Shown here one piece after another: positions 1 to 59,288 of a stretch of DNA of 59,288 nucleotides. Each line of letters opens with the position of its first letter. The stretch's first letter is position 1. The stretch is from an uncultured Fibrobacter sp. (GTDB lineage Bacteria; Fibrobacterota; Fibrobacteria; Fibrobacterales; Fibrobacteraceae). The notes below the pieces were generated by a model. That model saw nothing but the letters and a program-made list of their open reading frames with translations. It was not told the origin of the DNA and made no database searches. Made by a program: the position numbers and the translations under genes. Where the stretch lies: NCBI RefSeq assembly GCF_947305105.1, contig NZ_CAMZCS010000019.1, forward strand, positions 1-59,288. Direction: 5' to 3'.

Positions 1-836
1 TTGAAGGCTTCGAGCGCCTTCGTCTGGTCGTTCATGAAGCGGTAGCGGATTTTCTCGAAGTTGTACTTGCCGCGGTTCCAGTTCTTGTGGAAACCCCACC
101 AGTCAGCTCGGCGTTGCAGTTCCACGTAGCGGTCTTCGCGGAAGGTCTTGATCTTGTAGGGGCCCGAGACCACCGGGAACTCGTAGCGGATCTGGTTGAA
201 GTCCTTGCCGGCCCACACATGCTTGGGGAACGCGAGCATGCCCGCAGCTTCCCAGAAGTTACCCCAGTGGGATTCCTTCGCGGTCATCTTCACCGTGAGG
301 CTGTCGACCACCTCGGGGCGGTCGAAACGGCTAAGCCCGACCTTGAAAATCGGGGTGAGGTTCTTCTCGTCCATGATGACGTCGTAGTAGTACTGCACAT
401 CTTCGGCGGTGACGGGCTTGCCGTCGCTCCACCGGGCCCGCGCATCCACGTGGAAGGTGAATGTCTTGCCGTCTTCGCTGACGCTCCAGCTGTCGGCGAG
501 AATACCGACTTCGCGGTCCTCGGTGGAGTGCAGACTCACGAGAGGCTCGAACATCATGCCCATGAGCTCGGCGGAGAAGCTGTTGTAGTCTTCCCACATG
601 TTGAAGGACTTCGGCATCGCGGAGCCCCAGAGGGTGATTGTCCCGCAGGGGCGGGCGTCCTTCGAGGCAATCGGGTCGAACTCGCCCGTGGCGGTGGAAT
701 CGACCGGCAGTTCCGGGCAGTTCAGCTCGGCGGTCTTGCCCGCGGACTTGGAGGCCCCCTGCTCGTTGCAGGCGGTAAGGGCCATCGCCGACACCATCAG
801 GAATGCAAAAGCTATACCATAAATTCTCGTCTTCAT
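1..836 (-). CDS. ABC transporter substrate-binding lipoprotein, family 5 (partial)
   Basis: The reading frame opens at ATG 836 and runs off the left edge of the window, so only about 278 N-terminal residues are seen. It begins with a lipoprotein signal peptide (MKTRIYGIAFAF, lipobox LTAC with the Cys at about residue 23). After that comes the pattern of extracellular solute-binding family 5 (oligopeptide/nickel, DppA/OppA-like): a FEPLVSL segment, GILADSWSVSEDGKTFTFHV, RWSDGKPVTAEDV, and VSGPYKIKTF. The protein would be anchored outside the inner membrane and deliver peptides or a similar solute to an ABC permease. The C-terminal half and any permease genes lie outside the window. It is the last gene on the minus strand here, about 90 bp after rnc. 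The family assignment is firm; the substrate is unknown. Confidence 0.88.
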   Translation of the reverse strand, partial: MKTRIYGIAFAFLMVSAMALTACNEQGASKSAGKTAELNCPELPVDSTATGEFDPIASKDARPCGTITLWGSAMPKSFNMWEDYNSFSAELMGMMFEPLVSLHSTEDREVGILADSWSVSEDGKTFTFHVDARARWSDGKPVTAEDVQYYYDVIMDEKNLTPIFKVGLSRFDRPEVVDSLTVKMTAKESHWGNFWEAAGMLAFPKHVWAGKDFNQIRYEFPVVSGPYKIKTFREDRYVELQRRADWWGFHKNWNRGKYNFEKIRYRFMNDQTKALEAF

Positions 837-859
837 AATCATCATTCTCTCATCCAATT

Positions 860-928
860 GAGGTTCGCGGTTCCAGGCTCGGGGCTCGAGAGCTGAGGCC
901 CTAACCACCAACCACTAACCACTGTCTA
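860..928. repeat. heptad repeat tract (rnc 3' side)
   Basis: About ten degenerate 7-bp units in tandem: GAGGTTC, GCGGTTC, CAGGCTC, GGGGCTC, GAGAGCT, GAGGCCC, TAACCAC, CAACCAC, TAACCAC, TGTCTAC. It fills the gap between rnc and the substrate-binding gene. It belongs to the dispersed heptad family found at several places in the window. Confidence 0.75.
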
Positions 929-1750
929 CTACGGTAACCCCACGTGGCGCTGTTTCTGCTTCTTCACCTTGGGGCCCTTATCGGACTCCTCGGGCTCGGC
1001 CGCAGCCATCTCGGCCCTGAGAATTTCCAGCGAGACACGGGCGGCTTCCTGCTCGGCCTTCTTCTTGTTCGGGCCCGTCCCCCGACCGTAGACCTTCCCG
1101 TTCACGGAGACCTCGGCGGTGAACGACTTCTGGTGTTCCGGACCGTCTTCGGCCACAATCGCGTACTCCGGGGACATGTGCAGCTTGGAGCCCTGCGTGA
1201 GTTCCAGCAGCTCGCTCTTGTAGTTCACGAAGTCCTCGGCCACGATGATTTCTTGCACGCGCGGGAAATGGAAACGGTTGAGGATGGCGCGGACCTCTTC
1301 GAGCCCGCCGTCCAGGTACACCGCCCCGAGCACCGCCTCGTAGGCATCGGCGAGGATCGTTTCCTTGCCCCGACCGCCCATCTTGGCCTCGGACTTGCCA
1401 ATCTTGATGTAGTCGCCCAAGTTCCATTCCTTGGAAGACTGGGCGCAGGCATGGCCAGAAACCACAGCGCTCTTGCGCTTGGAGAGGTTGCCTTCGGAAT
1501 CGTCGGGGTACGTCTTGTACAGGTATTCCGTGGTCAGCATGTTGAGCACGGAATCGCCCAGGAACTCCAGACGTTCGTTGTTGTTTGTGTACGGGAGGTC
1601 CTTGCCGGACAGGAAAGACCGATGCACCAGGGCATGGGCCAGCAGTTCCGGATCGCGGAACCTATACCCGAGCTTCGCCTCAAGCCCGTCACCGGACTTC
1701 TGGCGAAACCAGAGCTTCAGCACTTTGTGGAGTAGAGTATTCTTTTCCAT
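929..1750 (-). CDS. rnc: ribonuclease III
   Basis: Double-strand-specific endoribonuclease that processes rRNA precursors and structured RNAs. The 273-residue protein has the RNase III signature NERLEFLGDSVL at residues 58-69, and the four metal-binding acidic residues can be placed at E62, D66, D135 and E138. A double-stranded RNA-binding domain follows (about residues 175-250: YKSELLELTQG, then TGPNKKKAEQEAA). The tail is basic and rich in Lys and Glu. Length is slightly above the usual 220-250 because of an N-terminal extension of about 20 residues and the charged tail. It lies downstream of acpP on the same strand, as in many bacteria, but a heptad-repeat tract of about 170 bp separates the two. 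The start ATG at 1750 has no obvious Shine-Dalgarno. Confidence 0.96.
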   Translation of the reverse strand: MEKNTLLHKVLKLWFRQKSGDGLEAKLGYRFRDPELLAHALVHRSFLSGKDLPYTNNNERLEFLGDSVLNMLTTEYLYKTYPDDSEGNLSKRKSAVVSGHACAQSSKEWNLGDYIKIGKSEAKMGGRGKETILADAYEAVLGAVYLDGGLEEVRAILNRFHFPRVQEIIVAEDFVNYKSELLELTQGSKLHMSPEYAIVAEDGPEHQKSFTAEVSVNGKVYGRGTGPNKKKAEQEAARVSLEILRAEMAAAEPEESDKGPKVKKQKQRHVGLP

Positions 1751-1756
1751 ATTTAA

Positions 1757-1862
1757 TAGGGGTTAGGGGCTAGAGGCTAGGATCTAGGGGAAAAATAGGG
1801 ATTAGGGGTTAGAGATTTGGATTTAAGAGTCAGCCTCTAGATCCTAGTCTCTAATCTCTAAT
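1757..1862. repeat. heptad repeat with inverted arms (rnc-acpP gap)
   Basis: Tandem 7-bp units TTAGGGG, CTAGAGG, CTAGGAT, CTAGGGG, then after a short spacer the complementary units CCTCTAG, ATCCTAG, TCTCTAA, TCTCTAA. The two arms can pair to form a long imperfect hairpin between acpP and rnc. Confidence 0.75.
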
Positions 1863-1925
1863 CAACAAGAAAGGGCAGCCTCGTTCGGGCCACCCTGTCC
1901 AGTTGCTTTTCCGATGAGAACCGAA

Positions 1926-2168
1926 TTAAGCCTTCTTGGATTCGATGAAGGCGACCACGTCGGCAACCTTCTGGAACTTTTCGGCATCGGAATCGAGGAT
2001 TTCGACTTCGAATTCGTCTTCGAGAGCCATAACCAGTTCCACGCGATCGAGAGAGTCCGCACCCAGGTCATTGCCGAATTCGGATTCCATCTTCACGTCT
2101 TCGGCCTTGACTTCGAGCTTGGCGACGATGACGTCGGTAATCTTCTTGAAAATTTCTTCTTGTGTCAT
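1926..2168 (-). CDS. acpP: acyl carrier protein
   Basis: Small acidic carrier of growing acyl chains in type II fatty-acid synthesis. The 80-residue protein carries the phosphopantetheine attachment motif DSL with the modified Ser at residue 39 (GADSLDRVELV), and is otherwise helical and Glu/Asp-rich as expected. The start ATG at 2168 has a Shine-Dalgarno GGAG about 8 nt upstream on the minus strand. An AT-rich stretch further upstream (TTTTTTATTAAATTTAAC) could hold its own promoter. It lies downstream of fabG with a gap of about 50 bp. Length and motif match the family exactly. Confidence 0.97.
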   Translation of the reverse strand: MTQEEIFKKITDVIVAKLEVKAEDVKMESEFGNDLGADSLDRVELVMALEDEFEVEILDSDAEKFQKVADVVAFIESKKA

Positions 2169-2215
2169 TGTTAACTCCGTTTGGATTGTTTGATGTTAAA
2201 TTTAATAAAAAATGG

Positions 2216-2956
2216 CTAGGCGTTCAACCCACCATCTACACCCAGAATCTGGCCAGTGATGTAGCAGGCGTCATCGGAAGCCAAAAAAGCGACCGCATTG
2301 GCCACATCTTCGGGTTTTCCGATACGTCCGAGGGGGATTTGGGCTGCATATTTTTCCTTGGTGGCGTCGTCCATGGCGGCGGTCATGTCGGTCCCGATGA
2401 AACCGGGAGCGATGGCGTTGACCGTAATGCCGCGAGAGGCGAATTCCCTCGCGTTGGAGCGGGTCATGCCGATGATGCCGGCCTTGGCAGCGGCGTAGTT
2501 GGCCTGTCCGGCCTGGCCACGCAGGGCGTTAATGCTTGAAATGTTGATAATGTGGCCGGTACGCTTGCCCATCATGGTGCGGGCGACGGCACGGGTACAC
2601 AGGAACACGGAACGCAGATTGGTCGCAATGACCGCGTCAAATTCTTCGTCCTTCATGCGCATCAGGAGGCCGTCACGGGTGATACCGGCATTGTTGACCA
2701 GGATGTCAACCGTGCCCATGTCGGCGATAATCTGCTTGAACACATTCTGGACCGTCTCGGAGTCGGCCACGTTGCATGCGTAGCTCTTGACCTGCACCCC
2801 AAGTTCGGCGGAAAGTTTGGCCGCCAGTTCTTCCTTGACCGAGGTGGAAAGGATGGCGACGTCCGCACCTTCGCTAGCAAGCTTTGTAGCGATGGCGAGA
2901 CCGATACCACGGGAAGCCCCCGTGACAATGGCTTTTTTACCTGTAAGTTTTCCCAT
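2216..2956 (-). CDS. fabG: 3-oxoacyl-[ACP] reductase
   Basis: NADPH-dependent short-chain dehydrogenase that reduces beta-ketoacyl-ACP in fatty-acid elongation. The 246-residue protein shows the cofactor-binding TGASRGIG (residues 12-19), the NNAG motif (residues 88-91), and the catalytic Ser140, Tyr154 and Lys158 (YAAAK). The C-terminal substrate-loop pattern IAPGFIGTDMTAAM is typical of FabG rather than other short-chain dehydrogenases. It sits between fabD and acpP on the same strand, which supports the assignment. ATG 2956 is preceded by AAGAAGG. Confidence 0.96.
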   Translation of the reverse strand: MGKLTGKKAIVTGASRGIGLAIATKLASEGADVAILSTSVKEELAAKLSAELGVQVKSYACNVADSETVQNVFKQIIADMGTVDILVNNAGITRDGLLMRMKDEEFDAVIATNLRSVFLCTRAVARTMMGKRTGHIINISSINALRGQAGQANYAAAKAGIIGMTRSNAREFASRGITVNAIAPGFIGTDMTAAMDDATKEKYAAQIPLGRIGKPEDVANAVAFLASDDACYITGQILGVDGGLNA

Positions 2957-2970
2957 AGTAGAACCTTCTT

Positions 2971-3050
2971 AGTAGGAAGTTAGAAGTTGGAAGTAGGAAG
3001 TTAGATGTAGGAAGTTTCTGTCTACTGTCTACTTCCTACTGTCTACTTTT
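2971..3050. repeat. heptad repeat with inverted arms (fabG-fabD gap)
   Basis: Tandem 7-bp units TAGGAAG, TTAGAAG, TTGGAAG, TAGGAAG, TTAGATG, TAGGAAG, followed by the complementary kind: CTACTGT, CTACTTC, CTACTGT, CTACTTT. It almost completely fills the gap between fabD and fabG and could fold into a hairpin. Confidence 0.75.
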
Positions 3051-3971
3051 TTATCCCTTCAGTGCCTGGAAAGCCTCGATGGTTTCCACCGGCGTGACCT
3101 TCACGTCGCGGCTGATCTTACGCATCAGGCCCATGAGCACCTTGCCGGAGCCGACTTCCACGCCCTGCGTGACACCCAGGGACATGGCCTTGTTCATGCA
3201 GTCGTTCCAGCGGACCGGAGACACCAGTTGGCGCACCAGCAGGTCGGCAATTTCGCTACCCTTCGTGACCGGTTCGGCAATCACGTTCGCGATGACCGGC
3301 TTTTCGACGTCCTTGAAGGTCGTCTTGGCAATCGCTTCGGCGAGGCCGGCCTGGGCAAACTGCATCAGCGGGCTGTGGAAGGCGCCCGAAACGGCGAGCG
3401 GAATGGCCTTGATGCCTGCGGCAGCGCAGTTTTCAACCAGCTTGTTCACGCCGGCGACCGCACCGGACACCACAATCTGGCCCGGGCAGTTGATGTTGGC
3501 CGGGACCACGACGCCTTCGGCCTTGACCGCTTCGCAAAGTTCAAGAATCTTGGCTTCGTCCTGGCCCATGATGGCAGCCATCGCACCGGGGTTCTTGGAA
3601 CCGGCCGATGCCATGAGTTCGCCACGGGTACGCACCAGGCGGAGGCCTTCTTCAAAGCTGAAACCGCCAGCAGCGTAGATAGCGGAGTATTCACCGAGGG
3701 AATGCCCGGCCACGTAGTCGAACGCGAAACCTTCGGACTTGAGGAGTTCCATCACCATGGCAGACACGGTGAAGAGGGCCGGCTGGGTGTTGTCGGTGCT
3801 CTTGAGCACGTCTTCGGGGCCTTCGGCCATGAGCTTCGAGAGTGAGAAGCCCAGGATTTCGTCGGCCTGCATCATAATCTTCTTGGCCGGTTCAAACGTG
3901 GAAGCGAGCGTCTGGCCCATGCCCACGTACTGGGCACCCTGGCCCGGGAAAAGCAAAATCGTCTTAGACAT
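3051..3971 (-). CDS. fabD: malonyl-CoA:ACP transacylase
   Basis: Transfers malonyl from CoA to ACP, supplying the extender unit for fatty-acid synthesis. The 306-residue protein has the N-terminal LLFPGQGAQYVGMG motif, the nucleophile-elbow GHSLGEYSA with the active Ser at residue 91, and the downstream SGAFHSPLM motif carrying the catalytic His. There are two adjacent ATGs (3974 and 3971). The second is chosen because AGAGG lies 6 nt before it and it gives the normal MSKTILLFPG start. It is the first gene of the fabD-fabG-acpP run, and the GH9 gene upstream on the same strand has its own terminator. Confidence 0.95.
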   Translation of the reverse strand: MSKTILLFPGQGAQYVGMGQTLASTFEPAKKIMMQADEILGFSLSKLMAEGPEDVLKSTDNTQPALFTVSAMVMELLKSEGFAFDYVAGHSLGEYSAIYAAGGFSFEEGLRLVRTRGELMASAGSKNPGAMAAIMGQDEAKILELCEAVKAEGVVVPANINCPGQIVVSGAVAGVNKLVENCAAAGIKAIPLAVSGAFHSPLMQFAQAGLAEAIAKTTFKDVEKPVIANVIAEPVTKGSEIADLLVRQLVSPVRWNDCMNKAMSLGVTQGVEVGSGKVLMGLMRKISRDVKVTPVETIEAFQALKG

Positions 3972-4103
3972 CATAAACCTCTGCGGCTAGGCCGCAATTT
4001 TATTTTTGCTCCCTAAATTAAAAAATTACAGCAAAGCATTCGAGGGTTTTCCAGGGAAAAACGCTCCAGAGGCCCGAAAGAAAGCATTATAAAGTATTTT
4101 TGT

Positions 4104-4142
4104 AAACAAACAAAGCCCCACCGTTCCGAAAAACGGCAGGGC
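4104..4142 (-). terminator. intrinsic terminator after the GH9 gene
   Basis: Read on the minus strand, an imperfect stem GCCC-CCGTT / AACGG-GGGC (4115-4142) is followed by TTTGTTTGTTT. It lies 23 bp past the GH9 stop and separates GH9 transcription from fabD. Confidence 0.75.
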
Positions 4143-4164
4143 AGTTCTTTCCTAAAGTTAAAAT

Positions 4165-6723
4165 CTAGAGCCCGATTCTAACAACTTTGTATTCCTTGAT
4201 ACTCCCTGCAGAGAACTTCACGATATAGGCCCCAGCAGGGACCTGTTCCATGTTCCACTGCAACGCATGGCGGCCGGCACCCTGTTGCCCCGGAGCATAC
4301 AGCTTCATGGTCTTGCCCTTGATCGAGACCAGCGAGACCCTGACATTGCGGGCCGTCGGGAGTGCGTAGTTCACGTCGATGACATTCCCGTGGTTTGCGA
4401 TTTCGAGGTAGGAAGCTCCGGCCGGCGAGACACTCGGAATGTTGTCCTTCTTCGAGGAATCGGCCTTTGCCGTATCTGCCTTCGTCGTATCGGTCGTGGT
4501 GGTATCGTTCTTGGTAGAATCCTTAGGCGTAACAATAGGAGCGTCGGCAGCAAGAAGCACGTTCACTGCAAGGAACGTGGCATTGCCAGATATGGCTGTC
4601 TCTGTCGCCGTATAGTTTGATACATCCGACAGCAAGGAATCCGTCATCGCGCCTCCCATGAGCGCACCGACCGGCGGCCTGTAGCTATAAGTCACAGGAA
4701 GAGCCACCATTGACTCCCTGTCAAACCCATTCCAGAATTCCGGGTTGGCCGTGCGGTGATGGACATGCGATTCGTTCTTGTCGCCTACGCCAACCATAAA
4801 GCACATATCCCACTGGTTTACGCCCAGAATATAGTTCACTTTGTTTATCGCAAGCTGGCGAACTTCGGCATGTTTCCATGCAACCGACTTATTGAAAGTC
4901 TTCTTATTTTCAACATCCTTGGCTACTTCCGCATAAGTTAGCATATTGAGAATATTGCCAGAATCATAAAGGTTCGGAGCCCAAGAATAACGAACCATAA
5001 CATACCACGGGGTCGGATAGCTCAAAGAAAATTTTTCCAAGAAAGCAATCGAATTCGATGTTTCCGATGAAGCGGACAATGAACCATCTTGCGCACCCCT
5101 TGCCAACACATTAAGCACCCTTTCTATATATTCCAAACGGAGCACGTTCTGAATGCCAAATTTTTCAGCCGTAGTTTCATCGGCCAGGAGCAACTTGTAG
5201 AAGGCATACAATGTTATCGCGAAACGATTGTCATAATCCGAAGGCCAACCTCCGGCGGTAAAGCTGTTTTCGTAGCCAAGCCACCCCGCGGGAAAATATT
5301 CAAGAGAATACTCGGCAGATTTATTATCGTTAATTTTCTTATCTCCGGCGGCATCGTTCAGATAGTCCATCTTCTTTGTCTTTTCATAGGTCGCATAATG
5401 GAGGGCGATAGCCGCCATCGCAAGGGCATCAATATATTTCGAATGACTGGAGCAGGAATATAAATCAATACAAACGTCCGGTTCGCCGAAGTGTTCCTTG
5501 GCATAGCCGTACAATTTCTCGGCAACTTTAAGACAGCTATCTGCAAAAGTCGAATCATATGCGGCATAGCGCACGCTCAGCAGGGCAAGGCCAGCCGCAA
5601 TCTGGGCAGACATGCCGGGGCCAACGCCGTGCAAAACAGGCCTTGCTGGCACCGGGTTCATAGATTCCATATTGTCCGCACGATTCCAATAATTATGGTC
5701 ATCAGCATCACCGATGTTTACAATCATATCCTTGATGTCGCCCTTGGCATATTCATAGGAACGCAAGAAGAATTCGGCACCATGACGTGCTTCGCGCAAC
5801 ATGTCCGGAATGCCGTCCGTCTTTACAGTTTCGTTATGGTTGAAGGCGTAATGGTCTTCATCACGTTCCGGGTTCGTCGCCGAAAGTAACGAAAGCATCA
5901 AGAAGGCATAGCCCATAGTCGAGGACACCTTCAAGTTGTCGCCACAATCGTACCAACCACCAGGAATGGAGTCGTGCACATGGCTTGCCTTGTGGAACCA
6001 GGACTCCGAATCACCACTGCGCTGCACGCCAAAGAACTTGAGGTTCGCGTCGCGCACCATCGAATAGACCTTGTCGCTCACGATAAAGGTAGAGGAATAT
6101 TCCTTGCCCACCTTGATACGGAGGCGCTTGTCCGTAGGGAGCGAAGCCATATCAGCAAGTTTACCCGCACACAGCTTGGTTGTGGGAATCGCCAAATTCA
6201 CCGTATAGCGAGTATCCGTACAATAATTGGCGTAAGCCTTCAACGTCCTGATAGACGTGGAGTTATCTCCGGTAGCCGTAAACTTGCCGTCCTTAGCCAG
6301 TTCGTTCCCATCCAAGTCGACAACAGAATAGGTCGCCGTTTCGCAACTAGCCGAAATATAGTAGAACTGCTTTTCGGGGTCATTCGTAAGGTAACCGGCC
6401 TGGTTCACGCGGATATTGCCAACCTTCAAGCTCAAGGCATCGATGTAGGCCTGGTTCAAGGTGTCTGCAATGTAAGCGTTCGCTTTGAAATCTTCGGGCT
6501 TTGAACCGGGTGCCGGAGTGCCGACCACCGAATCCTTTTCATTTACGTTAAAATGGCTAAAATCATAGACCGTTCCGCCGTCTACGACACTCGAGGTATC
6601 CCAGGCCATCGGGTAAACCGGGCGAATCAGGTCGTACGGGGTATCCGCAGCCAAAACGGACTGGGTTGCACCCAAGGCTACGCCAAAAGCGGCTGCCGTC
6701 TTTAAAACCGTAAACTTGGACAT
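4165..6723 (-). CDS. secreted glycoside hydrolase family 9 cellulase
   Basis: A likely endoglucanase, 852 residues from the chosen start. A signal peptide (MSKFTVLKTAAAFGVALGAT... VLAAD) leads to an Ig-like CelD_N module (NIRVNQAGYL, then SASCETATYSVVDLDG). The (alpha/alpha)6 GH9 catalytic domain follows. The Asp pair is in GGWYDCGDNLKV, where the usual DAGD reads DCGD. The substrate-binding HHRTANPE lies later, and the proton-donor region is DVSNYTATETAISGNATF. A Thr/Asp/Lys linker then leads to a Por/T9SS-like C-terminal domain ending EYKVVRIGL, as seen on many Fibrobacter exported enzymes. The frame is open back to 6798, but ATG 6723 has AAGGAG 6 nt upstream and begins the signal peptide directly. 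Terminators flank the gene on both sides, so it is an independent unit between plsX and fabD. Confidence 0.93.
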   Translation of the reverse strand: MSKFTVLKTAAAFGVALGATQSVLAADTPYDLIRPVYPMAWDTSSVVDGGTVYDFSHFNVNEKDSVVGTPAPGSKPEDFKANAYIADTLNQAYIDALSLKVGNIRVNQAGYLTNDPEKQFYYISASCETATYSVVDLDGNELAKDGKFTATGDNSTSIRTLKAYANYCTDTRYTVNLAIPTTKLCAGKLADMASLPTDKRLRIKVGKEYSSTFIVSDKVYSMVRDANLKFFGVQRSGDSESWFHKASHVHDSIPGGWYDCGDNLKVSSTMGYAFLMLSLLSATNPERDEDHYAFNHNETVKTDGIPDMLREARHGAEFFLRSYEYAKGDIKDMIVNIGDADDHNYWNRADNMESMNPVPARPVLHGVGPGMSAQIAAGLALLSVRYAAYDSTFADSCLKVAEKLYGYAKEHFGEPDVCIDLYSCSSHSKYIDALAMAAIALHYATYEKTKKMDYLNDAAGDKKINDNKSAEYSLEYFPAGWLGYENSFTAGGWPSDYDNRFAITLYAFYKLLLADETTAEKFGIQNVLRLEYIERVLNVLARGAQDGSLSASSETSNSIAFLEKFSLSYPTPWYVMVRYSWAPNLYDSGNILNMLTYAEVAKDVENKKTFNKSVAWKHAEVRQLAINKVNYILGVNQWDMCFMVGVGDKNESHVHHRTANPEFWNGFDRESMVALPVTYSYRPPVGALMGGAMTDSLLSDVSNYTATETAISGNATFLAVNVLLAADAPIVTPKDSTKNDTTTTDTTKADTAKADSSKKDNIPSVSPAGASYLEIANHGNVIDVNYALPTARNVRVSLVSIKGKTMKLYAPGQQGAGRHALQWNMEQVPAGAYIVKFSAGSIKEYKVVRIGL

Positions 6724-6831
6724 TCTCATCTCCTTCATAAAACGCCTTTTCGAAGGCAACCTATCTTGAGACAATTTAAAAACTTTTAGCCCCCACATGG
6801 AACGAAAAAATTTTCCCGTGATTCATTACAC

Positions 6832-6867
6832 ACAAAAAGAACAGAACCCTAATCTCTTAGGGTTCTG
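6832..6867 (-). terminator. intrinsic terminator after plsX
   Basis: Perfect 11-bp stem CAGAACCCTAA / TTAGGGTTCTG (6842-6867), followed on the minus strand by TTCTTTTTGTG. It ends the DUF177-rpmF-plsX unit. Confidence 0.88.
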
Positions 6868-6896
6868 CCATTAAAGCTTGTTGTAAGCAGGGGGCG

Positions 6897-7880
6897 TTAC
6901 TTCGCTTCGGCGGGTTCGTCCTTGATGGCGGCCAGACGTTCGTTCACGTTCTTGGACACGCCCTTCTCGGCGTACTTCGCAGCGACTTCCACAGCCTTCT
7001 CGATAGCGAGAGCATCGGAACGGCCGTGAGCGATAATGCCCGTGCCGTTGAGGCCGAGGAGCAAGGCACCACCCGTCATGCGGTAGTCCCACATTTCGTC
7101 GAAGCGGCGACCATTCGGAGTGTCAATAAAGCCGAACATCTTCTTGTGCAGTTCGTAGAAGCCTTCAAGCATTTTCAGGACAACATTGCCTGTAAAGCCC
7201 GAAGTCACCACGACGTCGGCGGCACCTTCGATGAGCGTTTCGCCTTCGATATTGCCGATGAAGTTCACCGGGGCAGACTTCAGCAACTGGTGTGCTTCCT
7301 GGAGCACGGCTGGGCCCTTGTGTTCTTCTTCGCCCATGTTCAAAAGGCCAACCTTCGGATTCTGGTAACCGAAGTAGGTCTCGGCAAAAGCGGATCCCGC
7401 GATGGCAAAGTCCACCAGCGTAGAAGCGCGTTCATCGACGTTCGCACCGGCATCGACCAAGATAATCGGACGGTCGGCGGTAGGAATAACGCAACCGATA
7501 GGCGGACGGCTGAACTTTTCGCTTGACTTCCCGAGAAGCATGAGGCAAGACGCCATCATGGCACCGGAGTTGCCGGCGCTCACCGAGGCGTCCACCATTC
7601 CCTTCTTCTGCAAGGCGACGCAAGTCACCAGGCCGGAGTGGGGTTTCTTCTTGAGAACCTGTACGGGGTGTTCGTCCATGGCGACCGGATCCGGCGCGTC
7701 AACGACCGAAATACCATTGCCAGCGTAGCCAAGCTTTTCCAGCCCAGCCTTGACCTCGGCCTCCGGTCCGCACAAGACAACATGCAAATCAGCATTTTTC
7801 TTGACGGCGTTTACAGCACCTTCTATCACTACGTCGGGGGCAAAATCGCCACCCAATGCATCCAAGGCAACTTTTACCAT
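6897..7880 (-). CDS. plsX: phosphate acyltransferase PlsX
   Basis: Makes acyl-phosphate from acyl-ACP for the PlsY route to phosphatidic acid, linking fatty-acid and phospholipid synthesis. The 327-residue protein opens with the family hallmark VKVALDALGGDFAP. It contains CVIPTADRPIILVDAGAN, VGLLNMGEEEHKG, and the C-terminal GGALLLGLNGTGIIAHGRSD. ATG 7880 is preferred over the TTG at 7886 because AAGGAG lies 6 nt before it. The C-terminal end is Lys/Ala/Glu-rich. It is the third gene of a DUF177-rpmF-plsX operon, the conserved order in many bacteria, and is followed by a strong terminator rather than by fabH. Confidence 0.96.
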   Translation of the reverse strand: MVKVALDALGGDFAPDVVIEGAVNAVKKNADLHVVLCGPEAEVKAGLEKLGYAGNGISVVDAPDPVAMDEHPVQVLKKKPHSGLVTCVALQKKGMVDASVSAGNSGAMMASCLMLLGKSSEKFSRPPIGCVIPTADRPIILVDAGANVDERASTLVDFAIAGSAFAETYFGYQNPKVGLLNMGEEEHKGPAVLQEAHQLLKSAPVNFIGNIEGETLIEGAADVVVTSGFTGNVVLKMLEGFYELHKKMFGFIDTPNGRRFDEMWDYRMTGGALLLGLNGTGIIAHGRSDALAIEKAVEVAAKYAEKGVSKNVNERLAAIKDEPAEAK

Positions 7881-7900
7881 GAACAACTCCTTAAAAGCGA

Positions 7901-8089
7901 CTAGGCTTCAGCACCCTTCATGTCGACAACTTCAACACCATTGTAGTAACCGCAAACCGGGCACACGCGGTGCGGGCGCTTCACGGAACCGCAATGTTCG
8001 CAAGTGGCCATGGCCGGCACTTCCATCTTCCAGTGGGTGCGGCGCTTGTCACGACGGGCGGTCGAGGTTTTTCTTTTAGGTACTGCCAT
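7901..8089 (-). CDS. rpmF: 50S ribosomal protein L32
   Basis: Small protein of the large ribosomal subunit, 62 residues. It starts with the family pattern [17 protein letters not shown] and carries the four-Cys zinc ribbon [20 protein letters not shown], so it is the zinc-binding form. An AGGAG lies just before the ATG. It follows the DUF177 gene by 2 bp and precedes plsX by about 20 bp, the classical operon order. Confidence 0.97.
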
Positions 8090-8091
8090 TT

Positions 8092-8622
8092 TTAACTCCT
8101 ATTTTCCATTTTGCTTTTTAAAGCTTTGAGTTTTTCCCAGCGGGGGTCCATAGTGTCTTCGGACTCTGCGGAACCGTCACTGGTCGGTTTGTTTGATACA
8201 AAGATAAAATCTTCGTCGGGATTTTTCACGGGTGCGGCCGGTTCTTGCAGTATAACCAGCTGTCGAACGCACTCGGAAACGTCCACGAAGTACTGCCCCT
8301 GGGGAATTCTATAAGCGAAGACATCTGCATCGTCTTCATCGAGTTCCTGTTTAGCCACCCCTAGCCTTTCGACTTCCACGACGATTTCAGTTTCGAAGGG
8401 ACGGTCGAACAACTCGAGCGTGCGGGAGCAGGTCAGAGTTTGCACTCCGGAGAGCGTACCGGACACAAGCCACTTGCTAGGGCCTTCGGGGCTAACCAGC
8501 ACCTGGGCTACCAGATCGCCTTTCAGGTGCAGTTCGTCGAAGATTTCGGGGGCATCGGCATGGGACCAGACCACCCGGCGGTCTTCGGATTCCTTAAGTT
8601 CTTGTGCGATATCGATTCTCAA
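8092..8622 (-). CDS. DUF177 (YceD-like) protein
   Basis: Member of the DUF177/YceD family, which is almost always encoded next to rpmF. In plants and E. coli the family is linked to 23S rRNA or ribosome-assembly functions. Visible features are the central [22 protein letters not shown], where the usual two-Cys motif is reduced to one Cys, the [26 protein letters not shown] region, and an acidic C-terminus. The frame is open to TTG 8661, but the family normally begins just before [11 protein letters not shown], so TTG 8622 is chosen (176 residues). A TAGATT box lies 10 nt before it. The gene overlaps nothing and sits 2 bp before rpmF. Confidence 0.8.
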
Positions 8623-8632
8623 AGTGGCCCCA

Positions 8633-8650
8633 AATCTAGTAAAAACTAGA
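8633..8650 (-). promoter_or_regulatory. promoter box and inverted repeat before the DUF177 operon
   Basis: A perfect inverted repeat TCTAGT-AAAA-ACTAGA (8635-8650) overlaps a TAGATT -10-like box read on the minus strand, just upstream of the DUF177 start. A repressor-type operator is possible, but no regulator is identified. Confidence 0.35.
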
Positions 8651-8730
8651 CATGATTTCAATAATCAGGATATTACAATCTGGTTTAAAAAGTTTGCGGA
8701 AGGGGTTCCAGCCCGGAATTTTAACCTAAT

Positions 8731-8886
8731 CTACTTGCTCGGGTCGGGTTTATCCCAGGGGAATGGATTCCCGTCGTTTTCGGGCGGCATCACGGGTATC
8801 ATGACCTTTTTTGGGAAAACAGCCGCGCAACCATTCAAGGCAACGCCGACAGCGAGTATCGCAAAAGCCAAAAGAAGCCTTCTCAT
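8731..8886 (-). CDS. small lipoprotein, 51 residues
   Basis: Very short gene. The product begins [20 protein letters not shown], a clear lipoprotein signal with the lipidated Cys at residue 20. Only about 31 mature residues follow, rich in Pro and Asp (MPPENDGNPFPWDKPDPSK). The ATG overlaps the stop of the preceding gene by 4 bp (ATGA), the signature of translational coupling, and that overlap makes the gene credible despite its size. The function is unknown. It may act with the protein encoded upstream. No homologue is recalled. Confidence 0.65.
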   Translation of the reverse strand: MRRLLLAFAILAVGVALNGCAAVFPKKVMIPVMPPENDGNPFPWDKPDPSK

Positions 8887-9230
8887 CGGATTTTCTCCTT
8901 CGATACACGACTCACTATGGGGATGAAGTCTTTCGGGTCGTACGCGATGTGGCGGTAAGCCCAGATGAGGGAATTGTCCTTCGCCTTGCGCATCTCGAAA
9001 ACGACAACGACACCCACCGTATCGCGAACTAGCTGCAGTAGCAGTTTCCGGTCGCTCTGCTGAACGTCGTCGACCAGGGTCACGTGGTCATCGAGAGCCA
9101 CATACTGCTTGGTCAACACGTGCAGGCGTTCACCGTAATCCGGGTGCACTCCTTCTACCTGCGCCGTTTTTCGCCATGTTTCGGATAAAAGGCCATTTTT
9201 ACGGACAAAAAAACACTTACAGCCTTGCAA
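8883..9230 (-). CDS. hypothetical protein coupled to a small lipoprotein
   Basis: An open frame of up to 115 codons from TTG 9230. No ATG occurs in the N-terminal part, so the true start could be this TTG or a later GTG (for example GTG at about 9149). The product has a mixed alpha/beta-like composition ([51 protein letters not shown]), with no signal peptide or known motif. Its stop overlaps the next gene by 4 bp, suggesting co-expression. It is divergent from queF, and the roughly 120-bp gap holds queF control signals. The function is not recognised. Confidence 0.5.
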
Positions 9231-9263
9231 TTCCAGGGGCTTTAAAAAGCACCTAGAATTTCC

Positions 9264-9269
9264 TATCTT
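9264..9269 (+). promoter_or_regulatory. candidate -10 box for queF
   Basis: TATCTT, the same hexamer seen before other genes here. Transcription would start near 9276 and leave a leader of about 75 nt before queF. Confidence 0.45.
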
Positions 9270-9276
9270 TGGGGGC

Positions 9277-9345
9277 GGCCAGTTCGAAACCCATCCTGGC
9301 CTTAGGTTGCGGAGTTCCCGCAGGCCCTATAAACCAAAACTAGGA
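9277..9345 (+). promoter_or_regulatory. structured queF leader, possible preQ1-type riboswitch
   Basis: The leader can form GGCCAG/CTGGCC (9277-9282 with 9296-9301) and TGCGG/CCGCA (9308-9322). Alternatively GGCCT (9298-9302) can pair with AGGCC (9322-9326). An A-rich tail, ATAAACCAAAACTAGGAG, then runs into the Shine-Dalgarno. The tail resembles that of preQ1-I aptamers, which often control queuosine genes. The loop is longer than the classical class I aptamer, so this is a suggestion only. Confidence 0.33.
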
Positions 9346-9351
9346 GTCAAA

Positions 9352-9828
9352 ATGCGTTCAGAAGCAGAACTCGAAGGCGTCACGCTGCTCGGCAACAACA
9401 AGACCCAGTACAAGACGACCTACAGCCCCGAAGTGCTCGAAAAATTCCCGAACAAGCACCCGGGCAACGACTACATGGTCACTTTCAACTGCCCGGAATT
9501 CACGAGCCTTTGCCCCAAAACCGGCCAGCCCGACTTTGCCGAAATCAAGATTCACTACATCCCGGACCAGTTCCTGGTAGAATCGAAGTCGCTCAAGCTG
9601 TACATGTTCTCGTTCAGGAACCACGGGGATTTCCACGAAGACTGCGTGAATATCATCATGAAGGACCTCGTGAAGCTTTTGGACCCGAAGTACATCGAAG
9701 TCGAGGGGCTGTTCATGCCGCGCGGAGGCATCTCGCTCTACCCGTTCGCCAACTACGGCAAGCCGGGCACCGAATTCGAATCGCTCGCCAAGACCCGCCT
9801 ATTTGCCGCAATCGACCGGAGGAAATAG
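9352..9828 (+). CDS. queF: preQ0 reductase (NADPH-dependent 7-cyano-7-deazaguanine reductase)
   Basis: Reduces the nitrile of preQ0 to the amine of preQ1 in queuosine synthesis. The 158-residue protein is of the short, single-domain (YkvM-like) type. Visible motifs are the catalytic Cys in [16 protein letters not shown], the family motif [22 protein letters not shown] with the zinc/substrate Glu and His, and the C-terminal [12 protein letters not shown]. The start at 9352 is chosen because AGGAG lies 6 nt upstream and the longer frame from 9307 adds residues unlike the family. The stop is followed at once by a heptad-repeat tract and then by a queuosine-precursor transporter. Confidence 0.96.
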
Positions 9829-9999
9829 GAGCGAGGCTCGAAGCTCCAGGCACGAGCAGTGAGCGATGAGCCGACGAGTCATGCGCCTGCGAATGACATT
9901 TTTTTCCTCTCTCGTCTCTCGTCTATTTCCCTAACCACCAACCACTGTTTACTAACCACTATCTACCTCACACCTCAAAGGCGCAACGCGCCGACCTCA
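9829..9999. repeat. heptad repeat tract and GGCGC palindrome
   Basis: The 177-bp gap between queF and the transporter is mostly degenerate 7-bp units (GCGAGGC, TCGAAGC, TCCAGGC, ACGAGCA, GTGAGCG, ATGAGCC; later CTCTCTC, GTCTCTC, and CCAACCA/CTAACCA types). It ends with a palindromic module at 9973-9999, CCTCAAAGGCGC-AAC-GCGCCGACCTCA, which recurs nearly identically at 34685-34711. Confidence 0.75.
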
Positions 10000-10005
10000 A
10001 ACCCC

Positions 10006-10722
10006 ATGCCTCTACAAAACGAACTCATCCTCATCGCCTCCATCTTCGCCTTCTTCGGGGGCCTCGTCGCCTTCTTCCGCTTCTTCGGTAAGCAGGGCAT
10101 CTTCGCCTGGACTGTCATCTGCACCATCGCCGCCAACATCGAGGTACTTATTCTGGTACACGCCTTCGGGCTCGACACCACGCTCGGCAACGTCATTTTC
10201 GCCTCGACTTTCCTCGCGACCGACATCATGAGCGAAATCTTCGGCAAAAAAGAGGCTAGCCGCTGCGTCAAAATCGGCATCCTCGCAAACGTCACGTTCA
10301 TCCTGATTTCCCAGAGCTGGTTCTTGTACATCCCCGCCGAGGGCGACTCCATGGCCGGCCCCATCCGTACCGTATTTGCCAATACGCCCCGCGTGATGCT
10401 TGCTAGCCTGTTCGCCTACGCCGTATGCGAACTGTTCGATGTGTGGGCCTACCACGCCTGGTGGAAATGGACCGAGAAAAAGTTCGGCGACAAGAAGCGC
10501 TTCTTGTGGCTGCGCAACAACGGCTCCACGCTCGTAAGCCAGCTCATCAATGTGGTGGTGTTCAACCTGCTCGCCTTCGCCGGCGTGTTCCCGTGGAATA
10601 CGATTGTCGAAATCCTGATTTTCGGCTACGGTATCTTCATCGTGACATCGCTGATGGACACACCGTTCGTGTACCTCGCCCGCCGCATTGCGGACAAGCA
10701 CCCGGAACTGCTGAAAGAATAG
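10006..10722 (+). CDS. queuosine precursor transporter (YhhQ/VUT family)
   Basis: Inner-membrane importer of preQ0/preQ1, DUF165 (VUT, QPTR) family. The 238-residue protein has about six hydrophobic helices. The family pattern is VIFASTFLATDIMSEIFGKKEA early on and NNGSTLVSQLINVVVFNLLAF in the second half, the latter including the conserved Ser-Gln and polar helix residues. The start ATG 10006 gives a normal N-terminus. The longer frame from 9859 reads through repeat DNA and is rejected. Placement just after queF indicates that preQ1 precursor can be both salvaged and made. No terminator is visible before the convergent lipoprotein gene. Confidence 0.92.
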   Translation: MPLQNELILIASIFAFFGGLVAFFRFFGKQGIFAWTVICTIAANIEVLILVHAFGLDTTLGNVIFASTFLATDIMSEIFGKKEASRCVKIGILANVTFILISQSWFLYIPAEGDSMAGPIRTVFANTPRVMLASLFAYAVCELFDVWAYHAWWKWTEKKFGDKKRFLWLRNNGSTLVSQLINVVVFNLLAFAGVFPWNTIVEILIFGYGIFIVTSLMDTPFVYLARRIADKHPELLKE

Positions 10723-10759
10723 CGTTTAAGTTCTAGACTACAGCAGTAAAAGGGAAGCT

Positions 10760-11545
10760 TTATTCTTCCTCTTCCAGGCACAACAGTGTAGCGGATTCAA
10801 AGAGGGAATCGCGGTTGCCCTTCTGGAACGGGGTCGAACTATAAACGCGCATCACCCCGCCATCGCAAGTCCTTTTCAGGTCTTCTTCTCCGGCCAGGGT
10901 CGAGTCCACCGTGCCGAGGGCGGATTGGCACAACGAGGGGAGAACCAAATCGGTCTCGACAACCGAAGAAACGGAATACATATCCCCCTTCCAAATATAA
11001 ACCGTCTTTGCGGCGGGCATGCCAAACGAAGGAATCACCCACACATTGTCGTTCTTGTCGATATCGCAACCTTGCTTTAGGTTCGGGTCGTTCAAAACGC
11101 TCAAGTCAGGGTATTCCCCTTCGCTACTCGGAGACGATTCCGGTTCTGCGGGTTCTACGCCGGGGTCTTCTTCGCCGGCACTGCTGGAGGATTCTTTATT
11201 TACAACGGCACTGCTACTAGAAGACTTGGCTTTTTTCTTGCTGCTGCTGGAAGATTTTTCGCTTTTCTTGCTGCTGGACGAGGATTCTGCTTCTTCCTCA
11301 TCTTCCTCATCTCCTTCGGTGCTGCTCGAGATTTCTTCGTCCTCATCGTCCATGCTACTGGAGGAGATTTTCTCATCTTCATCAGCCTTGCTGCTAGACG
11401 AAACATCGTCGGCATCGGCTTCGATTTTGGTATCGTTCGAAATCCCAGTGCTACTGTCGTCACCACAACCGACAAAACAGATTGCCAGGGCGAACGAAAT
11501 AGAAACAACTAATACCTTGACCAGGCCGAAAGGTCCAAATTGCAT
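10760..11545 (-). CDS. Ser-rich lipoprotein with a Cys/VW domain
   Basis: A 261-residue surface lipoprotein. Signal peptide MQFGPFGLVKVLVV..., lipobox ICFVGC. Residues 30-130 or so are a low-complexity linker of poly-Ser blocks alternating with acidic and Lys-rich stretches (SSSSSKKSEKSSSSSKKK). A globular C-terminal domain follows, starting CDIDKNDNVWVIPSF and holding four Cys (the last in LLCLEEEE). The same domain occurs three times in the neighbouring gene on the same strand, and the signal peptides are similar, so the two are paralogues. ATG 11545 has AAGGAG upstream; the frame open to 11617 adds an implausible N-terminus. Poly-Ser linkers are common in Fibrobacter exported proteins. Function unknown; a substrate- or cell-surface-binding role is a guess. 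Confidence 0.82.
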   Translation of the reverse strand: MQFGPFGLVKVLVVSISFALAICFVGCGDDSSTGISNDTKIEADADDVSSSSKADEDEKISSSSMDDEDEEISSSTEGDEEDEEEAESSSSSKKSEKSSSSSKKKAKSSSSSAVVNKESSSSAGEEDPGVEPAEPESSPSSEGEYPDLSVLNDPNLKQGCDIDKNDNVWVIPSFGMPAAKTVYIWKGDMYSVSSVVETDLVLPSLCQSALGTVDSTLAGEEDLKRTCDGGVMRVYSSTPFQKGNRDSLFESATLLCLEEEE

Positions 11546-11623
11546 GCTTTCTCCTTGTACATGTCGTAGGAAATATACAAAAAAGGCCCCGCAGGGCCCA
11601 TTTTTCATTTTATCCACCTAGAA

Positions 11624-13087
11624 TTATAAATCGCACAACGCCATCGCTTCTTCGTAGATTTCATCCCGGTCCGCATCATCGACGACCCTTTCAGCTCGTG
11701 ATTTATATACGCTACCTTCACAATAAGCGTGGTCATTCGGATCGGCGTTTTCTACCGACTCCTCGCAAGTTTCTTCATCCTCGAGTCTCATGTTCATTTC
11801 AGCAACAGCGGTATAGCTATTCCCGCTCCACGTGACAGTCGTCCGGCCCACGCCGGCAACGTCCATCACCCATACGTCATCATCCTTCTCGAAATCGCAA
11901 GTAGAACCGCTAGCCGATTCCCCGGCGCTGCTGGAAGACAAGTCCTCATCATCTTCATCGTCAAATTCAGCGGGAAGGCCGTTGTACATTCTGCACTTAC
12001 GCATGAACTCGCCGAACGCCTCGTCGCGGTCATAGTCCGGGTCAACACCCTTGATGGTCTTGAATTCTTCCGAGCCCTTGTCCGTACACCAGTACTTCTC
12101 ATGGTAGGTCTGGTCGTCCCTGGTGTAAGTGTCTTCTTCGGGGCCAGTTAAACTGCACAGTTGTTTCGCCAAGCTCCCTTCCGAAACTGTATGGGTAGAA
12201 TCGATGGAGCCACCCTCCTTGAATTCATAGTAGTAGCTCTTGTATTCCACTCCAGACGAATTGTCCTTGAGATAGAACTTCCACACCTTGTCGTCTTTCT
12301 TGAAGTTGCAGCCTGCGGTCATGCCATTGTAAGTGCCAGCAGAACTGCCGCCGTCCTTGCTCGAAGAGGAAGATTTATTTTTGCTGCTGGAAGAAGACCG
12401 GCCTGCACTACTCGAAGAAAGCTTGATAGCTATCCCGTTGTGTTTTACGCACTCCTCCATGGACATTTCAAAATACGTTTTACGGGACTTATCATACATT
12501 TCCCCAAAATCCGCGACATTAGTTCCATACATAACTCCGTTCTCGCACCAGTATGTAGAGACTATTTTCGTGTCTAAGAGAACATCTTCACTCGTTTCTT
12601 TACCCTTCTTCTGTTTACACTCTTTGGCAGTCTCGGGCCCACTGAAGACAAAATACGTTGAATCCTTGAGATACTTGCCATCAAAGAAACTGAAACTGTA
12701 CACCTCATAAGTATCGTCATCTTTAGTTTCAGTGTAAGCATAGGCCCATACCTCGTCGTCTTGCTTGAAGTCGCACTTCCCTATTTCGACGTCGGGCACG
12801 TTCACATTGTCAAAACGTTCCTTTTTGCTAGAGCTAGAGCCATCCTTTTTAGAGGAACTGGAGGAATCGTCCCTGCCGCTAGAGTCGTTCTTCTTGGAAG
12901 AACTGGAAGAACTGGAGGAACTGTCCTTGCCGCTAGAGTCGTCATCAATAGCGGAATTTTCCGGATCGTCGAAATTCCCGTCGGCAGCAGTGCTGCTTTC
13001 GCCACTACAGCCAACAAAACTCAAAGCTAGGGCGAACGGGACTAAAACGGCCAGCATTTTGGTCAGGCCAAGGTGTTCAAAACGCAT
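11624..13087 (-). CDS. Ser-rich lipoprotein with three Cys/VW repeat domains
   Basis: A 487-residue lipoprotein with signal MRFEHLGLTKMLAVLVPFAL and lipobox LSFVGC (Cys27). A poly-Ser/Lys linker occupies about residues 50-90. Three copies of one domain follow: residues 105-218 (CDFKQDDEVWAYAY), 260-370 (CNFKKDDKVWKFYL) and 397-486 (CDFEKDDDVWVMDV), joined by further Ser-rich linkers. Each copy has four Cys in comparable places: one at the start, one mid-way, one in a YWC or YC motif, and one near the end. This suggests two disulfides per domain outside the cytoplasm. It lies 78 bp upstream (minus strand) of its one-domain paralogue, so the two are probably co-transcribed. I do not recognise the domain as a named family. 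Confidence 0.85.
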   Translation of the reverse strand: MRFEHLGLTKMLAVLVPFALALSFVGCSGESSTAADGNFDDPENSAIDDDSSGKDSSSSSSSSSKKNDSSGRDDSSSSSKKDGSSSSKKERFDNVNVPDVEIGKCDFKQDDEVWAYAYTETKDDDTYEVYSFSFFDGKYLKDSTYFVFSGPETAKECKQKKGKETSEDVLLDTKIVSTYWCENGVMYGTNVADFGEMYDKSRKTYFEMSMEECVKHNGIAIKLSSSSAGRSSSSSKNKSSSSSKDGGSSAGTYNGMTAGCNFKKDDKVWKFYLKDNSSGVEYKSYYYEFKEGGSIDSTHTVSEGSLAKQLCSLTGPEEDTYTRDDQTYHEKYWCTDKGSEEFKTIKGVDPDYDRDEAFGEFMRKCRMYNGLPAEFDDEDDEDLSSSSAGESASGSTCDFEKDDDVWVMDVAGVGRTTVTWSGNSYTAVAEMNMRLEDEETCEESVENADPNDHAYCEGSVYKSRAERVVDDADRDEIYEEAMALCDL

Positions 13088-13319
13088 TATTCCTCCTGCG
13101 CGATGGGATTCGATAAATTCGAAGCCATATATGAGAATAAACAGAAAATAGAAAGTTTCGGCCGGTTCCTGCCCCGACAGCCCCCGGAACGCCGCCTATT
13201 ATATATAGTATCGTACCTGCGAAATTCGTCCAAAAACGGCAGGTACGAAAATTTTCGGGTATTTTTCCGCTGAACATCGCTCGGATAATCTTTTCGATGA
13301 ACTAAATTTTGCGCGGAAA

Positions 13320-14453
13320 ATGCTTATCACGGTGCTCACATACCTGGTCATCGGTCTATTGGCCGTGTTCGGACTATTCTACATAGTCCTCCTGGTGCGG
13401 TTCTACCGCGCCCTCGGCACCGTGCGTACAGGGACCTCCGACGTAGAGCCCAAACCGCGCGTGAGCATCCTGATTGCCGCACGCAACGAGTCGACCGGCA
13501 TCCGCGACACGCTGGATTCCGTCTTGGCACAGGACTACGATGGCGAGTGGGACGTCTGGGTCGCCGACGACCGCAGCACCGACGACACCCCGGAGATCCT
13601 GGCCGAATATGCCGCCCGCGACCCGAGGCTCCATATCCTCCGGATTGACGACATTCCCGAAGGCGTGAGCCCCAAGAAGCACGCCCTGTCAAAACTCATC
13701 GATGTCTGCGATGGCGATATTCTTTGCCTCACCGACGCCGACTGCATTGTGCTGCCCACCTGGATTGACGGCATCGTTCACGAATTTGAACCGGGCATCG
13801 AACTCGTGGCAGGGCATTCCTACATCCCGACCATCCCCGGCAAATCGAGCATTCTCATTTGCATGCAGGCGGTCGAAACGCTCATTTACCGCGTGGCAGG
13901 CACCGCAGGCCTCGCCATGCACCTGCCACTCACCAGCACCGGCAACAACTTCGCCTACCGCAAGAGTTTCTTCAAGAGCGTCCACGGGTTCGACAACGTG
14001 CTCAAGATCCAGAGTGGCGACGACGACCTCCTGATGCAGAAAATCGCCGACGACCGCCCCTGGGCCATGCGCTACTGTATTGCACCTAACACATTTGTCA
14101 CCACAAGCGGCAAGGAAACGCTCAAGGAACTCTGGGAACAGCGCAAGCGCTGGGCATCGGCAACTATATATTATACGCCGAAAATTGTGTTCGTACTCAG
14201 CATGGTGTTCCTCTTCCTCGTCATGCAGTGCGTCGCGGTGGCACTCTCGCCGTTCAGTTTCGAAATTCTCCTCGCGACAATTGTCGCATCCGTCGCCAAG
14301 TGCGTCGGAGACCTTGTTTTAATACTTCGCGGGCTCAGGATATTCAAGCAGGAGCACCTATTGAAATGGTGCATCCCCGTCGAGATTATCCACGCCCCCT
14401 TTACCGTTCTGGCCGTCCTCTTTGGCCTGTTCGGGCGATTCAAATGGAAATAA
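13320..14453 (+). CDS. membrane glycosyltransferase, family 2
   Basis: A 377-residue GT2 enzyme. An N-terminal membrane helix (LITVLTYLVIGLLAVFGLFY) leads to the GT-A domain: PRVSILIAARNES, WVADDRSTDDTPEIL, the metal-binding DxD-type TDADC, the acceptor-site GDDDLL, and the Q/RxxRW-type EQRKRWAS. Two to three C-terminal membrane helices follow. The architecture resembles processive or lipid-linked synthases of cell-surface polysaccharide. The donor and acceptor are unknown. It is followed 3 bp later by the topoisomerase gene, so the two are probably co-transcribed. A TAAATT box lies 11 nt before the ATG. Confidence 0.9.
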   Translation: MLITVLTYLVIGLLAVFGLFYIVLLVRFYRALGTVRTGTSDVEPKPRVSILIAARNESTGIRDTLDSVLAQDYDGEWDVWVADDRSTDDTPEILAEYAARDPRLHILRIDDIPEGVSPKKHALSKLIDVCDGDILCLTDADCIVLPTWIDGIVHEFEPGIELVAGHSYIPTIPGKSSILICMQAVETLIYRVAGTAGLAMHLPLTSTGNNFAYRKSFFKSVHGFDNVLKIQSGDDDLLMQKIADDRPWAMRYCIAPNTFVTTSGKETLKELWEQRKRWASATIYYTPKIVFVLSMVFLFLVMQCVAVALSPFSFEILLATIVASVAKCVGDLVLILRGLRIFKQEHLLKWCIPVEIIHAPFTVLAVLFGLFGRFKWK

Positions 14454-14456
14454 TCA

Positions 14457-16982
14457 ATGGCAACGACTACAAAAGCAACGACTAAGACGACCAAGACCGC
14501 GGCAACCAAGGCCAAGACAGCCAAGACTGCAAAAGCCCCCGCCGCCGGCAAGACGCTCATCATCGCGGAAAAGCCTAGCGTCGCCAGCGACCTGGTCAAG
14601 GTCCTCGGAGCAAAGACATTCACCAAAAACAACGGCTACTACGAAAGCGACACGACCATCGTAAGCCACGCCATCGGCCACCTCGTGACCATCGCCGACC
14701 CCAAAGACATCGACGAGCGCTACAAGGCCTGGGACATGAAGACACTCCCCATGCTCCCCGAAAAATTCCCGCTGGTCGCAACCCCCGCTACAAAATCGCA
14801 GCTTTCCATTGTGGGCAAGCTCATCAAGAGGAAAGACGTCACAACCATTGTGAACGCATGCGATGCGGGCCGCGAAGGTGAACTGATATTCTTCTACATA
14901 TTGGACTACGTGCTCAAGGGCAAGTTCACGGGCAAGACCATCAAGCGCCTGTGGATGCAGAGCATGACGCCCGCCGCCATCAAGGACGCCTTCGAGCACC
15001 TGCGTACCGCCGAAGAGATGGAAAACCTCAAGGATGCCGCCCTCTGCCGCAGCGAAGCCGACTGGCTCGTGGGCATGAACGGCAGCCGTGGCCTCACCGC
15101 CTACAACAGTAGCATGGGAGGTTTCCAGATTACGCCGTGCGGCCGCGTGCAGACCCCGACACTTGCCATCATCGTGAAGCGCGAAGAAGAACGCCTCAAG
15201 TTCGTGCCGCAAACGTTCTGGACCGTCGAGGCCGATTTCGACAACGGTGGCAACGCCTACCTAGGCAAGTGGTTCACCGGAGAAGGCAAGGAACGCCAGA
15301 AGCAGATTTTTGACGGAGAAAAGGCCGCCGAAATCCTTGCGAAGTGCAAGGGCAAGGCAGGCAAAATCGAGGAGACCACCGCCCCGAGCCAGCAAAAGTG
15401 CGGCCAGCTCTACGACCTCACTACGCTCCAGCGCGAGGCGAACAACCGTTTCGGGTTCAGCGCCAAGACGACGCTCTCGATTGCCCAGAGTTTGTACGAG
15501 CACTACAAGGCGACCACCTACCCGCGTACCGATAGCCGCTGCCTGCCCGAAGACTACGTAACCACCGTCAAGGCGACCCTCGGCAAGATCGAAGGCCCGC
15601 TCAGGAAGTTCGCCCTGGAAGCGCTCGACAACAGCTACGTGAAGCGCACCCCGAAGGTGTTCGACAACTCGAAGATTTCGGACCACTTCGCCATCATCCC
15701 CACGGGTGTTGTGCCGAAGGGACTCTCCGAGGCCGAAGAAAAGATTTACACGATGATCTGCCAGCGCTTTATCGCGGTGTTCTTCCCGCCGGCGCAGTAC
15801 CTGAACACCACCCGCGTCACGACCGTCGAGGGCGAGACGTTCATCACCGAAGGCAAGATTCTCGTAGACCCCGGCTTCAAGGCCGTGTATGGCAAAGACA
15901 GCGACGATGAGTCGAACGTTCCGCAGCTCAAGGGAGATGCGGCCAAGACGCTTGACATCCGCAGCAACGAAGACTTTACCAAGCCGCCCGCGCACTACAC
16001 AGAAAGCACGTTGCTTTCTATGATGGAAAGCGCGGGCAAGCTCGTCGAAGACGACGAGCTGCGCGACGCCATGAAGGAGCGCGGGCTTGGTACGCCGGCA
16101 ACGCGAGCCGCCATCATCGAAAAGCTCGTGAGCGACAAGTACGTTGTCCGTGACGGCAAGGAAATGATCCCGACAGCAAAGGCGTTCGACCTTATCAAGG
16201 TGCTCTCGGCCATGGACATCGAAGCCCTCACGAGCCCGGAACTCACCGGCGAGTGGGAATACAAGATGGATCTTATCTCCAAGGGCAAGGAATCCCGTGA
16301 AAACTTCATGCAAGGCATCGTCGAGATGACAAAGTCCATGGTGAAAAACATCAAGGGATTCAAGGAAGAAAGCACGACCGGCGAGGCAAAGTTCAGCCCG
16401 GTGAACGGCAAGAAGGTCTTCGAAACCGTGAGCCGCTACACTACCGAAGACGGCATTGTCATCCGCAAGATTATCGGTGGCAAGCACCTCACCGACGACG
16501 AAATCGTCGAGCTCCTGACCAAGCGGAAAATCGGCCCGCTCACGGGTTTCCGCAGCAAGAAGGGTGCCGAATTCTCGGCCGTGCTCACCATCAACGACCA
16601 GAACAAAATTGAATTCGTATTCGACGAGAAGCCCGAAGAAATCGAGATTGGCGAGAAGGTGGGCAAGTCCCCCATCGACGGCTCCGACGTGTTCGAGACG
16701 CTCACCGGCTACGTGAGCCAGAGCTATATCGACAAGGAACCGAGCGGCATCCAACTTCCCAAGGTGATGCTCGGCAAAGAACTCCCGATCGACGAAATCA
16801 AGAAGATGCTCGGCGGCGAAAAGACCTCGCTCATCAAGGGTTTCCGCAGCAACAAGACGCACCGCCTGTTCGACGCGTTCCTCTACCTCGACAAGGCAGG
16901 CAAGCTCAAGTTCGACTTCCCGCCGCGCACGTTCACGGCAAAGCGATTCACGAAGAAACCCGCGGCCAAGGCCGAAGGCTAG
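14457..16982 (+). CDS. topB: DNA topoisomerase III (type IA)
   Basis: Type IA topoisomerase that passes single DNA strands through a transient break; it decatenates replication and recombination intermediates. The 841-residue protein has a Lys/Thr/Ala-rich basic N-terminal extension of about 30 residues. A TOPRIM domain follows (KTLIIAEKPSVASDL; DAGREGELIF), then the active-site motif TTYPRTDSRCL with the nucleophile Tyr355. The C-terminal third contains two topoisomerase C-terminal repeats (SRYTTEDGIVIRKIIGGKHL and GYVSQSYIDKEPSGIQLPK). A basic tail may help bind DNA. It begins 3 bp after the glycosyltransferase and precedes the GH3 gene by 30 bp. Confidence 0.94.
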   Translation: MATTTKATTKTTKTAATKAKTAKTAKAPAAGKTLIIAEKPSVASDLVKVLGAKTFTKNNGYYESDTTIVSHAIGHLVTIADPKDIDERYKAWDMKTLPMLPEKFPLVATPATKSQLSIVGKLIKRKDVTTIVNACDAGREGELIFFYILDYVLKGKFTGKTIKRLWMQSMTPAAIKDAFEHLRTAEEMENLKDAALCRSEADWLVGMNGSRGLTAYNSSMGGFQITPCGRVQTPTLAIIVKREEERLKFVPQTFWTVEADFDNGGNAYLGKWFTGEGKERQKQIFDGEKAAEILAKCKGKAGKIEETTAPSQQKCGQLYDLTTLQREANNRFGFSAKTTLSIAQSLYEHYKATTYPRTDSRCLPEDYVTTVKATLGKIEGPLRKFALEALDNSYVKRTPKVFDNSKISDHFAIIPTGVVPKGLSEAEEKIYTMICQRFIAVFFPPAQYLNTTRVTTVEGETFITEGKILVDPGFKAVYGKDSDDESNVPQLKGDAAKTLDIRSNEDFTKPPAHYTESTLLSMMESAGKLVEDDELRDAMKERGLGTPATRAAIIEKLVSDKYVVRDGKEMIPTAKAFDLIKVLSAMDIEALTSPELTGEWEYKMDLISKGKESRENFMQGIVEMTKSMVKNIKGFKEESTTGEAKFSPVNGKKVFETVSRYTTEDGIVIRKIIGGKHLTDDEIVELLTKRKIGPLTGFRSKKGAEFSAVLTINDQNKIEFVFDEKPEEIEIGEKVGKSPIDGSDVFETLTGYVSQSYIDKEPSGIQLPKVMLGKELPIDEIKKMLGGEKTSLIKGFRSNKTHRLFDAFLYLDKAGKLKFDFPPRTFTAKRFTKKPAAKAEG

Positions 16983-17012
16983 CGCAGCAACGCCTGCGCC
17001 AAAAGGACCCTC

Positions 17013-18152
17013 ATGTTGACGCGACGATGGACGACCTGGGTAATCGCAGTGCTCTTGTGCGCTGCGACCCTGTTCGCCCAGGAATCCCGTAACGAGGCCT
17101 CTAAAAATCCCTACGACCTTCCCGATGCGCTTTTGCCGCTGTGGGATTCGCTTTCCATAAGGCAGAAGGCCGCCCAGCTCATCATGGTCTACATGTCGCC
17201 CGCCGAATTCCTGGTCAAGAACGAATTCGGCGGCGTACTCGTGATGAAGTCGCACCTGAACAAGAAGGACAACTTTATCCACAACCTCAATCAGGCCAAC
17301 GCCGAGCTCCGCATTCCGCTCCTCGTGGCAAGCGACCAGGAAGGTGGCCGCGTGAACCGCATCGGCGGCATCTCCGAAAAATGGAAACACGCCCCGAGCG
17401 CCTACGAAATGCGCGACATGGAGCCGGACTCCGTAAGGGCCATTGCACGTAGCATCGGCAGCGAACTCAAAGCACTGGGCATCAACTTAAATCTCGCACC
17501 GGTACTCGACCCGGCCCTTGACCACCGCAATAAAAAATCGTTCATGGAAGAAAGCCACCGCTCGTGGGACAAAGACAGCACCAGCGGTGAAAAAGTCGCC
17601 GCCTTTGTCCAAGGGATGAAGGACAACGGAATCGTCTGCGCCGCAAAACACTTCCCCGGTTACGACTCGTGGACCAATAGCGACCACCAAATCGCCATCA
17701 GCGCAAGCCCGCTCGCCAAAATCCAGCGTAACGTGGGGCTGTTCAAAGCCCAGAGCGGCATCATTCCTGTTACCATGATGAGCAGCGTGCGCTTTATCCG
17801 CATTTCAAATCGCCCCGCCGTATTCGATTCACGGATCGTCCGGATGGCAAGGGAAATGTCGCCCGAAACCGTCATCCTCACCGACGACCTGTGGGGAGTG
17901 AGTTTACGCGCCTGGATTAGCGGCATGGACCGCGCCACAAGCAAGACCTACCCGACAAAGGACTTCAAGAAGCTTATTCGCATCGCTGTCATGGCGGGCA
18001 ACGACATGTTCATGATAACCTACCCCAAGAAGGCCGAAGAAATGGTGAATTACCTGGAAAGGCTCGCCAAGTACAACTCGACCTACCGCAAGCGCATCGA
18101 AGAATCCGCCGCGAGAATTCTCAAGATGAAGAACAAGGCGGGGATGCTGTAA
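17013..18152 (+). CDS. exported glycoside hydrolase family 3 protein, NagZ-like
   Basis: A 379-residue protein with an N-terminal signal sequence (TTWVIAVLLCAATLFAQ) and a single GH3 TIM-barrel domain. Family motifs are LLVASDQEGGRVNRI, LNLAPVLDP, AAKHFPGYDSWTNSDHQI, and VILTDDLWG, where D291/D292 would include the nucleophile. The His in KHFPG is kept, but the usual KHFPGHGDT..DSH loop reads KHFPGYDSWTNSDH. Beta-N-acetylhexosaminidase acting on peptidoglycan fragments is the most likely activity; another exo-beta-glycosidase is possible. It is the third gene of the GT2-topB-GH3 run. Confidence 0.88.
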   Translation: MLTRRWTTWVIAVLLCAATLFAQESRNEASKNPYDLPDALLPLWDSLSIRQKAAQLIMVYMSPAEFLVKNEFGGVLVMKSHLNKKDNFIHNLNQANAELRIPLLVASDQEGGRVNRIGGISEKWKHAPSAYEMRDMEPDSVRAIARSIGSELKALGINLNLAPVLDPALDHRNKKSFMEESHRSWDKDSTSGEKVAAFVQGMKDNGIVCAAKHFPGYDSWTNSDHQIAISASPLAKIQRNVGLFKAQSGIIPVTMMSSVRFIRISNRPAVFDSRIVRMAREMSPETVILTDDLWGVSLRAWISGMDRATSKTYPTKDFKKLIRIAVMAGNDMFMITYPKKAEEMVNYLERLAKYNSTYRKRIEESAARILKMKNKAGML

Positions 18153-18274
18153 GGGATGAGGGGTTAGAATCTAGAGGCTAGGGAGAAATATCACGGCTTC
18201 GCCGTCTATTATTAACGCACGAAGTGCGTGATTCTTTTCACTAGCCCCGAGTCTCTATTCTCTAGCCTCTCACC
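18153..18274. repeat. heptad repeats flanking a small palindrome
   Basis: The gap between two convergent genes. The left arm is 7-bp units (TTAGAAT, CTAGAGG, CTAGGGA). A hairpin ACGCAC-GAA-GTGCGT at 18215-18228 is followed by GATTCTTTT and could terminate plus-strand transcription. The right arm is complementary heptads (CTATTCT, CTAGCCT, CTCACCT) from 18240. Confidence 0.65.
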
Positions 18275-18835
18275 TCACAGCACTTTCGCCTTCTTTGGGT
18301 TCGACATATTCTTGACTTCTTTGAAAACGGCGGCTTCGCCTACTTTCGCAATTGCGAGTTTCAATATTTCGGCGGCGGCCATGGCATCGTCCAAGGCACG
18401 GTGATGCCTAAAGTCAGCGAGTCCCAGCGATTCCGTTAGTTTATGCAGGCTGTAGCTGGGCAGGCCAGGAAACACGCGGCGCGACAGTTTTACCGTACAA
18501 AGGCGCGGCGGGTCGTACGGGATAGCAGCGCGTTTCATTTCGGCCCGCATGAACTTACAATCAAAAAGCACGTTGTGCGCAACGAATATGCGATCTTTCA
18601 GCAATTCGGCGACATGTTCGGCGACGCTGGAAAACTGCGGTTGCCCCGAAACCATCTCCTCGGTAATTCCGGTGAGGTTACGGATAAACGGGGGAATTTC
18701 CTGACCCGGATCGATGAGTGTCTGGTAAGTGCCCACCACCTCGCAGTCGTCCATCAGAACAATCCCCATCTCCATGATGCGGCATTCTGCGGGTCTGCCT
18801 CCAGTCGTCTCCAAGTCTACAACGGCAAAACGCAT
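18275..18835 (-). CDS. DnaQ-like 3'-5' exonuclease
   Basis: A 186-residue DEDDh exonuclease, similar to the DNA polymerase III epsilon chain or its stand-alone relatives. Visible active-site motifs are Exo I VVDLETTGG, Exo II region FVAHNVLFDCKFM, and Exo III HHRALDDAMAAAEIL with the His and Asp. A short basic tail follows. Without a polymerase-binding domain it may be the proofreading subunit or a separate repair or RNA nuclease. It starts 5 bp after the stop of the upstream secreted-protein gene, so the pair is likely one transcript. Confidence 0.88.
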   Translation of the reverse strand: MRFAVVDLETTGGRPAECRIMEMGIVLMDDCEVVGTYQTLIDPGQEIPPFIRNLTGITEEMVSGQPQFSSVAEHVAELLKDRIFVAHNVLFDCKFMRAEMKRAAIPYDPPRLCTVKLSRRVFPGLPSYSLHKLTESLGLADFRHHRALDDAMAAAEILKLAIAKVGEAAVFKEVKNMSNPKKAKVL

Positions 18836-18840
18836 CCGGC

Positions 18841-19422
18841 TTACTTTAGCGGTATATCAATGTCGAGGGTCTGGTTTCCTTCGCGGTTCTCGACGCGAGC
18901 CTTGAGCATGCTCGTCTGCGGGCGGCCATAAACCGGCACGACCAGCAAGTTGGAAATCCCACGGTCTTCGCTGGGAGTCGCCTCGGTATCGCGCACCGTT
19001 TTCGTGAATATCGGAGCCGAACCCTTGTCGTAAATGGAATAAGTTAACTCGCGAGAATAGCCCTTCTTAATCTGCTTCGTCGGCACCTGGAAATAGATGA
19101 CGCCACCCTTCGGCACCTTGCGCAAACTGTCCTTGATTTCTTCTTCGGTCGCAAAATCGGCCTCGAGAGCCATGCGCACGTTCTTCTTGATTTTATCTGG
19201 AGATTCGTATAAAACGCTCACCTCGAACTTGGCATCCTCGGGAATCGCGGAAGGCCGGACATCGCGGATCTGGGCGTTGTTCTGGTAATATTCCCAACGT
19301 CCGTTATCGTGAAGCAACACAACAGAACCGTTCGACGTTTTTGCAATAATATCCTCGGCAAACGATGCGGAGGCCATTGCCATAAACACAACCAAACCGA
19401 TCAAATAAAAATTTTTGCGCAT
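18841..19422 (-). CDS. secreted protein of unknown function
   Basis: A 193-residue protein with a cleavable signal peptide (MRKNFYLIGLVVFMAMASASFAED written from the start, cleavage after SFA). A short SH3-like beta segment follows (IIAKTSNGSVVLLHDNGRWEYY), similar to the DUF3157-type opening seen in exported proteins. The rest is predicted beta-rich with charged loops (VPTKQIKKGYSRELTYSIYD) and ends IDIPLK. ATG 19422 is chosen because AGGAG lies upstream and it begins the signal peptide; the frame open to 19728 overlaps the divergent gluQ gene and is rejected. No catalytic motif seen. Confidence 0.78.
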   Translation of the reverse strand: MRKNFYLIGLVVFMAMASASFAEDIIAKTSNGSVVLLHDNGRWEYYQNNAQIRDVRPSAIPEDAKFEVSVLYESPDKIKKNVRMALEADFATEEEIKDSLRKVPKGGVIYFQVPTKQIKKGYSRELTYSIYDKGSAPIFTKTVRDTEATPSEDRGISNLLVVPVYGRPQTSMLKARVENREGNQTLDIDIPLK

Positions 19423-19466
19423 AATGCTCCTGCATTGAATCTGCTTTAAATAATAAAAAAAAGAAT

Positions 19467-19472
19467 TAAATT
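19467..19472 (+). promoter_or_regulatory. -10 box 7 nt before gluQ
   Basis: TAAATT followed by TGGAGAC and then ATG 19480. The spacing would place the transcription start at or next to the start codon. Confidence 0.5.
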
Positions 19473-19479
19473 TGGAGAC

Positions 19480-20409
19480 ATGTCCGGGAAAATACGATTC
19501 GCGCCAAGCCCCACGGGATTCCTGCACGAAGGGCACCTGCTCTCCGCGCTCTACGTTTGGGCTGCCGCACGAAAGTGGGGCCTCAAGATTCATCTGCGCA
19601 TCGAGGACCACGACCAGAGCCGGATGCGCCCCGCCTACGTCGAAGGCATCTACGAAGACCTCGCATGGTTCGGGTTCCACTACGACAGCGAAAGTATCCA
19701 AAGCAAGCGCTGGCCCCTCTACGAGCAAGCCCTTTCCAAACTGGAGTCACAAGGGCTCGTGTACCCGTGCTACTGCAGCCGCAAGCAGCTCGAGGCCGAG
19801 AACCCCAAGAGCGAGACGGGAGAGATAGTGTATCAGGGGAAGTGCTTGGTAAGGCGCGAGGCGCGAGGCTCGAGGTTCGAGGAGGATGCGCAAGATGCGA
19901 GGTGCGAGGGGGAGGCACAAGATTTGCGGCACGAGATGGAACCGCATAATCTCAGATTTGTTGTTCCGGACAAAGTAATTCAGTGGCATGATTTGCGGTT
20001 GGGCGACTTTGCCGAAAATCCGAAACTCCAATGCGGGGACTTCCCCATTCGCGACCGCGAAGGCCAATGGACCTACCAGTTCGCCGTCTGCGTCGACGAC
20101 ATCGACGAGGGCATCACGCATATCGTCCGCGGCGAAGACATCCGCAATTCCACAGCTCGCCAAATTGCCCTGCGAGAAGCGTTGGGAGCCACAGAGCGCC
20201 CCGTTTACCTGCATCACGCCCTGATATCCGACAGTTCCGGCAAGAAACTCTCCAAAAGGGAACTCGCCTACAGCCTCCGGCAAGAACGCGAATCGGGTAC
20301 ACCCCCCGAAATTCTGCTAGGAAGAGTGTGTTACAAGGCCAAAATGCAAGAAACTCCGGCCCCGCTTTCGCTGGAACAAGCGATTTCATTAATAGAATCT
20401 TGCATATAA
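19480..20409 (+). CDS. gluQ: glutamyl-Q tRNA(Asp) synthetase with repeat-derived insertion
   Basis: Attaches glutamate to the queuosine base of tRNA(Asp). The 309-residue protein is a truncated GluRS-like enzyme lacking the anticodon-binding domain. It has the class I motif APSPTGFLHEGH (residues 6-17), the zinc-site Cys in CYCSRKQLE and GKC, the VRGEDI motif, and the second class I motif KKLSKRE. Between the last zinc Cys (near residue 122) and RFVVPDK (near residue 160) sits an unusual polar segment rich in Arg, Glu and Asp (RREARGSRFEEDAQDARCEG...). It is encoded by 7-bp repeat DNA and is absent from the standard family. The frame stays open, so the enzyme may tolerate the insert. It is one of four queuosine genes in the window. 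Confidence 0.9.
   Translation: MSGKIRFAPSPTGFLHEGHLLSALYVWAAARKWGLKIHLRIEDHDQSRMRPAYVEGIYEDLAWFGFHYDSESIQSKRWPLYEQALSKLESQGLVYPCYCSRKQLEAENPKSETGEIVYQGKCLVRREARGSRFEEDAQDARCEGEAQDLRHEMEPHNLRFVVPDKVIQWHDLRLGDFAENPKLQCGDFPIRDREGQWTYQFAVCVDDIDEGITHIVRGEDIRNSTARQIALREALGATERPVYLHHALISDSSGKKLSKRELAYSLRQERESGTPPEILLGRVCYKAKMQETPAPLSLEQAISLIESCI
19852..19939 (+). repeat. heptad repeat inside gluQ
   Basis: About twelve degenerate 7-bp units (GGCGCGA, GGCGCGA, GGCTCGA, GGTTCGA, GGAGGAT, GCGCAAG, ATGCGAG, GTGCGAG and so on) lie within the coding sequence and are translated in frame. The units match the intergenic heptad family. Confidence 0.8.
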
Positions 20410-20430
20410 GCCACTCGGCCCAAAAAAAGT

Positions 20431-20436
20431 TATATT
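20431..20436 (+). promoter_or_regulatory. -10 box 6 nt before the 20443 gene
   Basis: TATATT, CTCGGT, then ATG 20443. No Shine-Dalgarno is present. The spacing fits a leaderless transcript starting at the ATG. Confidence 0.6.
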
Positions 20437-20442
20437 CTCGGT

Positions 20443-23400
20443 ATGGCTCAAGTGTTACCGTCATCCATGATTACGAAAATCCGTCAAGAAGCTGCGCTTT
20501 TTGATTCTAAGGATCGTTTTCTGAACTTTGCGACAAAGGGCGTATTGCAAAGCCCCTTGATTCTGGAAGCGGGAGACTTGTTCTACGAAAAATGGGCCCA
20601 GTCCGGGGAATCCATATCGCTGGAAACATTCCTCCCCATTTCGGCGAACTTTACGGCCCAGCAGAAGGTGACGACGGAAACCCAGATGCTTTCCGTGCTC
20701 CAGCAAAAGAACGAAGATTTCGGCAAATCCGACCTGTATCTCGTGCTCGGATTCCTCAAATGGGACGGCAATGCGCTGGCCCCGTCACTCCTTGTCCCTG
20801 TAGATTTTGACCCAAAGACAAATAAGCTTTCCCTGTCCAAGCGCCCCGCCATCGAGAACGTCATCCTCCGCGAACGCCTCAAGGATGTCGTAGACCTCCC
20901 AAGAGTCGAGGATGCGAGCATCAACGGGCAGTTCAGCATTCTCCTTTACTTTTCACTTTTTGAAAAGGCCGTGCTCAAGGAGAAAAAGTGGAAGTTCACA
21001 CGCCATGGCCTTTGTCTCTCGTTTGCCAACGGAGCTAGGCTCAAGCTCAAGAAACATTTCGAAGCGGATATCTGGGAAGACAAGCTCGTCGACAACCGCC
21101 CAATGCTCCAGGCCCTCTTTGGCGAAGACGGCTTCCGGATGCAGAACTCCTATTTTGACGAGGGCGCATTCGACGATTTGTTCAACCCGGTAGACCACCA
21201 TTTCCCTTACGCATTGGATTCCCATACCACAAAGTCCGTGATGGAATCCCTCCTGGACGACAAGTTCGCTTTCGCCATCCAGACATTGCCAGGGACCTCC
21301 AAAGACAAGGTCGCCGCAAATATCGTGGCAGAATCCGTGGTTACCGGCAAAAAGACCTTGGTCGTTTCCAAGAGAGCCGTAACGCGGCTGAACTTCGAAA
21401 ACGCATGGAAACCTCCGTTCAAGTCGTTCCAAGGCCCGGAGCGCGAAGCAATCGAACCGGACTTCGTCAAGTTCCGCAAGTCGTTCATCGAATACTACAA
21501 GACGGTCAACGAAAAAATCCAGCCGGCAGGAGCACCGCTTTCCGATTTGCTTACGGAATTCGCACTCGCCCCGGCAACAAAGACCAAATTTTCGGAATCC
21601 ATCTTCGACGGTGTAGACAAACTTGACTACGCCACGTACAACAACGTAAAGAAGATTGTCGAGCAAGCTCTTGACCTGTATTTCAACAAGCAGGGCATAT
21701 CGGCTCGCAAGGCGTTCCAGGGCATCAAGGTCCCGAACCTCACTGTCGAGGAAAAAGATGCCATCGCAGTCCAGCTGGAGCAGGCCGTTACCAAAATCAA
21801 GGAACTGCAACCGATTATTAAACTCTTCAAGGTTGCATCGCTCTTCCCCACAGGAATTTTCGTATCGAGCCTCGCCGAAACGATTGACCTGTTAATCAAT
21901 ACATTCGACGAGAACACACCTGTATTCGAAGATTGGGAACTCCGCTCGAACAACTGGGTCGCCTACCACGATTCACTCAAGGCATTACCCGAAGCCGGCG
22001 ACAACTGGGTCCGGTACCGCCGCCAGACATCGGACATCTATACCGACGATGCTGTAGACGTGAATGTCCTTGCCGACCGTGAAGAATTCGTAGAAAGTTT
22101 GAACGTTACGCTGAAAGGCCTCTCGGACCGCTACCGCAGTTCGCGCAGGGCACTGCTGAAAGTCATCCGCAAGCCCAGGGCCGTATCTTCGGACGCGGAG
22201 CTCCTCGACCTCATCGACACGTTGCTGGAACTGCAAGAAAACAAGCGTGCCTACAAAGACACGGCGGTTCTCGGCAACCACTTGCTCGGCAAAGACTGGA
22301 AATACGAGAAGTCCAACTGGTTCGAACTCAACACAAAGATTAAGTACCTGTTCAATTTCCGCGACAAGCACGAGTCCGACCCCAAGCTCGACTTCATGCT
22401 GCAAATCCTGGAACACTGGCACGAGTTCAAGCCCGAGTTACCGAACTTCAAGAAATACGCGGCATCCGTAAAGGCCCTGCAAGAATCGATCCGCAAGATA
22501 GCCAAGGACCTTGATCTGGAGACACCGCTCGAAAGCCTTTCTATCGACAAATGGGTCGACAAGATAAACTCCTGGAACGAGAACTGGGACAACCTTGACA
22601 TCCATACAAGGCTCACCCGCCTGTTCAAGGAACTCGCGCAGTACGACCTACGCCCGATGCTGGTTTACCTGCAAAATGCAGACAAGGTAAGCAGCGAATT
22701 CGGCCAAGGTTTCAGGAACTTCTGGTCGCGCACGCAAATCCAGCAACTCGGAGCCAAGAACCCCGAACTCTTCTCGCTGTCGCCCAAGGAGCGTTGCCTC
22801 AAGAGCCGCGATTTCCGCACACTTTACGACCAGTTCTGCAAGGCCAACTTCCGCATTGCGCACGCAGCGGTCGAAGCGAACCCGGAACAGCTCACCCTCG
22901 CCACCCTCGAAGACACCTTTGAATTCAAGGGCACCGAAAACTTCGACATCGTCGTTTTCCTCGATGCAGACTGCACCACTATCGTGGAATCGCTGCCCGC
23001 ATTGCTCTCGTCGCAGAAGGTCGTGCTGATGGGCAACCCCCATTCGCCCGCCATCGAAATTTTGCCGGACGACGCCTATAACGATGTCCTCCCGAGGCAT
23101 ACGGCCTACTTCCAGGAATCCCTCCTCGCCGAATCTCTGCGCAGGGGAATTCCGACTCGCGAACTCTGGCTCGCCGGCCAGTATGTCGACATGAAGTTGG
23201 TCTGCTTTGCGAACAACAGAATTTACAACCAAGGCATTAGGCAGTTCCCGCGGCCCTTCCGCGAAAAGAACAACGTGGAATCGCTTGTCATCGTCGACGA
23301 CAAGATTATGGCTATCGCCAACGCAGCCGTACACCATGCCCAAAAGCACCCGGCACAGACACTTGGAATCATTGCATTCCACCAGTCCAGCTGTTCCGAA

Positions 23401-24558
23401 ATCGAAGCTGCCATCCGCGCACTCCTCGAGAAGGGGTCTGCGGCCGAGAAGTTCTTCAACCAAGAAAATCCGCTAATCCGGTATTACGTCAAGACTCCCG
23501 AAAGGGCAACAGACAAATACCGCGATGTCGTGCTGATTTGCGCCGAACCCGAAGCCGTGTCGGGCACTTCCGGCGAAAACAAGGTTGCGGTATGTTCCAC
23601 GCTTGCCAAGCAGGAACTGCGCGTATTCATATCCAATGCCGACATCGCCAAGCACGCCAACCCCAAGTCCACGCTTTTCTGGGATTGGCTCAAATACCTG
23701 AAGCGCGAACTGGAGTTCAAGCCGACTAACCCGCACTGCGGAGAATCCCGTATGCGCAAGGATATTGTCGAAGCGCTTTCTACAAACGGTATAAATGTCG
23801 AACCCATATTCGAAACAGGCAATATCGCGGTCGGACCGGTCGTGGTAGATGCAAATAACTCGAAACGGTATCTTGCACTCATCGAGGACGACTGCACCAG
23901 GGAACGCTTCCGCGAATCAATCGAAGACACGGAATACGTCCGCCCCATCGTGCTGCGCCAGTTGGGCTGGAAGGTCATCAACATCTGGTTGCCCTTCTGG
24001 TTCATGTCGCGCAAAGACGAAGAGTCCCACCTTCTTGCGACAATCGCCATCGAGCAGAGCGTCGCTCCTCCGCCACCAGAAGAGAACGGAGAAAACGGCC
24101 AAGCAGAAGACGCCGAGAACGACCTTTACAACGTCGAGGTTGTCCCTTACAAGTGTACCCATCCGAATATCGAAGGAACTGCCCACGACAAGCCTATCCC
24201 GGAACTGCCAGCGGCATCGCTCATCACGCAGTTGAAGTTCTACGTCGACCACGAGTCCCCGATCCACGAGGAACTGCTGCGCCACAGGCTGATGGAACTA
24301 CACCATGTGGACCGCGAAGGCCCCATGATTCAAAAGGCACTCACCGAAGCCATCAACCAGGGCCTGCAGTCGAAAAAGTTTATCAAGACCGGCACGTTCT
24401 TCTACAGCATCAAGTCTGTAGAGCTGAAGCCCCGCGACAGATCGCAGTGTAGCGAATTCGAACGCAAGTTCGCCTACGTCGCACCAGAAGAACGCGCACT
24501 CCTGCCGTCTTCGATGGACGAGTTCACAATAAAACAGACTCTGGGCCTGCTGGAATAA
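20443..24558 (+). CDS. large degenerate DUF4011/DUF3320 helicase-nuclease-like protein
   Basis: A 1371-residue protein that follows the layout of the superfamily 1 helicases carrying DUF4011, an MTES_1575-type endonuclease domain and DUF3320, but with key residues lost. The N-terminal region has the DUF4011 pattern (LYLVLGFLKWDGNALAPSLLVPVDF). The Walker A position reads QTLPGTSKDK (residues 280-289) instead of QGPPGTGKS. Walker B/DEAS reads VVFLDADC (about 837-844), and the GDPKQLPP motif reads GNPHSPAI. Near residues 1125-1190 the nuclease-like segment ends LRQLGWKVINIWLPFWF, but the expected Asp is Gly/Pro-like (IAVGPVVVDA); the Glu of LIEDD remains. DUF3320 follows from about 1245 (SPIHEELLRHRLMEL). 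The frame is intact and over 4 kb long, so the protein is probably kept as a non-catalytic or altered factor rather than a fresh pseudogene. Confidence 0.7.
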   Translation: MAQVLPSSMITKIRQEAALFDSKDRFLNFATKGVLQSPLILEAGDLFYEKWAQSGESISLETFLPISANFTAQQKVTTETQMLSVLQQKNEDFGKSDLYLVLGFLKWDGNALAPSLLVPVDFDPKTNKLSLSKRPAIENVILRERLKDVVDLPRVEDASINGQFSILLYFSLFEKAVLKEKKWKFTRHGLCLSFANGARLKLKKHFEADIWEDKLVDNRPMLQALFGEDGFRMQNSYFDEGAFDDLFNPVDHHFPYALDSHTTKSVMESLLDDKFAFAIQTLPGTSKDKVAANIVAESVVTGKKTLVVSKRAVTRLNFENAWKPPFKSFQGPEREAIEPDFVKFRKSFIEYYKTVNEKIQPAGAPLSDLLTEFALAPATKTKFSESIFDGVDKLDYATYNNVKKIVEQALDLYFNKQGISARKAFQGIKVPNLTVEEKDAIAVQLEQAVTKIKELQPIIKLFKVASLFPTGIFVSSLAETIDLLINTFDENTPVFEDWELRSNNWVAYHDSLKALPEAGDNWVRYRRQTSDIYTDDAVDVNVLADREEFVESLNVTLKGLSDRYRSSRRALLKVIRKPRAVSSDAELLDLIDTLLELQENKRAYKDTAVLGNHLLGKDWKYEKSNWFELNTKIKYLFNFRDKHESDPKLDFMLQILEHWHEFKPELPNFKKYAASVKALQESIRKIAKDLDLETPLESLSIDKWVDKINSWNENWDNLDIHTRLTRLFKELAQYDLRPMLVYLQNADKVSSEFGQGFRNFWSRTQIQQLGAKNPELFSLSPKERCLKSRDFRTLYDQFCKANFRIAHAAVEANPEQLTLATLEDTFEFKGTENFDIVVFLDADCTTIVESLPALLSSQKVVLMGNPHSPAIEILPDDAYNDVLPRHTAYFQESLLAESLRRGIPTRELWLAGQYVDMKLVCFANNRIYNQGIRQFPRPFREKNNVESLVIVDDKIMAIANAAVHHAQKHPAQTLGIIAFHQSSCSEIEAAIRALLEKGSAAEKFFNQENPLIRYYVKTPERATDKYRDVVLICAEPEAVSGTSGENKVAVCSTLAKQELRVFISNADIAKHANPKSTLFWDWLKYLKRELEFKPTNPHCGESRMRKDIVEALSTNGINVEPIFETGNIAVGPVVVDANNSKRYLALIEDDCTRERFRESIEDTEYVRPIVLRQLGWKVINIWLPFWFMSRKDEESHLLATIAIEQSVAPPPPEENGENGQAEDAENDLYNVEVVPYKCTHPNIEGTAHDKPIPELPAASLITQLKFYVDHESPIHEELLRHRLMELHHVDREGPMIQKALTEAINQGLQSKKFIKTGTFFYSIKSVELKPRDRSQCSEFERKFAYVAPEERALLPSSMDEFTIKQTLGLLE

Positions 24559-24572
24559 GCTCTAGTAATACG

Positions 24573-24607
24573 AAAAAAAAACAGGGCTCAGGTAATAACC
24601 TGAGCCC
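24573..24607 (-). terminator. intrinsic terminator after the SPOR gene
   Basis: Perfect 9-bp stem GGGCTCAGG / CCTGAGCCC (24584-24607). On the minus strand it is followed by TG and nine T. It lies between convergent genes and may also slow plus-strand transcription. Confidence 0.9.
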
Positions 24608-24628
24608 GTAAAATTGGATTTATAGAAT

Positions 24629-25042
24629 CTACCGGACCTTCACGACGAAAGCGTTAATATTGTAGGCAGAAAGTTCACGTGCCTTGTCTTCGGCCGCTTT
24701 CTTCGTTGTCCATCCACCGCCACGAAGTTTGTAGAAGGGCGTATCGAAAACAACCTGGATTGCAAAACCCGTACTGGCGGCAATCTGCGCACGGCGACGC
24801 TGGGCGGCATCAAAATCGCCAACAGCCTCGAACTGGAGCATGTAATAGCCATCCGAAGACTTTCCACCCTTGGTAGACTTTGCGGAGACATCGTTCATCT
24901 TGGTGGTGTCGCGAAGGGAAGAATTCAGCTGCGGTTTGTATTCACGACCGCGGAAAAGGGAATCCAGGTCCGTCGGCTGTGCCTGCTGGGCAGCAAAGGC
25001 TCCCAAAGCACAGAAAAACAGTACAATCAGTAGGTTTCTCAT
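24629..25042 (-). CDS. exported SPOR-domain protein
   Basis: A 137-residue protein with a signal peptide (MRNLLIVLFFCALGAFAAQQ) and a short linker, then a C-terminal SPOR domain from about residue 65 (YYMLQFEAVGDFDAAQRRRAQI, then FYKLRGGGWTTKKAAEDKARELS, ending NAFVVKVR). SPOR domains bind denuded glycan strands of septal peptidoglycan and often mark division-site proteins. The gene is monocistronic, with terminators on both sides. The role in division is inferred from the domain only. Confidence 0.88.
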   Translation of the reverse strand: MRNLLIVLFFCALGAFAAQQAQPTDLDSLFRGREYKPQLNSSLRDTTKMNDVSAKSTKGGKSSDGYYMLQFEAVGDFDAAQRRRAQIAASTGFAIQVVFDTPFYKLRGGGWTTKKAAEDKARELSAYNINAFVVKVR

Positions 25043-25058
25043 AACGATTCAATAATAG

Positions 25059-25082
25059 AAAAAAGCCTCCCATGCGGGAGGC
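25059..25082 (-). terminator. intrinsic terminator after the fibro-slime gene
   Basis: Stem GCCTCCC / GGGAGGC (25065-25082) with loop ATGC, followed on the minus strand by six T. It lies 26 bp beyond the stop of the 1555-residue gene. Confidence 0.92.
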
Positions 25083-25107
25083 TTGAAATTTTCTTTTTTA
25101 TCGAGTT

Positions 25108-28100
25108 TTACTCGTTCACGATTTCAGCTTTGGCGAAGCTAGCCTTCTTTGTACGGCGGACACCCCACATCTGAGTTTCTTCCATCTTGTTCTTCTTGCC
25201 AAACTTGGCCAGGTGGACAGAAGAGGTCATCTTCGAGACATAGGCGCCCGTTCCAACAATGCGCTTGTCAGAAGACACAAGGTTCCAAGAGATGAAGAAG
25301 TTGAGCTGGGTATCCAAGCAGGAATGACCTTCACCGAAGATAACCCTATTGTTCTTCGCAGCGTCGTCAGGATCAACGCAAGGAATCTTCTCTACGCTAT
25401 GGGCAACAAAGTTACCGAGGTTCGTGAAGAGATCCATTTCAACTTCGAGATAAATCTTCTTAATCTCTTCCTTGTGTTCAGGATTATTGAAGTACTTCGA
25501 AATCGTAGTATCAGAATTGACCAACGAATTCATGTCAGACTTCAGGAAGTAACCAAGCCTACCCGGATTGTCGTCCTGAACTTCCTTCCAAGAAGTCGTC
25601 ACCGGATACTTCTTGACAGAGGTAATCTTGACATTACCGGAGTTCTTCATGGCTTCCAGTTCGTCCGGATTAATCATCGTGTAGACGATAGACTTCACGC
25701 CAACTTCAGCTTCACCAGTAACCGGAGTCCACGGCGACGGGAGACGCTTTTCAGAGTTGTAAGACGTCGGGGAGTTCCAAGCAAAGGACGCATCATCCGA
25801 CGGGCGCAGAGACGGATCGGTACCCGGCACCGGCGAAGCAGAGTCTGCCCAAATCACGTTATCGGTACGGAAGCGGATGTAGTCACCGGTATGCGGAGTC
25901 GGATTGTCATCCGATCCACTATAGAAGATCGTCACCTTGTCGGCACCCACATTAACAACAGATGCAGACTTAACACCTTCAATGTACTTTTCCGAACCAG
26001 ACTTCAAGTTAGCAGCAGAGTTCAGGTAGACAGTGAATGCGGTCGTTGCATAGTTAGCATCCTTGAGCACAACAGATTCCGAAAGAGTCAAGGTCATGAC
26101 ATCCGTCGTCTCGTCGCGCCTACGCACGTCAGCAGCCTTGATGATCGGAGCCACACGGTCATTGATATTGCCGGGGAATCCATCTTCCTTGACACGGCCA
26201 CGGTCGCTATAGCGAGCATAAGACCTCAAGTTCGCATTCGGGTTAGCGGTCTTGATATCCTTGGAGAAATTCACACCACTAATCGTGACACGCGGCATAC
26301 AAAGGGTATCATCCAAGCCAGCAGCAGAACCGCAAAGCATCGGAGCAAAAGCATCCCTTTCTACGACGACAGAATCCTTGTCACCTTCCCAGTACACGAC
26401 GATTCTATTCGGCAGGGAGTCCGGACTATTGTAGAACTCACGGTTATAATAAATGACCAAGGAGTCTGCAATACCGTCAAGGTATTCATGGTTCATATCA
26501 AAATACTGTTCGTCCATGATGAACTTCACAGCAGGAACCTTGCCGCGGACATCGAAGATGTCAGCAAACACCGGATACGGTACAGGAGGCTTCCTGAAGT
26601 GGAGCGGAGTGTACTTAGCCTTAATCAAGGTCGACTGCGGGCCCGTAATGCTGAGTGTAGCCGGATTATCCTTTATGTCACCATCAGCCGTACGGTATTC
26701 CTTAGTTGAATAGATGCTGAAGGTTGCACGGCCATCAACCAGGACAATGGCGGAGTCTGCAGTAGTGATACCCTGAGACGTTTCAGAACCGATTGCCAAG
26801 GCGAAGTTACAACGAGCACCACATTCTTCGTAAGATCCAGGATTCGTCATCGACGGAGCCAAAGCCAAGATGTAGAACGTGTACATCGGGCCGACAAACC
26901 TTTCTTCCGTCGGATCGTCACCAGAAATCTGCTTCGAGCTGGTTTCAGATTCCACAAAGACGAGCTTCGGGACATAGAAGGTCACAGAAGTCTTAACCGT
27001 GTGGCCAGTTACAGCGAAGTCATAGGTTTCCTGTTCAGCCGACATGAATGCCATGTTCAGAGAAGCATAGATTGTATCAATACCCGATTCACCAATCATG
27101 CGCTGAGTCTTGCCATTCCAAGGCTGGAAGGTACCATTAGAGTCCTTGACTTCAAGGGTAACATCGTTCGTGGCAACACCCTGAGAATTGGTGACCGTGA
27201 TTCCGTACGGCTGATCAACAGCAGACGGGAGGTCAATCAAAACGGTCTCACCCTGATCCATGATCGAGGAAATGTATATCGGAACTCTGCTGGGATGGTC
27301 TTCCGAGCTAGCCAAAGCAGAAGTTACGACATCGTATTCAGCCACCTTATTGCTACCTTCATCTTGAGAGGTACCATGCTTGCTCACGACTTCCAGGTTA
27401 CCTTCAACAGTGAATTCGAATTTTTCCTTACTGTTGTCAATAGAAGCCCACAGCACGTAGTCATTCGGGGCAAGGCCAGAAAGCGTATTCTTGTCAATCT
27501 TCGGATCAGCACGATCGGTCAGGTCAATTCCACCAAAGTAGACGATGGACTGAGCCATTTCTTCAGCAGTCTTGATGACCGTGCCCTTCTTATCCGTAAG
27601 CGTGTAGTCAATGTTTTTGCCCTTTCCGACCAAATACGTAAGCAATTCTTTTTGGCAGTAGGTTTCACCCGAACCGCCACCGCAGGAGCCGTTGCTAGAC
27701 ACAGCATAGCAGAGGGCGAACACATCAACACCGTTCTTCTTGCTGATAACTTGCTTGGCAAGACCCGTCGTCTGCTTAATGAACATGTTCGTCTTGATAC
27801 GCACGTTACTCATTGTGGTACGACGGTCGCAGAAGAAGATGTCGATGTCATATTCAGTACCGACCGTGAATCCGCCAGAATTACCCTTGAACTTATCCAA
27901 GTCGACGTAACCCGGAGCGGCAAGGTGGGTACCACCAAGGTCCACAGCCAGCTTGTTGTCGATATAGACCCAAATGTCATCGTCGCCACGGAAGCTGAAG
28001 CGCAGGCCCTTCTTGTAACGGAACGTTGCATGAGATTCGAAGCAGAAGTGCTGGTTACGGCCACCCGTCTTGAGGGCATCGTAATCGTTAGCACCCGAAG

Positions 28101-29775
28101 TCCAGCGAGGAACGCCGCCTTCCGGAACCTGATTTTTCATGGTCAAAGTACCAACAGGCGTTTCGGTTCCTTCTTTATAATAGGTCCAACCAATGGGGCC
28201 CATATTGGGGCAAGACCAGCCCCAGCCATCACCTTCGAAGCTAATTCCATTCTCGGGAGACGTAAATTCGCTACCAGCAGCAAACTTTTGAGTGCAGTCG
28301 ATTCCCTTGCTCCAACCCGGACCCTTACAGAACAGGTCAATTTCAGGAACCCCTTCTGCAGCGTTGATGGCGCGGAGGCCTTCGCCAGCACCAATAGTAG
28401 CATTATAGTTAGCGCAAACAAAGACCGGACCTTCAGCCTTGCGCTTGTTTTCCGCAGCAGCAAGATGAGTAGAGCCCTCTAAGAACATCTCAGCAGACGG
28501 AGTCTGTTCGGCCGGGTAGAAACCACCCTTAGCCGGGTACTTTGCACCATCCGGGCCTTCATAGTTATCGGAATCGAATTCGTACTTGCCATCCTTGGTC
28601 TGCGTGAACGGGAGGTTGAAGCAGTAAGCTTCGTTAACTCCGGCAGTGGGGTTGAACATTGCAGTAAAGGCTTCATCAGGAGTGCTACCAAAGCACTTTT
28701 TACCAGCAGCCGTCAGCTTGGGCTTCTTGTCCTTGCCCAAAACCTCTTCAACCATGCCCGGAGTTACACCAATACAAGGAACAACACCGGCATCGCTGTT
28801 CACCACATTATACTTGGCAGTAGAATAGTAGCAAGCATTAGCCTGAGCCTGAGCTGTAGTCTGCCCCTGGAACCAGTCCGGGTTACAAGTAAAGGCACCA
28901 TGCAGAGAAGCATCGGTATCATAAATCATAGCGGCAAGGTTATAACCGCAAGCACCGCTAACACCATCATCTGTTACAGTCCAACCGATTCTTTCCGGAT
29001 TGGCTTTATTCGCATATTCTTCGGTAGCAACAAAGTAAATTTCGTTAGAGGCCAGGAATTCAAACATTGTGGCCAGAGGAATCGGATCTACCTGACCCTG
29101 AGTACCCCAGTCACCGTCCATACCGAGACCTTCCTTCTTCTCTTCGTCATCATCGCGATAGATGACAACCTGAGCAGGAGGAACTTCGTCAATATAGCGC
29201 CTGAAATACCAGCCGCAACGATCCGGATCAGCCTCCAGGGCAACAGCCGGCTTGTCGTCTTCCACAATCATGGGAATTGCGCTCTTCCATTCGGCATTCT
29301 CGGGCAAGAACACATAGAAGTACTTCACGTCAGGAGGAGTTGCGCTATAGTAGGTCACATTCTCCTTTTCCGTGTCCGGATGAGCCTGAATCCAGAGCTC
29401 AGAGCCGCCCTTCATGTGAACGCACTTGAAGCCAGCGGCATCAGACATCTGCATGTACTTGACGTTCATGGAATCCGGACGCACGCAATGACCGCTGTTG
29501 CAGTCATTGGCGCCAGTTTCTTCGATGTTGAAGCCAGTGGCATTGTTCGGGCCACCAATATTATCGGTAGATACCTGTAGCCAGCCATCATACGGGCTCT
29601 TGGTGAAGGCAGCCTTTTGGCCACCCGCAACCGCATATGCCGATTTCCAACCCGCCGGTAACTTGAAGTATACCGTACCTTCGCAGGCCATAGCTGCGAA
29701 CACCCCTTGCACCCCTGCAAAGAGAAGAACTAATGCAAGCACCAATCCTTTTATGGCGTCATATTGTTTTTTCAT
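25108..29775 (-). CDS. very large secreted fibro-slime domain protein
   Basis: A 1555-residue exported protein. The signal peptide is near residues 10-27 (LVLALVLLFAGVQGVFA). A fibro-slime domain lies at about residues 540-670: a PA14-like beta module with RFSFRGDDDIWVYIDN, then LAVDLGGTHLAAPGYVDLD and YDIDIFFCDRRTTMSNVRI, all hallmarks of the family first defined in Fibrobacter. The N-terminal third has carbohydrate-binding-like features (VYFKLPAGWKSAYAV), and the long C-terminal part is beta-rich with repeated Ig-like stretches (VTNSQGVATNDVTLEVKDSN, PRVTISGVNFS). It ends without a recognisable T9SS tail. Such proteins are thought to act in adhesion to cellulose. ATG 29775 follows a TAAATT box by 12 nt. 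Its own terminator makes it monocistronic. Confidence 0.9.
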   Translation of the reverse strand: MKKQYDAIKGLVLALVLLFAGVQGVFAAMACEGTVYFKLPAGWKSAYAVAGGQKAAFTKSPYDGWLQVSTDNIGGPNNATGFNIEETGANDCNSGHCVRPDSMNVKYMQMSDAAGFKCVHMKGGSELWIQAHPDTEKENVTYYSATPPDVKYFYVFLPENAEWKSAIPMIVEDDKPAVALEADPDRCGWYFRRYIDEVPPAQVVIYRDDDEEKKEGLGMDGDWGTQGQVDPIPLATMFEFLASNEIYFVATEEYANKANPERIGWTVTDDGVSGACGYNLAAMIYDTDASLHGAFTCNPDWFQGQTTAQAQANACYYSTAKYNVVNSDAGVVPCIGVTPGMVEEVLGKDKKPKLTAAGKKCFGSTPDEAFTAMFNPTAGVNEAYCFNLPFTQTKDGKYEFDSDNYEGPDGAKYPAKGGFYPAEQTPSAEMFLEGSTHLAAAENKRKAEGPVFVCANYNATIGAGEGLRAINAAEGVPEIDLFCKGPGWSKGIDCTQKFAAGSEFTSPENGISFEGDGWGWSCPNMGPIGWTYYKEGTETPVGTLTMKNQVPEGGVPRWTSGANDYDALKTGGRNQHFCFESHATFRYKKGLRFSFRGDDDIWVYIDNKLAVDLGGTHLAAPGYVDLDKFKGNSGGFTVGTEYDIDIFFCDRRTTMSNVRIKTNMFIKQTTGLAKQVISKKNGVDVFALCYAVSSNGSCGGGSGETYCQKELLTYLVGKGKNIDYTLTDKKGTVIKTAEEMAQSIVYFGGIDLTDRADPKIDKNTLSGLAPNDYVLWASIDNSKEKFEFTVEGNLEVVSKHGTSQDEGSNKVAEYDVVTSALASSEDHPSRVPIYISSIMDQGETVLIDLPSAVDQPYGITVTNSQGVATNDVTLEVKDSNGTFQPWNGKTQRMIGESGIDTIYASLNMAFMSAEQETYDFAVTGHTVKTSVTFYVPKLVFVESETSSKQISGDDPTEERFVGPMYTFYILALAPSMTNPGSYEECGARCNFALAIGSETSQGITTADSAIVLVDGRATFSIYSTKEYRTADGDIKDNPATLSITGPQSTLIKAKYTPLHFRKPPVPYPVFADIFDVRGKVPAVKFIMDEQYFDMNHEYLDGIADSLVIYYNREFYNSPDSLPNRIVVYWEGDKDSVVVERDAFAPMLCGSAAGLDDTLCMPRVTISGVNFSKDIKTANPNANLRSYARYSDRGRVKEDGFPGNINDRVAPIIKAADVRRRDETTDVMTLTLSESVVLKDANYATTAFTVYLNSAANLKSGSEKYIEGVKSASVVNVGADKVTIFYSGSDDNPTPHTGDYIRFRTDNVIWADSASPVPGTDPSLRPSDDASFAWNSPTSYNSEKRLPSPWTPVTGEAEVGVKSIVYTMINPDELEAMKNSGNVKITSVKKYPVTTSWKEVQDDNPGRLGYFLKSDMNSLVNSDTTISKYFNNPEHKEEIKKIYLEVEMDLFTNLGNFVAHSVEKIPCVDPDDAAKNNRVIFGEGHSCLDTQLNFFISWNLVSSDKRIVGTGAYVSKMTSSVHLAKFGKKNKMEETQMWGVRRTKKASFAKAEIVNE

Positions 29776-29862
29776 AATTTTGTTTCCAATTTAAGTTCTC
29801 CGACCAATAACACACCAAAAACATCCTGCTTTTGATATGCCACACCGACCTAAAATCTACCC

Positions 29863-29937
29863 TTTTTGCAAAGAAAAAGGTGTGTTTTTTTGCAAAACAA
29901 CACAAAAAAGTGTTTACAAATGGCCTTTTTGCAAAAA
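29863..29937. promoter_or_regulatory. three TTTTTGCAAA palindromic sites
   Basis: In the 351-bp divergent gap between the fibro-slime gene and the FHA-GGDEF gene, TTTTTGCAAA occurs at 29863-29872, 29885-29897 (with extra T) and as the perfect palindrome TTTTTGCAAAAA at 29926-29937. The centres are about 23 and 40 bp apart. These may be operator sites for a shared regulator. The remainder of the gap is AT-rich, with TAAATT (fibro-slime side) and TACATT (30090s) as candidate -10 boxes. Confidence 0.4.
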
Positions 29938-30126
29938 TATGTTTATAAATCACACAAATATTGCACGGAAAAAAAACGGCCCCAACCCATCGTCACGCAT
30001 TTGTGTAACCAAACTTTTACAAACAACAAAATCCAGCCTTTGCAAGATGCCAAAATCGCCCTTCAAACCACCATCATAGCAGCCTAAAAAAACTACATTT
30101 TGCACATTGAAAGTAGAGAGGACCCG

Positions 30127-31011
30127 ATGAAGGATTTAGACCAAACTATCGTCACAGGAAACAAGACGATCCGGTTTCAACCGAGTGAGATGCGACCACA
30201 TCTCGTCGTGTTGTATCCTCAATCCCAATTCAAGCAAATCGCCCTCTCTGTTGGCAGCGTCATCCTCGGTCGCGGCAGCGATGCCGACGTCCACTTGGAC
30301 GACGAACTCGTGAGCCGCAAGCACTGCAAAATCAGTTTCGACGGGCTGCACATCACCGTGGAAGACCTCGGCAGCACCAACGGCACTTACGTCGACGGCA
30401 ACGCCATCACCACGGCAATCCTTGGTCCCGACAACCGCCTGCAAATCGGCACGATGGTCCTGAAAGTGGAATTCAAGGATGCCACCGAAGAGGCTATCGA
30501 CCGAGAACTTTTCGAAGCAGCGACGACGGATGCGCTCACCAAGATTGCGAACCGCCGCACCTTCATGGACAGGAGCCTCGGTGAACTTGCGCTCGCAAGG
30601 CGCAACAACTATTACGTTCACTGCATCATGGTGGACATCGACCACTTCAAACGCGTGAACGACACATGGGGCCACCAGTGCGGCGATGTCGTGCTCAAGG
30701 AAGTCGCGAAAATACTCAAGAACGAGAAGCGCGAATCCGATTTGCTTGCCCGCTACGGTGGCGAAGAGTTCGTGCTGCTTCTCTGCGGTATCGGCCCCGA
30801 AGACGCGAAAAAGAGCGCCGAGCGCCTCCGCGCCGCAGTCGAGAACCACCGCTTTGCTTGGAACGACACGATCATTCCCGTGACGATTTCACTGGGGCTT
30901 GCCAGCAAGCAAGGGGAATTCATCGGCAAGATTGACGAGCTCATCGCCGAAAGCGACAAGTACCTCTACATCGCAAAAGAAGGCGGCCGCAACCAAGTCA
31001 CCTCCGCGTAA
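30127..31011 (+). CDS. FHA-GGDEF protein, likely diguanylate cyclase
   Basis: A 294-residue cytoplasmic signalling protein. The N-terminal FHA domain (about residues 35-110) has GRGSDADVHLDDELVSRKHC and the LGSTNGTYVDG loop, which bind phosphothreonine peptides. A GGDEF domain (about 130-290) follows with DIDHFKRVNDTWGH and the active-site motif RYGGEEF, so cyclic-di-GMP synthesis is expected. An inhibitory-site RxxD five residues before GGEEF is not evident. The start at 30127 is chosen because GAGAGGA lies upstream; an earlier in-frame ATG at 30100 has none. It diverges from the fibro-slime gene, so a link between c-di-GMP and adhesion is possible but not shown. Confidence 0.92.
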   Translation: MKDLDQTIVTGNKTIRFQPSEMRPHLVVLYPQSQFKQIALSVGSVILGRGSDADVHLDDELVSRKHCKISFDGLHITVEDLGSTNGTYVDGNAITTAILGPDNRLQIGTMVLKVEFKDATEEAIDRELFEAATTDALTKIANRRTFMDRSLGELALARRNNYYVHCIMVDIDHFKRVNDTWGHQCGDVVLKEVAKILKNEKRESDLLARYGGEEFVLLLCGIGPEDAKKSAERLRAAVENHRFAWNDTIIPVTISLGLASKQGEFIGKIDELIAESDKYLYIAKEGGRNQVTSA

Positions 31012-31128
31012 AAAAACTTCAAAATATTAAAGCATTCCCTACATCCCCAGCATCCCCTAAACTAACTGCGGGATAGCTTTCCAGTCATAGAGACAGCTAG
31101 CTAATGCATCAAAACAGGAGCGTCGGCC

Positions 31129-31193
31129 GGGGAGGGGGAGGGTGCAGGGAGGGGGCCGGGCGGCCTTCGCAACTCCGAGCGTGGCCCCCTCCC
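31129..31193 (+). other. G-run cluster (possible G-quadruplex) with 11-bp inverted repeat
   Basis: Within the 288-bp gap before the MATE gene there are five G-runs at 31129-31132, 31134-31138, 31140-31142, 31147-31149 and 31151-31155, separated by A, A, TGCA and A. GGGAGGGGGCC (31147-31157) also forms a perfect inverted repeat with GGCCCCCTCCC (31183-31193). Nothing else is recognisable in this gap apart from a TAAATT box at 31283-31288. Confidence 0.55.
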
Positions 31194-31299
31194 GCATCAA
31201 ATTCCTCTACGAATACAAGAAAAACAACGTTCTCGCTCCCGCAACGAAATTCACACCCCTTTTATTACAATCCCTATTTTTCTAAATTTGCGCTCCGAA

Positions 31300-32730
31300 A
31301 TGGAGAACACGCTCGAAAACAAGAAATTGAACGCGATGGGGACGGCCAGCATCCCCAAGATTATCCTGCAATTCTCGGTGCCCGCCATCATCAGCATGCT
31401 CATCGAGGCGCTCTACAACATCGTAGACCGCTACTTCGTAGGGCAGGGCGTAGGCAGCCTCGGCATCGGGGGCATCACGATTTGCTTCCCCATCACCTTG
31501 TTCATCATGGCCATGTCGATGATTGTGGGCGTTGGCGGCAATACGATTTTCGCCATCCGCCTCGGCGAAAAGAAGTACCAGCAGGCAGCCATCATCCTCA
31601 ACAACTCGTTCCTGTTGCTGGTCATCATGGCCGTGGCCGCATTCACGCTGGGCCAAACATTCATGACCCCGCTCCTCAAGCTCTTCGGAGCAAGCGACCA
31701 GCTTTTGCCCGTGGCCAAGAGCTACATGCGCATCATTTTGATGGGAGCGATTTTCCAGACTATCGTCCCGGGGATGAACCACTTCATCCGCAGCATGGGC
31801 CACCCCAAGACGGCCATGACCCGCGTCATGATTGGCGCCGGCAGCAACGTGATTCTCGACTGGCTGTTCATCATGAAGTTCGGCTGGGGCATCGAAGGTG
31901 CCGCCTGGGCCACTGTTACGAGCCAGCTCATCGGCGGAATCGCGGTGATGCAGTTCTTTGTCAAAAAGACGACACCCATCAAAATTAACCGCCGTCTCAT
32001 GAAGCTCCGGGCCGCCTACGTGCGCAAGATTTTCATCTTGGGCCTCCCGCCCAGCGTCATGCAGATAACGAACAGCCTTCTAAACGCCATTCTCGCCTGG
32101 AGCCTCACCCATTACGGGAACAAGAGCCTCCAGAACGTGAACGGCATGACCGGCGGAGACCAGGCGATTGCCGCATTCGGCATCATCAACAGCATCGTCT
32201 CCATCATCATCCTCCCGCTTCTCGGGTTCGTGAATGGAAGCCAGCCCATCATCGGTTATAACTACGGCGCAAAGAAATTCACCCGTGTCCGCGGGGCGCT
32301 CAAGTTCACCATGATTTATGCGACCGGATTTATCGCAGTCGCCTGGATAATCGTCATGACGTTCACGCGCACCTTTGTCGCACCCTTCGCCCCGAACGAC
32401 GTGAACATGCAGGAACTCGCCACCTGGGGAATGCGAACATTCCTCATCATGCTCCCGTTTGTGCCCATAGGCATGGTCTCGGGCAACTTTTTCCAAGGTA
32501 TTGGCAAACCATGGCAATCCATGTTCTTCAACGCTTGCCGCCAGATGATTCTCCTGATTCCGTTCGTCATCATCATGCCCCGATTCTTCGAACTCCGGGG
32601 AGTATTCATGGCGCAACCCATTGCCGACGTGGGCGCGTGCATTATCGCCGTCACCATGCTGCGCATGCAACTCAAAAAAATCCCGCATACAGACATGCGG
32701 GATGACGAAACGGAAACGGTTTCCAATTAA
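31300..32730 (+). CDS. MATE family efflux transporter
   Basis: A 476-residue membrane protein with about twelve helices in two related halves, typical of the MATE multidrug/Na+ or H+ antiporters. Family cues are IPKIILQFSVPAIISMLIEA, NIVDRYFVGQGVGSLGIGGI, MIVGVGGNTIFAIRLGEKK, PGMNHFIRSMGHPKTAM, and the second-half GFVNGSQPIIGYNYGAKKF. The start at 31300 is preferred to the TTG at 31288, which lies on the -10-like TAAATT box. The substrate is unknown. Its stop overlaps the end of a convergent lipoprotein gene by 4 bp. Confidence 0.93.
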   Translation: MENTLENKKLNAMGTASIPKIILQFSVPAIISMLIEALYNIVDRYFVGQGVGSLGIGGITICFPITLFIMAMSMIVGVGGNTIFAIRLGEKKYQQAAIILNNSFLLLVIMAVAAFTLGQTFMTPLLKLFGASDQLLPVAKSYMRIILMGAIFQTIVPGMNHFIRSMGHPKTAMTRVMIGAGSNVILDWLFIMKFGWGIEGAAWATVTSQLIGGIAVMQFFVKKTTPIKINRRLMKLRAAYVRKIFILGLPPSVMQITNSLLNAILAWSLTHYGNKSLQNVNGMTGGDQAIAAFGIINSIVSIIILPLLGFVNGSQPIIGYNYGAKKFTRVRGALKFTMIYATGFIAVAWIIVMTFTRTFVAPFAPNDVNMQELATWGMRTFLIMLPFVPIGMVSGNFFQGIGKPWQSMFFNACRQMILLIPFVIIMPRFFELRGVFMAQPIADVGACIIAVTMLRMQLKKIPHTDMRDDETETVSN

Positions 32731-33212
32731 TAAAGTTTTTTCGCAGAGACGAGCTCGCCGCCCTTCTCGTGGAAGAGAATCAAGGAGCCGCCCTCGACCG
32801 ACTGCAAGACATTCTTGATTTTTTCGACAATCGCATTCTCGTCAAAACCGATTTCGTTGTAAGCCGTCTCGCCAATGACCAGGCCGAAACGAATCATGTC
32901 CGGAGCCACCTTGCGGAGGTACGCGATAAATTCTTCGCCACCACCCACGACATCGGTCGCAGTGAGTTTTTCGATTTCCATAGGATCACGGACGCTCACC
33001 AGCATCGGGAACAGGTCGGTGGCAACGGCCTGCTTGCTGTTCAGGTAGAGCGTGTTCCCCACAAAAAGACTAATGGAATCGTTCAGCACCTGGCGAACCT
33101 CGATGATAATATCGCATTCGGCAGACATCACCTGCATATCGACTTTGGAGGGGCCACATGCCATCAGAGCGAGGGACAAGACGGCGAGGAGCGATAGAAG
33201 CATTTTTTTCAT
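32727..33212 (-). CDS. lipoprotein of unknown function
   Basis: A 161-residue lipoprotein: signal MKKMLLSLLAVLSLALMAC with the lipidated Cys at residue 19. The mature part is mixed alpha/beta (VDMQVMSAECDIIIEVRQVLND, AYLRKVAPDMIRFGLVIGE, ILFHEKGGELVSAKKLY). AGGAG precedes the ATG. No known family or catalytic motif is recognised. It is convergent with the MATE gene, with a 4-bp overlap of the two 3' ends, so no terminator separates them. Confidence 0.8.
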   Translation of the reverse strand: MKKMLLSLLAVLSLALMACGPSKVDMQVMSAECDIIIEVRQVLNDSISLFVGNTLYLNSKQAVATDLFPMLVSVRDPMEIEKLTATDVVGGGEEFIAYLRKVAPDMIRFGLVIGETAYNEIGFDENAIVEKIKNVLQSVEGGSLILFHEKGGELVSAKKLY

Positions 33213-33388
33213 GGGGAGAGTCTCCTGTTAAGTAATCCGTAGAAAAAATATAACCTTTGGCTGCCGGAGTAGTTTATAAAAAAAAAGAAACGCGAAAATT
33301 TTCCGGTCAACCGCCCCAAAAAGGGGGCTTTCAACAAGCTGGGCATATAAATTAGACCAAAATGCAATTTTTATACGCCCCTAACGGC

Positions 33389-33411
33389 AAAAAACAGGCT
33401 AAAAAGAGCCT
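33389..33411 (-). terminator. possible terminator after the acyltransferase-like gene
   Basis: Minus-strand stem AGGCT / AGCCT with an A/T loop, followed by TGTTTTTT. The stem is short. The rest of the 236-bp gap 33213-33448 is AT-rich, with a second small stem at 33313-33328 (GCCCC-AAAAA-GGGGGC), and no gene is seen. Confidence 0.5.
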
Positions 33412-33448
33412 CAAGATACACTTTTACGAGTCAAAATTGAAAAAAACT

Positions 33449-34321
33449 CTATTTTGACAAAATTCCTAGCGCCTTTTCAATCAAATCGGGCGACAATTTG
33501 AAGATTTCGCTGAGTTTTTCCACTCGGCACCCCTCGTCCAGGCGTTCCATGCGGCTGCCGTTTGCATCGCGGGTCACGAGGTTGCCCTTTTGGTAGTAAT
33601 ACTGGATTCCGCGTTCGCGGTCCAGGCGGTTCAACACCGGATACGTCATCATCTCGCGGTAAAAGCTTTCCACCCAATGTTGTTTGAACTCCTCAACGCT
33701 GACACCATCCAGCGGGTACTCAAAACGGAGCTTCATCTGGGCACCGGCCAAGCCACGGTCGCCGAGAGCGCCGCCCGTCCAAAGTTCCATGCGGTCTTGG
33801 GCAGGGCGCACCAGGCGCACGCTGTTCGGCACCAGCGGGAACACAGCATCGCCCGTCCCGAAAGGCGGAGCAGGCGGAATCGGCAGCGGGTCGAAAATGA
33901 GGTAGCCGGGATCGAAGAGGTAGTCAGACGAGAGAGGTGACAGCAGTGAGCTATGAGCAGTGAGGCGTGAGGCTCCAGGTTCGAGGTTCGAGGTGCGAGG
34001 CGCGGGCGAGGTGGAGTCAAGAAGGACGTTCGGGAGAATCAGGGCGCAGTGGATGTTGCGTTCCTTGCGCTTGTGGCCCATGACGAGTCGCGGTTTGAGA
34101 CCCATGTCAACCAAGCTCTGGTACAGGTGCCATGTCATGCTGAAGCACGTGCCGCCGCCCATCCACGTATCGACATCGTTCTGGTCGCTGTCGTCCAGAT
34201 TGCGAGCACCCGTGGCACTCCCCGTCTGTTCCAAGCGGATAATCTTCGTGAGGTTCTCGTAAGTCACGTTCGAGAGCTTATTGCACAGATCGAGAATCTT
34301 TTGCCACGTAGAAGCGTCCAT
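33449..34321 (-). CDS. Cys-His-Asp acyltransferase/transglutaminase-like protein with repeat-derived insertion
   Basis: A 290-residue protein with the catalytic layout of arylamine N-acetyltransferases and transglutaminase-like enzymes: Cys in GGGTCFSMTWHLYQSL, His in NIHCALIL, and Asp in YLFDPGYLIFD. Between the His and the Asp strands, where the family normally has a short loop, lies a low-complexity stretch (TSPAPRTSNLEPGASRLT, then AHSSLLSPLSS). It is encoded by 7-bp repeat DNA. The second half has no obvious family match. ATG 34321 is chosen because TATCTT lies exactly 7 nt upstream; the frame is open to 34345. The substrate is unknown. Folding may be unaffected because the insert is at a surface loop. 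Confidence 0.68.
   Translation of the reverse strand: MDASTWQKILDLCNKLSNVTYENLTKIIRLEQTGSATGARNLDDSDQNDVDTWMGGGTCFSMTWHLYQSLVDMGLKPRLVMGHKRKERNIHCALILPNVLLDSTSPAPRTSNLEPGASRLTAHSSLLSPLSSDYLFDPGYLIFDPLPIPPAPPFGTGDAVFPLVPNSVRLVRPAQDRMELWTGGALGDRGLAGAQMKLRFEYPLDGVSVEEFKQHWVESFYREMMTYPVLNRLDRERGIQYYYQKGNLVTRDANGSRMERLDEGCRVEKLSEIFKLSPDLIEKALGILSK
33934..34018 (-). repeat. heptad repeat inside the acyltransferase-like gene
   Basis: Plus-strand units AGTGAGC, TATGAGC, AGTGAGG, CGTGAGG, CTCCAGG, TTCGAGG, TTCGAGG, TGCGAGG, CGCGGGC lie inside the coding sequence and are translated in frame on the minus strand. Confidence 0.8.
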
Positions 34322-34328
34322 GAGGGGA

Positions 34329-34334
34329 AAGATA
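34329..34334 (-). promoter_or_regulatory. -10 box 7 nt before the 34321 start
   Basis: Minus strand TATCTT, TCCCCTC, then ATG. There is no Shine-Dalgarno; the spacing fits a leaderless transcript. Confidence 0.55.
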
Positions 34335-34345
34335 GAAAAAGGCAC

Positions 34346-34760
34346 GGGGCGAGAGGTTCGAGGTACGAGCGATGAGCAGTGAGGTATGAGCAGTGAGCGG
34401 TGAGCAGTGTGTTTTCAAATGATTAGTAAGCCGTAAAAGGTTAAACTCGGTGTTCACTCCCTAACCACTAACCACCAACCACTGTTTACTTTCTCTCGTC
34501 TATCCTAACCACCAACCACTAATCACTTCCTACTAGTACTCTCGCTACGATCAAGTACCAAATGCTCGGCTCAGCCATGTTCAAGCAAGCTTGACCGCGG
34601 CGCTCGCCTTACGCATTTGTCCTACTGTCTACTTCCTACTGTCTACTTCCTACTCCCTCAAAGGGAGCGACCTCATAGCTCATACCTCAAAGGCGCTATG
34701 CGCCGACCTCACATTTCACACCACTCCTCCCCCCTAACCACCAACCACTAACCACTATTT
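34346..34760. repeat. long heptad-repeat intergenic region
   Basis: A gap of about 430 bp made largely of degenerate 7-bp units: GAGAGGT/TCGAGGT/ACGAGCG and AGTGAGC types at 34346-34415, CTAACCA/CCAACCA types at 34455-34530 and 34730-34760, and CTACTGT/CTACTTC types at 34618-34660. It also contains the GGCGC palindrome module at 34685-34711. The segment about 34535-34615 does not follow the heptads, and no gene is seen in it. Confidence 0.75.
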
Positions 34761-34762
34761 AC

Positions 34763-34768
34763 TATATT
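34763..34768 (+). promoter_or_regulatory. -10 box 7 nt before the 34776 gene
   Basis: TATATT, ATTTCCC, then ATG 34776, with no Shine-Dalgarno. Confidence 0.6.
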
Positions 34769-34775
34769 ATTTCCC

Positions 34776-35678
34776 ATGCTCGGCATTGTACAGAAAAAAG
34801 GTAACGATGAAAAGCTTTGCGGTAGGATGATTGCTTACGCAAGGATTTTGCCCACGCCTGACAGCGATGGCGATTCTCCTTTTGACGACATGATCCGGAA
34901 CGGGCTTCTGACGCTCGAGGGCGACTTCCGCGCATTCAACCCGACAGTCCCGACGCCCAGCCAACGCAAGAAGGTCATGGACGACAAGCTGAACAACCTG
35001 CTCGAATCGATGCAGGAGAGCGGCGAAGATTTGCCGGAAAACCTCGATGTCGACGCCTTGCGCGACCGACTCCACGAGCTTTCGAACATGGAAGTCATTC
35101 CCATCCCGGCCCGCATCGGGAACTTCTCGAACGAAGAGGACATCCTGAATGAAGATGCCGACATCTACTACGTCGGCGAGTTCATCGGAGCAAACCAGGC
35201 GCACTTCTGCCTCACGACGCTGCCCATCTATTACCAGGCACGTTACCGCGAGCAGACCAAGGTCGAGGAGATGGCCCTGCTGAACGACATGCTATCGCAG
35301 TTCGAAGCGGGCGACATCATGGACAACGATGACATCCAGAAGGAAACGGCGGAGCTCTTCCCGGAAGGGGTCTCGCTGAACACCTTCGTCGGCGACCTGA
35401 ACAACCTGCTGAACGTCCGCGTCATTCCGTTCTTGCTTGCCTGCGAGACCGACAACGATTACCGGAGCCAGATTGCGCTGTTCTACAACTTCATGAAGGA
35501 CTACCCGCAACAGGAGGACATCTCCCGCGTGGACAAGGCCATCCAGAAGTTGCGCAAGCAAAGCGACGACCAGGTCGCGCGCAAACTGCTCGAACTAAGT
35601 TGCAAGAAGATAAGCGCCATCTACAACGAAGACACAAAATCCGCAGAAGCCCTCGAAGCCGAAATCGAGAGCATCTAG
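34776..35678 (+). CDS. hypothetical acidic cytoplasmic protein
   Basis: A 300-residue protein with no signal peptide or membrane helix. It is strongly acidic (NEEDILNEDADIYYVGEF, then GDIMDNDDIQKETAELFPEG) and mostly helical in the second half, with a likely coiled-coil segment (VDKAIQKLRKQSDDQVARKL) and an acidic C-terminus. I do not recognise the family. The start is supported by the TATATT box at the standard spacing. It is followed convergently by a permease gene only 17 bp away, with no visible terminator. Confidence 0.75.
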   Translation: MLGIVQKKGNDEKLCGRMIAYARILPTPDSDGDSPFDDMIRNGLLTLEGDFRAFNPTVPTPSQRKKVMDDKLNNLLESMQESGEDLPENLDVDALRDRLHELSNMEVIPIPARIGNFSNEEDILNEDADIYYVGEFIGANQAHFCLTTLPIYYQARYREQTKVEEMALLNDMLSQFEAGDIMDNDDIQKETAELFPEGVSLNTFVGDLNNLLNVRVIPFLLACETDNDYRSQIALFYNFMKDYPQQEDISRVDKAIQKLRKQSDDQVARKLLELSCKKISAIYNEDTKSAEALEAEIESI

Positions 35679-35695
35679 AATTTTTCGGACAATCT

Positions 35696-36559
35696 CTACA
35701 TTTTAGAGAGCGTGAGCAGCACAGCTCCCGCTAAGATAACCACCGTGGACGTGGCCAGTTTTATACGTTCGCGGCGCGTCGCATATTCACCGAAGGCAAA
35801 CACACCCCAAAGCTGGTTCACGACAAGGTTAAGTTGTAAAAGCGGATAGCCCACTGCATAACCGAACAGGCCATCGTCAGCAATGGCCCAGAAAATGGCA
35901 AGCGTTCCGAGCATCCAGAGCGAGCCGGCAAAAAAGGCAAACAGCGACGGGACCAAGGGCATGTCAAAGCGTTTGCCACGCTTCAAGGTAATCAACAAGA
36001 ACAGGACAATGCTTCCGATGCAAACACCCACCGAGAACGGGAAAAGGAATTCCATGTCTCCGAGGTTGCTGAGTTTGTACGGAATCAGGTACGAACCGAA
36101 TACGGCCCCCGAAAGGAGCGAACGCCAGTTTTTCCAAATGTGCTGCATCTTGCCAGCCGGAATCCAGATACCCACAAGCATGCACACGATGGCAGGAATC
36201 GAAAAATAGAGCAGGGTGTGTTCGGCAAAAAGGGTGACACCCGTAATGAACGAAAGCAATATACTCACGCTCATGGAGCGCAGACCGGCACCCGCCAAAT
36301 CCGCTTCCGCCTGCACAGCCCAGAAACACAGCGCACCGCCAACAACCCAGAGCAAGCCGCAGGCAACGCCGACCGGCTGCAAGTTGAACTGTCCCGTAAC
36401 GGTCGCGATAACCGACGAGCAAAGCAACGCACCCAACGACATAACGGCGATGAACGCCCAAGACGAATAGTGCGGATATTTCTTGAGCGGAATCATGTAG
36501 GTTCCGAAGGCGAATATGCCCATCAAGACGCCGATGATGCTGAGAACGCTACTTGCCAA
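35696..36559 (-). CDS. GRP/DMT-type sugar permease
   Basis: A 287-residue membrane protein with about ten helices, resembling the glucose/ribose permease (GRP, GlcU) branch of the drug/metabolite transporter superfamily. Cues are the N-terminal GVLMGIFAFGTYMIPLKKYP, the middle AVFGSYLIPYKLSN repeating the same pattern, and LNLVVNQLWGVFAFGEYATR near the end. The start is TTG 36559, overlapping the end of mnmE by 11 bp; a later ATG (36523) would cut the first helix. Overlap implies co-transcription and perhaps coupling with mnmE. The exact substrate is unknown. Confidence 0.82.
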   Translation of the reverse strand: MASSVLSIIGVLMGIFAFGTYMIPLKKYPHYSSWAFIAVMSLGALLCSSVIATVTGQFNLQPVGVACGLLWVVGGALCFWAVQAEADLAGAGLRSMSVSILLSFITGVTLFAEHTLLYFSIPAIVCMLVGIWIPAGKMQHIWKNWRSLLSGAVFGSYLIPYKLSNLGDMEFLFPFSVGVCIGSIVLFLLITLKRGKRFDMPLVPSLFAFFAGSLWMLGTLAIFWAIADDGLFGYAVGYPLLQLNLVVNQLWGVFAFGEYATRRERIKLATSTVVILAGAVLLTLSKM

Positions 36560-37976
36560 TGCAGAACCCCGCGAAAATAGATTGTAAAATGTCTTCGGAC
36601 GAAATCTCGCCCACTATGCTCTGGAGCGCTCGGCGCACAAGCTGCATCTCAAAGGCGAGCAGTTCGACCGCCGGATTCGTGCGGATGAGATCGAGAGCGC
36701 GGTCGATACCGGCAAGGGCATCCTCAAGGCATGCCTTTTCGCGTTCGCTCGTAATCCAGAAATCTTCCGTGGCCTCGTCGTTCTTGAACAAAGACTCATT
36801 CATCATGCGCTTGAGTTCGTCAAGGCCCTCGCCTGTCTTGGAAGAAACGCGAAGGGAATTTTGGCAGGCCCCTTCGGCAGTGCTGGCGTCGCGCAAGTCG
36901 CTCTTGGAGTGAACGATGAAATCGGGATTGCCGCGGTCACTTCGTTCCCTCGCAATGACACGCGAGGCGGGTTCACCCTTTTCCCGAGCCAAGGGCATCG
37001 AGCCCCGAGCCTCATCATCCCCCGCATCCACGAGAATTTTCAAATCAGCTTCTTCCAGAATCTCCCGGCTCTTTTCCATGCTGAGCGCATCCAGCTTGTC
37101 GGTCGCCTGCGCCGCAATGCCCGCCGTGTCGACCAGGCGAATTTCACCGCCGTCGAGGAACAGACGCACTTCCACAAAGTCGCGCGTCGTCCCGGGAATG
37201 TCGCTCACCAGAATGCGGTCTTCGCCGAGGAGCGCGTTGGCAAGGCTCGACTTGCCCGCGTTCGGGGCGCCGTACAAAACCACCAGCGGCAAGCGACGCA
37301 CGGCAGCGCCCTTGAAACTTTTGAGTATGGCGACAACGTTTGAGCGAATCGCCGCAATCTTATCGCCCCAGGCCGCATAGTCCGGGTCCGCTTCTTCTTC
37401 GGCAAAATCCACATCGAGTTCAAGACGTGCCGAAATATCCTTGACTTGTTCGGCAAGGGACACGACGCGTTTTGACAGGGCGCCACCCAGCAGGCGGTGG
37501 GCGTTCCGCAGTTCAGAGAGGTTCGCGCTGTGAATCACGTCGGCGACGGATTCCGCCTGGGCAAGGTCCATTTTCCCGTTGAGGAACGCGCGGCGAGTGA
37601 ACTCGCCCGGCTCGGCGAGCCGCACACCGCCGACTTCACGGATAGCGCGAATCAGTTCGCGCACGATGAGCGGGTTGCCGTGCGGGTAAAGTTCCAGCAC
37701 GTCTTCGCCCGTATAGGAATTCGGGCCTTCAAAAAAAACATAGACGAGGCTGTCGATAGCGGGGGCCGCCGTAAGGCATTCGCCTTCCCCGGCGTCAGCC
37801 GGGCGCGGGTAGCGGGCCGTCCCAAGACGGACTTCGCGCGGCTTGATTGTTGCAAGTGCCGCATCCCCGAACAAAGCGCGCACCACATCGCGAACCTCCG
37901 GCCCGCTCACGCGGACGGCGGCCACGGCACTCACGCCGGCAGGGGTCATCGGGGCTACGATAGTCCGGGAATCCAT
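36549..37976 (-). CDS. mnmE: tRNA modification GTPase MnmE, with palindromic-element insertion
   Basis: With MnmG, installs the aminomethyl-type modification at wobble uridine 34 of tRNAs. The 475-residue protein has the N-terminal folate-binding domain (DTIVAPMTP-type start: SRTIVAPMTPAGVSAVAAVR), a helical domain (FTRRAFLNGKMDLAQAESV), and a G domain with G1 GAPNAGKSSL, DIPGTTRDFVE and G3 VDTAG. The C-terminal motif CIGK carries the catalytic Cys. The G4 motif reads SKSD (near residues 356-359) instead of NKxD. Directly before it, residues about 325-354 form an extra segment (RGSMPLAREKGEPASR, then VIARERSDRGNP) encoded by a dispersed palindromic element. TATTTT lies 6 nt before the ATG. 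Confidence 0.94.
   Translation of the reverse strand: MDSRTIVAPMTPAGVSAVAAVRVSGPEVRDVVRALFGDAALATIKPREVRLGTARYPRPADAGEGECLTAAPAIDSLVYVFFEGPNSYTGEDVLELYPHGNPLIVRELIRAIREVGGVRLAEPGEFTRRAFLNGKMDLAQAESVADVIHSANLSELRNAHRLLGGALSKRVVSLAEQVKDISARLELDVDFAEEEADPDYAAWGDKIAAIRSNVVAILKSFKGAAVRRLPLVVLYGAPNAGKSSLANALLGEDRILVSDIPGTTRDFVEVRLFLDGGEIRLVDTAGIAAQATDKLDALSMEKSREILEEADLKILVDAGDDEARGSMPLAREKGEPASRVIARERSDRGNPDFIVHSKSDLRDASTAEGACQNSLRVSSKTGEGLDELKRMMNESLFKNDEATEDFWITSEREKACLEDALAGIDRALDLIRTNPAVELLAFEMQLVRRALQSIVGEISSEDILQSIFAGFCIGK
36926..36960 (-). repeat. palindromic element inside mnmE
   Basis: GATTGCCGCGG... CCCTCGCAATGACA: imperfect inverted ends (ATTGC / GCAAT) around a TCACTTCGTT core. It matches the type of short palindromic repeat widely seen in bacterial genomes whose translation gives ERSD-like peptides. 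Here it is translated as VIARERSDRGNP. Confidence 0.7.
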
Positions 37977-37982
37977 GCCGCA

Positions 37983-37988
37983 AAAATA
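37983..37988 (-). promoter_or_regulatory. -10-like box 6 nt before mnmE
   Basis: Minus strand TATTTT, TGCGGC, then ATG 37976; no Shine-Dalgarno. Confidence 0.45.
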
Positions 37989-38025
37989 GTAAATAGGAAT
38001 CCCGGGCTTGTCGGTTTTTCTTTTG

Positions 38026-38469
38026 TCACTTCTTTATTAGTGTATGTACGGGGCCTACGGGTGTAATCGCGTAATGCTCGTCGATAGAACCCTTCACAGT
38101 GGAATATACCCAAACTGGACAATCTAACGGCATGTCTGGCGTATTTTCCCTGATGAGAAGTTTCGCTACTAAAGTGTCGCCCCTGCTTTCTACCCCAATA
38201 GACTCTATGGAATCTCGGCTCCAACTTATTTGTGCAGGGAATACAAATGAAGTCTTGCCATCTTTGCTAACGATAAAAAGGGTATCCACATTTTCTATGC
38301 TGTCCAGTTGATCGTTGGTTGCACAAGGCGACAACGAATCTAACTGAAGAAGAACCTCGTTGTTAGCAATTTCTGGCGAACGGTTTGTACTAGCATCACC
38401 AGAACAGGAATAAGTTGCCATAACGCTAAACAATGTGGCAACAAAAACAATTGCAGATTTTATTTTCAT
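38026..38469 (-). CDS. small lipoprotein of unknown function
   Basis: A 147-residue lipoprotein beginning MKIKSAIVFVATLFSVMATYSC; the lipidated Cys is in TYSCSG. The mature part has two further Cys (LSPCATNDQ, MPLDCPVWVYS) that could form a disulfide, and an otherwise beta-like composition. ATG 38469 is chosen over the frame start at 38517, because it begins the signal peptide and GAGG lies a few bases before it. TTATATTT about 20 nt upstream may be the -10 box. No family recognised. The 197-bp gap to the galM-like gene holds only divergent promoters. Confidence 0.75.
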   Translation of the reverse strand: MKIKSAIVFVATLFSVMATYSCSGDASTNRSPEIANNEVLLQLDSLSPCATNDQLDSIENVDTLFIVSKDGKTSFVFPAQISWSRDSIESIGVESRGDTLVAKLLIRENTPDMPLDCPVWVYSTVKGSIDEHYAITPVGPVHTLIKK

Positions 38470-38653
38470 CGTAAACCTCTTCTTAAATATAACGTAAAAA
38501 AGATTCAAAAAAAGCATTCATCGTTTTTTTTTCAATCTTGAACAACTCGAGCCGTTTTTGGATTACACCAAACTACTTGACTTTTTCATGCACTTCACAA
38601 CATCTTTATACACATTCGGATGTACCGGAAAAATTCCTTCTCCACTTTTTTTC

Positions 38654-38659
38654 TATCTT
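38654..38659 (+). promoter_or_regulatory. -10 box 7 nt before the galM-like gene
   Basis: TATCTT, GAGTATC, then ATG 38667; no Shine-Dalgarno. Confidence 0.55.
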
Positions 38660-38666
38660 GAGTATC

Positions 38667-39635
38667 ATGAGCAGTTTTTCGATTATTTCCCGGCCGATTG
38701 GCACGGTGCAGTGTTTCGTCCTCCAGCGCGACGACGGCGCTGAATTTGAAATCCTTTCCGGCTACGGTGCAGGCCTCAACGCCTGGCGCATTCCCCTTAA
38801 AAAGGCCGATAGTCAAGCCGCCGACCTCCTATTCGGTTACCGGCCGGGCGACGACATCTACAAAATGGGCCCGGACACAAACGCCGGTTGCCGCCTCGCT
38901 CCGTTCCCGGGCCGCGTAGCTTACGCAAAGTTCAACTGGCAAGGGAAAGACTACCAGCTTGTAAATAACGTAAGTTGGGCTCCGCACGCACTCCACGGAT
39001 TCTTGCAAAATGCAGAGTGGGCTTTCAAGAGTTTTGAGGCCGATAGCGAAAAATGTATCGCCGAATTCACTTGCGACTGGGCCGGAGCCTTTGCCGGGTT
39101 CCCCTTCCCGTTCCGTGCCACAAACAAAATAATCTTCACTGGTGAAACCTTCACCGTAGAATCGACGGTTGAAAACCTCGGGAAAACGGACATGCCCTAT
39201 TCCGAAGGTTGGCACCCGTACTTTATGCTCGGCGAAAAGATTGACGACCTCGTCATGACCCTCCCCCCGACAAAACGGAGCGAGCTCGACCAGGCCGACA
39301 TTCCGACTGGGAACCTCCTCGACGACACGCGCTTTACGAGCGGTCGCAAAATCGGGGCAGACTTCATCAACGACTGTTTCTGCCTGGAAGCCCCCATTCC
39401 GCAATGTGCGCGAGCCGTTCTCGAAGGTTCCATAGGCACTCTCGATATTTGGCAGAATGCAGGCGACGGGCAGTACAACGCCATCCAGATTTACACCCCG
39501 CCCACACGCGACAGCATCGCCATCGAGCCCATGACCGCCGAGCCCGACGCCCTGAACCATCACCGCGGTTTAATTGTCGTAGCCCCCGGCGAAAAGCGTA
39601 CTTTCTCGTTCGGCGCAACATTCAAAAAGAAGTAA
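38667..39635 (+). CDS. aldose 1-epimerase family protein
   Basis: A 322-residue galactose-mutarotase-fold protein that interconverts alpha and beta anomers of a sugar or acts on a related hexose derivative. Family cues are GYGAGLNAWRIPL, the early His in APHALHGFLQNAEW, and the GWHPYFMLGEKIDDL motif with the catalytic His. The C-terminal part has IQIYTPPTRDSIAIEPMTAEPDAL with the Glu near the end. ATG 38667 is preferred over 38538 because the -10 box sits just before it and the family fold starts there. The last codons (TTC AAA AAG AAG TAA) are repeated at 41486-41507, marking the edge of an insertion. Confidence 0.88.
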   Translation: MSSFSIISRPIGTVQCFVLQRDDGAEFEILSGYGAGLNAWRIPLKKADSQAADLLFGYRPGDDIYKMGPDTNAGCRLAPFPGRVAYAKFNWQGKDYQLVNNVSWAPHALHGFLQNAEWAFKSFEADSEKCIAEFTCDWAGAFAGFPFPFRATNKIIFTGETFTVESTVENLGKTDMPYSEGWHPYFMLGEKIDDLVMTLPPTKRSELDQADIPTGNLLDDTRFTSGRKIGADFINDCFCLEAPIPQCARAVLEGSIGTLDIWQNAGDGQYNAIQIYTPPTRDSIAIEPMTAEPDALNHHRGLIVVAPGEKRTFSFGATFKKK

Positions 39636-39640
39636 AAACA
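39619..39640 (+). repeat. direct repeat, left copy (galM 3' end)
   Basis: A 22-bp sequence CATTCAAAAAGAAGTAAAAACA spanning the stop codon of the galM-like gene. It is identical to 41486-41507. Weaker similarity continues for about 20 bp. Confidence 0.8.
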
Positions 39641-39654
39641 GCCCATTTTTTCCA

Positions 39655-39683
39655 AAAAGCGCAGCTTTTAAAGCTGCGCTTTT
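39655..39683. terminator. bidirectional intrinsic terminator
   Basis: A 13-bp stem AAAAGCGCAGCTT / AAGCTGCGCTTTT with loop TTA, between the galM-like gene and the convergent lipoprotein gene. A/T runs on both sides let it act in both directions. Confidence 0.9.
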
Positions 39684-39694
39684 CATATTAGGAA

Positions 39695-40318
39695 TTAATC
39701 AAAAGAATCAACCGGACCAAAAACTTCGCAAGCATTCTTTTTAGGAGCATATCCTTCAATGTCAAGACACATTAAGGAATCGTTATGCATCACCCCTCCC
39801 AGTTTTCCATTTTGGCTACGGACACTTTGATAATTTTCCCATTTTATTTTATCAAATTCAAATGGATACGTGTCATTTTCATAATAAAACCTATATATGG
39901 AATTTTTCTCTAAATCAAATAGCTTTCCCTTTCCAATTTCATATAAAATTATTGTATCCGGATAAAAAGCCATTACCTTTATATTTTCCGGATTTTTCGA
40001 CAATCCATCGCAAGATTCGCTGATATAGCAATAATTACCGACAACAGAACCATTTGATGCAGCCCCATATTTAGTATCAAATATTCGTATAAATACATCA
40101 TGATAGCCCTTATATCCTATTTCTCTTCCACTATCCGATACACAAATACGCTCATCATCCAAAAAAAATTGGACACTATCAATCCTAGAGGAAGAAAAGA
40201 AAGCAACTTCAACAGTATCATCGTACTTTACACAATAATTCACGAATGGATCCGTGGTACGACAAGAGAAAAAAAAGATTACACAAAGAAGAATAAAAAG
40301 TAAATCCAATTTTCGCAT
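39695..40318 (-). CDS. cassette lipoprotein A
   Basis: A 207-residue AT-rich lipoprotein gene. Signal MRKLDLLFILLCVIFFFSC, then RTTDPFVNYC. The mature protein has VAFFSSSRIDSVQFFLDDERIC, GYKGYHDVFIRIFD, IKVMAFYPDTIILYEIGKGK and a C-terminal DSLMCLDIEGY. It is a paralogue of the 40476 gene: the signal peptide and upstream DNA are nearly identical, while the mature parts diverge to perhaps 40 percent. A third, more distant relative lies at 47274. Function unknown. Its codon use and base composition differ from neighbouring GC-rich genes, suggesting transfer. Confidence 0.82.
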   Translation of the reverse strand: MRKLDLLFILLCVIFFFSCRTTDPFVNYCVKYDDTVEVAFFSSSRIDSVQFFLDDERICVSDSGREIGYKGYHDVFIRIFDTKYGAASNGSVVGNYCYISESCDGLSKNPENIKVMAFYPDTIILYEIGKGKLFDLEKNSIYRFYYENDTYPFEFDKIKWENYQSVRSQNGKLGGVMHNDSLMCLDIEGYAPKKNACEVFGPVDSFD

Positions 40319-40431
40319 AAATTTCTCCCTTAAAAGAAATTGACATTATACGCCATTATAGATTCATAAACACTCGGGGAATACGGGGCCCATGTAAACT
40401 CGGTATTCTGGTGTAAAACAATCCCTTTTGC
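40282..40431 (-). repeat. duplicated block, copy 1
   Basis: A block of about 150 bp covering the signal-peptide codons of lipoprotein A, its ribosome site and a 33-codon C-terminal gene fragment. It is nearly identical to 41024-41174 (offset about 742 bp). Confidence 0.85.
40330..40431 (-). pseudogene. C-terminal fragment of a surface protein (short copy)
   Basis: Codes, without any start, for AKGIVLHQNTEFTWAPYS, PSVYESIMAYNVNFF and a stop, i.e. the last 33 residues of the protein fragment at 41073. It lies just upstream of lipoprotein A. Only the duplicated 3' tail is present; the next 44 bp (40432-40475) up to the end of lipoprotein B are unrelated. Confidence 0.75.
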
Positions 40432-40475
40432 TCTTACAATCCTATGGAGGTTTATAAATCTCTGCTAAAAAACAT

Positions 40476-41060
40476 TTAACGAGGTTCCCTACACTTGACC
40501 GATCCACCTAATTCATGGTAATCTATACACATCAATGAATTTGAACGCCTCATACCGCCCCATTTATCGCCATCTTCTATTACAAAATCATTAATAAAAT
40601 ATCCATGCTCATCAAAAGGATAAATATCTTTGGTATAAAAGAATCTATAAAGGGCGTTAGTCTCAAGGTTGAACATTCCCCCATATCCAATATCAAATTG
40701 AATAGTCGTATCGGGATAATAAGCAATCACTTTAATATTTCCCAATAAACTTTGCAATTTATCACAATATTTTCCAATAATACAATGACTTGCATAAACA
40801 GAATCATACGATTCCCCATTCCTATGAGTCAATTTATATACATGAGATAAGCCTTTATACCCTTCTTTTCTTTCCCAATCAAACATGCAAATTTGCTCAT
40901 CATTCAAAAAAAAATGAACACTGTCTATTCTATTGGACGAACCAACAATAATTTCAACAGCATCATCATATTTATTACAATGACCATCGGGACCTTCAGT
41001 ACCACAGGAACACACAAAAAAAGCACAAAGAAGAATAAAAAGTAAATCCAATTTTCGCAT
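40476..41060 (-). CDS. cassette lipoprotein B
   Basis: A 194-residue AT-rich lipoprotein. Signal MRKLDLLFILLCAFFVCSC, then GTEGPDGHCNKYDDAVEIIV. It shares with lipoprotein A the segments RIDSVHFFLNDEQICMFD, GYKGLSHVYKL, IKVIAYYPDTTIQFDIGYGG, LYRFFYTKDIYPFD and SLMCIDYHELG. It differs enough that the pair looks like diverged alleles behind an identical leader. AGGAG precedes the ATG. It is preceded by the longer surface-protein fragment at 41073. Function unknown. Confidence 0.82.
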   Translation of the reverse strand: MRKLDLLFILLCAFFVCSCGTEGPDGHCNKYDDAVEIIVGSSNRIDSVHFFLNDEQICMFDWERKEGYKGLSHVYKLTHRNGESYDSVYASHCIIGKYCDKLQSLLGNIKVIAYYPDTTIQFDIGYGGMFNLETNALYRFFYTKDIYPFDEHGYFINDFVIEDGDKWGGMRRSNSLMCIDYHELGGSVKCREPR

Positions 41061-41174
41061 AAATTTCTCCTTTTAAAAGAAATTGACATTATACGCCATT
41101 ATAGATTCGTAAACACTCGGGGAATACGGGGCCCATGTAAACTCGGTATTCTGGTGTAAAACAATCCTTTTTGC
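41024..41174 (-). repeat. duplicated block, copy 2
   Basis: Counterpart of 40282-40431: the signal-peptide codons of lipoprotein B, its ribosome-binding region and the tail of the upstream fragment. Only a handful of differences are seen over about 150 bp. Confidence 0.85.
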
Positions 41175-41492
41175 AAAGATTGTACCATAGTAATAAACTA
41201 TAATATTTTGCGCAGCTTTAATCATACTTTCGGCAACAATTTCCCCGTTCCATTGGAAATTTTTTCCAACATGCAATTCCAGGCTTCCACTCAAAATGTT
41301 CAATTTGGCACCCGACTGGAAATGTAAACTACTGGTTTGCTTCCGTTGGGCTCCATCGACAATCAACTGAGAATACGAATTGAAAATAAATCCGGTATTT
41401 GTTGAACCTATGCCCAAATCCCTAGAAGCAATAGCCGTTTCATTGGTGTTAAACGCCCTATAATTCGTCGTTGTAAAATCTACATCATTCAA
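41073..41492 (-). pseudogene. C-terminal fragment of a surface protein (long copy)
   Basis: An open frame of about 139 codons with only a TTG at its left end, located in the direct repeat, so it is a truncated 3' fragment rather than a full gene. The product is beta-rich (SSLHFQSGAKLNILSGSLEL, FQWNGEIVAESMIKAAQNII, then YYGTIFAKRIVLHQNTEFTW) and ends NVNFF. The GTIFAKRIVLHQ pattern matches the C-terminus of the fragment at 47024 (GSIFAKSIVVHQ) and resembles the end of choice-of-anchor A-type adhesins. A full-length parent gene is not in the window. Confidence 0.7.
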
Positions 41493-41507
41493 AAAGAAGT
41501 AAAAACA
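41486..41507 (+). repeat. direct repeat, right copy
   Basis: Identical 22 bp to 39619-39640, including the galM-type end TTC AAA AAG AAG TAA. With the left copy it brackets the 1.87-kb AT-rich cassette pair. A 10-bp hairpin GTGGACATTT / AAATGTCCAC follows at 41528-41555. Confidence 0.8.
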
Positions 41508-41571
41508 TCTTTTTTCCCCAAAAAGCCGTGGACATTTTCAAAGATAAATGTCCACAGCCGCAAGCGAACGC

Positions 41572-41601
41572 AAACCCGTTTTTACGGGTTTTTATTTATT
41601 T
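41572..41601 (+). terminator. intrinsic terminator upstream of GH5
   Basis: Stem AAACCCGT / ACGGGTTT followed by a T-rich run. It has no gene immediately before it now. It may be the old terminator of the galM-like gene, displaced by the cassette insertion. Confidence 0.75.
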
Positions 41602-41616
41602 TGAGGCGGGGTAATT

Positions 41617-41622
41617 TATAAT
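41617..41622 (+). promoter_or_regulatory. -10 box for GH5
   Basis: TATAAT, 13 nt before ATG 41636. It leaves a very short leader that just contains GGAG (41626-41629). Confidence 0.6.
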
Positions 41623-41635
41623 TATGGAGAACAGG

Positions 41636-43510
41636 ATGAAAAACATCAAGCTCAAAATGCTGTGCGCGCTTGCGTTTTGCAGTACGGCAATTGCCGCGCC
41701 GGGACTGACCGTAAAAGGGACGGAACTACAATACAACGGGAAAAAAATCTTCTTTTCGGGCGCGAATCTCGCCTGGAGTGACTACAACTCCGACGTGGGC
41801 GATTCCCCACTGAACGAAAACGCCTGGCGCAAGGCCGTCGAAGGCACCCGCGCCGCGGGCGGCAACGCTATCCGTTGGTGGCTTTTCAACAACATGAGCC
41901 AAAGCCCGGAAATCGACCAGACAACTCATCTGGTTTCGGGCCTCAAGGCGAACACCATCAACAACATGAAAAAAGCCCTCGATATCGCCGAAGAATACGG
42001 CGTGATGGTTTCGATGTGCCTTTTCAGCCACAACCTGATGGAACCGAACCAATGGGGACTTTACAACGAAAAGCTCGATATCACAGCGAACACGCAACTG
42101 TTCGAAGATACGGGCACCAAGGCATTCATCGACAATGCACTCATCCCGGTGGTGAAAGCGATTGGCAACCACAAAGCGCTCATGACATGGGAAGTTTTCA
42201 ACGAGCCCGAAGGCATGACCAGTGAAGGTTGGACAACCAAGAAACTCGACAAGGCTACGCTCCAGAAATTTACAAACAAAGTTGCGGCAGCCATCCACAC
42301 GGAGAACCCGGAACTTCTCGTTTCGACAGGCAGCGTAAACATCAAATATCAGGCATGGTGGAACGATGCAGCCCTCGTCGCAGCCGGTGGAGAAGCAAAA
42401 GGCACCCTTGACTTTTTCCAGACACACTATTATCCGTATTACCAGGATGATGCCGTCTCGCCGTTCGTGAATACGGCTGCGCAGATGGCGACCAAGTATG
42501 GCTACGACAACAAGCCGATGATTATCGGCGAGTTCCCGGCAAGCGGCTGGGCTGGCGAAACCTACAAATCCACTTTTGCCGCCAAGACGCAGATTACGAC
42601 AGAAGAATGTTACCGCAAAGCATTTGACGGTGACTACGCAGGCGCTCTCGCATGGCAGTATATAGGCGACAAGACCGAAGCGAATTTCGGCGGTTACACT
42701 TACACCATCGACCCGGCTCTTAAAGCGATGACGGCTCTCGCCGCCACAGAAGAAGCGAGCATCAAGATTAAAGATGCAACGATTGACAACACCACCGGCG
42801 ACGGCAAGATGGCTGTAACCTATGGTGGAGACAATGCGCAAATCGAATACCAGAAAACATTCGACCTGAGCAAGGCCAACACGCTGTCTTTTGAAGCAAA
42901 AAATAACGGAGCCACAGCCGCCCAGCTGAACCTGATTTTCAAGCTCACGGATGCATGGACATGGACCGAAGTCGAAGGCCCCTGCGAAGTGCCCGCCGGA
43001 GAAAAGAAGACTTGCACTTTTGATATTTCGAGCCACGCCGACCGCAACAAGACTTTGAGTACGGTCATCGCAAACTACGCAGCGGGTTACACAGGCACCA
43101 TTCTTTACGACAACTTTATCGCCGGTACGGACACACTTTGGAATTTCAATACCGACAAGTACGACGCATTTAGCCGCGGTTTCGAAAACACCGAAGAAAT
43201 GATTCCCGAAATCAAAATTGTCTACGACGACACTTACGAAAGCGGAACAACACGATATTTCCGTATTGCGAACAACATTCATTCCTCCGTCAAAGTCAAC
43301 GCCAACACAATCTCCCTTGTCACAAGTACGGCAGGAATACTGAACGTGGATATTTTCGGCATGAACGGCCTGCACGTCGCCACCCTGCACAGGGGAGCAA
43401 CAGCAGCCGGCAACCACACATTCAGCCTCACCGGAATCCGGAGCGGACACTACCTCCTACGCGTCAAGGGTACCGGAATCGCAGCCACGCAGCCGATTCG
43501 GTTGAAGTAG
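41636..43510 (+). CDS. secreted glycoside hydrolase family 5 enzyme
   Basis: A 624-residue exported GH5 enzyme, a likely beta-mannanase or endoglucanase. The signal peptide MKNIKLKMLCALAFCSTAIAA is followed by the TIM barrel: FFSGANLAWSDYNSD, AGGNAIRWWLFNN, the acid/base Glu in TWEVFNEPEG, FFQTHYYPYY, and the nucleophile Glu in MIIGEFPASGW. A beta-sandwich module lies at about residues 380-500 (carbohydrate-binding-like: LSFEAKNNGATAAQLNLIF). The C-terminal Por/T9SS-like domain ends GHYLLRVKGTG...IRLK. ATG 41636 is chosen over 41624 because GGAG is 6 nt upstream and it starts the signal peptide. A strong terminator follows. GH5 subfamily not determined. Confidence 0.9.
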   Translation: MKNIKLKMLCALAFCSTAIAAPGLTVKGTELQYNGKKIFFSGANLAWSDYNSDVGDSPLNENAWRKAVEGTRAAGGNAIRWWLFNNMSQSPEIDQTTHLVSGLKANTINNMKKALDIAEEYGVMVSMCLFSHNLMEPNQWGLYNEKLDITANTQLFEDTGTKAFIDNALIPVVKAIGNHKALMTWEVFNEPEGMTSEGWTTKKLDKATLQKFTNKVAAAIHTENPELLVSTGSVNIKYQAWWNDAALVAAGGEAKGTLDFFQTHYYPYYQDDAVSPFVNTAAQMATKYGYDNKPMIIGEFPASGWAGETYKSTFAAKTQITTEECYRKAFDGDYAGALAWQYIGDKTEANFGGYTYTIDPALKAMTALAATEEASIKIKDATIDNTTGDGKMAVTYGGDNAQIEYQKTFDLSKANTLSFEAKNNGATAAQLNLIFKLTDAWTWTEVEGPCEVPAGEKKTCTFDISSHADRNKTLSTVIANYAAGYTGTILYDNFIAGTDTLWNFNTDKYDAFSRGFENTEEMIPEIKIVYDDTYESGTTRYFRIANNIHSSVKVNANTISLVTSTAGILNVDIFGMNGLHVATLHRGATAAGNHTFSLTGIRSGHYLLRVKGTGIAATQPIRLK

Positions 43511-43525
43511 AGTCGACGAAAACCC

Positions 43526-43552
43526 GGCGGCCAACAAGGCCGCCTTTTTTTT
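43526..43552 (+). terminator. intrinsic terminator after GH5
   Basis: GGCGGCC-AACAA-GGCCGCC followed by eight T. The promoter box of the next gene begins only 4 bp later. Confidence 0.95.
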
Positions 43553-43555
43553 ACC

Positions 43556-43561
43556 TATATT
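43556..43561 (+). promoter_or_regulatory. -10 box 7 nt before GH57
   Basis: TATATT, GCAGGCC, then ATG 43569. It starts 4 bp after the GH5 terminator, so the whole 5' control region sits inside or before the terminator. Confidence 0.6.
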
Positions 43562-43568
43562 GCAGGCC

Positions 43569-45995
43569 ATGAGCGACAAGCACCCCCTTTATTTTACGAT
43601 CCACGGACATTTTTACCAACCGCCCCGAGAAAACCCCTGGACGGGAGTCATTGAAAATCAACCCAGCGCAAGGCCCTTCCACGACTGGAACGACCGCATC
43701 GCGAGTGAATGCTATAGTCCGAACTCCGCAAGCCGCATTTTGAGCGAACACGGGCACATTGTCGATATTGTCAACAACTACGACTTCATGAGTTTCAACA
43801 TGGGTCCGACCTTGATGAGTTGGATCCGTACGAACACCCCGGAAACATACAAACGAATCCAAGAAGCGGACAAGCGCAGCCGCGAACGCCTGAACGGTCA
43901 CGGCAACGCCATCGCCCAGGTGTACAACCATGTCATCATGCCGCTTGCAAGCGAACAGGACAAGCGCACGCAAATCCATTGGGGTATCGAAGATTTCAAG
44001 TTCCATTTCGGTCGCATGCCCGAGGCCATGTGGCTTGCCGAAACAGCCATCAACCTGGACACCGTCGTGGAACTCATCAAGGCCGGCATCAAGTTCACTA
44101 TCCTCTCGCCGACGCAGGCTGACAGTTTCCGCAAGCTCGGCGACAGCGAATGGAAGGGATGCGCCAATACCGACATCGATACCACGCGCCCCTACCGCAT
44201 TTTCCCGCGCGACAAGGAAGGCAACCTTGTCTGTGACGGTTACTTGGACGTCTTTTTCTACAATCCCTGGCTTTCTTCAGCTGTGGGGTTCGAGCACCTG
44301 CTCCGCAACGCGGACACCTTCGGAGGCCGCATCCGCGACGCCTGGGACGCCAACCGCGAAGACCCGCAGCTGGTAAGCATCGGTACCGACGGCGAAAGCT
44401 ACGGCCACCACGAGCCCTTCGGCGACATGTGCGCCGCCTGGCTCTACAACCGCTACGCTCCCCAGCACAACATGGTGCCGGTCAACTACGGCTGGTATCT
44501 CGAGAAATTCCCGCCGCAGCACGAAGTCCTCTTGAAGAACTTCCACGGCGAAGGCTGTGCATGGAGTTGCGCCCACGGTGTCGGACGCTGGTACCGCGAC
44601 TGCGGATGCTCCACGGGCGGCGGGCCGGACTGGAACCAGAAATGGCGCGGTCCCTTGCGCGACGCCTTCAACCACCTGAAGGCCCTCGCCGACGAAATCT
44701 TTATAAACGAACTCCAGCACCTTACGGCAATGGACCCGTGGGATGTCCGCAACAAGTACGTCGACGTTCTCATCGCCCCCGGTGACAGCTACCGCCTAAA
44801 GAGTTTCCTCAACGCCACGCTTCTGCACCCGCACGACCCGGATGAATGCGCCAAGGCAGTGCGTTTACTCGAAATCCAGAAATTCTGCATGTTCAGCTTT
44901 ACAAGCTGCGGCTGGTTCTTCAACGATATCGAAGGCCTGGAACCCGTACAGAACATGCGCTATGCGCTGCGCGCCATGGAACTGCTCAAGCCGTTCCTCC
45001 CCGAAGGCCGCGACATCAAGGCCGAAGTCCTCGAAATCCTCGCGAAGGCCACGAGCAATGAGCACAAGTGGAGCGGAGCCGAAGTGTTCACAAAGTCTGC
45101 CGAAGAAGACGTCCCCGCCTTCGTCAAGCAGATGGCCGAACGCGCCGCCATTTACCACCTCGGGCTCGAAGACGACTACCTGAACAAGGACTACCGCCTC
45201 ACCGCCTCGAAAATCTCGTCGCGACGCCGCCAGACCATAGTTTATACCACTTACAACGACTCGACTATCGACGAGCACCATGCATCGACCATTCTCGTGC
45301 TCAATGACGCGCTCGGGAGAGTCAACCTAGTTGTCTGCAACGGCGACCCCAGGGAATGCGGGCTCTCTTTTGTCGATAACCCGAACATGACTACCGAAGA
45401 GCTCAAGGCCGCATTCCCCGAGGCGTACGTCGTCCGCATGCGTGACCTCATGAGCGATTCCCTCAAGCGCATCAACCAGCTTTCGACGCAGCGCCACCTG
45501 ACAGATGTCACCAAGACCTTCTCCAAGTTCGCGCTGGACCACGGCATTCCTATTGATTGCCTGGCCGACCCAGACCACACGCTGCCCGACACCATGCGCA
45601 AGATTCTCTCGCTTGAAATCAACGCGAAAATCCACCACCTCGCGCTCACGTACCTGGACACGCCCAGAGACGAAGACTTCGCAAGGATTCACGAACTTAT
45701 CGACGAAGCGAAGGCTCTGGACACCACGTTCTCGTTCGGTGGCACGGGCCGCATGTTCCACAGGAAGTTGATGGGACTCATCGAGAATGTCGAGAGGAAC
45801 CAGGACGAGGCATCCGTCAGGCACATCACGGGGCTCATCACCGTCGCGGACTGGCTGGAACTCTATATCGACAAGACCACGCTCGAAAACAAGGTCTTCC
45901 CCATCTACAAGAAGTTCATGGAAGATCCCAACGGCAAGCTGGCCGCGCTTAAGCCGATGTTCGACTGGCTGAACTTCGAGGTTCCCCATGCTTAA
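43569..45995 (+). CDS. glycoside hydrolase family 57 protein with DUF3536
   Basis: An 808-residue cytoplasmic protein. The N-terminal GH57 (alpha/beta)7 barrel starts LYFTIHGHFYQPPRENPW, with the substrate motif WLAETAINLDTVVELI holding the candidate nucleophile Glu, and IGTDGESYGHHEPFGD carrying the acid Asp. DUF3536 occupies the second half. GH57 enzymes act on alpha-glucans (amylase or branching-type), so glycogen or starch metabolism is the probable role. No signal peptide. The start at 43569 follows the TATATT box. Its stop overlaps hpt by 8 bp, implying co-transcription. Confidence 0.9.
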   Translation: MSDKHPLYFTIHGHFYQPPRENPWTGVIENQPSARPFHDWNDRIASECYSPNSASRILSEHGHIVDIVNNYDFMSFNMGPTLMSWIRTNTPETYKRIQEADKRSRERLNGHGNAIAQVYNHVIMPLASEQDKRTQIHWGIEDFKFHFGRMPEAMWLAETAINLDTVVELIKAGIKFTILSPTQADSFRKLGDSEWKGCANTDIDTTRPYRIFPRDKEGNLVCDGYLDVFFYNPWLSSAVGFEHLLRNADTFGGRIRDAWDANREDPQLVSIGTDGESYGHHEPFGDMCAAWLYNRYAPQHNMVPVNYGWYLEKFPPQHEVLLKNFHGEGCAWSCAHGVGRWYRDCGCSTGGGPDWNQKWRGPLRDAFNHLKALADEIFINELQHLTAMDPWDVRNKYVDVLIAPGDSYRLKSFLNATLLHPHDPDECAKAVRLLEIQKFCMFSFTSCGWFFNDIEGLEPVQNMRYALRAMELLKPFLPEGRDIKAEVLEILAKATSNEHKWSGAEVFTKSAEEDVPAFVKQMAERAAIYHLGLEDDYLNKDYRLTASKISSRRRQTIVYTTYNDSTIDEHHASTILVLNDALGRVNLVVCNGDPRECGLSFVDNPNMTTEELKAAFPEAYVVRMRDLMSDSLKRINQLSTQRHLTDVTKTFSKFALDHGIPIDCLADPDHTLPDTMRKILSLEINAKIHHLALTYLDTPRDEDFARIHELIDEAKALDTTFSFGGTGRMFHRKLMGLIENVERNQDEASVRHITGLITVADWLELYIDKTTLENKVFPIYKKFMEDPNGKLAALKPMFDWLNFEVPHA

Positions 45996-46512
45996 CCTGT
46001 CGAAAGCCCCGCTCATCGACGCCCAAAAAATTGCCAAACGCATCGGCGAACTGGGCAAGCAGATTGGCGGGGAATACGACTTCGACATCATCGTCGGGGC
46101 CATGACAGGCTCGTTCATCTTCGTGGCCGACCTCTGCCGGGCGATGCCCAAGAAGAAAGCGCAGATTAAGTTCATCAAAGCCTCAAGTTATGGGGACTCC
46201 ACGGAATCTTCGCAAAAGGTCAAGGTGAGCGGGCTCGATTCCATACAGGTGGAAGGCGCACGCATCCTGCTGGTAGACGACATTTTGGACACCGGACGCA
46301 CCATGAAGGCTCTCGTCCAGGAACTCTCCGCAAGGGGAGCCAAGGAAATCAGGACATGCGTGTTCCTCGACAAGCCCGAGCGCCGCGAAGTGCCGATCAG
46401 GGCCGATTACGTGGGTTTTGAAATCCCGAACGCGTTCGTCGTGGGTTACGGGCTCGATTTTGCGGACGAATACCGTACTTTTCCGGACGTCTGGACACTT
46501 GTAGAAGAATAA
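45988..46512 (+). CDS. hpt: hypoxanthine phosphoribosyltransferase
   Basis: Purine-salvage enzyme joining hypoxanthine or guanine to PRPP. The 174-residue protein has the flexible-loop SSYGDSTESS region and the PRPP-binding LLVDDILDTGRTM (about residues 92-104). The base-recognition segment DYVGFEIPNAFVVGYGLDF comes near the end, all as in the HPRT family. It starts inside the end of the GH57 gene (8-bp overlap). Confidence 0.94.
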   Translation: MLNLSKAPLIDAQKIAKRIGELGKQIGGEYDFDIIVGAMTGSFIFVADLCRAMPKKKAQIKFIKASSYGDSTESSQKVKVSGLDSIQVEGARILLVDDILDTGRTMKALVQELSARGAKEIRTCVFLDKPERREVPIRADYVGFEIPNAFVVGYGLDFADEYRTFPDVWTLVEE

Positions 46513-46516
46513 TAAT

Positions 46517-46522
46517 TATATT
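46517..46522 (+). promoter_or_regulatory. -10 box 6 nt before the 46529 gene
   Basis: TATATT, GGAAAT, then ATG 46529; no Shine-Dalgarno. It lies only 5 bp after the hpt stop. Confidence 0.6.
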
Positions 46523-46528
46523 GGAAAT

Positions 46529-47023
46529 ATGGCACAGAACGATTCAGACAATGTCAAACTCCACGCTACGCAAACGTTTGCGGCTCTCGGCAACAAGTTC
46601 AGCAAGTTGCCCCGTTCAAAGCGTTTTATCATCATTGGCGCAGTAGCCCTGTTCATTTACATTCTCGGATTCATGACTTGCAGTTTCATGAACAACGTCC
46701 CGAACGAAGGCATCATCGAGAAAGTGGCCGCCCTCCCCGACGCGAAGAACAAGTGCAAGTTCCGCTACGACCGTGCCCTCGAATACGCCATCATGCACGA
46801 ATGCGTCTTTGCCAAGGGAACTCCCGGCAACGGCTCCAAGCTTGTGCAGCGCGTGAACTACTGCACCTGCGCCCTCGAAGGCGTGCAGATGAAGAAGCCG
46901 TACCAGAAGATGTTCGAGAACAACCTCGTGGACTTCACGTTCAAGATCCGCGAAGAGAACCTCTGCAACGAAGAAAAGAACATCCCGACGCTGGAAGCCG
47001 AAGGCGACCAGGGCGGGAACTAA
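46529..47023 (+). CDS. hypothetical single-pass membrane protein
   Basis: A 164-residue protein with a short cytoplasmic N-terminus (LPRSKR) and one membrane helix at about residues 34-52 (FIIIGAVALFIYILGFMTC). The periplasmic C-terminal domain is rich in Cys (CKFRYDRALEYAIMHECVF, then VNYCTCALEG), which suggests disulfides. No known family is recognised. It has its own promoter-like box but follows hpt closely, so it may also be read from that operon. The stop codon is the exact left edge of an AT-rich cassette. Confidence 0.75.
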   Translation: MAQNDSDNVKLHATQTFAALGNKFSKLPRSKRFIIIGAVALFIYILGFMTCSFMNNVPNEGIIEKVAALPDAKNKCKFRYDRALEYAIMHECVFAKGTPGNGSKLVQRVNYCTCALEGVQMKKPYQKMFENNLVDFTFKIREENLCNEEKNIPTLEAEGDQGGN

Positions 47024-47262
47024 ACCCGAATGCGAACGGGATTCATGTGCAAACCGACTTTGCAGGAACGATTGTAGCACCGAATGCAGAGGTCGTTGTT
47101 GGCCAAGCCGGAAAAAACTTCTATGGATCTATCTTCGCCAAGAGCATTGTGGTTCACCAATACACGAAAGTCACCTGGGTTCCGTTCATTCCCGTTCAAA
47201 TGAATGGTGTAGTGGCACACATTGACAACCACGAACCTTTACGGTATTCTGTTGTTTTCTAG
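47024..47262 (+). pseudogene. C-terminal fragment of a surface protein
   Basis: Starts immediately after the stop of the preceding gene and is open without its own start: NPNANGIHVQTDFAGTIVAP, NAEVVVGQAGKNFYGSIFAK, SIVVHQYTKVTWVPF and so on, ending SVVF. The GTIVAPNAEVVVGQ...FYGSIFAKSIVVH pattern is that of choice-of-anchor A adhesin-type domains and matches the fragments at 41073 and 40330. It is the third such orphan tail, again directly followed by a lipoprotein gene. Confidence 0.7.
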
Positions 47263-47273
47263 GACGGCAATCT

Positions 47274-47906
47274 ATGTTTTCCCGCTTTATTTATTTTTCC
47301 TTATTCATTGTTCTTTTAGGATGCGCCCCTTATGAGGATCATTCAGTATATTTTCCCGCTATTCGGATAAACTTTATGTCCACATCTGATGTCGATAGTG
47401 TTCATTTTTATTTGAATAATGAACAGGTGTGTTTTGAAAAGCCTATTCTTTTTGAAGGCGACTGTAAAAATTGTCTAGAAGCAAAAGGATATACGAGTGA
47501 ATACGCGATATGCAAAACATCAACCGAAGACAGCAATTATATATTCACGCATCGCGACACAGAAAAAGAGAAGCAATGCGTCCAATCGGAAAATTTTCTT
47601 AAATGGGTTAATTATGAATGTTTTGTGAGTGAAAAGCATTATGGGAAATCATTGGATTCATTGACGTTCCAAGCACAAATTTTCTCTAATGAATCAGTGA
47701 AGACCATACAGCCAAGTATTATTTTTCATAGTGGAAATCGTTATAATATAATGCTAGAACAAGATTCTGCACAGTGGCTCAATCACATGGATGACGTATT
47801 TTTTGACCTCTTTGGCTTAGCAGGATCATGGCTGTGGGAGGGATGCTCCGACGGCTTTTGCGTGGCAACCATTCCGATGAGAGAAGGAGAAGGCTACTAC
47901 GAATGA
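47274..47906 (+). CDS. cassette lipoprotein C
   Basis: A 210-residue AT-rich lipoprotein: signal MFSRFIYFSLFIVLLGC with the Cys at residue 17. It contains SDVDSVHFYLNNEQVCFE, clearly related to RIDSVHFFLNDEQICMFD of lipoprotein B. It is otherwise divergent, with extra Cys (EGDCKNCLEAKGY) and a Trp-rich C-terminus (WLNHMDDVFFDLFGLAGSWL). It follows an orphan surface-protein tail by 11 bp, as in the other two cassettes. Function unknown. The base composition suggests recent acquisition. Confidence 0.8.
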   Translation: MFSRFIYFSLFIVLLGCAPYEDHSVYFPAIRINFMSTSDVDSVHFYLNNEQVCFEKPILFEGDCKNCLEAKGYTSEYAICKTSTEDSNYIFTHRDTEKEKQCVQSENFLKWVNYECFVSEKHYGKSLDSLTFQAQIFSNESVKTIQPSIIFHSGNRYNIMLEQDSAQWLNHMDDVFFDLFGLAGSWLWEGCSDGFCVATIPMREGEGYYE

Positions 47907-47922
47907 TTTCCTGTGAAATGGG

Positions 47923-48966
47923 TTACAATATCAGCATTCCGTCGCCGTAGCTGAACAGTTTCAGCTTGTTTTCGACGGCCATTTTGTACGCGGCCAGCGT
48001 ATTTTCGCGCCCGTAGAACGCCGAGACAAGCAGGATGAGCGAACTCTTGGGCCAATGGAAATTGGTGAGGAGTCCGTCCACAATCTTGTAGCGGTAGCCG
48101 GGGTAGAAGAACGCATGCGTCACGCCCGTCTGCGCTTTCACGATTCCGTTCGCATCGGCAATTGTTTCGACAACGCGGGTACTCGTCGTCCCGACCGTCA
48201 CGATGCGGCCACCTTCGCGCTTGGCCTTGTTGATGATTTCGGCGTTTTCCTTCGTGAGTTCGTAATGTTCGCCGTGCATCTTGTGCTGGGTAAAGTCTTC
48301 GACCGAGATGTTCTGGAAGGTGCCGGGGCCCACGTGCAGAGTCACTTCGGCCACGTACACGCCCCTTGCCTTGAGGTCTTCGAGCATTTGCTCGCTAAAG
48401 TGCAAACTCGCCGTCGGGGCGGCCACCGCGCCGGAATATTTCGCGAAAATCGTCTGGTAAGCCTTCTTGTCGTCTTCGTCGTCGGGGCGGTTGATGTACG
48501 GCGGCAGCGGGACATGTCCCTCACGGTTCATCACCGACTCGAGTTCCACCGGAGTCACCGCAAAGCGCAGCACGCGGGCCCCGTCTTCACGGACGTCTTC
48601 GACGACTGTCTTCACACCCGCGATTTCGAGTTCGCGGCCGACCTTGAAAGCCTTACCCGGGCGCACCTGCGCCTCATAGCGGGCGGAGCCGTCTTCGGCG
48701 GGAATCAGCGACTGCACCAGAAGCGTCTCGACCTCGCCGCCATGCAACGTGTGGCCATACAACCTCGCGGGAATCACCTTGGTATTGTTCACCACCAAGC
48801 AATCGCCGGGATTGAACAAGTCGACAATCTCCGGAGCCTTGAGGATGCGCCTCTCGCCACCGTTCTTGGGGCAATATAGAATGTGGGTCTTGCCCTTCCC
48901 TGCCGTGCGGCTCGCAATCAGCTCTGGCGGGAATTCAAAATTGTAGTCAGAAAGCTTGTGTTCCAT
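47923..48966 (-). CDS. queA: tRNA preQ1(34) S-adenosylmethionine ribosyltransferase-isomerase
   Basis: Transfers and isomerises the ribosyl part of SAM onto preQ1 in tRNA, giving epoxyqueuosine. The 347-residue protein has the family N-terminus DYNFEFPPELIAS, the VVNNTKVIPARLYG motif, LPPYINRPDDEDDKKAYQT, and the C-terminal TNFHWPKSSLILLVSAF. It begins 1 bp after the WYL regulator stop, so the two are cotranscribed. It is the third queuosine biosynthesis enzyme in the window. An AT-rich cassette lies directly past its end. Confidence 0.96.
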   Translation of the reverse strand: MEHKLSDYNFEFPPELIASRTAGKGKTHILYCPKNGGERRILKAPEIVDLFNPGDCLVVNNTKVIPARLYGHTLHGGEVETLLVQSLIPAEDGSARYEAQVRPGKAFKVGRELEIAGVKTVVEDVREDGARVLRFAVTPVELESVMNREGHVPLPPYINRPDDEDDKKAYQTIFAKYSGAVAAPTASLHFSEQMLEDLKARGVYVAEVTLHVGPGTFQNISVEDFTQHKMHGEHYELTKENAEIINKAKREGGRIVTVGTTSTRVVETIADANGIVKAQTGVTHAFFYPGYRYKIVDGLLTNFHWPKSSLILLVSAFYGRENTLAAYKMAVENKLKLFSYGDGMLIL

Positions 48967-48967
48967 C

Positions 48968-49945
48968 TTAACCCTGGAGAGATTTCATCGCTTCCTTAAC
49001 GAGGTTTTTCATATCGGCCTTGAGGCTCGCCGGCTTCAGGATTTCCACATCCGGGAGCACGCCCAGAAGCCAAGACTTGAAATCCGGAGTAATACGCAAT
49101 TTCAACTCCACGACAAAGCGAGACTTGGTTTCTTTAATGACCGCCGCCGGGACAAAGTTGGATTTTTTGAACTGGCTCTGCAACCACTTGGACTTGACCA
49201 AAAGCGAAATGTCCTGCGGCTGGAGTTTTGCATCGGTCCACTTGCCGAATGTGTACTTATAATGAATCTTGGAATCAAACGACAGCTTTACAACTGGAAT
49301 ATTCGTCATCGTCATGTTGACAATATTTTCAACAACATAATTCTTGAAAATCTGGGTTTCTTCGAATTCATCGTCGGCAGCAATCAGGTAAAGAGTATCT
49401 ATGCGGAGCACGAGCTTGACCGGACTCACCGTAACTGTTGTCTGTTCTTCCTCATGCGTAGCACTGCGATAGGTGATATTGACTTTCACGCCGTCATGAA
49501 TCGCCTTGAGGATTTTGGAAACGATGGTATCCTTGAGGTTGCGATCGCAGAAGGGGCCGTAATCCAGTTCAAAATCGGGGTCCACCGAAATGGGATCCAC
49601 CTTGAAAGAATCCGGGTCGGTTACGCTCAAAGAATTAATCAGGTTGTCGATGATTTTCAGGTTCTTTATCCCAGTCGGGGAATCGCTTTCAAACGACTTG
49701 CGAAGCTTCTCCAGCTTTTTCACGAGATCCTGATTGAAGTCAGTCTTCTGTTCTGGCTGGATGACGTAAAAAGTCTGCCCTTCCTGCTTGAACTTGTGCA
49801 ACCCGCAATTTTCTTTTCCCAGCTGCTGAATATGGCGATAAATCGTACGCGCCTTGCAATTCATAGAAATAGCCATACTCTCAACGGTCATTGGCTTGCA
49901 AAGAATATTCTTTATATTGCTAATCTTTTCGTAACCCGTAGCCAT
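48968..49945 (-). CDS. WYL-domain transcription regulator
   Basis: A 325-residue regulator. The N-terminal helix-turn-helix (about residues 10-50: ILCKPMTVESMAISMNCKAR, then TIYRHIQQLG) resembles DeoR-type winged helices. The WYL domain lies at about 140-230 (VKLVLRIDTLYLIAADDEFE), with the sequence LYLIA in the WYL position, followed by a WCX-like C-terminal domain (RFVVELKLRITPDFKSWLLG). WYL proteins often sense nucleic acid ligands and control DNA-damage, CRISPR or phage-defence genes. Here it lies between the BON gene and queA, about 3.5 kb from cas12a. A role in regulating either is not shown. Confidence 0.88.
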   Translation of the reverse strand: MATGYEKISNIKNILCKPMTVESMAISMNCKARTIYRHIQQLGKENCGLHKFKQEGQTFYVIQPEQKTDFNQDLVKKLEKLRKSFESDSPTGIKNLKIIDNLINSLSVTDPDSFKVDPISVDPDFELDYGPFCDRNLKDTIVSKILKAIHDGVKVNITYRSATHEEEQTTVTVSPVKLVLRIDTLYLIAADDEFEETQIFKNYVVENIVNMTMTNIPVVKLSFDSKIHYKYTFGKWTDAKLQPQDISLLVKSKWLQSQFKKSNFVPAAVIKETKSRFVVELKLRITPDFKSWLLGVLPDVEILKPASLKADMKNLVKEAMKSLQG

Positions 49946-49955
49946 AACGACTCCT

Positions 49956-51206
49956 TTATTTTAAAATAATTCTCAGTTTATTTTCTACCGATGGCGACTT
50001 GGCCGTTTTCATGGCCGAAAGGAACGCCAACTGCTTTTGGAAATTGGAAGACACTCTGCCTTCCAGCAAAAATTTATTCCTGACAAACGAAACTCTAATC
50101 CGCGCCCCCGAAAGAAGCGTACTCGATTCCAGGGAATTCTCGATTTCTTCGCATAGAAGCCTATTGGGCATTGCATCCAACGGAAGGATGTTCAACGAAA
50201 AAACGAGTTCCTGTACGCCGGGATACTCCGCAATGCGGCGTTCCAGTTCTTTCAAATCGTAGTCCTCGAAACAAGAAGCCGTAACCGAGACTTTGCCCTG
50301 TTCCACTTTCACGCTGTAATCAAAGACGCGCACGCCCGGCGTTTCGAGAATCGAAAGGACATCGTTCTCCATGACCGTATCCGAGACGATGCTATTTGTC
50401 GCGACCCTCATGAAGTCAACGCAACCGCGCACCTTCGGGAGCGCCTCGACACAGCCCTTGAGCGCCCGCTTTACAGACAAATTGCGAACCAGGCCATCCA
50501 AGTAGACAACCCCTTGCCCCACATTCACCGAAATCCGGCGAGCATCTTCGGGGAACAACTGGAGCAACCTACTACGCACAATTTCGGCAAGCTTGGGATT
50601 CGGCAAGTTCTGCGACGTTACGGGCAAGGCCAAGAAAAGAATCGTCCCGTCTTCCAATAACACGGCAAGCAAATCCTTTTCGCCGTCGTTGACCAAACCG
50701 ACAGCCACACCGAAAGCGTTGCGGATAGCATGATAGATATGGTCACCGATAAGCGTCTGCGCACTCTGCGCCGGCAGCAAACGGTAACCATCCGGAGATT
50801 CCTCCTGATTGATGACGACGTTCGGGCATTCCACTTTCTGGTCCGGGCCGCCATCATAGCTAATCATGATGATTTCTTTTTCCGAAGTCTGGAAATAGCT
50901 CTTCACCAAACCCGGTTTCGCCTTTCCCTTGAAATACAGCCAATTCCCCGGAGCAATCCTGTTTCGCCCATAGATTTTGGCGTAGTCGCCATTCCTCGTC
51001 TTGTCGCTACAGAAGGAAAACTCCTGCGAAAAGGCAATGAACACGGACTGGCACCGTTCGCAACAACAGAGCAGAGGAATCCCCGAATTCATGCCCCCAT
51101 ACGTCGAATAAGCTTCCCTGGCAAAAACACCGTGCTCGACCACGCGCTGACAGCGCCGGCAGAAGAGCGGCAAAGTGTAGAGCCTATGAGGGAACTGGGT
51201 GCGCAT
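49956..51206 (-). CDS. zinc-ribbon/BON-domain protein
   Basis: A 416-residue cytoplasmic protein. The N-terminal region has two CxxC pairs in a zinc ribbon (CRRCQ, then CCCERCQ). A middle domain of unknown type follows. Three C-terminal BON-like repeats are seen at about residues 215-265 (ISVNVGQGVVYLDGLVRNLS), 280-345 (VRVFDYSVKVEQGKVSVTAS) and 350-416 (IRVSFVRNKFLLEGRVSS). BON domains usually bind lipid or phospholipid surfaces in the periplasm; their fusion to a cytoplasmic-type zinc ribbon is unusual, and no signal peptide is seen. It ends 11 bp before the WYL gene and begins after the heptad tract past gltX. Confidence 0.75.
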   Translation of the reverse strand: MRTQFPHRLYTLPLFCRRCQRVVEHGVFAREAYSTYGGMNSGIPLLCCCERCQSVFIAFSQEFSFCSDKTRNGDYAKIYGRNRIAPGNWLYFKGKAKPGLVKSYFQTSEKEIIMISYDGGPDQKVECPNVVINQEESPDGYRLLPAQSAQTLIGDHIYHAIRNAFGVAVGLVNDGEKDLLAVLLEDGTILFLALPVTSQNLPNPKLAEIVRSRLLQLFPEDARRISVNVGQGVVYLDGLVRNLSVKRALKGCVEALPKVRGCVDFMRVATNSIVSDTVMENDVLSILETPGVRVFDYSVKVEQGKVSVTASCFEDYDLKELERRIAEYPGVQELVFSLNILPLDAMPNRLLCEEIENSLESSTLLSGARIRVSFVRNKFLLEGRVSSNFQKQLAFLSAMKTAKSPSVENKLRIILK

Positions 51207-51246
51207 GGGAACTAGGGGCTAGAATCTAGAGGCTAGGATCTAGGGA
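51207..51246. repeat. heptad repeat tract before gltX end
   Basis: Five 7-bp units in the 42-bp gap: CTAGGGG, CTAGAAT, CTAGAGG, CTAGGAT, CTAGGGA, the same set as at 1757-1790 and 18157-18185. Confidence 0.75.
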
Positions 51247-51248
51247 AA

Positions 51249-52724
51249 CTATTTCATCAGAGGCATTGCGACGTAGATGCGGCGGAGCACTTCTTCCTTG
51301 CCGATGATTTCGAACATTTCCCAGAGGCCGGGGCCAGCGGTAACGCCAGACACGGCGAGACGCGGAGCACCGACGAGTTCACCGACCTTGTGGCCGCAGC
51401 GTTCGGCGAGGTCGTAGAATCCCTTCTCGATGACCGGAGTCTTGAAATCTTCGATGGAAGCAAGCATGTCGCGCACGAGCGTAGCGACTTCCTTGGAGCC
51501 TTCGCCGAAGTGCTTCTTGGCACCCTTCTCGTCGTAGGTGGTCGGGGCGACAAAGAAGTACACAGCCATTTCGGCCAAGTCCTGCACAAAGTGGGCGCGC
51601 GGCTTGAGCTGCTTCACGATTTCGTCGAGGCGTGCTTCCGGTTCGTTCGAAAGGTCGATACCCTTTGCGGCAAGGCCTTCCTTCATGATTCCCTTAAGGA
51701 ACGCGTCGTCGCACATGTGGATGTGCTGACCGTTCATCCACTGGAGCTTCTTCTCGTCAAAACTTGCGGACTTCGGGTTGATACGTTCCAGCGTAAAGCT
51801 TTCCACCATTTCCTTGATGGTCATGACTTCGCGGTCATCGCCCGGGTTCCAGCCGAGGAGAGCGAGATAGTTCACGAGCGTTTCGGGCAGGTAGCCAAGG
51901 TCGCGGAAGTCGCCCACGGAGGCGGCACCCTTGCGCTTACTGAGCTTACCGCCGTTCTTGTCGAGAATCACCGGCAGGTGGCACCATACGGGCGGCTGCC
52001 AGCCAAAGGCCTTATACAAAAGTTCGTGTTTCGGCGTAGAGCTGATCCATTCGTCACCGCGAAGCACATGCGTCGTACCCATCAGATGGTCGTCCACGAC
52101 GCTTGCAAAATGGTAAGTCGGGTAACCATCGCGCTTGATGAGCACGAGGTCATCGAGAAGTTCGTTCTGGTAGCTGATGTGGCCGCGGATCATGTCGTCG
52201 AATTCGGTGACGCCGGTTTCCGGCACCTTGAAGCGGATGACGGCCTTTTCGCCGGCAGCAATGCGGGCTTCAGCTTCTTCGCGGCAGATGTTACGGCAGT
52301 GGCGGTCGTAACCCGTGACCGGCACATGAGACTTTTCCTGTTCAGCACGGACTTCTTGCAGGCGTTCCTCGGTGCAGAAGCAGTAGTAGGCGCAACCTGC
52401 ATCCAGGAGCTTCTTGATTTCGCGGTGGTAGATATCCAGGCGTTCGCTCTGAAAGTACGGACCGCAGTCGCCTTCGCAACCCGGACCTTCATCCCACTGC
52501 AGGCCCAGCCACTTGAGGTCGCGCATCAAGTCGTGCAGTGCAGTCTCGTTATAACGCTTGCGGTCGGTATCTTCGATACGCAGATAGAACGTACCGCCCA
52601 TGTGCTTGGCAAAAAAGTAGTTGTAGATAGCCGTGCGGGCACCGCCCACATGCAGGTAACCCGTCGGGCTCGGGGCAAAACGTACGCGAACAGGAGACTT
52701 GGCAGAATTGCAATTTTCACACAT
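51249..52724 (-). CDS. gltX: glutamate--tRNA ligase
   Basis: Class I aminoacyl-tRNA synthetase charging tRNA(Glu). The 491-residue protein has the HIGH-type motif APSPTGYLHVGG near residue 18, the second motif KLSKRKGAASV, and a Cys/His cluster (CAYYCFCTEER, then YDRHCRNICREE) that likely binds zinc. The C-terminal helical anticodon-binding region is complete. ATG 52724 is chosen to begin MCENCNSAKS; a longer frame to 52772 reads into the promoter region. AAGGA lies 13 nt upstream. It is the first gene of the minus-strand run gltX, BON, WYL, queA and marks the boundary with the AT-rich CRISPR region. Confidence 0.96.
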   Translation of the reverse strand: MCENCNSAKSPVRVRFAPSPTGYLHVGGARTAIYNYFFAKHMGGTFYLRIEDTDRKRYNETALHDLMRDLKWLGLQWDEGPGCEGDCGPYFQSERLDIYHREIKKLLDAGCAYYCFCTEERLQEVRAEQEKSHVPVTGYDRHCRNICREEAEARIAAGEKAVIRFKVPETGVTEFDDMIRGHISYQNELLDDLVLIKRDGYPTYHFASVVDDHLMGTTHVLRGDEWISSTPKHELLYKAFGWQPPVWCHLPVILDKNGGKLSKRKGAASVGDFRDLGYLPETLVNYLALLGWNPGDDREVMTIKEMVESFTLERINPKSASFDEKKLQWMNGQHIHMCDDAFLKGIMKEGLAAKGIDLSNEPEARLDEIVKQLKPRAHFVQDLAEMAVYFFVAPTTYDEKGAKKHFGEGSKEVATLVRDMLASIEDFKTPVIEKGFYDLAERCGHKVGELVGAPRLAVSGVTAGPGLWEMFEIIGKEEVLRRIYVAMPLMK

Positions 52725-52882
52725 GATATTATTTTGTCCTTTTTTAAAATTTTGGTCAATTTCCGTCAGCAAATATAGAAATCAAGCCCAAGTCCATAAA
52801 AGAAAAAGGGCTCAAAGGCTTGGAATAAGCCCCCCAAAGTCAACAACAATAATGCCAACAAGTCGATTTATGACTTTTACCA

Positions 52883-53168
52883 TCAAGATTCAATCGCACG
52901 CACCTTGAATTGCAAGATTTCTTCGACAGTCAGTTCAACATCACTAGGAATGTCAATCCAGTTGATTCCCTATCTGTTCTTCTCGATGAACTTTTTTAGG
53001 AATGAACAGCTCTCTATCCTGAACACCACGGTTTCCTTGATTACTCCAATTTCAGTATCCTTGAAGCAAGGGGCAATCACATCAAGTCAAAAGTTGACAC
53101 GGCCGACACCCAACAAATTCATCTTTCGTCCCTTTCCCGCAAATAAGCTTGAAATTGCGGGCTTTCAA
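52883..53168 (-). pseudogene. decayed gene remnant upstream of cas12a
   Basis: One minus-strand frame reads KPAISSLFAGKGRKMNLL, GVGRVNF, stop, LDVIAPCFKDTEIGVIKETV, VFRIESCSFLKKFIEKNR, stop, GINWIDIPSDVELTVEEILQ and FKVRAIES, stop. The internal stops interrupt protein-like sequence, so this is probably the worn 3' part of a lost gene. The parent family is not recognised. The rest of the 692-bp gap 52725-53416 is AT-rich, with the cas12a promoter at its right end. Confidence 0.45.
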
Positions 53169-53312
53169 TTTAACACATGCACTCTCGAGCACTACGCAAT
53201 ATAAATTCGTCTAAAGGAATCATAAATTTTTTTATTAAATGACACTATTTGACACCAATGGAATTTATATTTATTAGTTTACACAATTCACCATCATGTC
53301 CAAAAATGTTTT

Positions 53313-53324
53313 TTTTTGCAAAAA
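53313..53324. promoter_or_regulatory. TTTTTGCAAAAA palindrome upstream of cas12a
   Basis: A perfect 12-bp palindrome about 38 bp upstream of the candidate -10 box, inside a T/A-run tract. It is identical to the site at 29926-29937. Confidence 0.4.
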
Positions 53325-53361
53325 AAAGACATTTTTTTGTTTTTCCTGCAAAAAAATAGAG

Positions 53362-53367
53362 TATCTT
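53362..53367 (+). promoter_or_regulatory. candidate -10 box for cas12a
   Basis: TATCTT. The transcription start would fall near 53374, and the leader contains GGAG (53406-53409) 7 nt before ATG 53417. Confidence 0.45.
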
Positions 53368-53416
53368 TATTTTTGTCAAATTAATAAAGACCTTTTAAGG
53401 CATTTGGAGCACTTCT

Positions 53417-56400
53417 ATGGCAGCAGAAAACACATTGACTCAATTTACAGGCCTCTATCCTGTATCCAAAACCCTTCGCTTCGAATTGAAGCCAATCGGG
53501 AAAACACTTGAAAAAATCAAAGAAACTGGCATCATTGAAAATGATGAAAAACGTCACAAAGACTATTTTGACGCGAAAAAGATTATTGATACATATCATA
53601 AATACTTTATTGATGCTGCTCTTAGTAAGTTTCCTCGCATAGATTGGAACCCTCTTAAGGAAGCTATTGAAGGATTTCTTGATAGATCTGACGCAAGTAA
53701 AAAGAAACTTGAGAAAACCCAGACGGAATTTAGAAAGAAAATTGCTAAAGCTCTGACTACTCATGACCACTATAAAGAACTGACCGCATCTACTCCTAAA
53801 GATCTATTTTTGAAAGTGTTCCCAGACCATTTTGGCAAACAGCCTGCCATTGATACGTTTGATGGTTTTTCGTCTTATTTTACAGGTTTCCAAGAAAATC
53901 GGCAAAATATTTACTCGGACGAAGCCATCAGTACCGCTATCCCATACCGTTTAGTTCATGACAATTTCCCAAAGTTCTTATCCAACATCGAAGTTTACAA
54001 AAATTTGAGCGACTACGCCCCCGATGTATTGTCTCAAGCAGAAAACGAATTGAAGGATTTCTTGAACGGAAAATCGCTTGCTAACATTTTCGAACTTAAT
54101 GCGTATAATGAAGTGTTGACTCAATCTGGAATTGATTTCTTTAATCAAGTGATTGGGGGTATCAGTGGTGAAGGTGGCGAGAAAAAGACAAGAGGCATCA
54201 ATGAATTCTCAAACCTCTATCGCCAACAGCATCCTGAATTTGCACAAAAGCGTCTTGCGACAAAGATGATTCCTCTTTACAAACAAATTCTTAGTGATCG
54301 CGAAACAAAGTCTTTTATTTTGGAATCCTATTCCAATGATTCTCAAGTTCAAGATAGCGTAAAAGAATTCTTTGAATCACAAATCCTGAGTTGTGATATT
54401 GCCGGTCGTAAGGTCAATGTCCTTAATGAATTATCTTCCTTGATTAAGCGAATCACAGAATTTGATTTGGGAAGTATATATGTTAATCAAGAAGAACTTT
54501 CCAACATTTCCTTGGAACTGTTTAAAAATTGGAACACAATTAATGCAATTTTATTCAAAAATGCCGAAAAAAGAATTGGTTCTGCAGAAAAGGCTGCAAA
54601 TAAAAAGAAAATAGACGCATGGATGAAGAGCAATGAATTCTCCATAGCAACATTGAATCTTGCTATTGCAGAAAGTGATTCTGAAGAGATTTCAAAAGTT
54701 AAGATTGAATCATATTGGAATGATTTTGAGGCGAAGGTCCAAAGTATTCTTTGTGGAGATAAACGAAAGAATCTTGACGAATTCCTCTCGGCAACTTTTA
54801 ACGAGAATAACGCATTAAGAGAAGATTCTGAAGTCATTGGAAAACTGAAGGCTTTCCTTGATGCCTTAATAGAAATCATGCATTCAATCAAGCCTTTGAT
54901 TTCAGATGCAGAAAATCGAGACTTGTCTTTCTACAACGAGCTGACGCCGTTGTACGACCAACTTTCTCTCGTCGTCCCTCTTTACAATAAGATTCGTAAT
55001 TACGCGACCCAGAAACTGACTGAATCTGAAAAGTTTAAACTAAATTTTGATAACCCCACATTGGCAGACGGTTGGGATCAAAACAAAGAGGATGCAAATA
55101 CAGCCATTTTGCTTCTAAAAAATGGATTGTATTATCTCGGCATCATGAATGCCAAAAACAAGCCTAAAATCACAGATTTCAAGACTTCTGAAGACGAAGA
55201 TTGTTATGACAAAATGGTGTATAAGCTGTTGCCGGGTCCGAATAAGATGTTACCCAAGGTTTTCTTCTCCGAAAAGGGCCTAGCAACCTTTAAACCGCCC
55301 AAAGATATTCTTGACGGCTATAACGCAGGAAAACATAAAAAAGGCGACTTGTTTGATATTGATTTTTGCCATCAGTTGATAGATTTTTTTAAGGAATCCA
55401 TTGCAAAGCATCCTGATTGGAAGAAATTTGATTTCAAATTTTCGGATACTTCTTCCTACGAGGATATTAGTGGTTTCTACAAGGAAGTTACAGATCAAGG
55501 CTATAAAATCACCTTCTCCAAAATTCCCACATCGCAAATTGATGAATGGGTGAACGATGGAAAGCTTTTCCTCTTCCAGATTTACAACAAGGATTTCGCT
55601 CCTGGAGCAAAGGGCTCTCCAAACTTGCATACCCTGTATTGGAAGTCCGTATTCTCTCCTGAAAACCTGAAAGATGTTGTTGTCAAGTTGAATGGTGAAG
55701 CCGAGCTTTTCTACAGACCTAGCTGCGTCAAAAAAACTTATAGTCACAAAGTTGGCGAAAAACTCGTAAATCGAATAGGAAAAGACGGTCTTCCTTTGCC
55801 GGAATCAGTCTTTGGCGAATTATTCCGCTATTTCAACGGGAAACTTGATGGCGAACTTAGCGATGAAGCAAAAAAGTATCTTGATATAGCTGTCGTTAAG
55901 GACGTCAAACATGAAATTGTAAAGGATCGCCGTTATACACAAGACAAGTTTGAATTTCATGTGCCGCTGACTTTGAATTTTAAGGCCGATTCAAAGAACG
56001 AGTATATGAATGAACGTGTTCGCCATTTTTTGAAAGACAACCCTGATATAAACATCATCGGCATTGACCGTGGCGAACGTCATTTGCTGTATATGACATT
56101 GATAAACCAAAAGGGTGAAATTCTTAAACAGAAAAGTTTTAATATCGTTGAGTCTGTCAACTACCAGGCAAAACTTGTTCAACGTGAAAAGGAACGAGAC
56201 GCTGCTAGAAGGAGTTGGAGCAGTGTTGGCAAAATCAAGGACCTTAAAGAGGGTTTCTTGAGCCAGGTAATTCATGAAATCACTACAACAATGATTGATA
56301 ATAACGCCATTGTTGTTCTTGAAGATTTGAACTTTGGCTTTAAGCGCGGTCGATTCTGTGTGGAACGACAGGTTTATCAGAAGTTCGAAAAGATGTTGAT

Positions 56401-57205
56401 TGACAAACTCAACTATCTTGTTTTCAAGAATAAGCCTGAAGGAGATGTTGGTGGCGTTCTTAAAGGCTATCAGCTTGCAGAAAAATTTGATAGTTTCCAG
56501 AAATTGGGCAAGCAGAGCGGCTTCCTGTTCTATATTCCTGCTGCATACACCTCAAAGATTGATCCGACCACAGGTTTCGCTAATCTGTTCAATATGACAG
56601 AATTGACGAGTGCAGAAAAGAAAAAGGAATTCCTTTCTCACTTTGAAGACATTACTTATGACGGAAAAAATGACAGATTTTCGTTCAGTTTTGATTACAA
56701 GGACTTCAAGTGTTTCCAAACAGATTACATCAAGAAGTGGACTGTTTACACTCAAGGTAAACGAATTGTGTATGACAAGGAATCGAAATCTGCAAAGGAA
56801 ATTTTCCCTGTTGAAATCATCAAGGCTGCTCTCGAAAAACAGAACATTGCTTTGACAGACCAATTAGATGTTCTTTCTGTAATCAATTCTGTCGAGGCAT
56901 CTCCTAAATCAGCTTCTTTCTTTGGCGATATTTGCTATGCGTTTGAAAAAACGCTTCAAATGCGTAATAGCATTCCAAACACTGATGAAGATTACCTTGT
57001 ATCTCCTGTAATGAACAAAAAAGGAGAATTCTATGATAGTAGGTCTTGTGGCGATACCTTGCCAAAGAATGCAGATGCAAATGGAGCGTACCATATTGCA
57101 CTTAAGGGGCTATATCTAATAAAGAACGTATTTGACGCTGGAGGCAAAGATTTGAAAATTTCGCACGAAGATTGGTTTAAGTTCGCGCAGTCCAGAAACG
57201 CATAG
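53417..57205 (+). CDS. cas12a: Cas12a (Cpf1) type V-A CRISPR effector nuclease
   Basis: A 1262-residue RNA-guided DNA endonuclease that also trims its own crRNAs. The N-terminus has FTGLYPVSKTLRFELKPIGK, as in all Cas12a proteins. KLLPGPNKMLPKVFFS lies in the PAM-interacting/wedge region. The crRNA-processing region KHEIVKDRRYTQDKFEFHVP begins with the conserved His832. The RuvC active site is complete: D884 in IIGIDRGERHLLY, E969 in VVLEDLNFGF, and D1220 in NADANGAYHIALKG. The bridge helix VQREKERDAARRSWSSV and the Nuc-domain Arg1209 (YDSRS) are present. Length is within the usual 1200-1320. GGAG 7 nt upstream supports the start. Codon use is AT-rich, unlike the GC-rich chromosome. A hairpin and then cas4 follow. 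Confidence 0.98.
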   Translation: MAAENTLTQFTGLYPVSKTLRFELKPIGKTLEKIKETGIIENDEKRHKDYFDAKKIIDTYHKYFIDAALSKFPRIDWNPLKEAIEGFLDRSDASKKKLEKTQTEFRKKIAKALTTHDHYKELTASTPKDLFLKVFPDHFGKQPAIDTFDGFSSYFTGFQENRQNIYSDEAISTAIPYRLVHDNFPKFLSNIEVYKNLSDYAPDVLSQAENELKDFLNGKSLANIFELNAYNEVLTQSGIDFFNQVIGGISGEGGEKKTRGINEFSNLYRQQHPEFAQKRLATKMIPLYKQILSDRETKSFILESYSNDSQVQDSVKEFFESQILSCDIAGRKVNVLNELSSLIKRITEFDLGSIYVNQEELSNISLELFKNWNTINAILFKNAEKRIGSAEKAANKKKIDAWMKSNEFSIATLNLAIAESDSEEISKVKIESYWNDFEAKVQSILCGDKRKNLDEFLSATFNENNALREDSEVIGKLKAFLDALIEIMHSIKPLISDAENRDLSFYNELTPLYDQLSLVVPLYNKIRNYATQKLTESEKFKLNFDNPTLADGWDQNKEDANTAILLLKNGLYYLGIMNAKNKPKITDFKTSEDEDCYDKMVYKLLPGPNKMLPKVFFSEKGLATFKPPKDILDGYNAGKHKKGDLFDIDFCHQLIDFFKESIAKHPDWKKFDFKFSDTSSYEDISGFYKEVTDQGYKITFSKIPTSQIDEWVNDGKLFLFQIYNKDFAPGAKGSPNLHTLYWKSVFSPENLKDVVVKLNGEAELFYRPSCVKKTYSHKVGEKLVNRIGKDGLPLPESVFGELFRYFNGKLDGELSDEAKKYLDIAVVKDVKHEIVKDRRYTQDKFEFHVPLTLNFKADSKNEYMNERVRHFLKDNPDINIIGIDRGERHLLYMTLINQKGEILKQKSFNIVESVNYQAKLVQREKERDAARRSWSSVGKIKDLKEGFLSQVIHEITTTMIDNNAIVVLEDLNFGFKRGRFCVERQVYQKFEKMLIDKLNYLVFKNKPEGDVGGVLKGYQLAEKFDSFQKLGKQSGFLFYIPAAYTSKIDPTTGFANLFNMTELTSAEKKKEFLSHFEDITYDGKNDRFSFSFDYKDFKCFQTDYIKKWTVYTQGKRIVYDKESKSAKEIFPVEIIKAALEKQNIALTDQLDVLSVINSVEASPKSASFFGDICYAFEKTLQMRNSIPNTDEDYLVSPVMNKKGEFYDSRSCGDTLPKNADANGAYHIALKGLYLIKNVFDAGGKDLKISHEDWFKFAQSRNA

Positions 57206-57230
57206 AATCTAAATAACAAACTTTTTTCCT

Positions 57231-57258
57231 AAGGCTCGGAAGAACATATTCGAGCCTT
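57231..57258 (+). terminator. hairpin after cas12a
   Basis: An 8-bp stem AAGGCTCG / CGAGCCTT with a 12-nt loop, followed by TGTTAT. The T run is weak, so it may only reduce read-through into cas4. Confidence 0.45.
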
Positions 57259-57268
57259 TGTTATGCCT

Positions 57269-57835
57269 ATGGAAAATTATATAGCTATTTCAACGCTGAA
57301 CGATTTTATTTTCTGCCCGTATTCCATATATTTGCACAACGTCTATATGGAATCAGACGAATCTATGTATCACGCCACACCGCAAATGCAAGGCAAAATC
57401 GCACACAAAGGTATTGATCAAAAAACCTACAGTTCTAAGAAAGATGACATCACTTCTTTACCTGTTTTTAGTGAAAAATACGGATTGATAGGAAAAATTG
57501 ATTTATTAAAGCAAAAAGAACATCTTTTAATAGAGCGAAAATATCAGTTGAAGCGAATTTTTCAAGGGCAAATATATCAGTTATGGGCTCAATACTTTTG
57601 CCTTACTGAAATGGGTTACGAAGTACAGAAGCTTTCATTTTACGAAATTTCAACAAACAAGATGATTCCCGTAGAATTACCGACCGAAACCCAAATAGAG
57701 GAATTTGAAAATTTTATCAAGACCTTTAAAAATTACGATCCAGCATCACCAATAACAGTGAATCCAAGCAAATGTAAACATTGCATATACAACAACTTAT
57801 GCGACAAAACGGAGGTTTCAAATGTTTACGGCTAA
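57269..57835 (+). CDS. cas4: Cas4 nuclease of the adaptation module
   Basis: PD-(D/E)xK-type iron-sulfur nuclease that helps trim and orient new spacers. The 188-residue protein has the first cluster Cys in DFIFCPYSIYLH, the catalytic GLIGKIDLL (Asp) and LLIERKYQLK (ExK), a QLWAQYFCLTEMGY helix, and the C-terminal Cys set KCKHCIYNNLCD. ATG 57269 (MENYIAIS) is preferred; an in-frame ATG at 57263 is 6 bp upstream. Its end overlaps cas1 by 14 bp, so the adaptation genes are tightly coupled. Confidence 0.94.
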   Translation: MENYIAISTLNDFIFCPYSIYLHNVYMESDESMYHATPQMQGKIAHKGIDQKTYSSKKDDITSLPVFSEKYGLIGKIDLLKQKEHLLIERKYQLKRIFQGQIYQLWAQYFCLTEMGYEVQKLSFYEISTNKMIPVELPTETQIEEFENFIKTFKNYDPASPITVNPSKCKHCIYNNLCDKTEVSNVYG

Positions 57836-58790
57836 AGATATTGAGTGTCGCAGTATTTTTATCATCAACTGCCTAAAGGATCGTAATTTGCGAGTTTCTT
57901 CAGGAGAATTACTCTTGGAAGACACTGAAGAAAAGAGAACTCTCACCAAGTTCCCGTTTCAAAAAATACTCGCACTTTTTATCATTGGCCCAATTACAAT
58001 AACAACGCCACTACTCGAAAAATGCAAAAAATTTGATGTCGCACTAGTTGTCATGAAAGGTAACTTAAGACCCGTTTTCTTTTGGGCAAATCATGCTGAA
58101 GCAAATTTCTTATTGCACCAAAAACAGTATTTCTTTGAAAAAACGGACATATCCTTCGCAAAAGTTATCGTGCGAAACAAAATTCTCAATCAGGAATCTG
58201 TACTTGGAAAAATTCGGAAGAAAAATGAAAAAATTGACAAAGCCAAACAACTATGTTTTGACTACTTAGAAAAACTTTCTGATGTCCAAGAATATGAGAA
58301 ATTAATGGGTATAGAAGGCTATGTTTCCAAAATATTTTTCGAAGCCTATTTCGCAGAATACGAATGGATTGCCCGGATGCCACGTGCAAAAAATGATACA
58401 ACAAATGCAGTCTTAGATATCGGATACACCATTCTGTTCAACTTTATTGAGGTCTTTCTAAGGCTTTTCGGGTTCGATCCCTATGTGGGAGTATATCACC
58501 GTTTATGGTTTAAGCGGAAATCTTTAGTCTGTGATGTAATGGAGCCGTTCCGTTGCATTATTGATATGAGAGTTCGAAAAGCCCTAAATCTCGGACAAAT
58601 AAAAAAAGAAGATTTTAATTTTGTAAAAGGAGAATATTTGCTGAAATTCGAAAAATATTCAGAATATTCAACTCTATTCTTGCAAGACCTTGTTGATAAA
58701 AAAATAGAAATCTTTAAATTCATCCAATCATATTATAGGGCTTTCATGAAAGGCAGCTCAGATTTAATTATCCCCTTTTTATTGGAGTAA
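57822..58790 (+). CDS. cas1: Cas1 integrase
   Basis: Metal-dependent integrase that inserts spacers with Cas2. The 322-residue protein has the N-terminal beta domain (ILALFIIGPITITTPLLEKC) and the C-terminal helical domain. The catalytic Glu is in LMGIEGYVSKIFF, His in GVYHRLWFKRKS, and the acidic pair in VCDVMEPFRCIIDMRV. These are the four expected active-site regions. It overlaps cas4 by 14 bp and precedes cas2 by 4 bp. Confidence 0.95.
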   Translation: MFTAKDIECRSIFIINCLKDRNLRVSSGELLLEDTEEKRTLTKFPFQKILALFIIGPITITTPLLEKCKKFDVALVVMKGNLRPVFFWANHAEANFLLHQKQYFFEKTDISFAKVIVRNKILNQESVLGKIRKKNEKIDKAKQLCFDYLEKLSDVQEYEKLMGIEGYVSKIFFEAYFAEYEWIARMPRAKNDTTNAVLDIGYTILFNFIEVFLRLFGFDPYVGVYHRLWFKRKSLVCDVMEPFRCIIDMRVRKALNLGQIKKEDFNFVKGEYLLKFEKYSEYSTLFLQDLVDKKIEIFKFIQSYYRAFMKGSSDLIIPFLLE

Positions 58791-58794
58791 GGCA

Positions 58795-59067
58795 ATGCTA
58801 ATAATAAGCTACGATATTAAAGACGATAAACTGAGAACAGCCTTCTCCAAAATGATTCAATCGAACGGAGGTATCCGTTTGCAATACTCTGTTTATGAGG
58901 TTAATCACTCACAACGTTTTTTAGACGTTCTAAAAATGGAAATTGAGACCGTATTTAAAAGAGAGTTCTCTGCGGATGACAGCGTCATGATATTCGACGT
59001 AAATAATGAAAAAACTATAAAATACGGAAATGCAATACACAGAGATCAAGGATTACTCATATTCTGA
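58795..59067 (+). CDS. cas2: Cas2 protein
   Basis: A 90-residue ferredoxin-fold partner of Cas1. It begins MLIISYDIKDDKLRTAF, with the conserved Asp of the YDI motif at residue 7, and has the RLQYSVYEV segment seen in the family. It lies 4 bp after cas1 (stop TAA, then GGCAATG). It is the last cas gene; the leader of the CRISPR array follows directly. Confidence 0.94.
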   Translation: MLIISYDIKDDKLRTAFSKMIQSNGGIRLQYSVYEVNHSQRFLDVLKMEIETVFKREFSADDSVMIFDVNNEKTIKYGNAIHRDQGLLIF

Positions 59068-59252
59068 TGCAAACCTGAATGATAATTTTCGAATATTCTG
59101 AGCAGACATTCCCCCATAACATATTGGCTGTAAACAAGTTATGACTTCCAAGCAAAGCCATGCTCATCCGTACAGCATAAGAAATAAGTGTTCAAAAAAA
59201 TGGACAAACATTGCCTTTTCGCAATAAAAAATCTATTATTTCGAAAGATAGA
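59068..59252 (+). promoter_or_regulatory. CRISPR leader with promoter
   Basis: A 185-bp AT-rich non-coding stretch between cas2 and the first repeat. Near its end TTGCCT (59211-59216), a 17-bp spacer and TATTAT (59234-59239) form a good sigma-70-type promoter. Transcription would start near 59246, just before the first repeat. No open frame or repeat-like copy is seen in it. Confidence 0.7.
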
Positions 59253-59288
59253 GCCTAAAGGCCTAAGAAAATTTCTACTCTTGTAGAT
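59253..59288 (+). CRISPR. first direct repeat of a type V-A CRISPR array (array cut by the window end)
   Basis: A 36-bp unit starting GCCTAAAGGCCTAAG and ending with the Cas12a hallmark AATTTCTACTCTTGTAGAT. The 3' part forms the crRNA stem TCTAC-TCTT-GTAGA recognised by Cas12a. Position right after the leader, and the end of the window exactly at the last repeat base, mean the first spacer begins at the next base outside the window. With only one copy visible, repeat length is inferred from the family. Confidence 0.88.

Follow-up and report, generated by a model that had tools for sequence, protein, structure and literature searches.

Orphan peptidase-adhesin tails and their partner lipoprotein genes in Fibrobacter: remnants of a two-gene operon and candidate immunity-like cassettes

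Background

Orphan rhs-CT/rhsI modules of Salmonella consist of displaced 3' fragments accompanied by a partner gene (PMC3967940). Arrays of orphan immunity genes are known from Bacteroidales as rAID systems (PMC12247911), and in Bacteroides fragilis the Bfp proteases are paired with Bfi inhibitors, some of which are predicted lipoproteins (PMC2873492).

The locus described here lies in a 59,288-nucleotide stretch of DNA from an uncultured Fibrobacter sp. (contig NZ_CAMZCS010000019.1), the whole of which was analysed and is called the window below. Fibrobacter plays a keystone role in the breakdown of fibre in herbivore guts; a literature search found no comparable antagonism or kin-recognition system for this genus. 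A first-pass annotation of the window had pointed out three C-terminal protein fragments, each followed by a small lipoprotein gene, had likened them to displacement arrays of polymorphic toxin and immunity genes, and had offered adhesin tips with partner lipoproteins as the alternative. A scan of GTDB contigs gave seven matches, every one a Fibrobacter MAG, and we compared the locus with 80 Fibrobacter genomes, all of them drafts and some incomplete. As in polymorphic toxin systems, the displaced 3' fragments mostly stand next to a small gene for a partner (27 of the 30 orphan tails); a toxin domain that varies at the C-terminus of an otherwise conserved protein was not found.

Results

The orphan unit at 47 kb

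The unit at 47 kb (site B) and its surroundings comprise the following features.

46529..47023, plus strand: conserved host gene, 164 aa, Fibrobacter-wide; the site B unit is inserted at its 3' end
47005..47020, plus strand: left copy of the site B target duplication, CGACCAGGGCGGGAAC
47024..47262, plus strand: orphan C-terminal remnant of a peptidase-adhesin gene (pAdhesive_15 end)
47222..47250, plus strand: promoter-like TTGACA-17-TATTCT at the tail end, weak, consensus only
47274..47906, plus strand: partner lipoprotein, site B allele, 210 aa (open reading frame; structure model)
47923..48966, minus strand: queA-like flanking gene, convergent with the unit (own sequence reading)

Both the tail behind the stop of the 46529 gene and the lipoprotein gene lie where the first-pass annotation had placed them. 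The reading frame of the tail (47026-47262, 78 codons, GSIFAKSIVVHQ) has neither a start codon nor a signal peptide of its own and runs out of frame into the preceding 46529 gene, which rules out a stand-alone gene. Profile searches bore out the claim that the fragment is more than a chance resemblance: it matched Pfam pAdhesive_15 (PF20597) with an E value of 2.9e-6 and 27.8 bits, above the curated cut-off of 23.8, and TIGR04215 (choice_anch_A) with an E value of 1.5e-6 and 28.2 bits, just below the cut-off of 29. The tail is the end of an adhesive-type domain, in agreement with the adhesin alternative of the same annotation. The lipoprotein gene is a complete reading frame with signal peptide and lipobox (VLLGC; DSVHFYLNNEQVC). 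Some family-conserved Cys residues, at the start of the mature part and at the C-terminus, are missing from its product, as they are in G013.

The TAA that now stops the 46529 gene (47021-47023) came with the insert, as its first three nucleotides; in insert-free relatives the gene ends in GGG-AAC-AAC-TAA/TAG. No insert is present at site B in G031, G074, G090 and G018, and the downstream queA-like gene is conserved in the relatives with an empty site. In G008 the insert is located between two 16-bp copies of CGACCAGGGCGGGAAC, with which the upstream gene ends; the window genome and G013 have lost the right one. The promoter-like sequence is also kept in G008 and G013. Retention of the tail as a promoter carrier was rejected, promoter matches being present in 5 of 61 units genus-wide versus 5.6 expected.

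Two further units at site A

The other two tail and lipoprotein units of the first-pass annotation also proved real. They lie at 39.7-41.5 kb (site A), all on the minus strand.

41486..41526: right copy of a ~42-bp imperfect direct repeat, 3' end of an aldose-epimerase-like gene; flanks the site A insert
41073..41492, minus strand: orphan tail 1, 139 aa, adhesin 3' remnant with a full-length counterpart in G074
40476..41060, minus strand: partner lipoprotein 2, 194 aa
40333..40512, minus strand: degenerate tail 2 remnant with two TAG
39695..40318, minus strand: partner lipoprotein 1, 207 aa
39619..39660: left counterpart of the same ~42-bp imperfect repeat, located at the end of the epimerase-like gene

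G031, G013, G008 and G018 have no insert at site A. Tail 1 has suffered an internal in-frame deletion of 33 codons, and the last ~95 bp of degenerate tail 2 together with the following lipoprotein leader are 92-98% identical to site A unit 1. Lipoprotein 2 shares 81% amino acid identity with the partner of the G074 full-length gene and 48% with lipoprotein 1. Searched as degenerate DNA, the tail motif gave three matches in the window versus 0.11 expected; one of the three falls within a Cas1-like gene by chance. By our own sequence reading, Cas4-like and Cas1-like genes occupy positions 57263-58790, so that the window probably ends on its right side in a CRISPR-Cas locus.

Neither of the two inserts contains anything but tails and lipoproteins; a transposase or integrase is absent from both. 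Direct repeats of at least 13 bp flank 6 of 29 orphan units, as compared with 1.7% of swapped flanks; their lengths range from 15 to 58 bp, with two of 58 bp. These two are exact repeats, derived in one case (L157, G082:C3) from the 5' end of the downstream gene and in the other (L155, G069:C22) from the end of a ribulose-phosphate-epimerase-like gene. The simplest guess is insertion with short duplications by a route not involving a transposase; the varying repeat lengths do not point to a particular mechanism.

The source operon

Across Fibrobacter the source locus is a two-gene operon, in which gene 1 encodes a peptidase-adhesin and gene 2, a few nucleotides downstream, a variable partner. 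In the 80 genomes the full-length product of gene 1 is a secreted protein of ~900-1200 aa, built of an N-terminal domain, a papain-like (C39/C70-like) cysteine-peptidase domain, TSP3/EF-hand repeats and a C-terminal pAdhesive_15/DUF7305 domain, in this order. For the middle region, one iterated profile matched 46 of 46 proteins of at least 850 aa. The peptidase-like region contains the motifs RCW...LNHYYGGNLTQDEI, H-x-M and N-x-DN-x-G, and the presumed catalytic residues occur in order in the aligned members (Cys 30/31, His 31/31, Asn 30/30). In one full-length protein (L191, G091:C59) the presumed catalytic Cys position is replaced (RNWIVSA versus RCW) and the His is kept. Pfam Peptidase_C39_2 matched 7 of 15 segments, with a best E value of 1.4e-5 and displayed scores below the curated cut-off, and Peptidase_C70 matched 5 of 15 segments of full-length proteins. 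Conservation of these residues suggests that the full-length protein is an active peptidase. The C-terminal blocks are about as conserved as the rest of the full-length protein, or more so, and the G074 protein scored 26.8 bits with pAdhesive_15 (curated cut-off 23.8).

In G026, G072, G080 and G074 (two loci), full-length genes of 1095-1218 codons end in the same tail, and a gene of this lipoprotein family comes directly after them. Because these genes end in such a tail plus lipoprotein, the window tails are recognized as 3' remnants of full-length genes, and the orphan unit of tail and partner as a derivative of the two-gene operon. DNA identity to the G074 operon is 92-98% over most of the site A tail and the 5' half of the lipoprotein 2 gene, and drops to 72-82% deeper in this gene. 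A second scrap of tail is present in G074 as well, along with the same terminator; lipoprotein 1 is absent there. In G074 (L110, G074:C1) the operon adjoins an amylase-like gene, and the GH5-like gene of the window (41624-43510) is missing at the corresponding position. The two full-length genes of the window genome itself (L066 and L067, on contigs C27 and C1) were ruled out as the source of the units by their other partner types. They encode a papain-like domain and an adhesive C-terminus, and their secreted partners end in FD.NG..RFENG; at the C27 locus a second partner-like gene lies upstream of the adhesin.

Among the full-length genes, 37 of 50 are followed by a partner start at a distance of at most 60 nt; among the orphan tails, 27 of 30 are. 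Some partner starts overlap the adhesin stop. Partners belong to at least three unrelated families, namely secreted FDxNG proteins (44 members), lipoproteins (9) and PDZ-containing proteins (6), and there are single cases besides. The PDZ partners (genes downstream of L178, L175 and L177) adjoin a subset of the peptidase-adhesins; the one that was scanned has a FlgD-like C-terminal domain. In 60 of 65 cases a tail and its nearest relative are accompanied by partners of one family (shuffled mean 32, maximum 45), an agreement to which shared descent contributes.

Tails, N-termini and the exchange of lipoprotein alleles

Tails numbered 97, in 48 of the 80 genomes, and 42 of them had no N-terminus within 5 kb upstream. 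Short reading frames of at most 438 aa made up 25 of these 42; the remaining ones were long proteins, mostly with another N-terminus. In the remnants only the last 40-140 residues of the adhesive domain are left beside the partner gene. Among the 30 orphan reading frames examined in detail, 9 had the N-terminus upstream, most of these being genes broken in place. N-termini devoid of a tail were found in only 3 of 57 cases, two of them at contig ends. With so few stray N-termini and so many short tails, it must therefore be the 3' end with its partner that survives or moves. The near-absence of stray N-termini rules out symmetric neutral decay, although selection on the partner alone could cause the same pattern.

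The tail and the lipoprotein have different fates. At site B, identity between G000 and G008 is about 90-98% in the flanking gene, in the tail outside a 90-bp deletion of G008, in the ribosome-binding site and in the leader, and 85-95% in the downstream flank, whereas the mature lipoproteins share about 40-45%. The tandem units of site A are 92-98% identical for ~180 bp and 45-70% thereafter; in the array of G029 leaders are 64-90% alike and most bodies 12-65%. This 90-bp internal deletion has affected the tails of both G008 and G013, and the third tail of the window contains stops. These comparisons show that strains have swapped the mature lipoprotein within flanks that are conserved, and that the tail is decaying.

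The lipoprotein family

Near full-length lipoprotein copies were found 45 times in 27 of the 80 genomes, 44 of them free of stops, and the family extends to other genera of the same taxonomic family. Comparison of the two match lists showed that 34 of the 45 copies are without any tail. The first-pass annotation had proposed to ask whether tail and lipoprotein are always paired, wide unpairedness counting against its reading: the tails are indeed nearly always paired, with several unrelated partner families, but the lipoproteins mostly stand free. Up to seven paralogous lipoproteins form tail-less head-to-tail arrays (L060, G029:C9:76062-80518; L201/L205, Fibrobacter sp. UBA7003), in which adjacent copies have leader and unit boundaries in common. 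For most comparable lipoprotein pairs dN/dS was 0.13-0.32, and for pairs including free-standing copies 0.13-0.26. The value for lipoprotein 2 and the G074 partner was 0.67, which could reflect relaxed selection.

Structure prediction for the lipoprotein gave a beta-sandwich (mean pLDDT 77-80) that has no clear relative. Foldseek returned nothing at E values up to 0.001 for the model, and the top VIA-align matches were FimA/Mfa-like adhesion proteins of Bacteroidales, with Z scores of 5.3 and 5.9, too low to tell true relatives from proteins that share a common fold. Sequence searches detected no homology to known inhibitor or immunity families; chagasin, staphostatin and Spi gave no sequence match, and the fold comparison showed no more than a generic beta-sandwich. 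A scan of viral contigs with lipoprotein 2 yielded no relative, and phage carriage of the lipoprotein was rejected on this ground. A known anti-phage defence family was likewise rejected, the only hit being a weak chance match to Csn2.

Discussion

The reading that we prefer, with a probability of roughly 0.45, is that the lipoprotein is an orphan immunity or inhibitor-like partner of a secreted peptidase-adhesin. The fragment that came to lie between other genes, duplicating a short stretch of the target, consists of the 3' end of gene 1 and an intact gene 2. The tail is a scar and would be without function; the part retained is the lipoprotein. Acting without the adhesin at the cell surface or in the envelope, the lipoprotein would shield the cell from the peptidase-adhesins of relatives, and we propose that this protection is why additional alleles and arrays are acquired and maintained. 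By analogy with the rAID arrays and the Bfp/Bfi pairs, a partner that is gained and kept without the adhesin, in divergent alleles and in arrays, is what would be expected of immunity or inhibitor genes. It is a bolder and somewhat doubtful extension of the same idea that Fibrobacter possesses a new antagonism system, in which giant secreted papain-like peptidase-adhesins are each coupled to a partner from one of several unrelated, fast-changing families, and these partners spread in the genus as self-sufficient immunity cassettes into gene ends, together with a scrap of the effector gene.

The partner may instead be an accessory of the adhesin, such as a chaperone, an anchor or a receptor of the C-terminal domain, the orphans being passive leftovers of partly deleted or transferred operons. 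We consider this unlikely, but it has several observations on its side. The partner start directly adjoins or overlaps the adhesin stop, the agreement between tail and partner family also fits physical contact between the two, and several orphan cases are plain frameshifted genes whose N-terminus is still upstream. Moreover, the PDZ or secreted partners of the other classes are as compatible with an accessory role as with immunity. An accessory, however, should not persist, form arrays of up to seven or newly insert without its adhesin, yet the free-standing majority of the lipoproteins is nearly all intact and stray N-termini are almost missing.

Less probable still is that the lipoproteins are a variable family of surface antigens or phage receptors, for which tail and leader serve as a recombination arm in body swaps between loci. 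A conserved 5' arm joined to a divergent body, as seen in the window units and between G008 and G000, is what this explanation predicts, and the arrays of G061 and G029 also combine a conserved 5' boundary or leader with divergent bodies, their 3' ends being partly conserved too. On the other hand, there are few copies per genome, no recombinase was seen beside the units, the viral scan was empty, and the shared arm may be plain common descent. A classical polymorphic toxin module, with the tail as toxic tip and the lipoprotein as antidote, resembles the orphan rhs-CT/rhsI modules (PMC3967940) in its displaced 3' ends and linked small genes, but is very improbable, since the tail is a conserved adhesive-domain end that matches adhesive domains only, no toxin family, and decays in the orphans. 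From the displacement array of the first-pass annotation there remain the displaced C-terminal fragments joined to a partner, their tandem arrangement and the varying partner; the toxic tip has to be given up, variation residing in the body of the partner.

If the orphan immunity reading is true, a ready set of peptidase-adhesin and partner pairs with natural allele swaps is at hand. Should the partner turn out to be an accessory, the adhesin would still merit description, as a protein with a conserved papain-like domain and swappable partners that is present in more than half of the genomes.

Comparison with known systems

The Fibrobacter units are like orphan rhs-CT/rhsI and cdiA-CT/cdiI modules in being 3' fragments of a gene for a large secreted protein together with a small gene, without start or export signals, sometimes in tandem, and with full-length versions in other strains. 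They differ in that the fragment is a conserved, decaying adhesive end instead of a variable toxin tip, in that the body of the partner varies, and in that the units also occur at unrelated loci with target duplications. With the surface proteins of the pAdhesive_15, choice-of-anchor A and DUF7305 type the tail shares the domain type, but only the end of the domain remains.

As in SpeB-Spi, staphopain-staphostatin and Bfp-Bfi, a papain-like protease gene is directly followed by a small gene. In contrast to these pairs, the Fibrobacter peptidase belongs to the C39/C70-like branch and sits inside a giant adhesin, and the partner has no sequence match to a known inhibitor family.

The arrays of divergent, intact small genes without an effector (the lipoproteins of G029 and of UBA7003/G068) resemble those of the rAID systems; no obvious recombinase was seen by eye among the reading frames surrounding the G029 array. 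Unlike in rAID, immunity is here a proposed role, and the Fibrobacter units carry tail scars that betray their origin. Such scars allow orphan partners to be traced to the class of their effector, a link that is usually lost in orphan immunity arrays.
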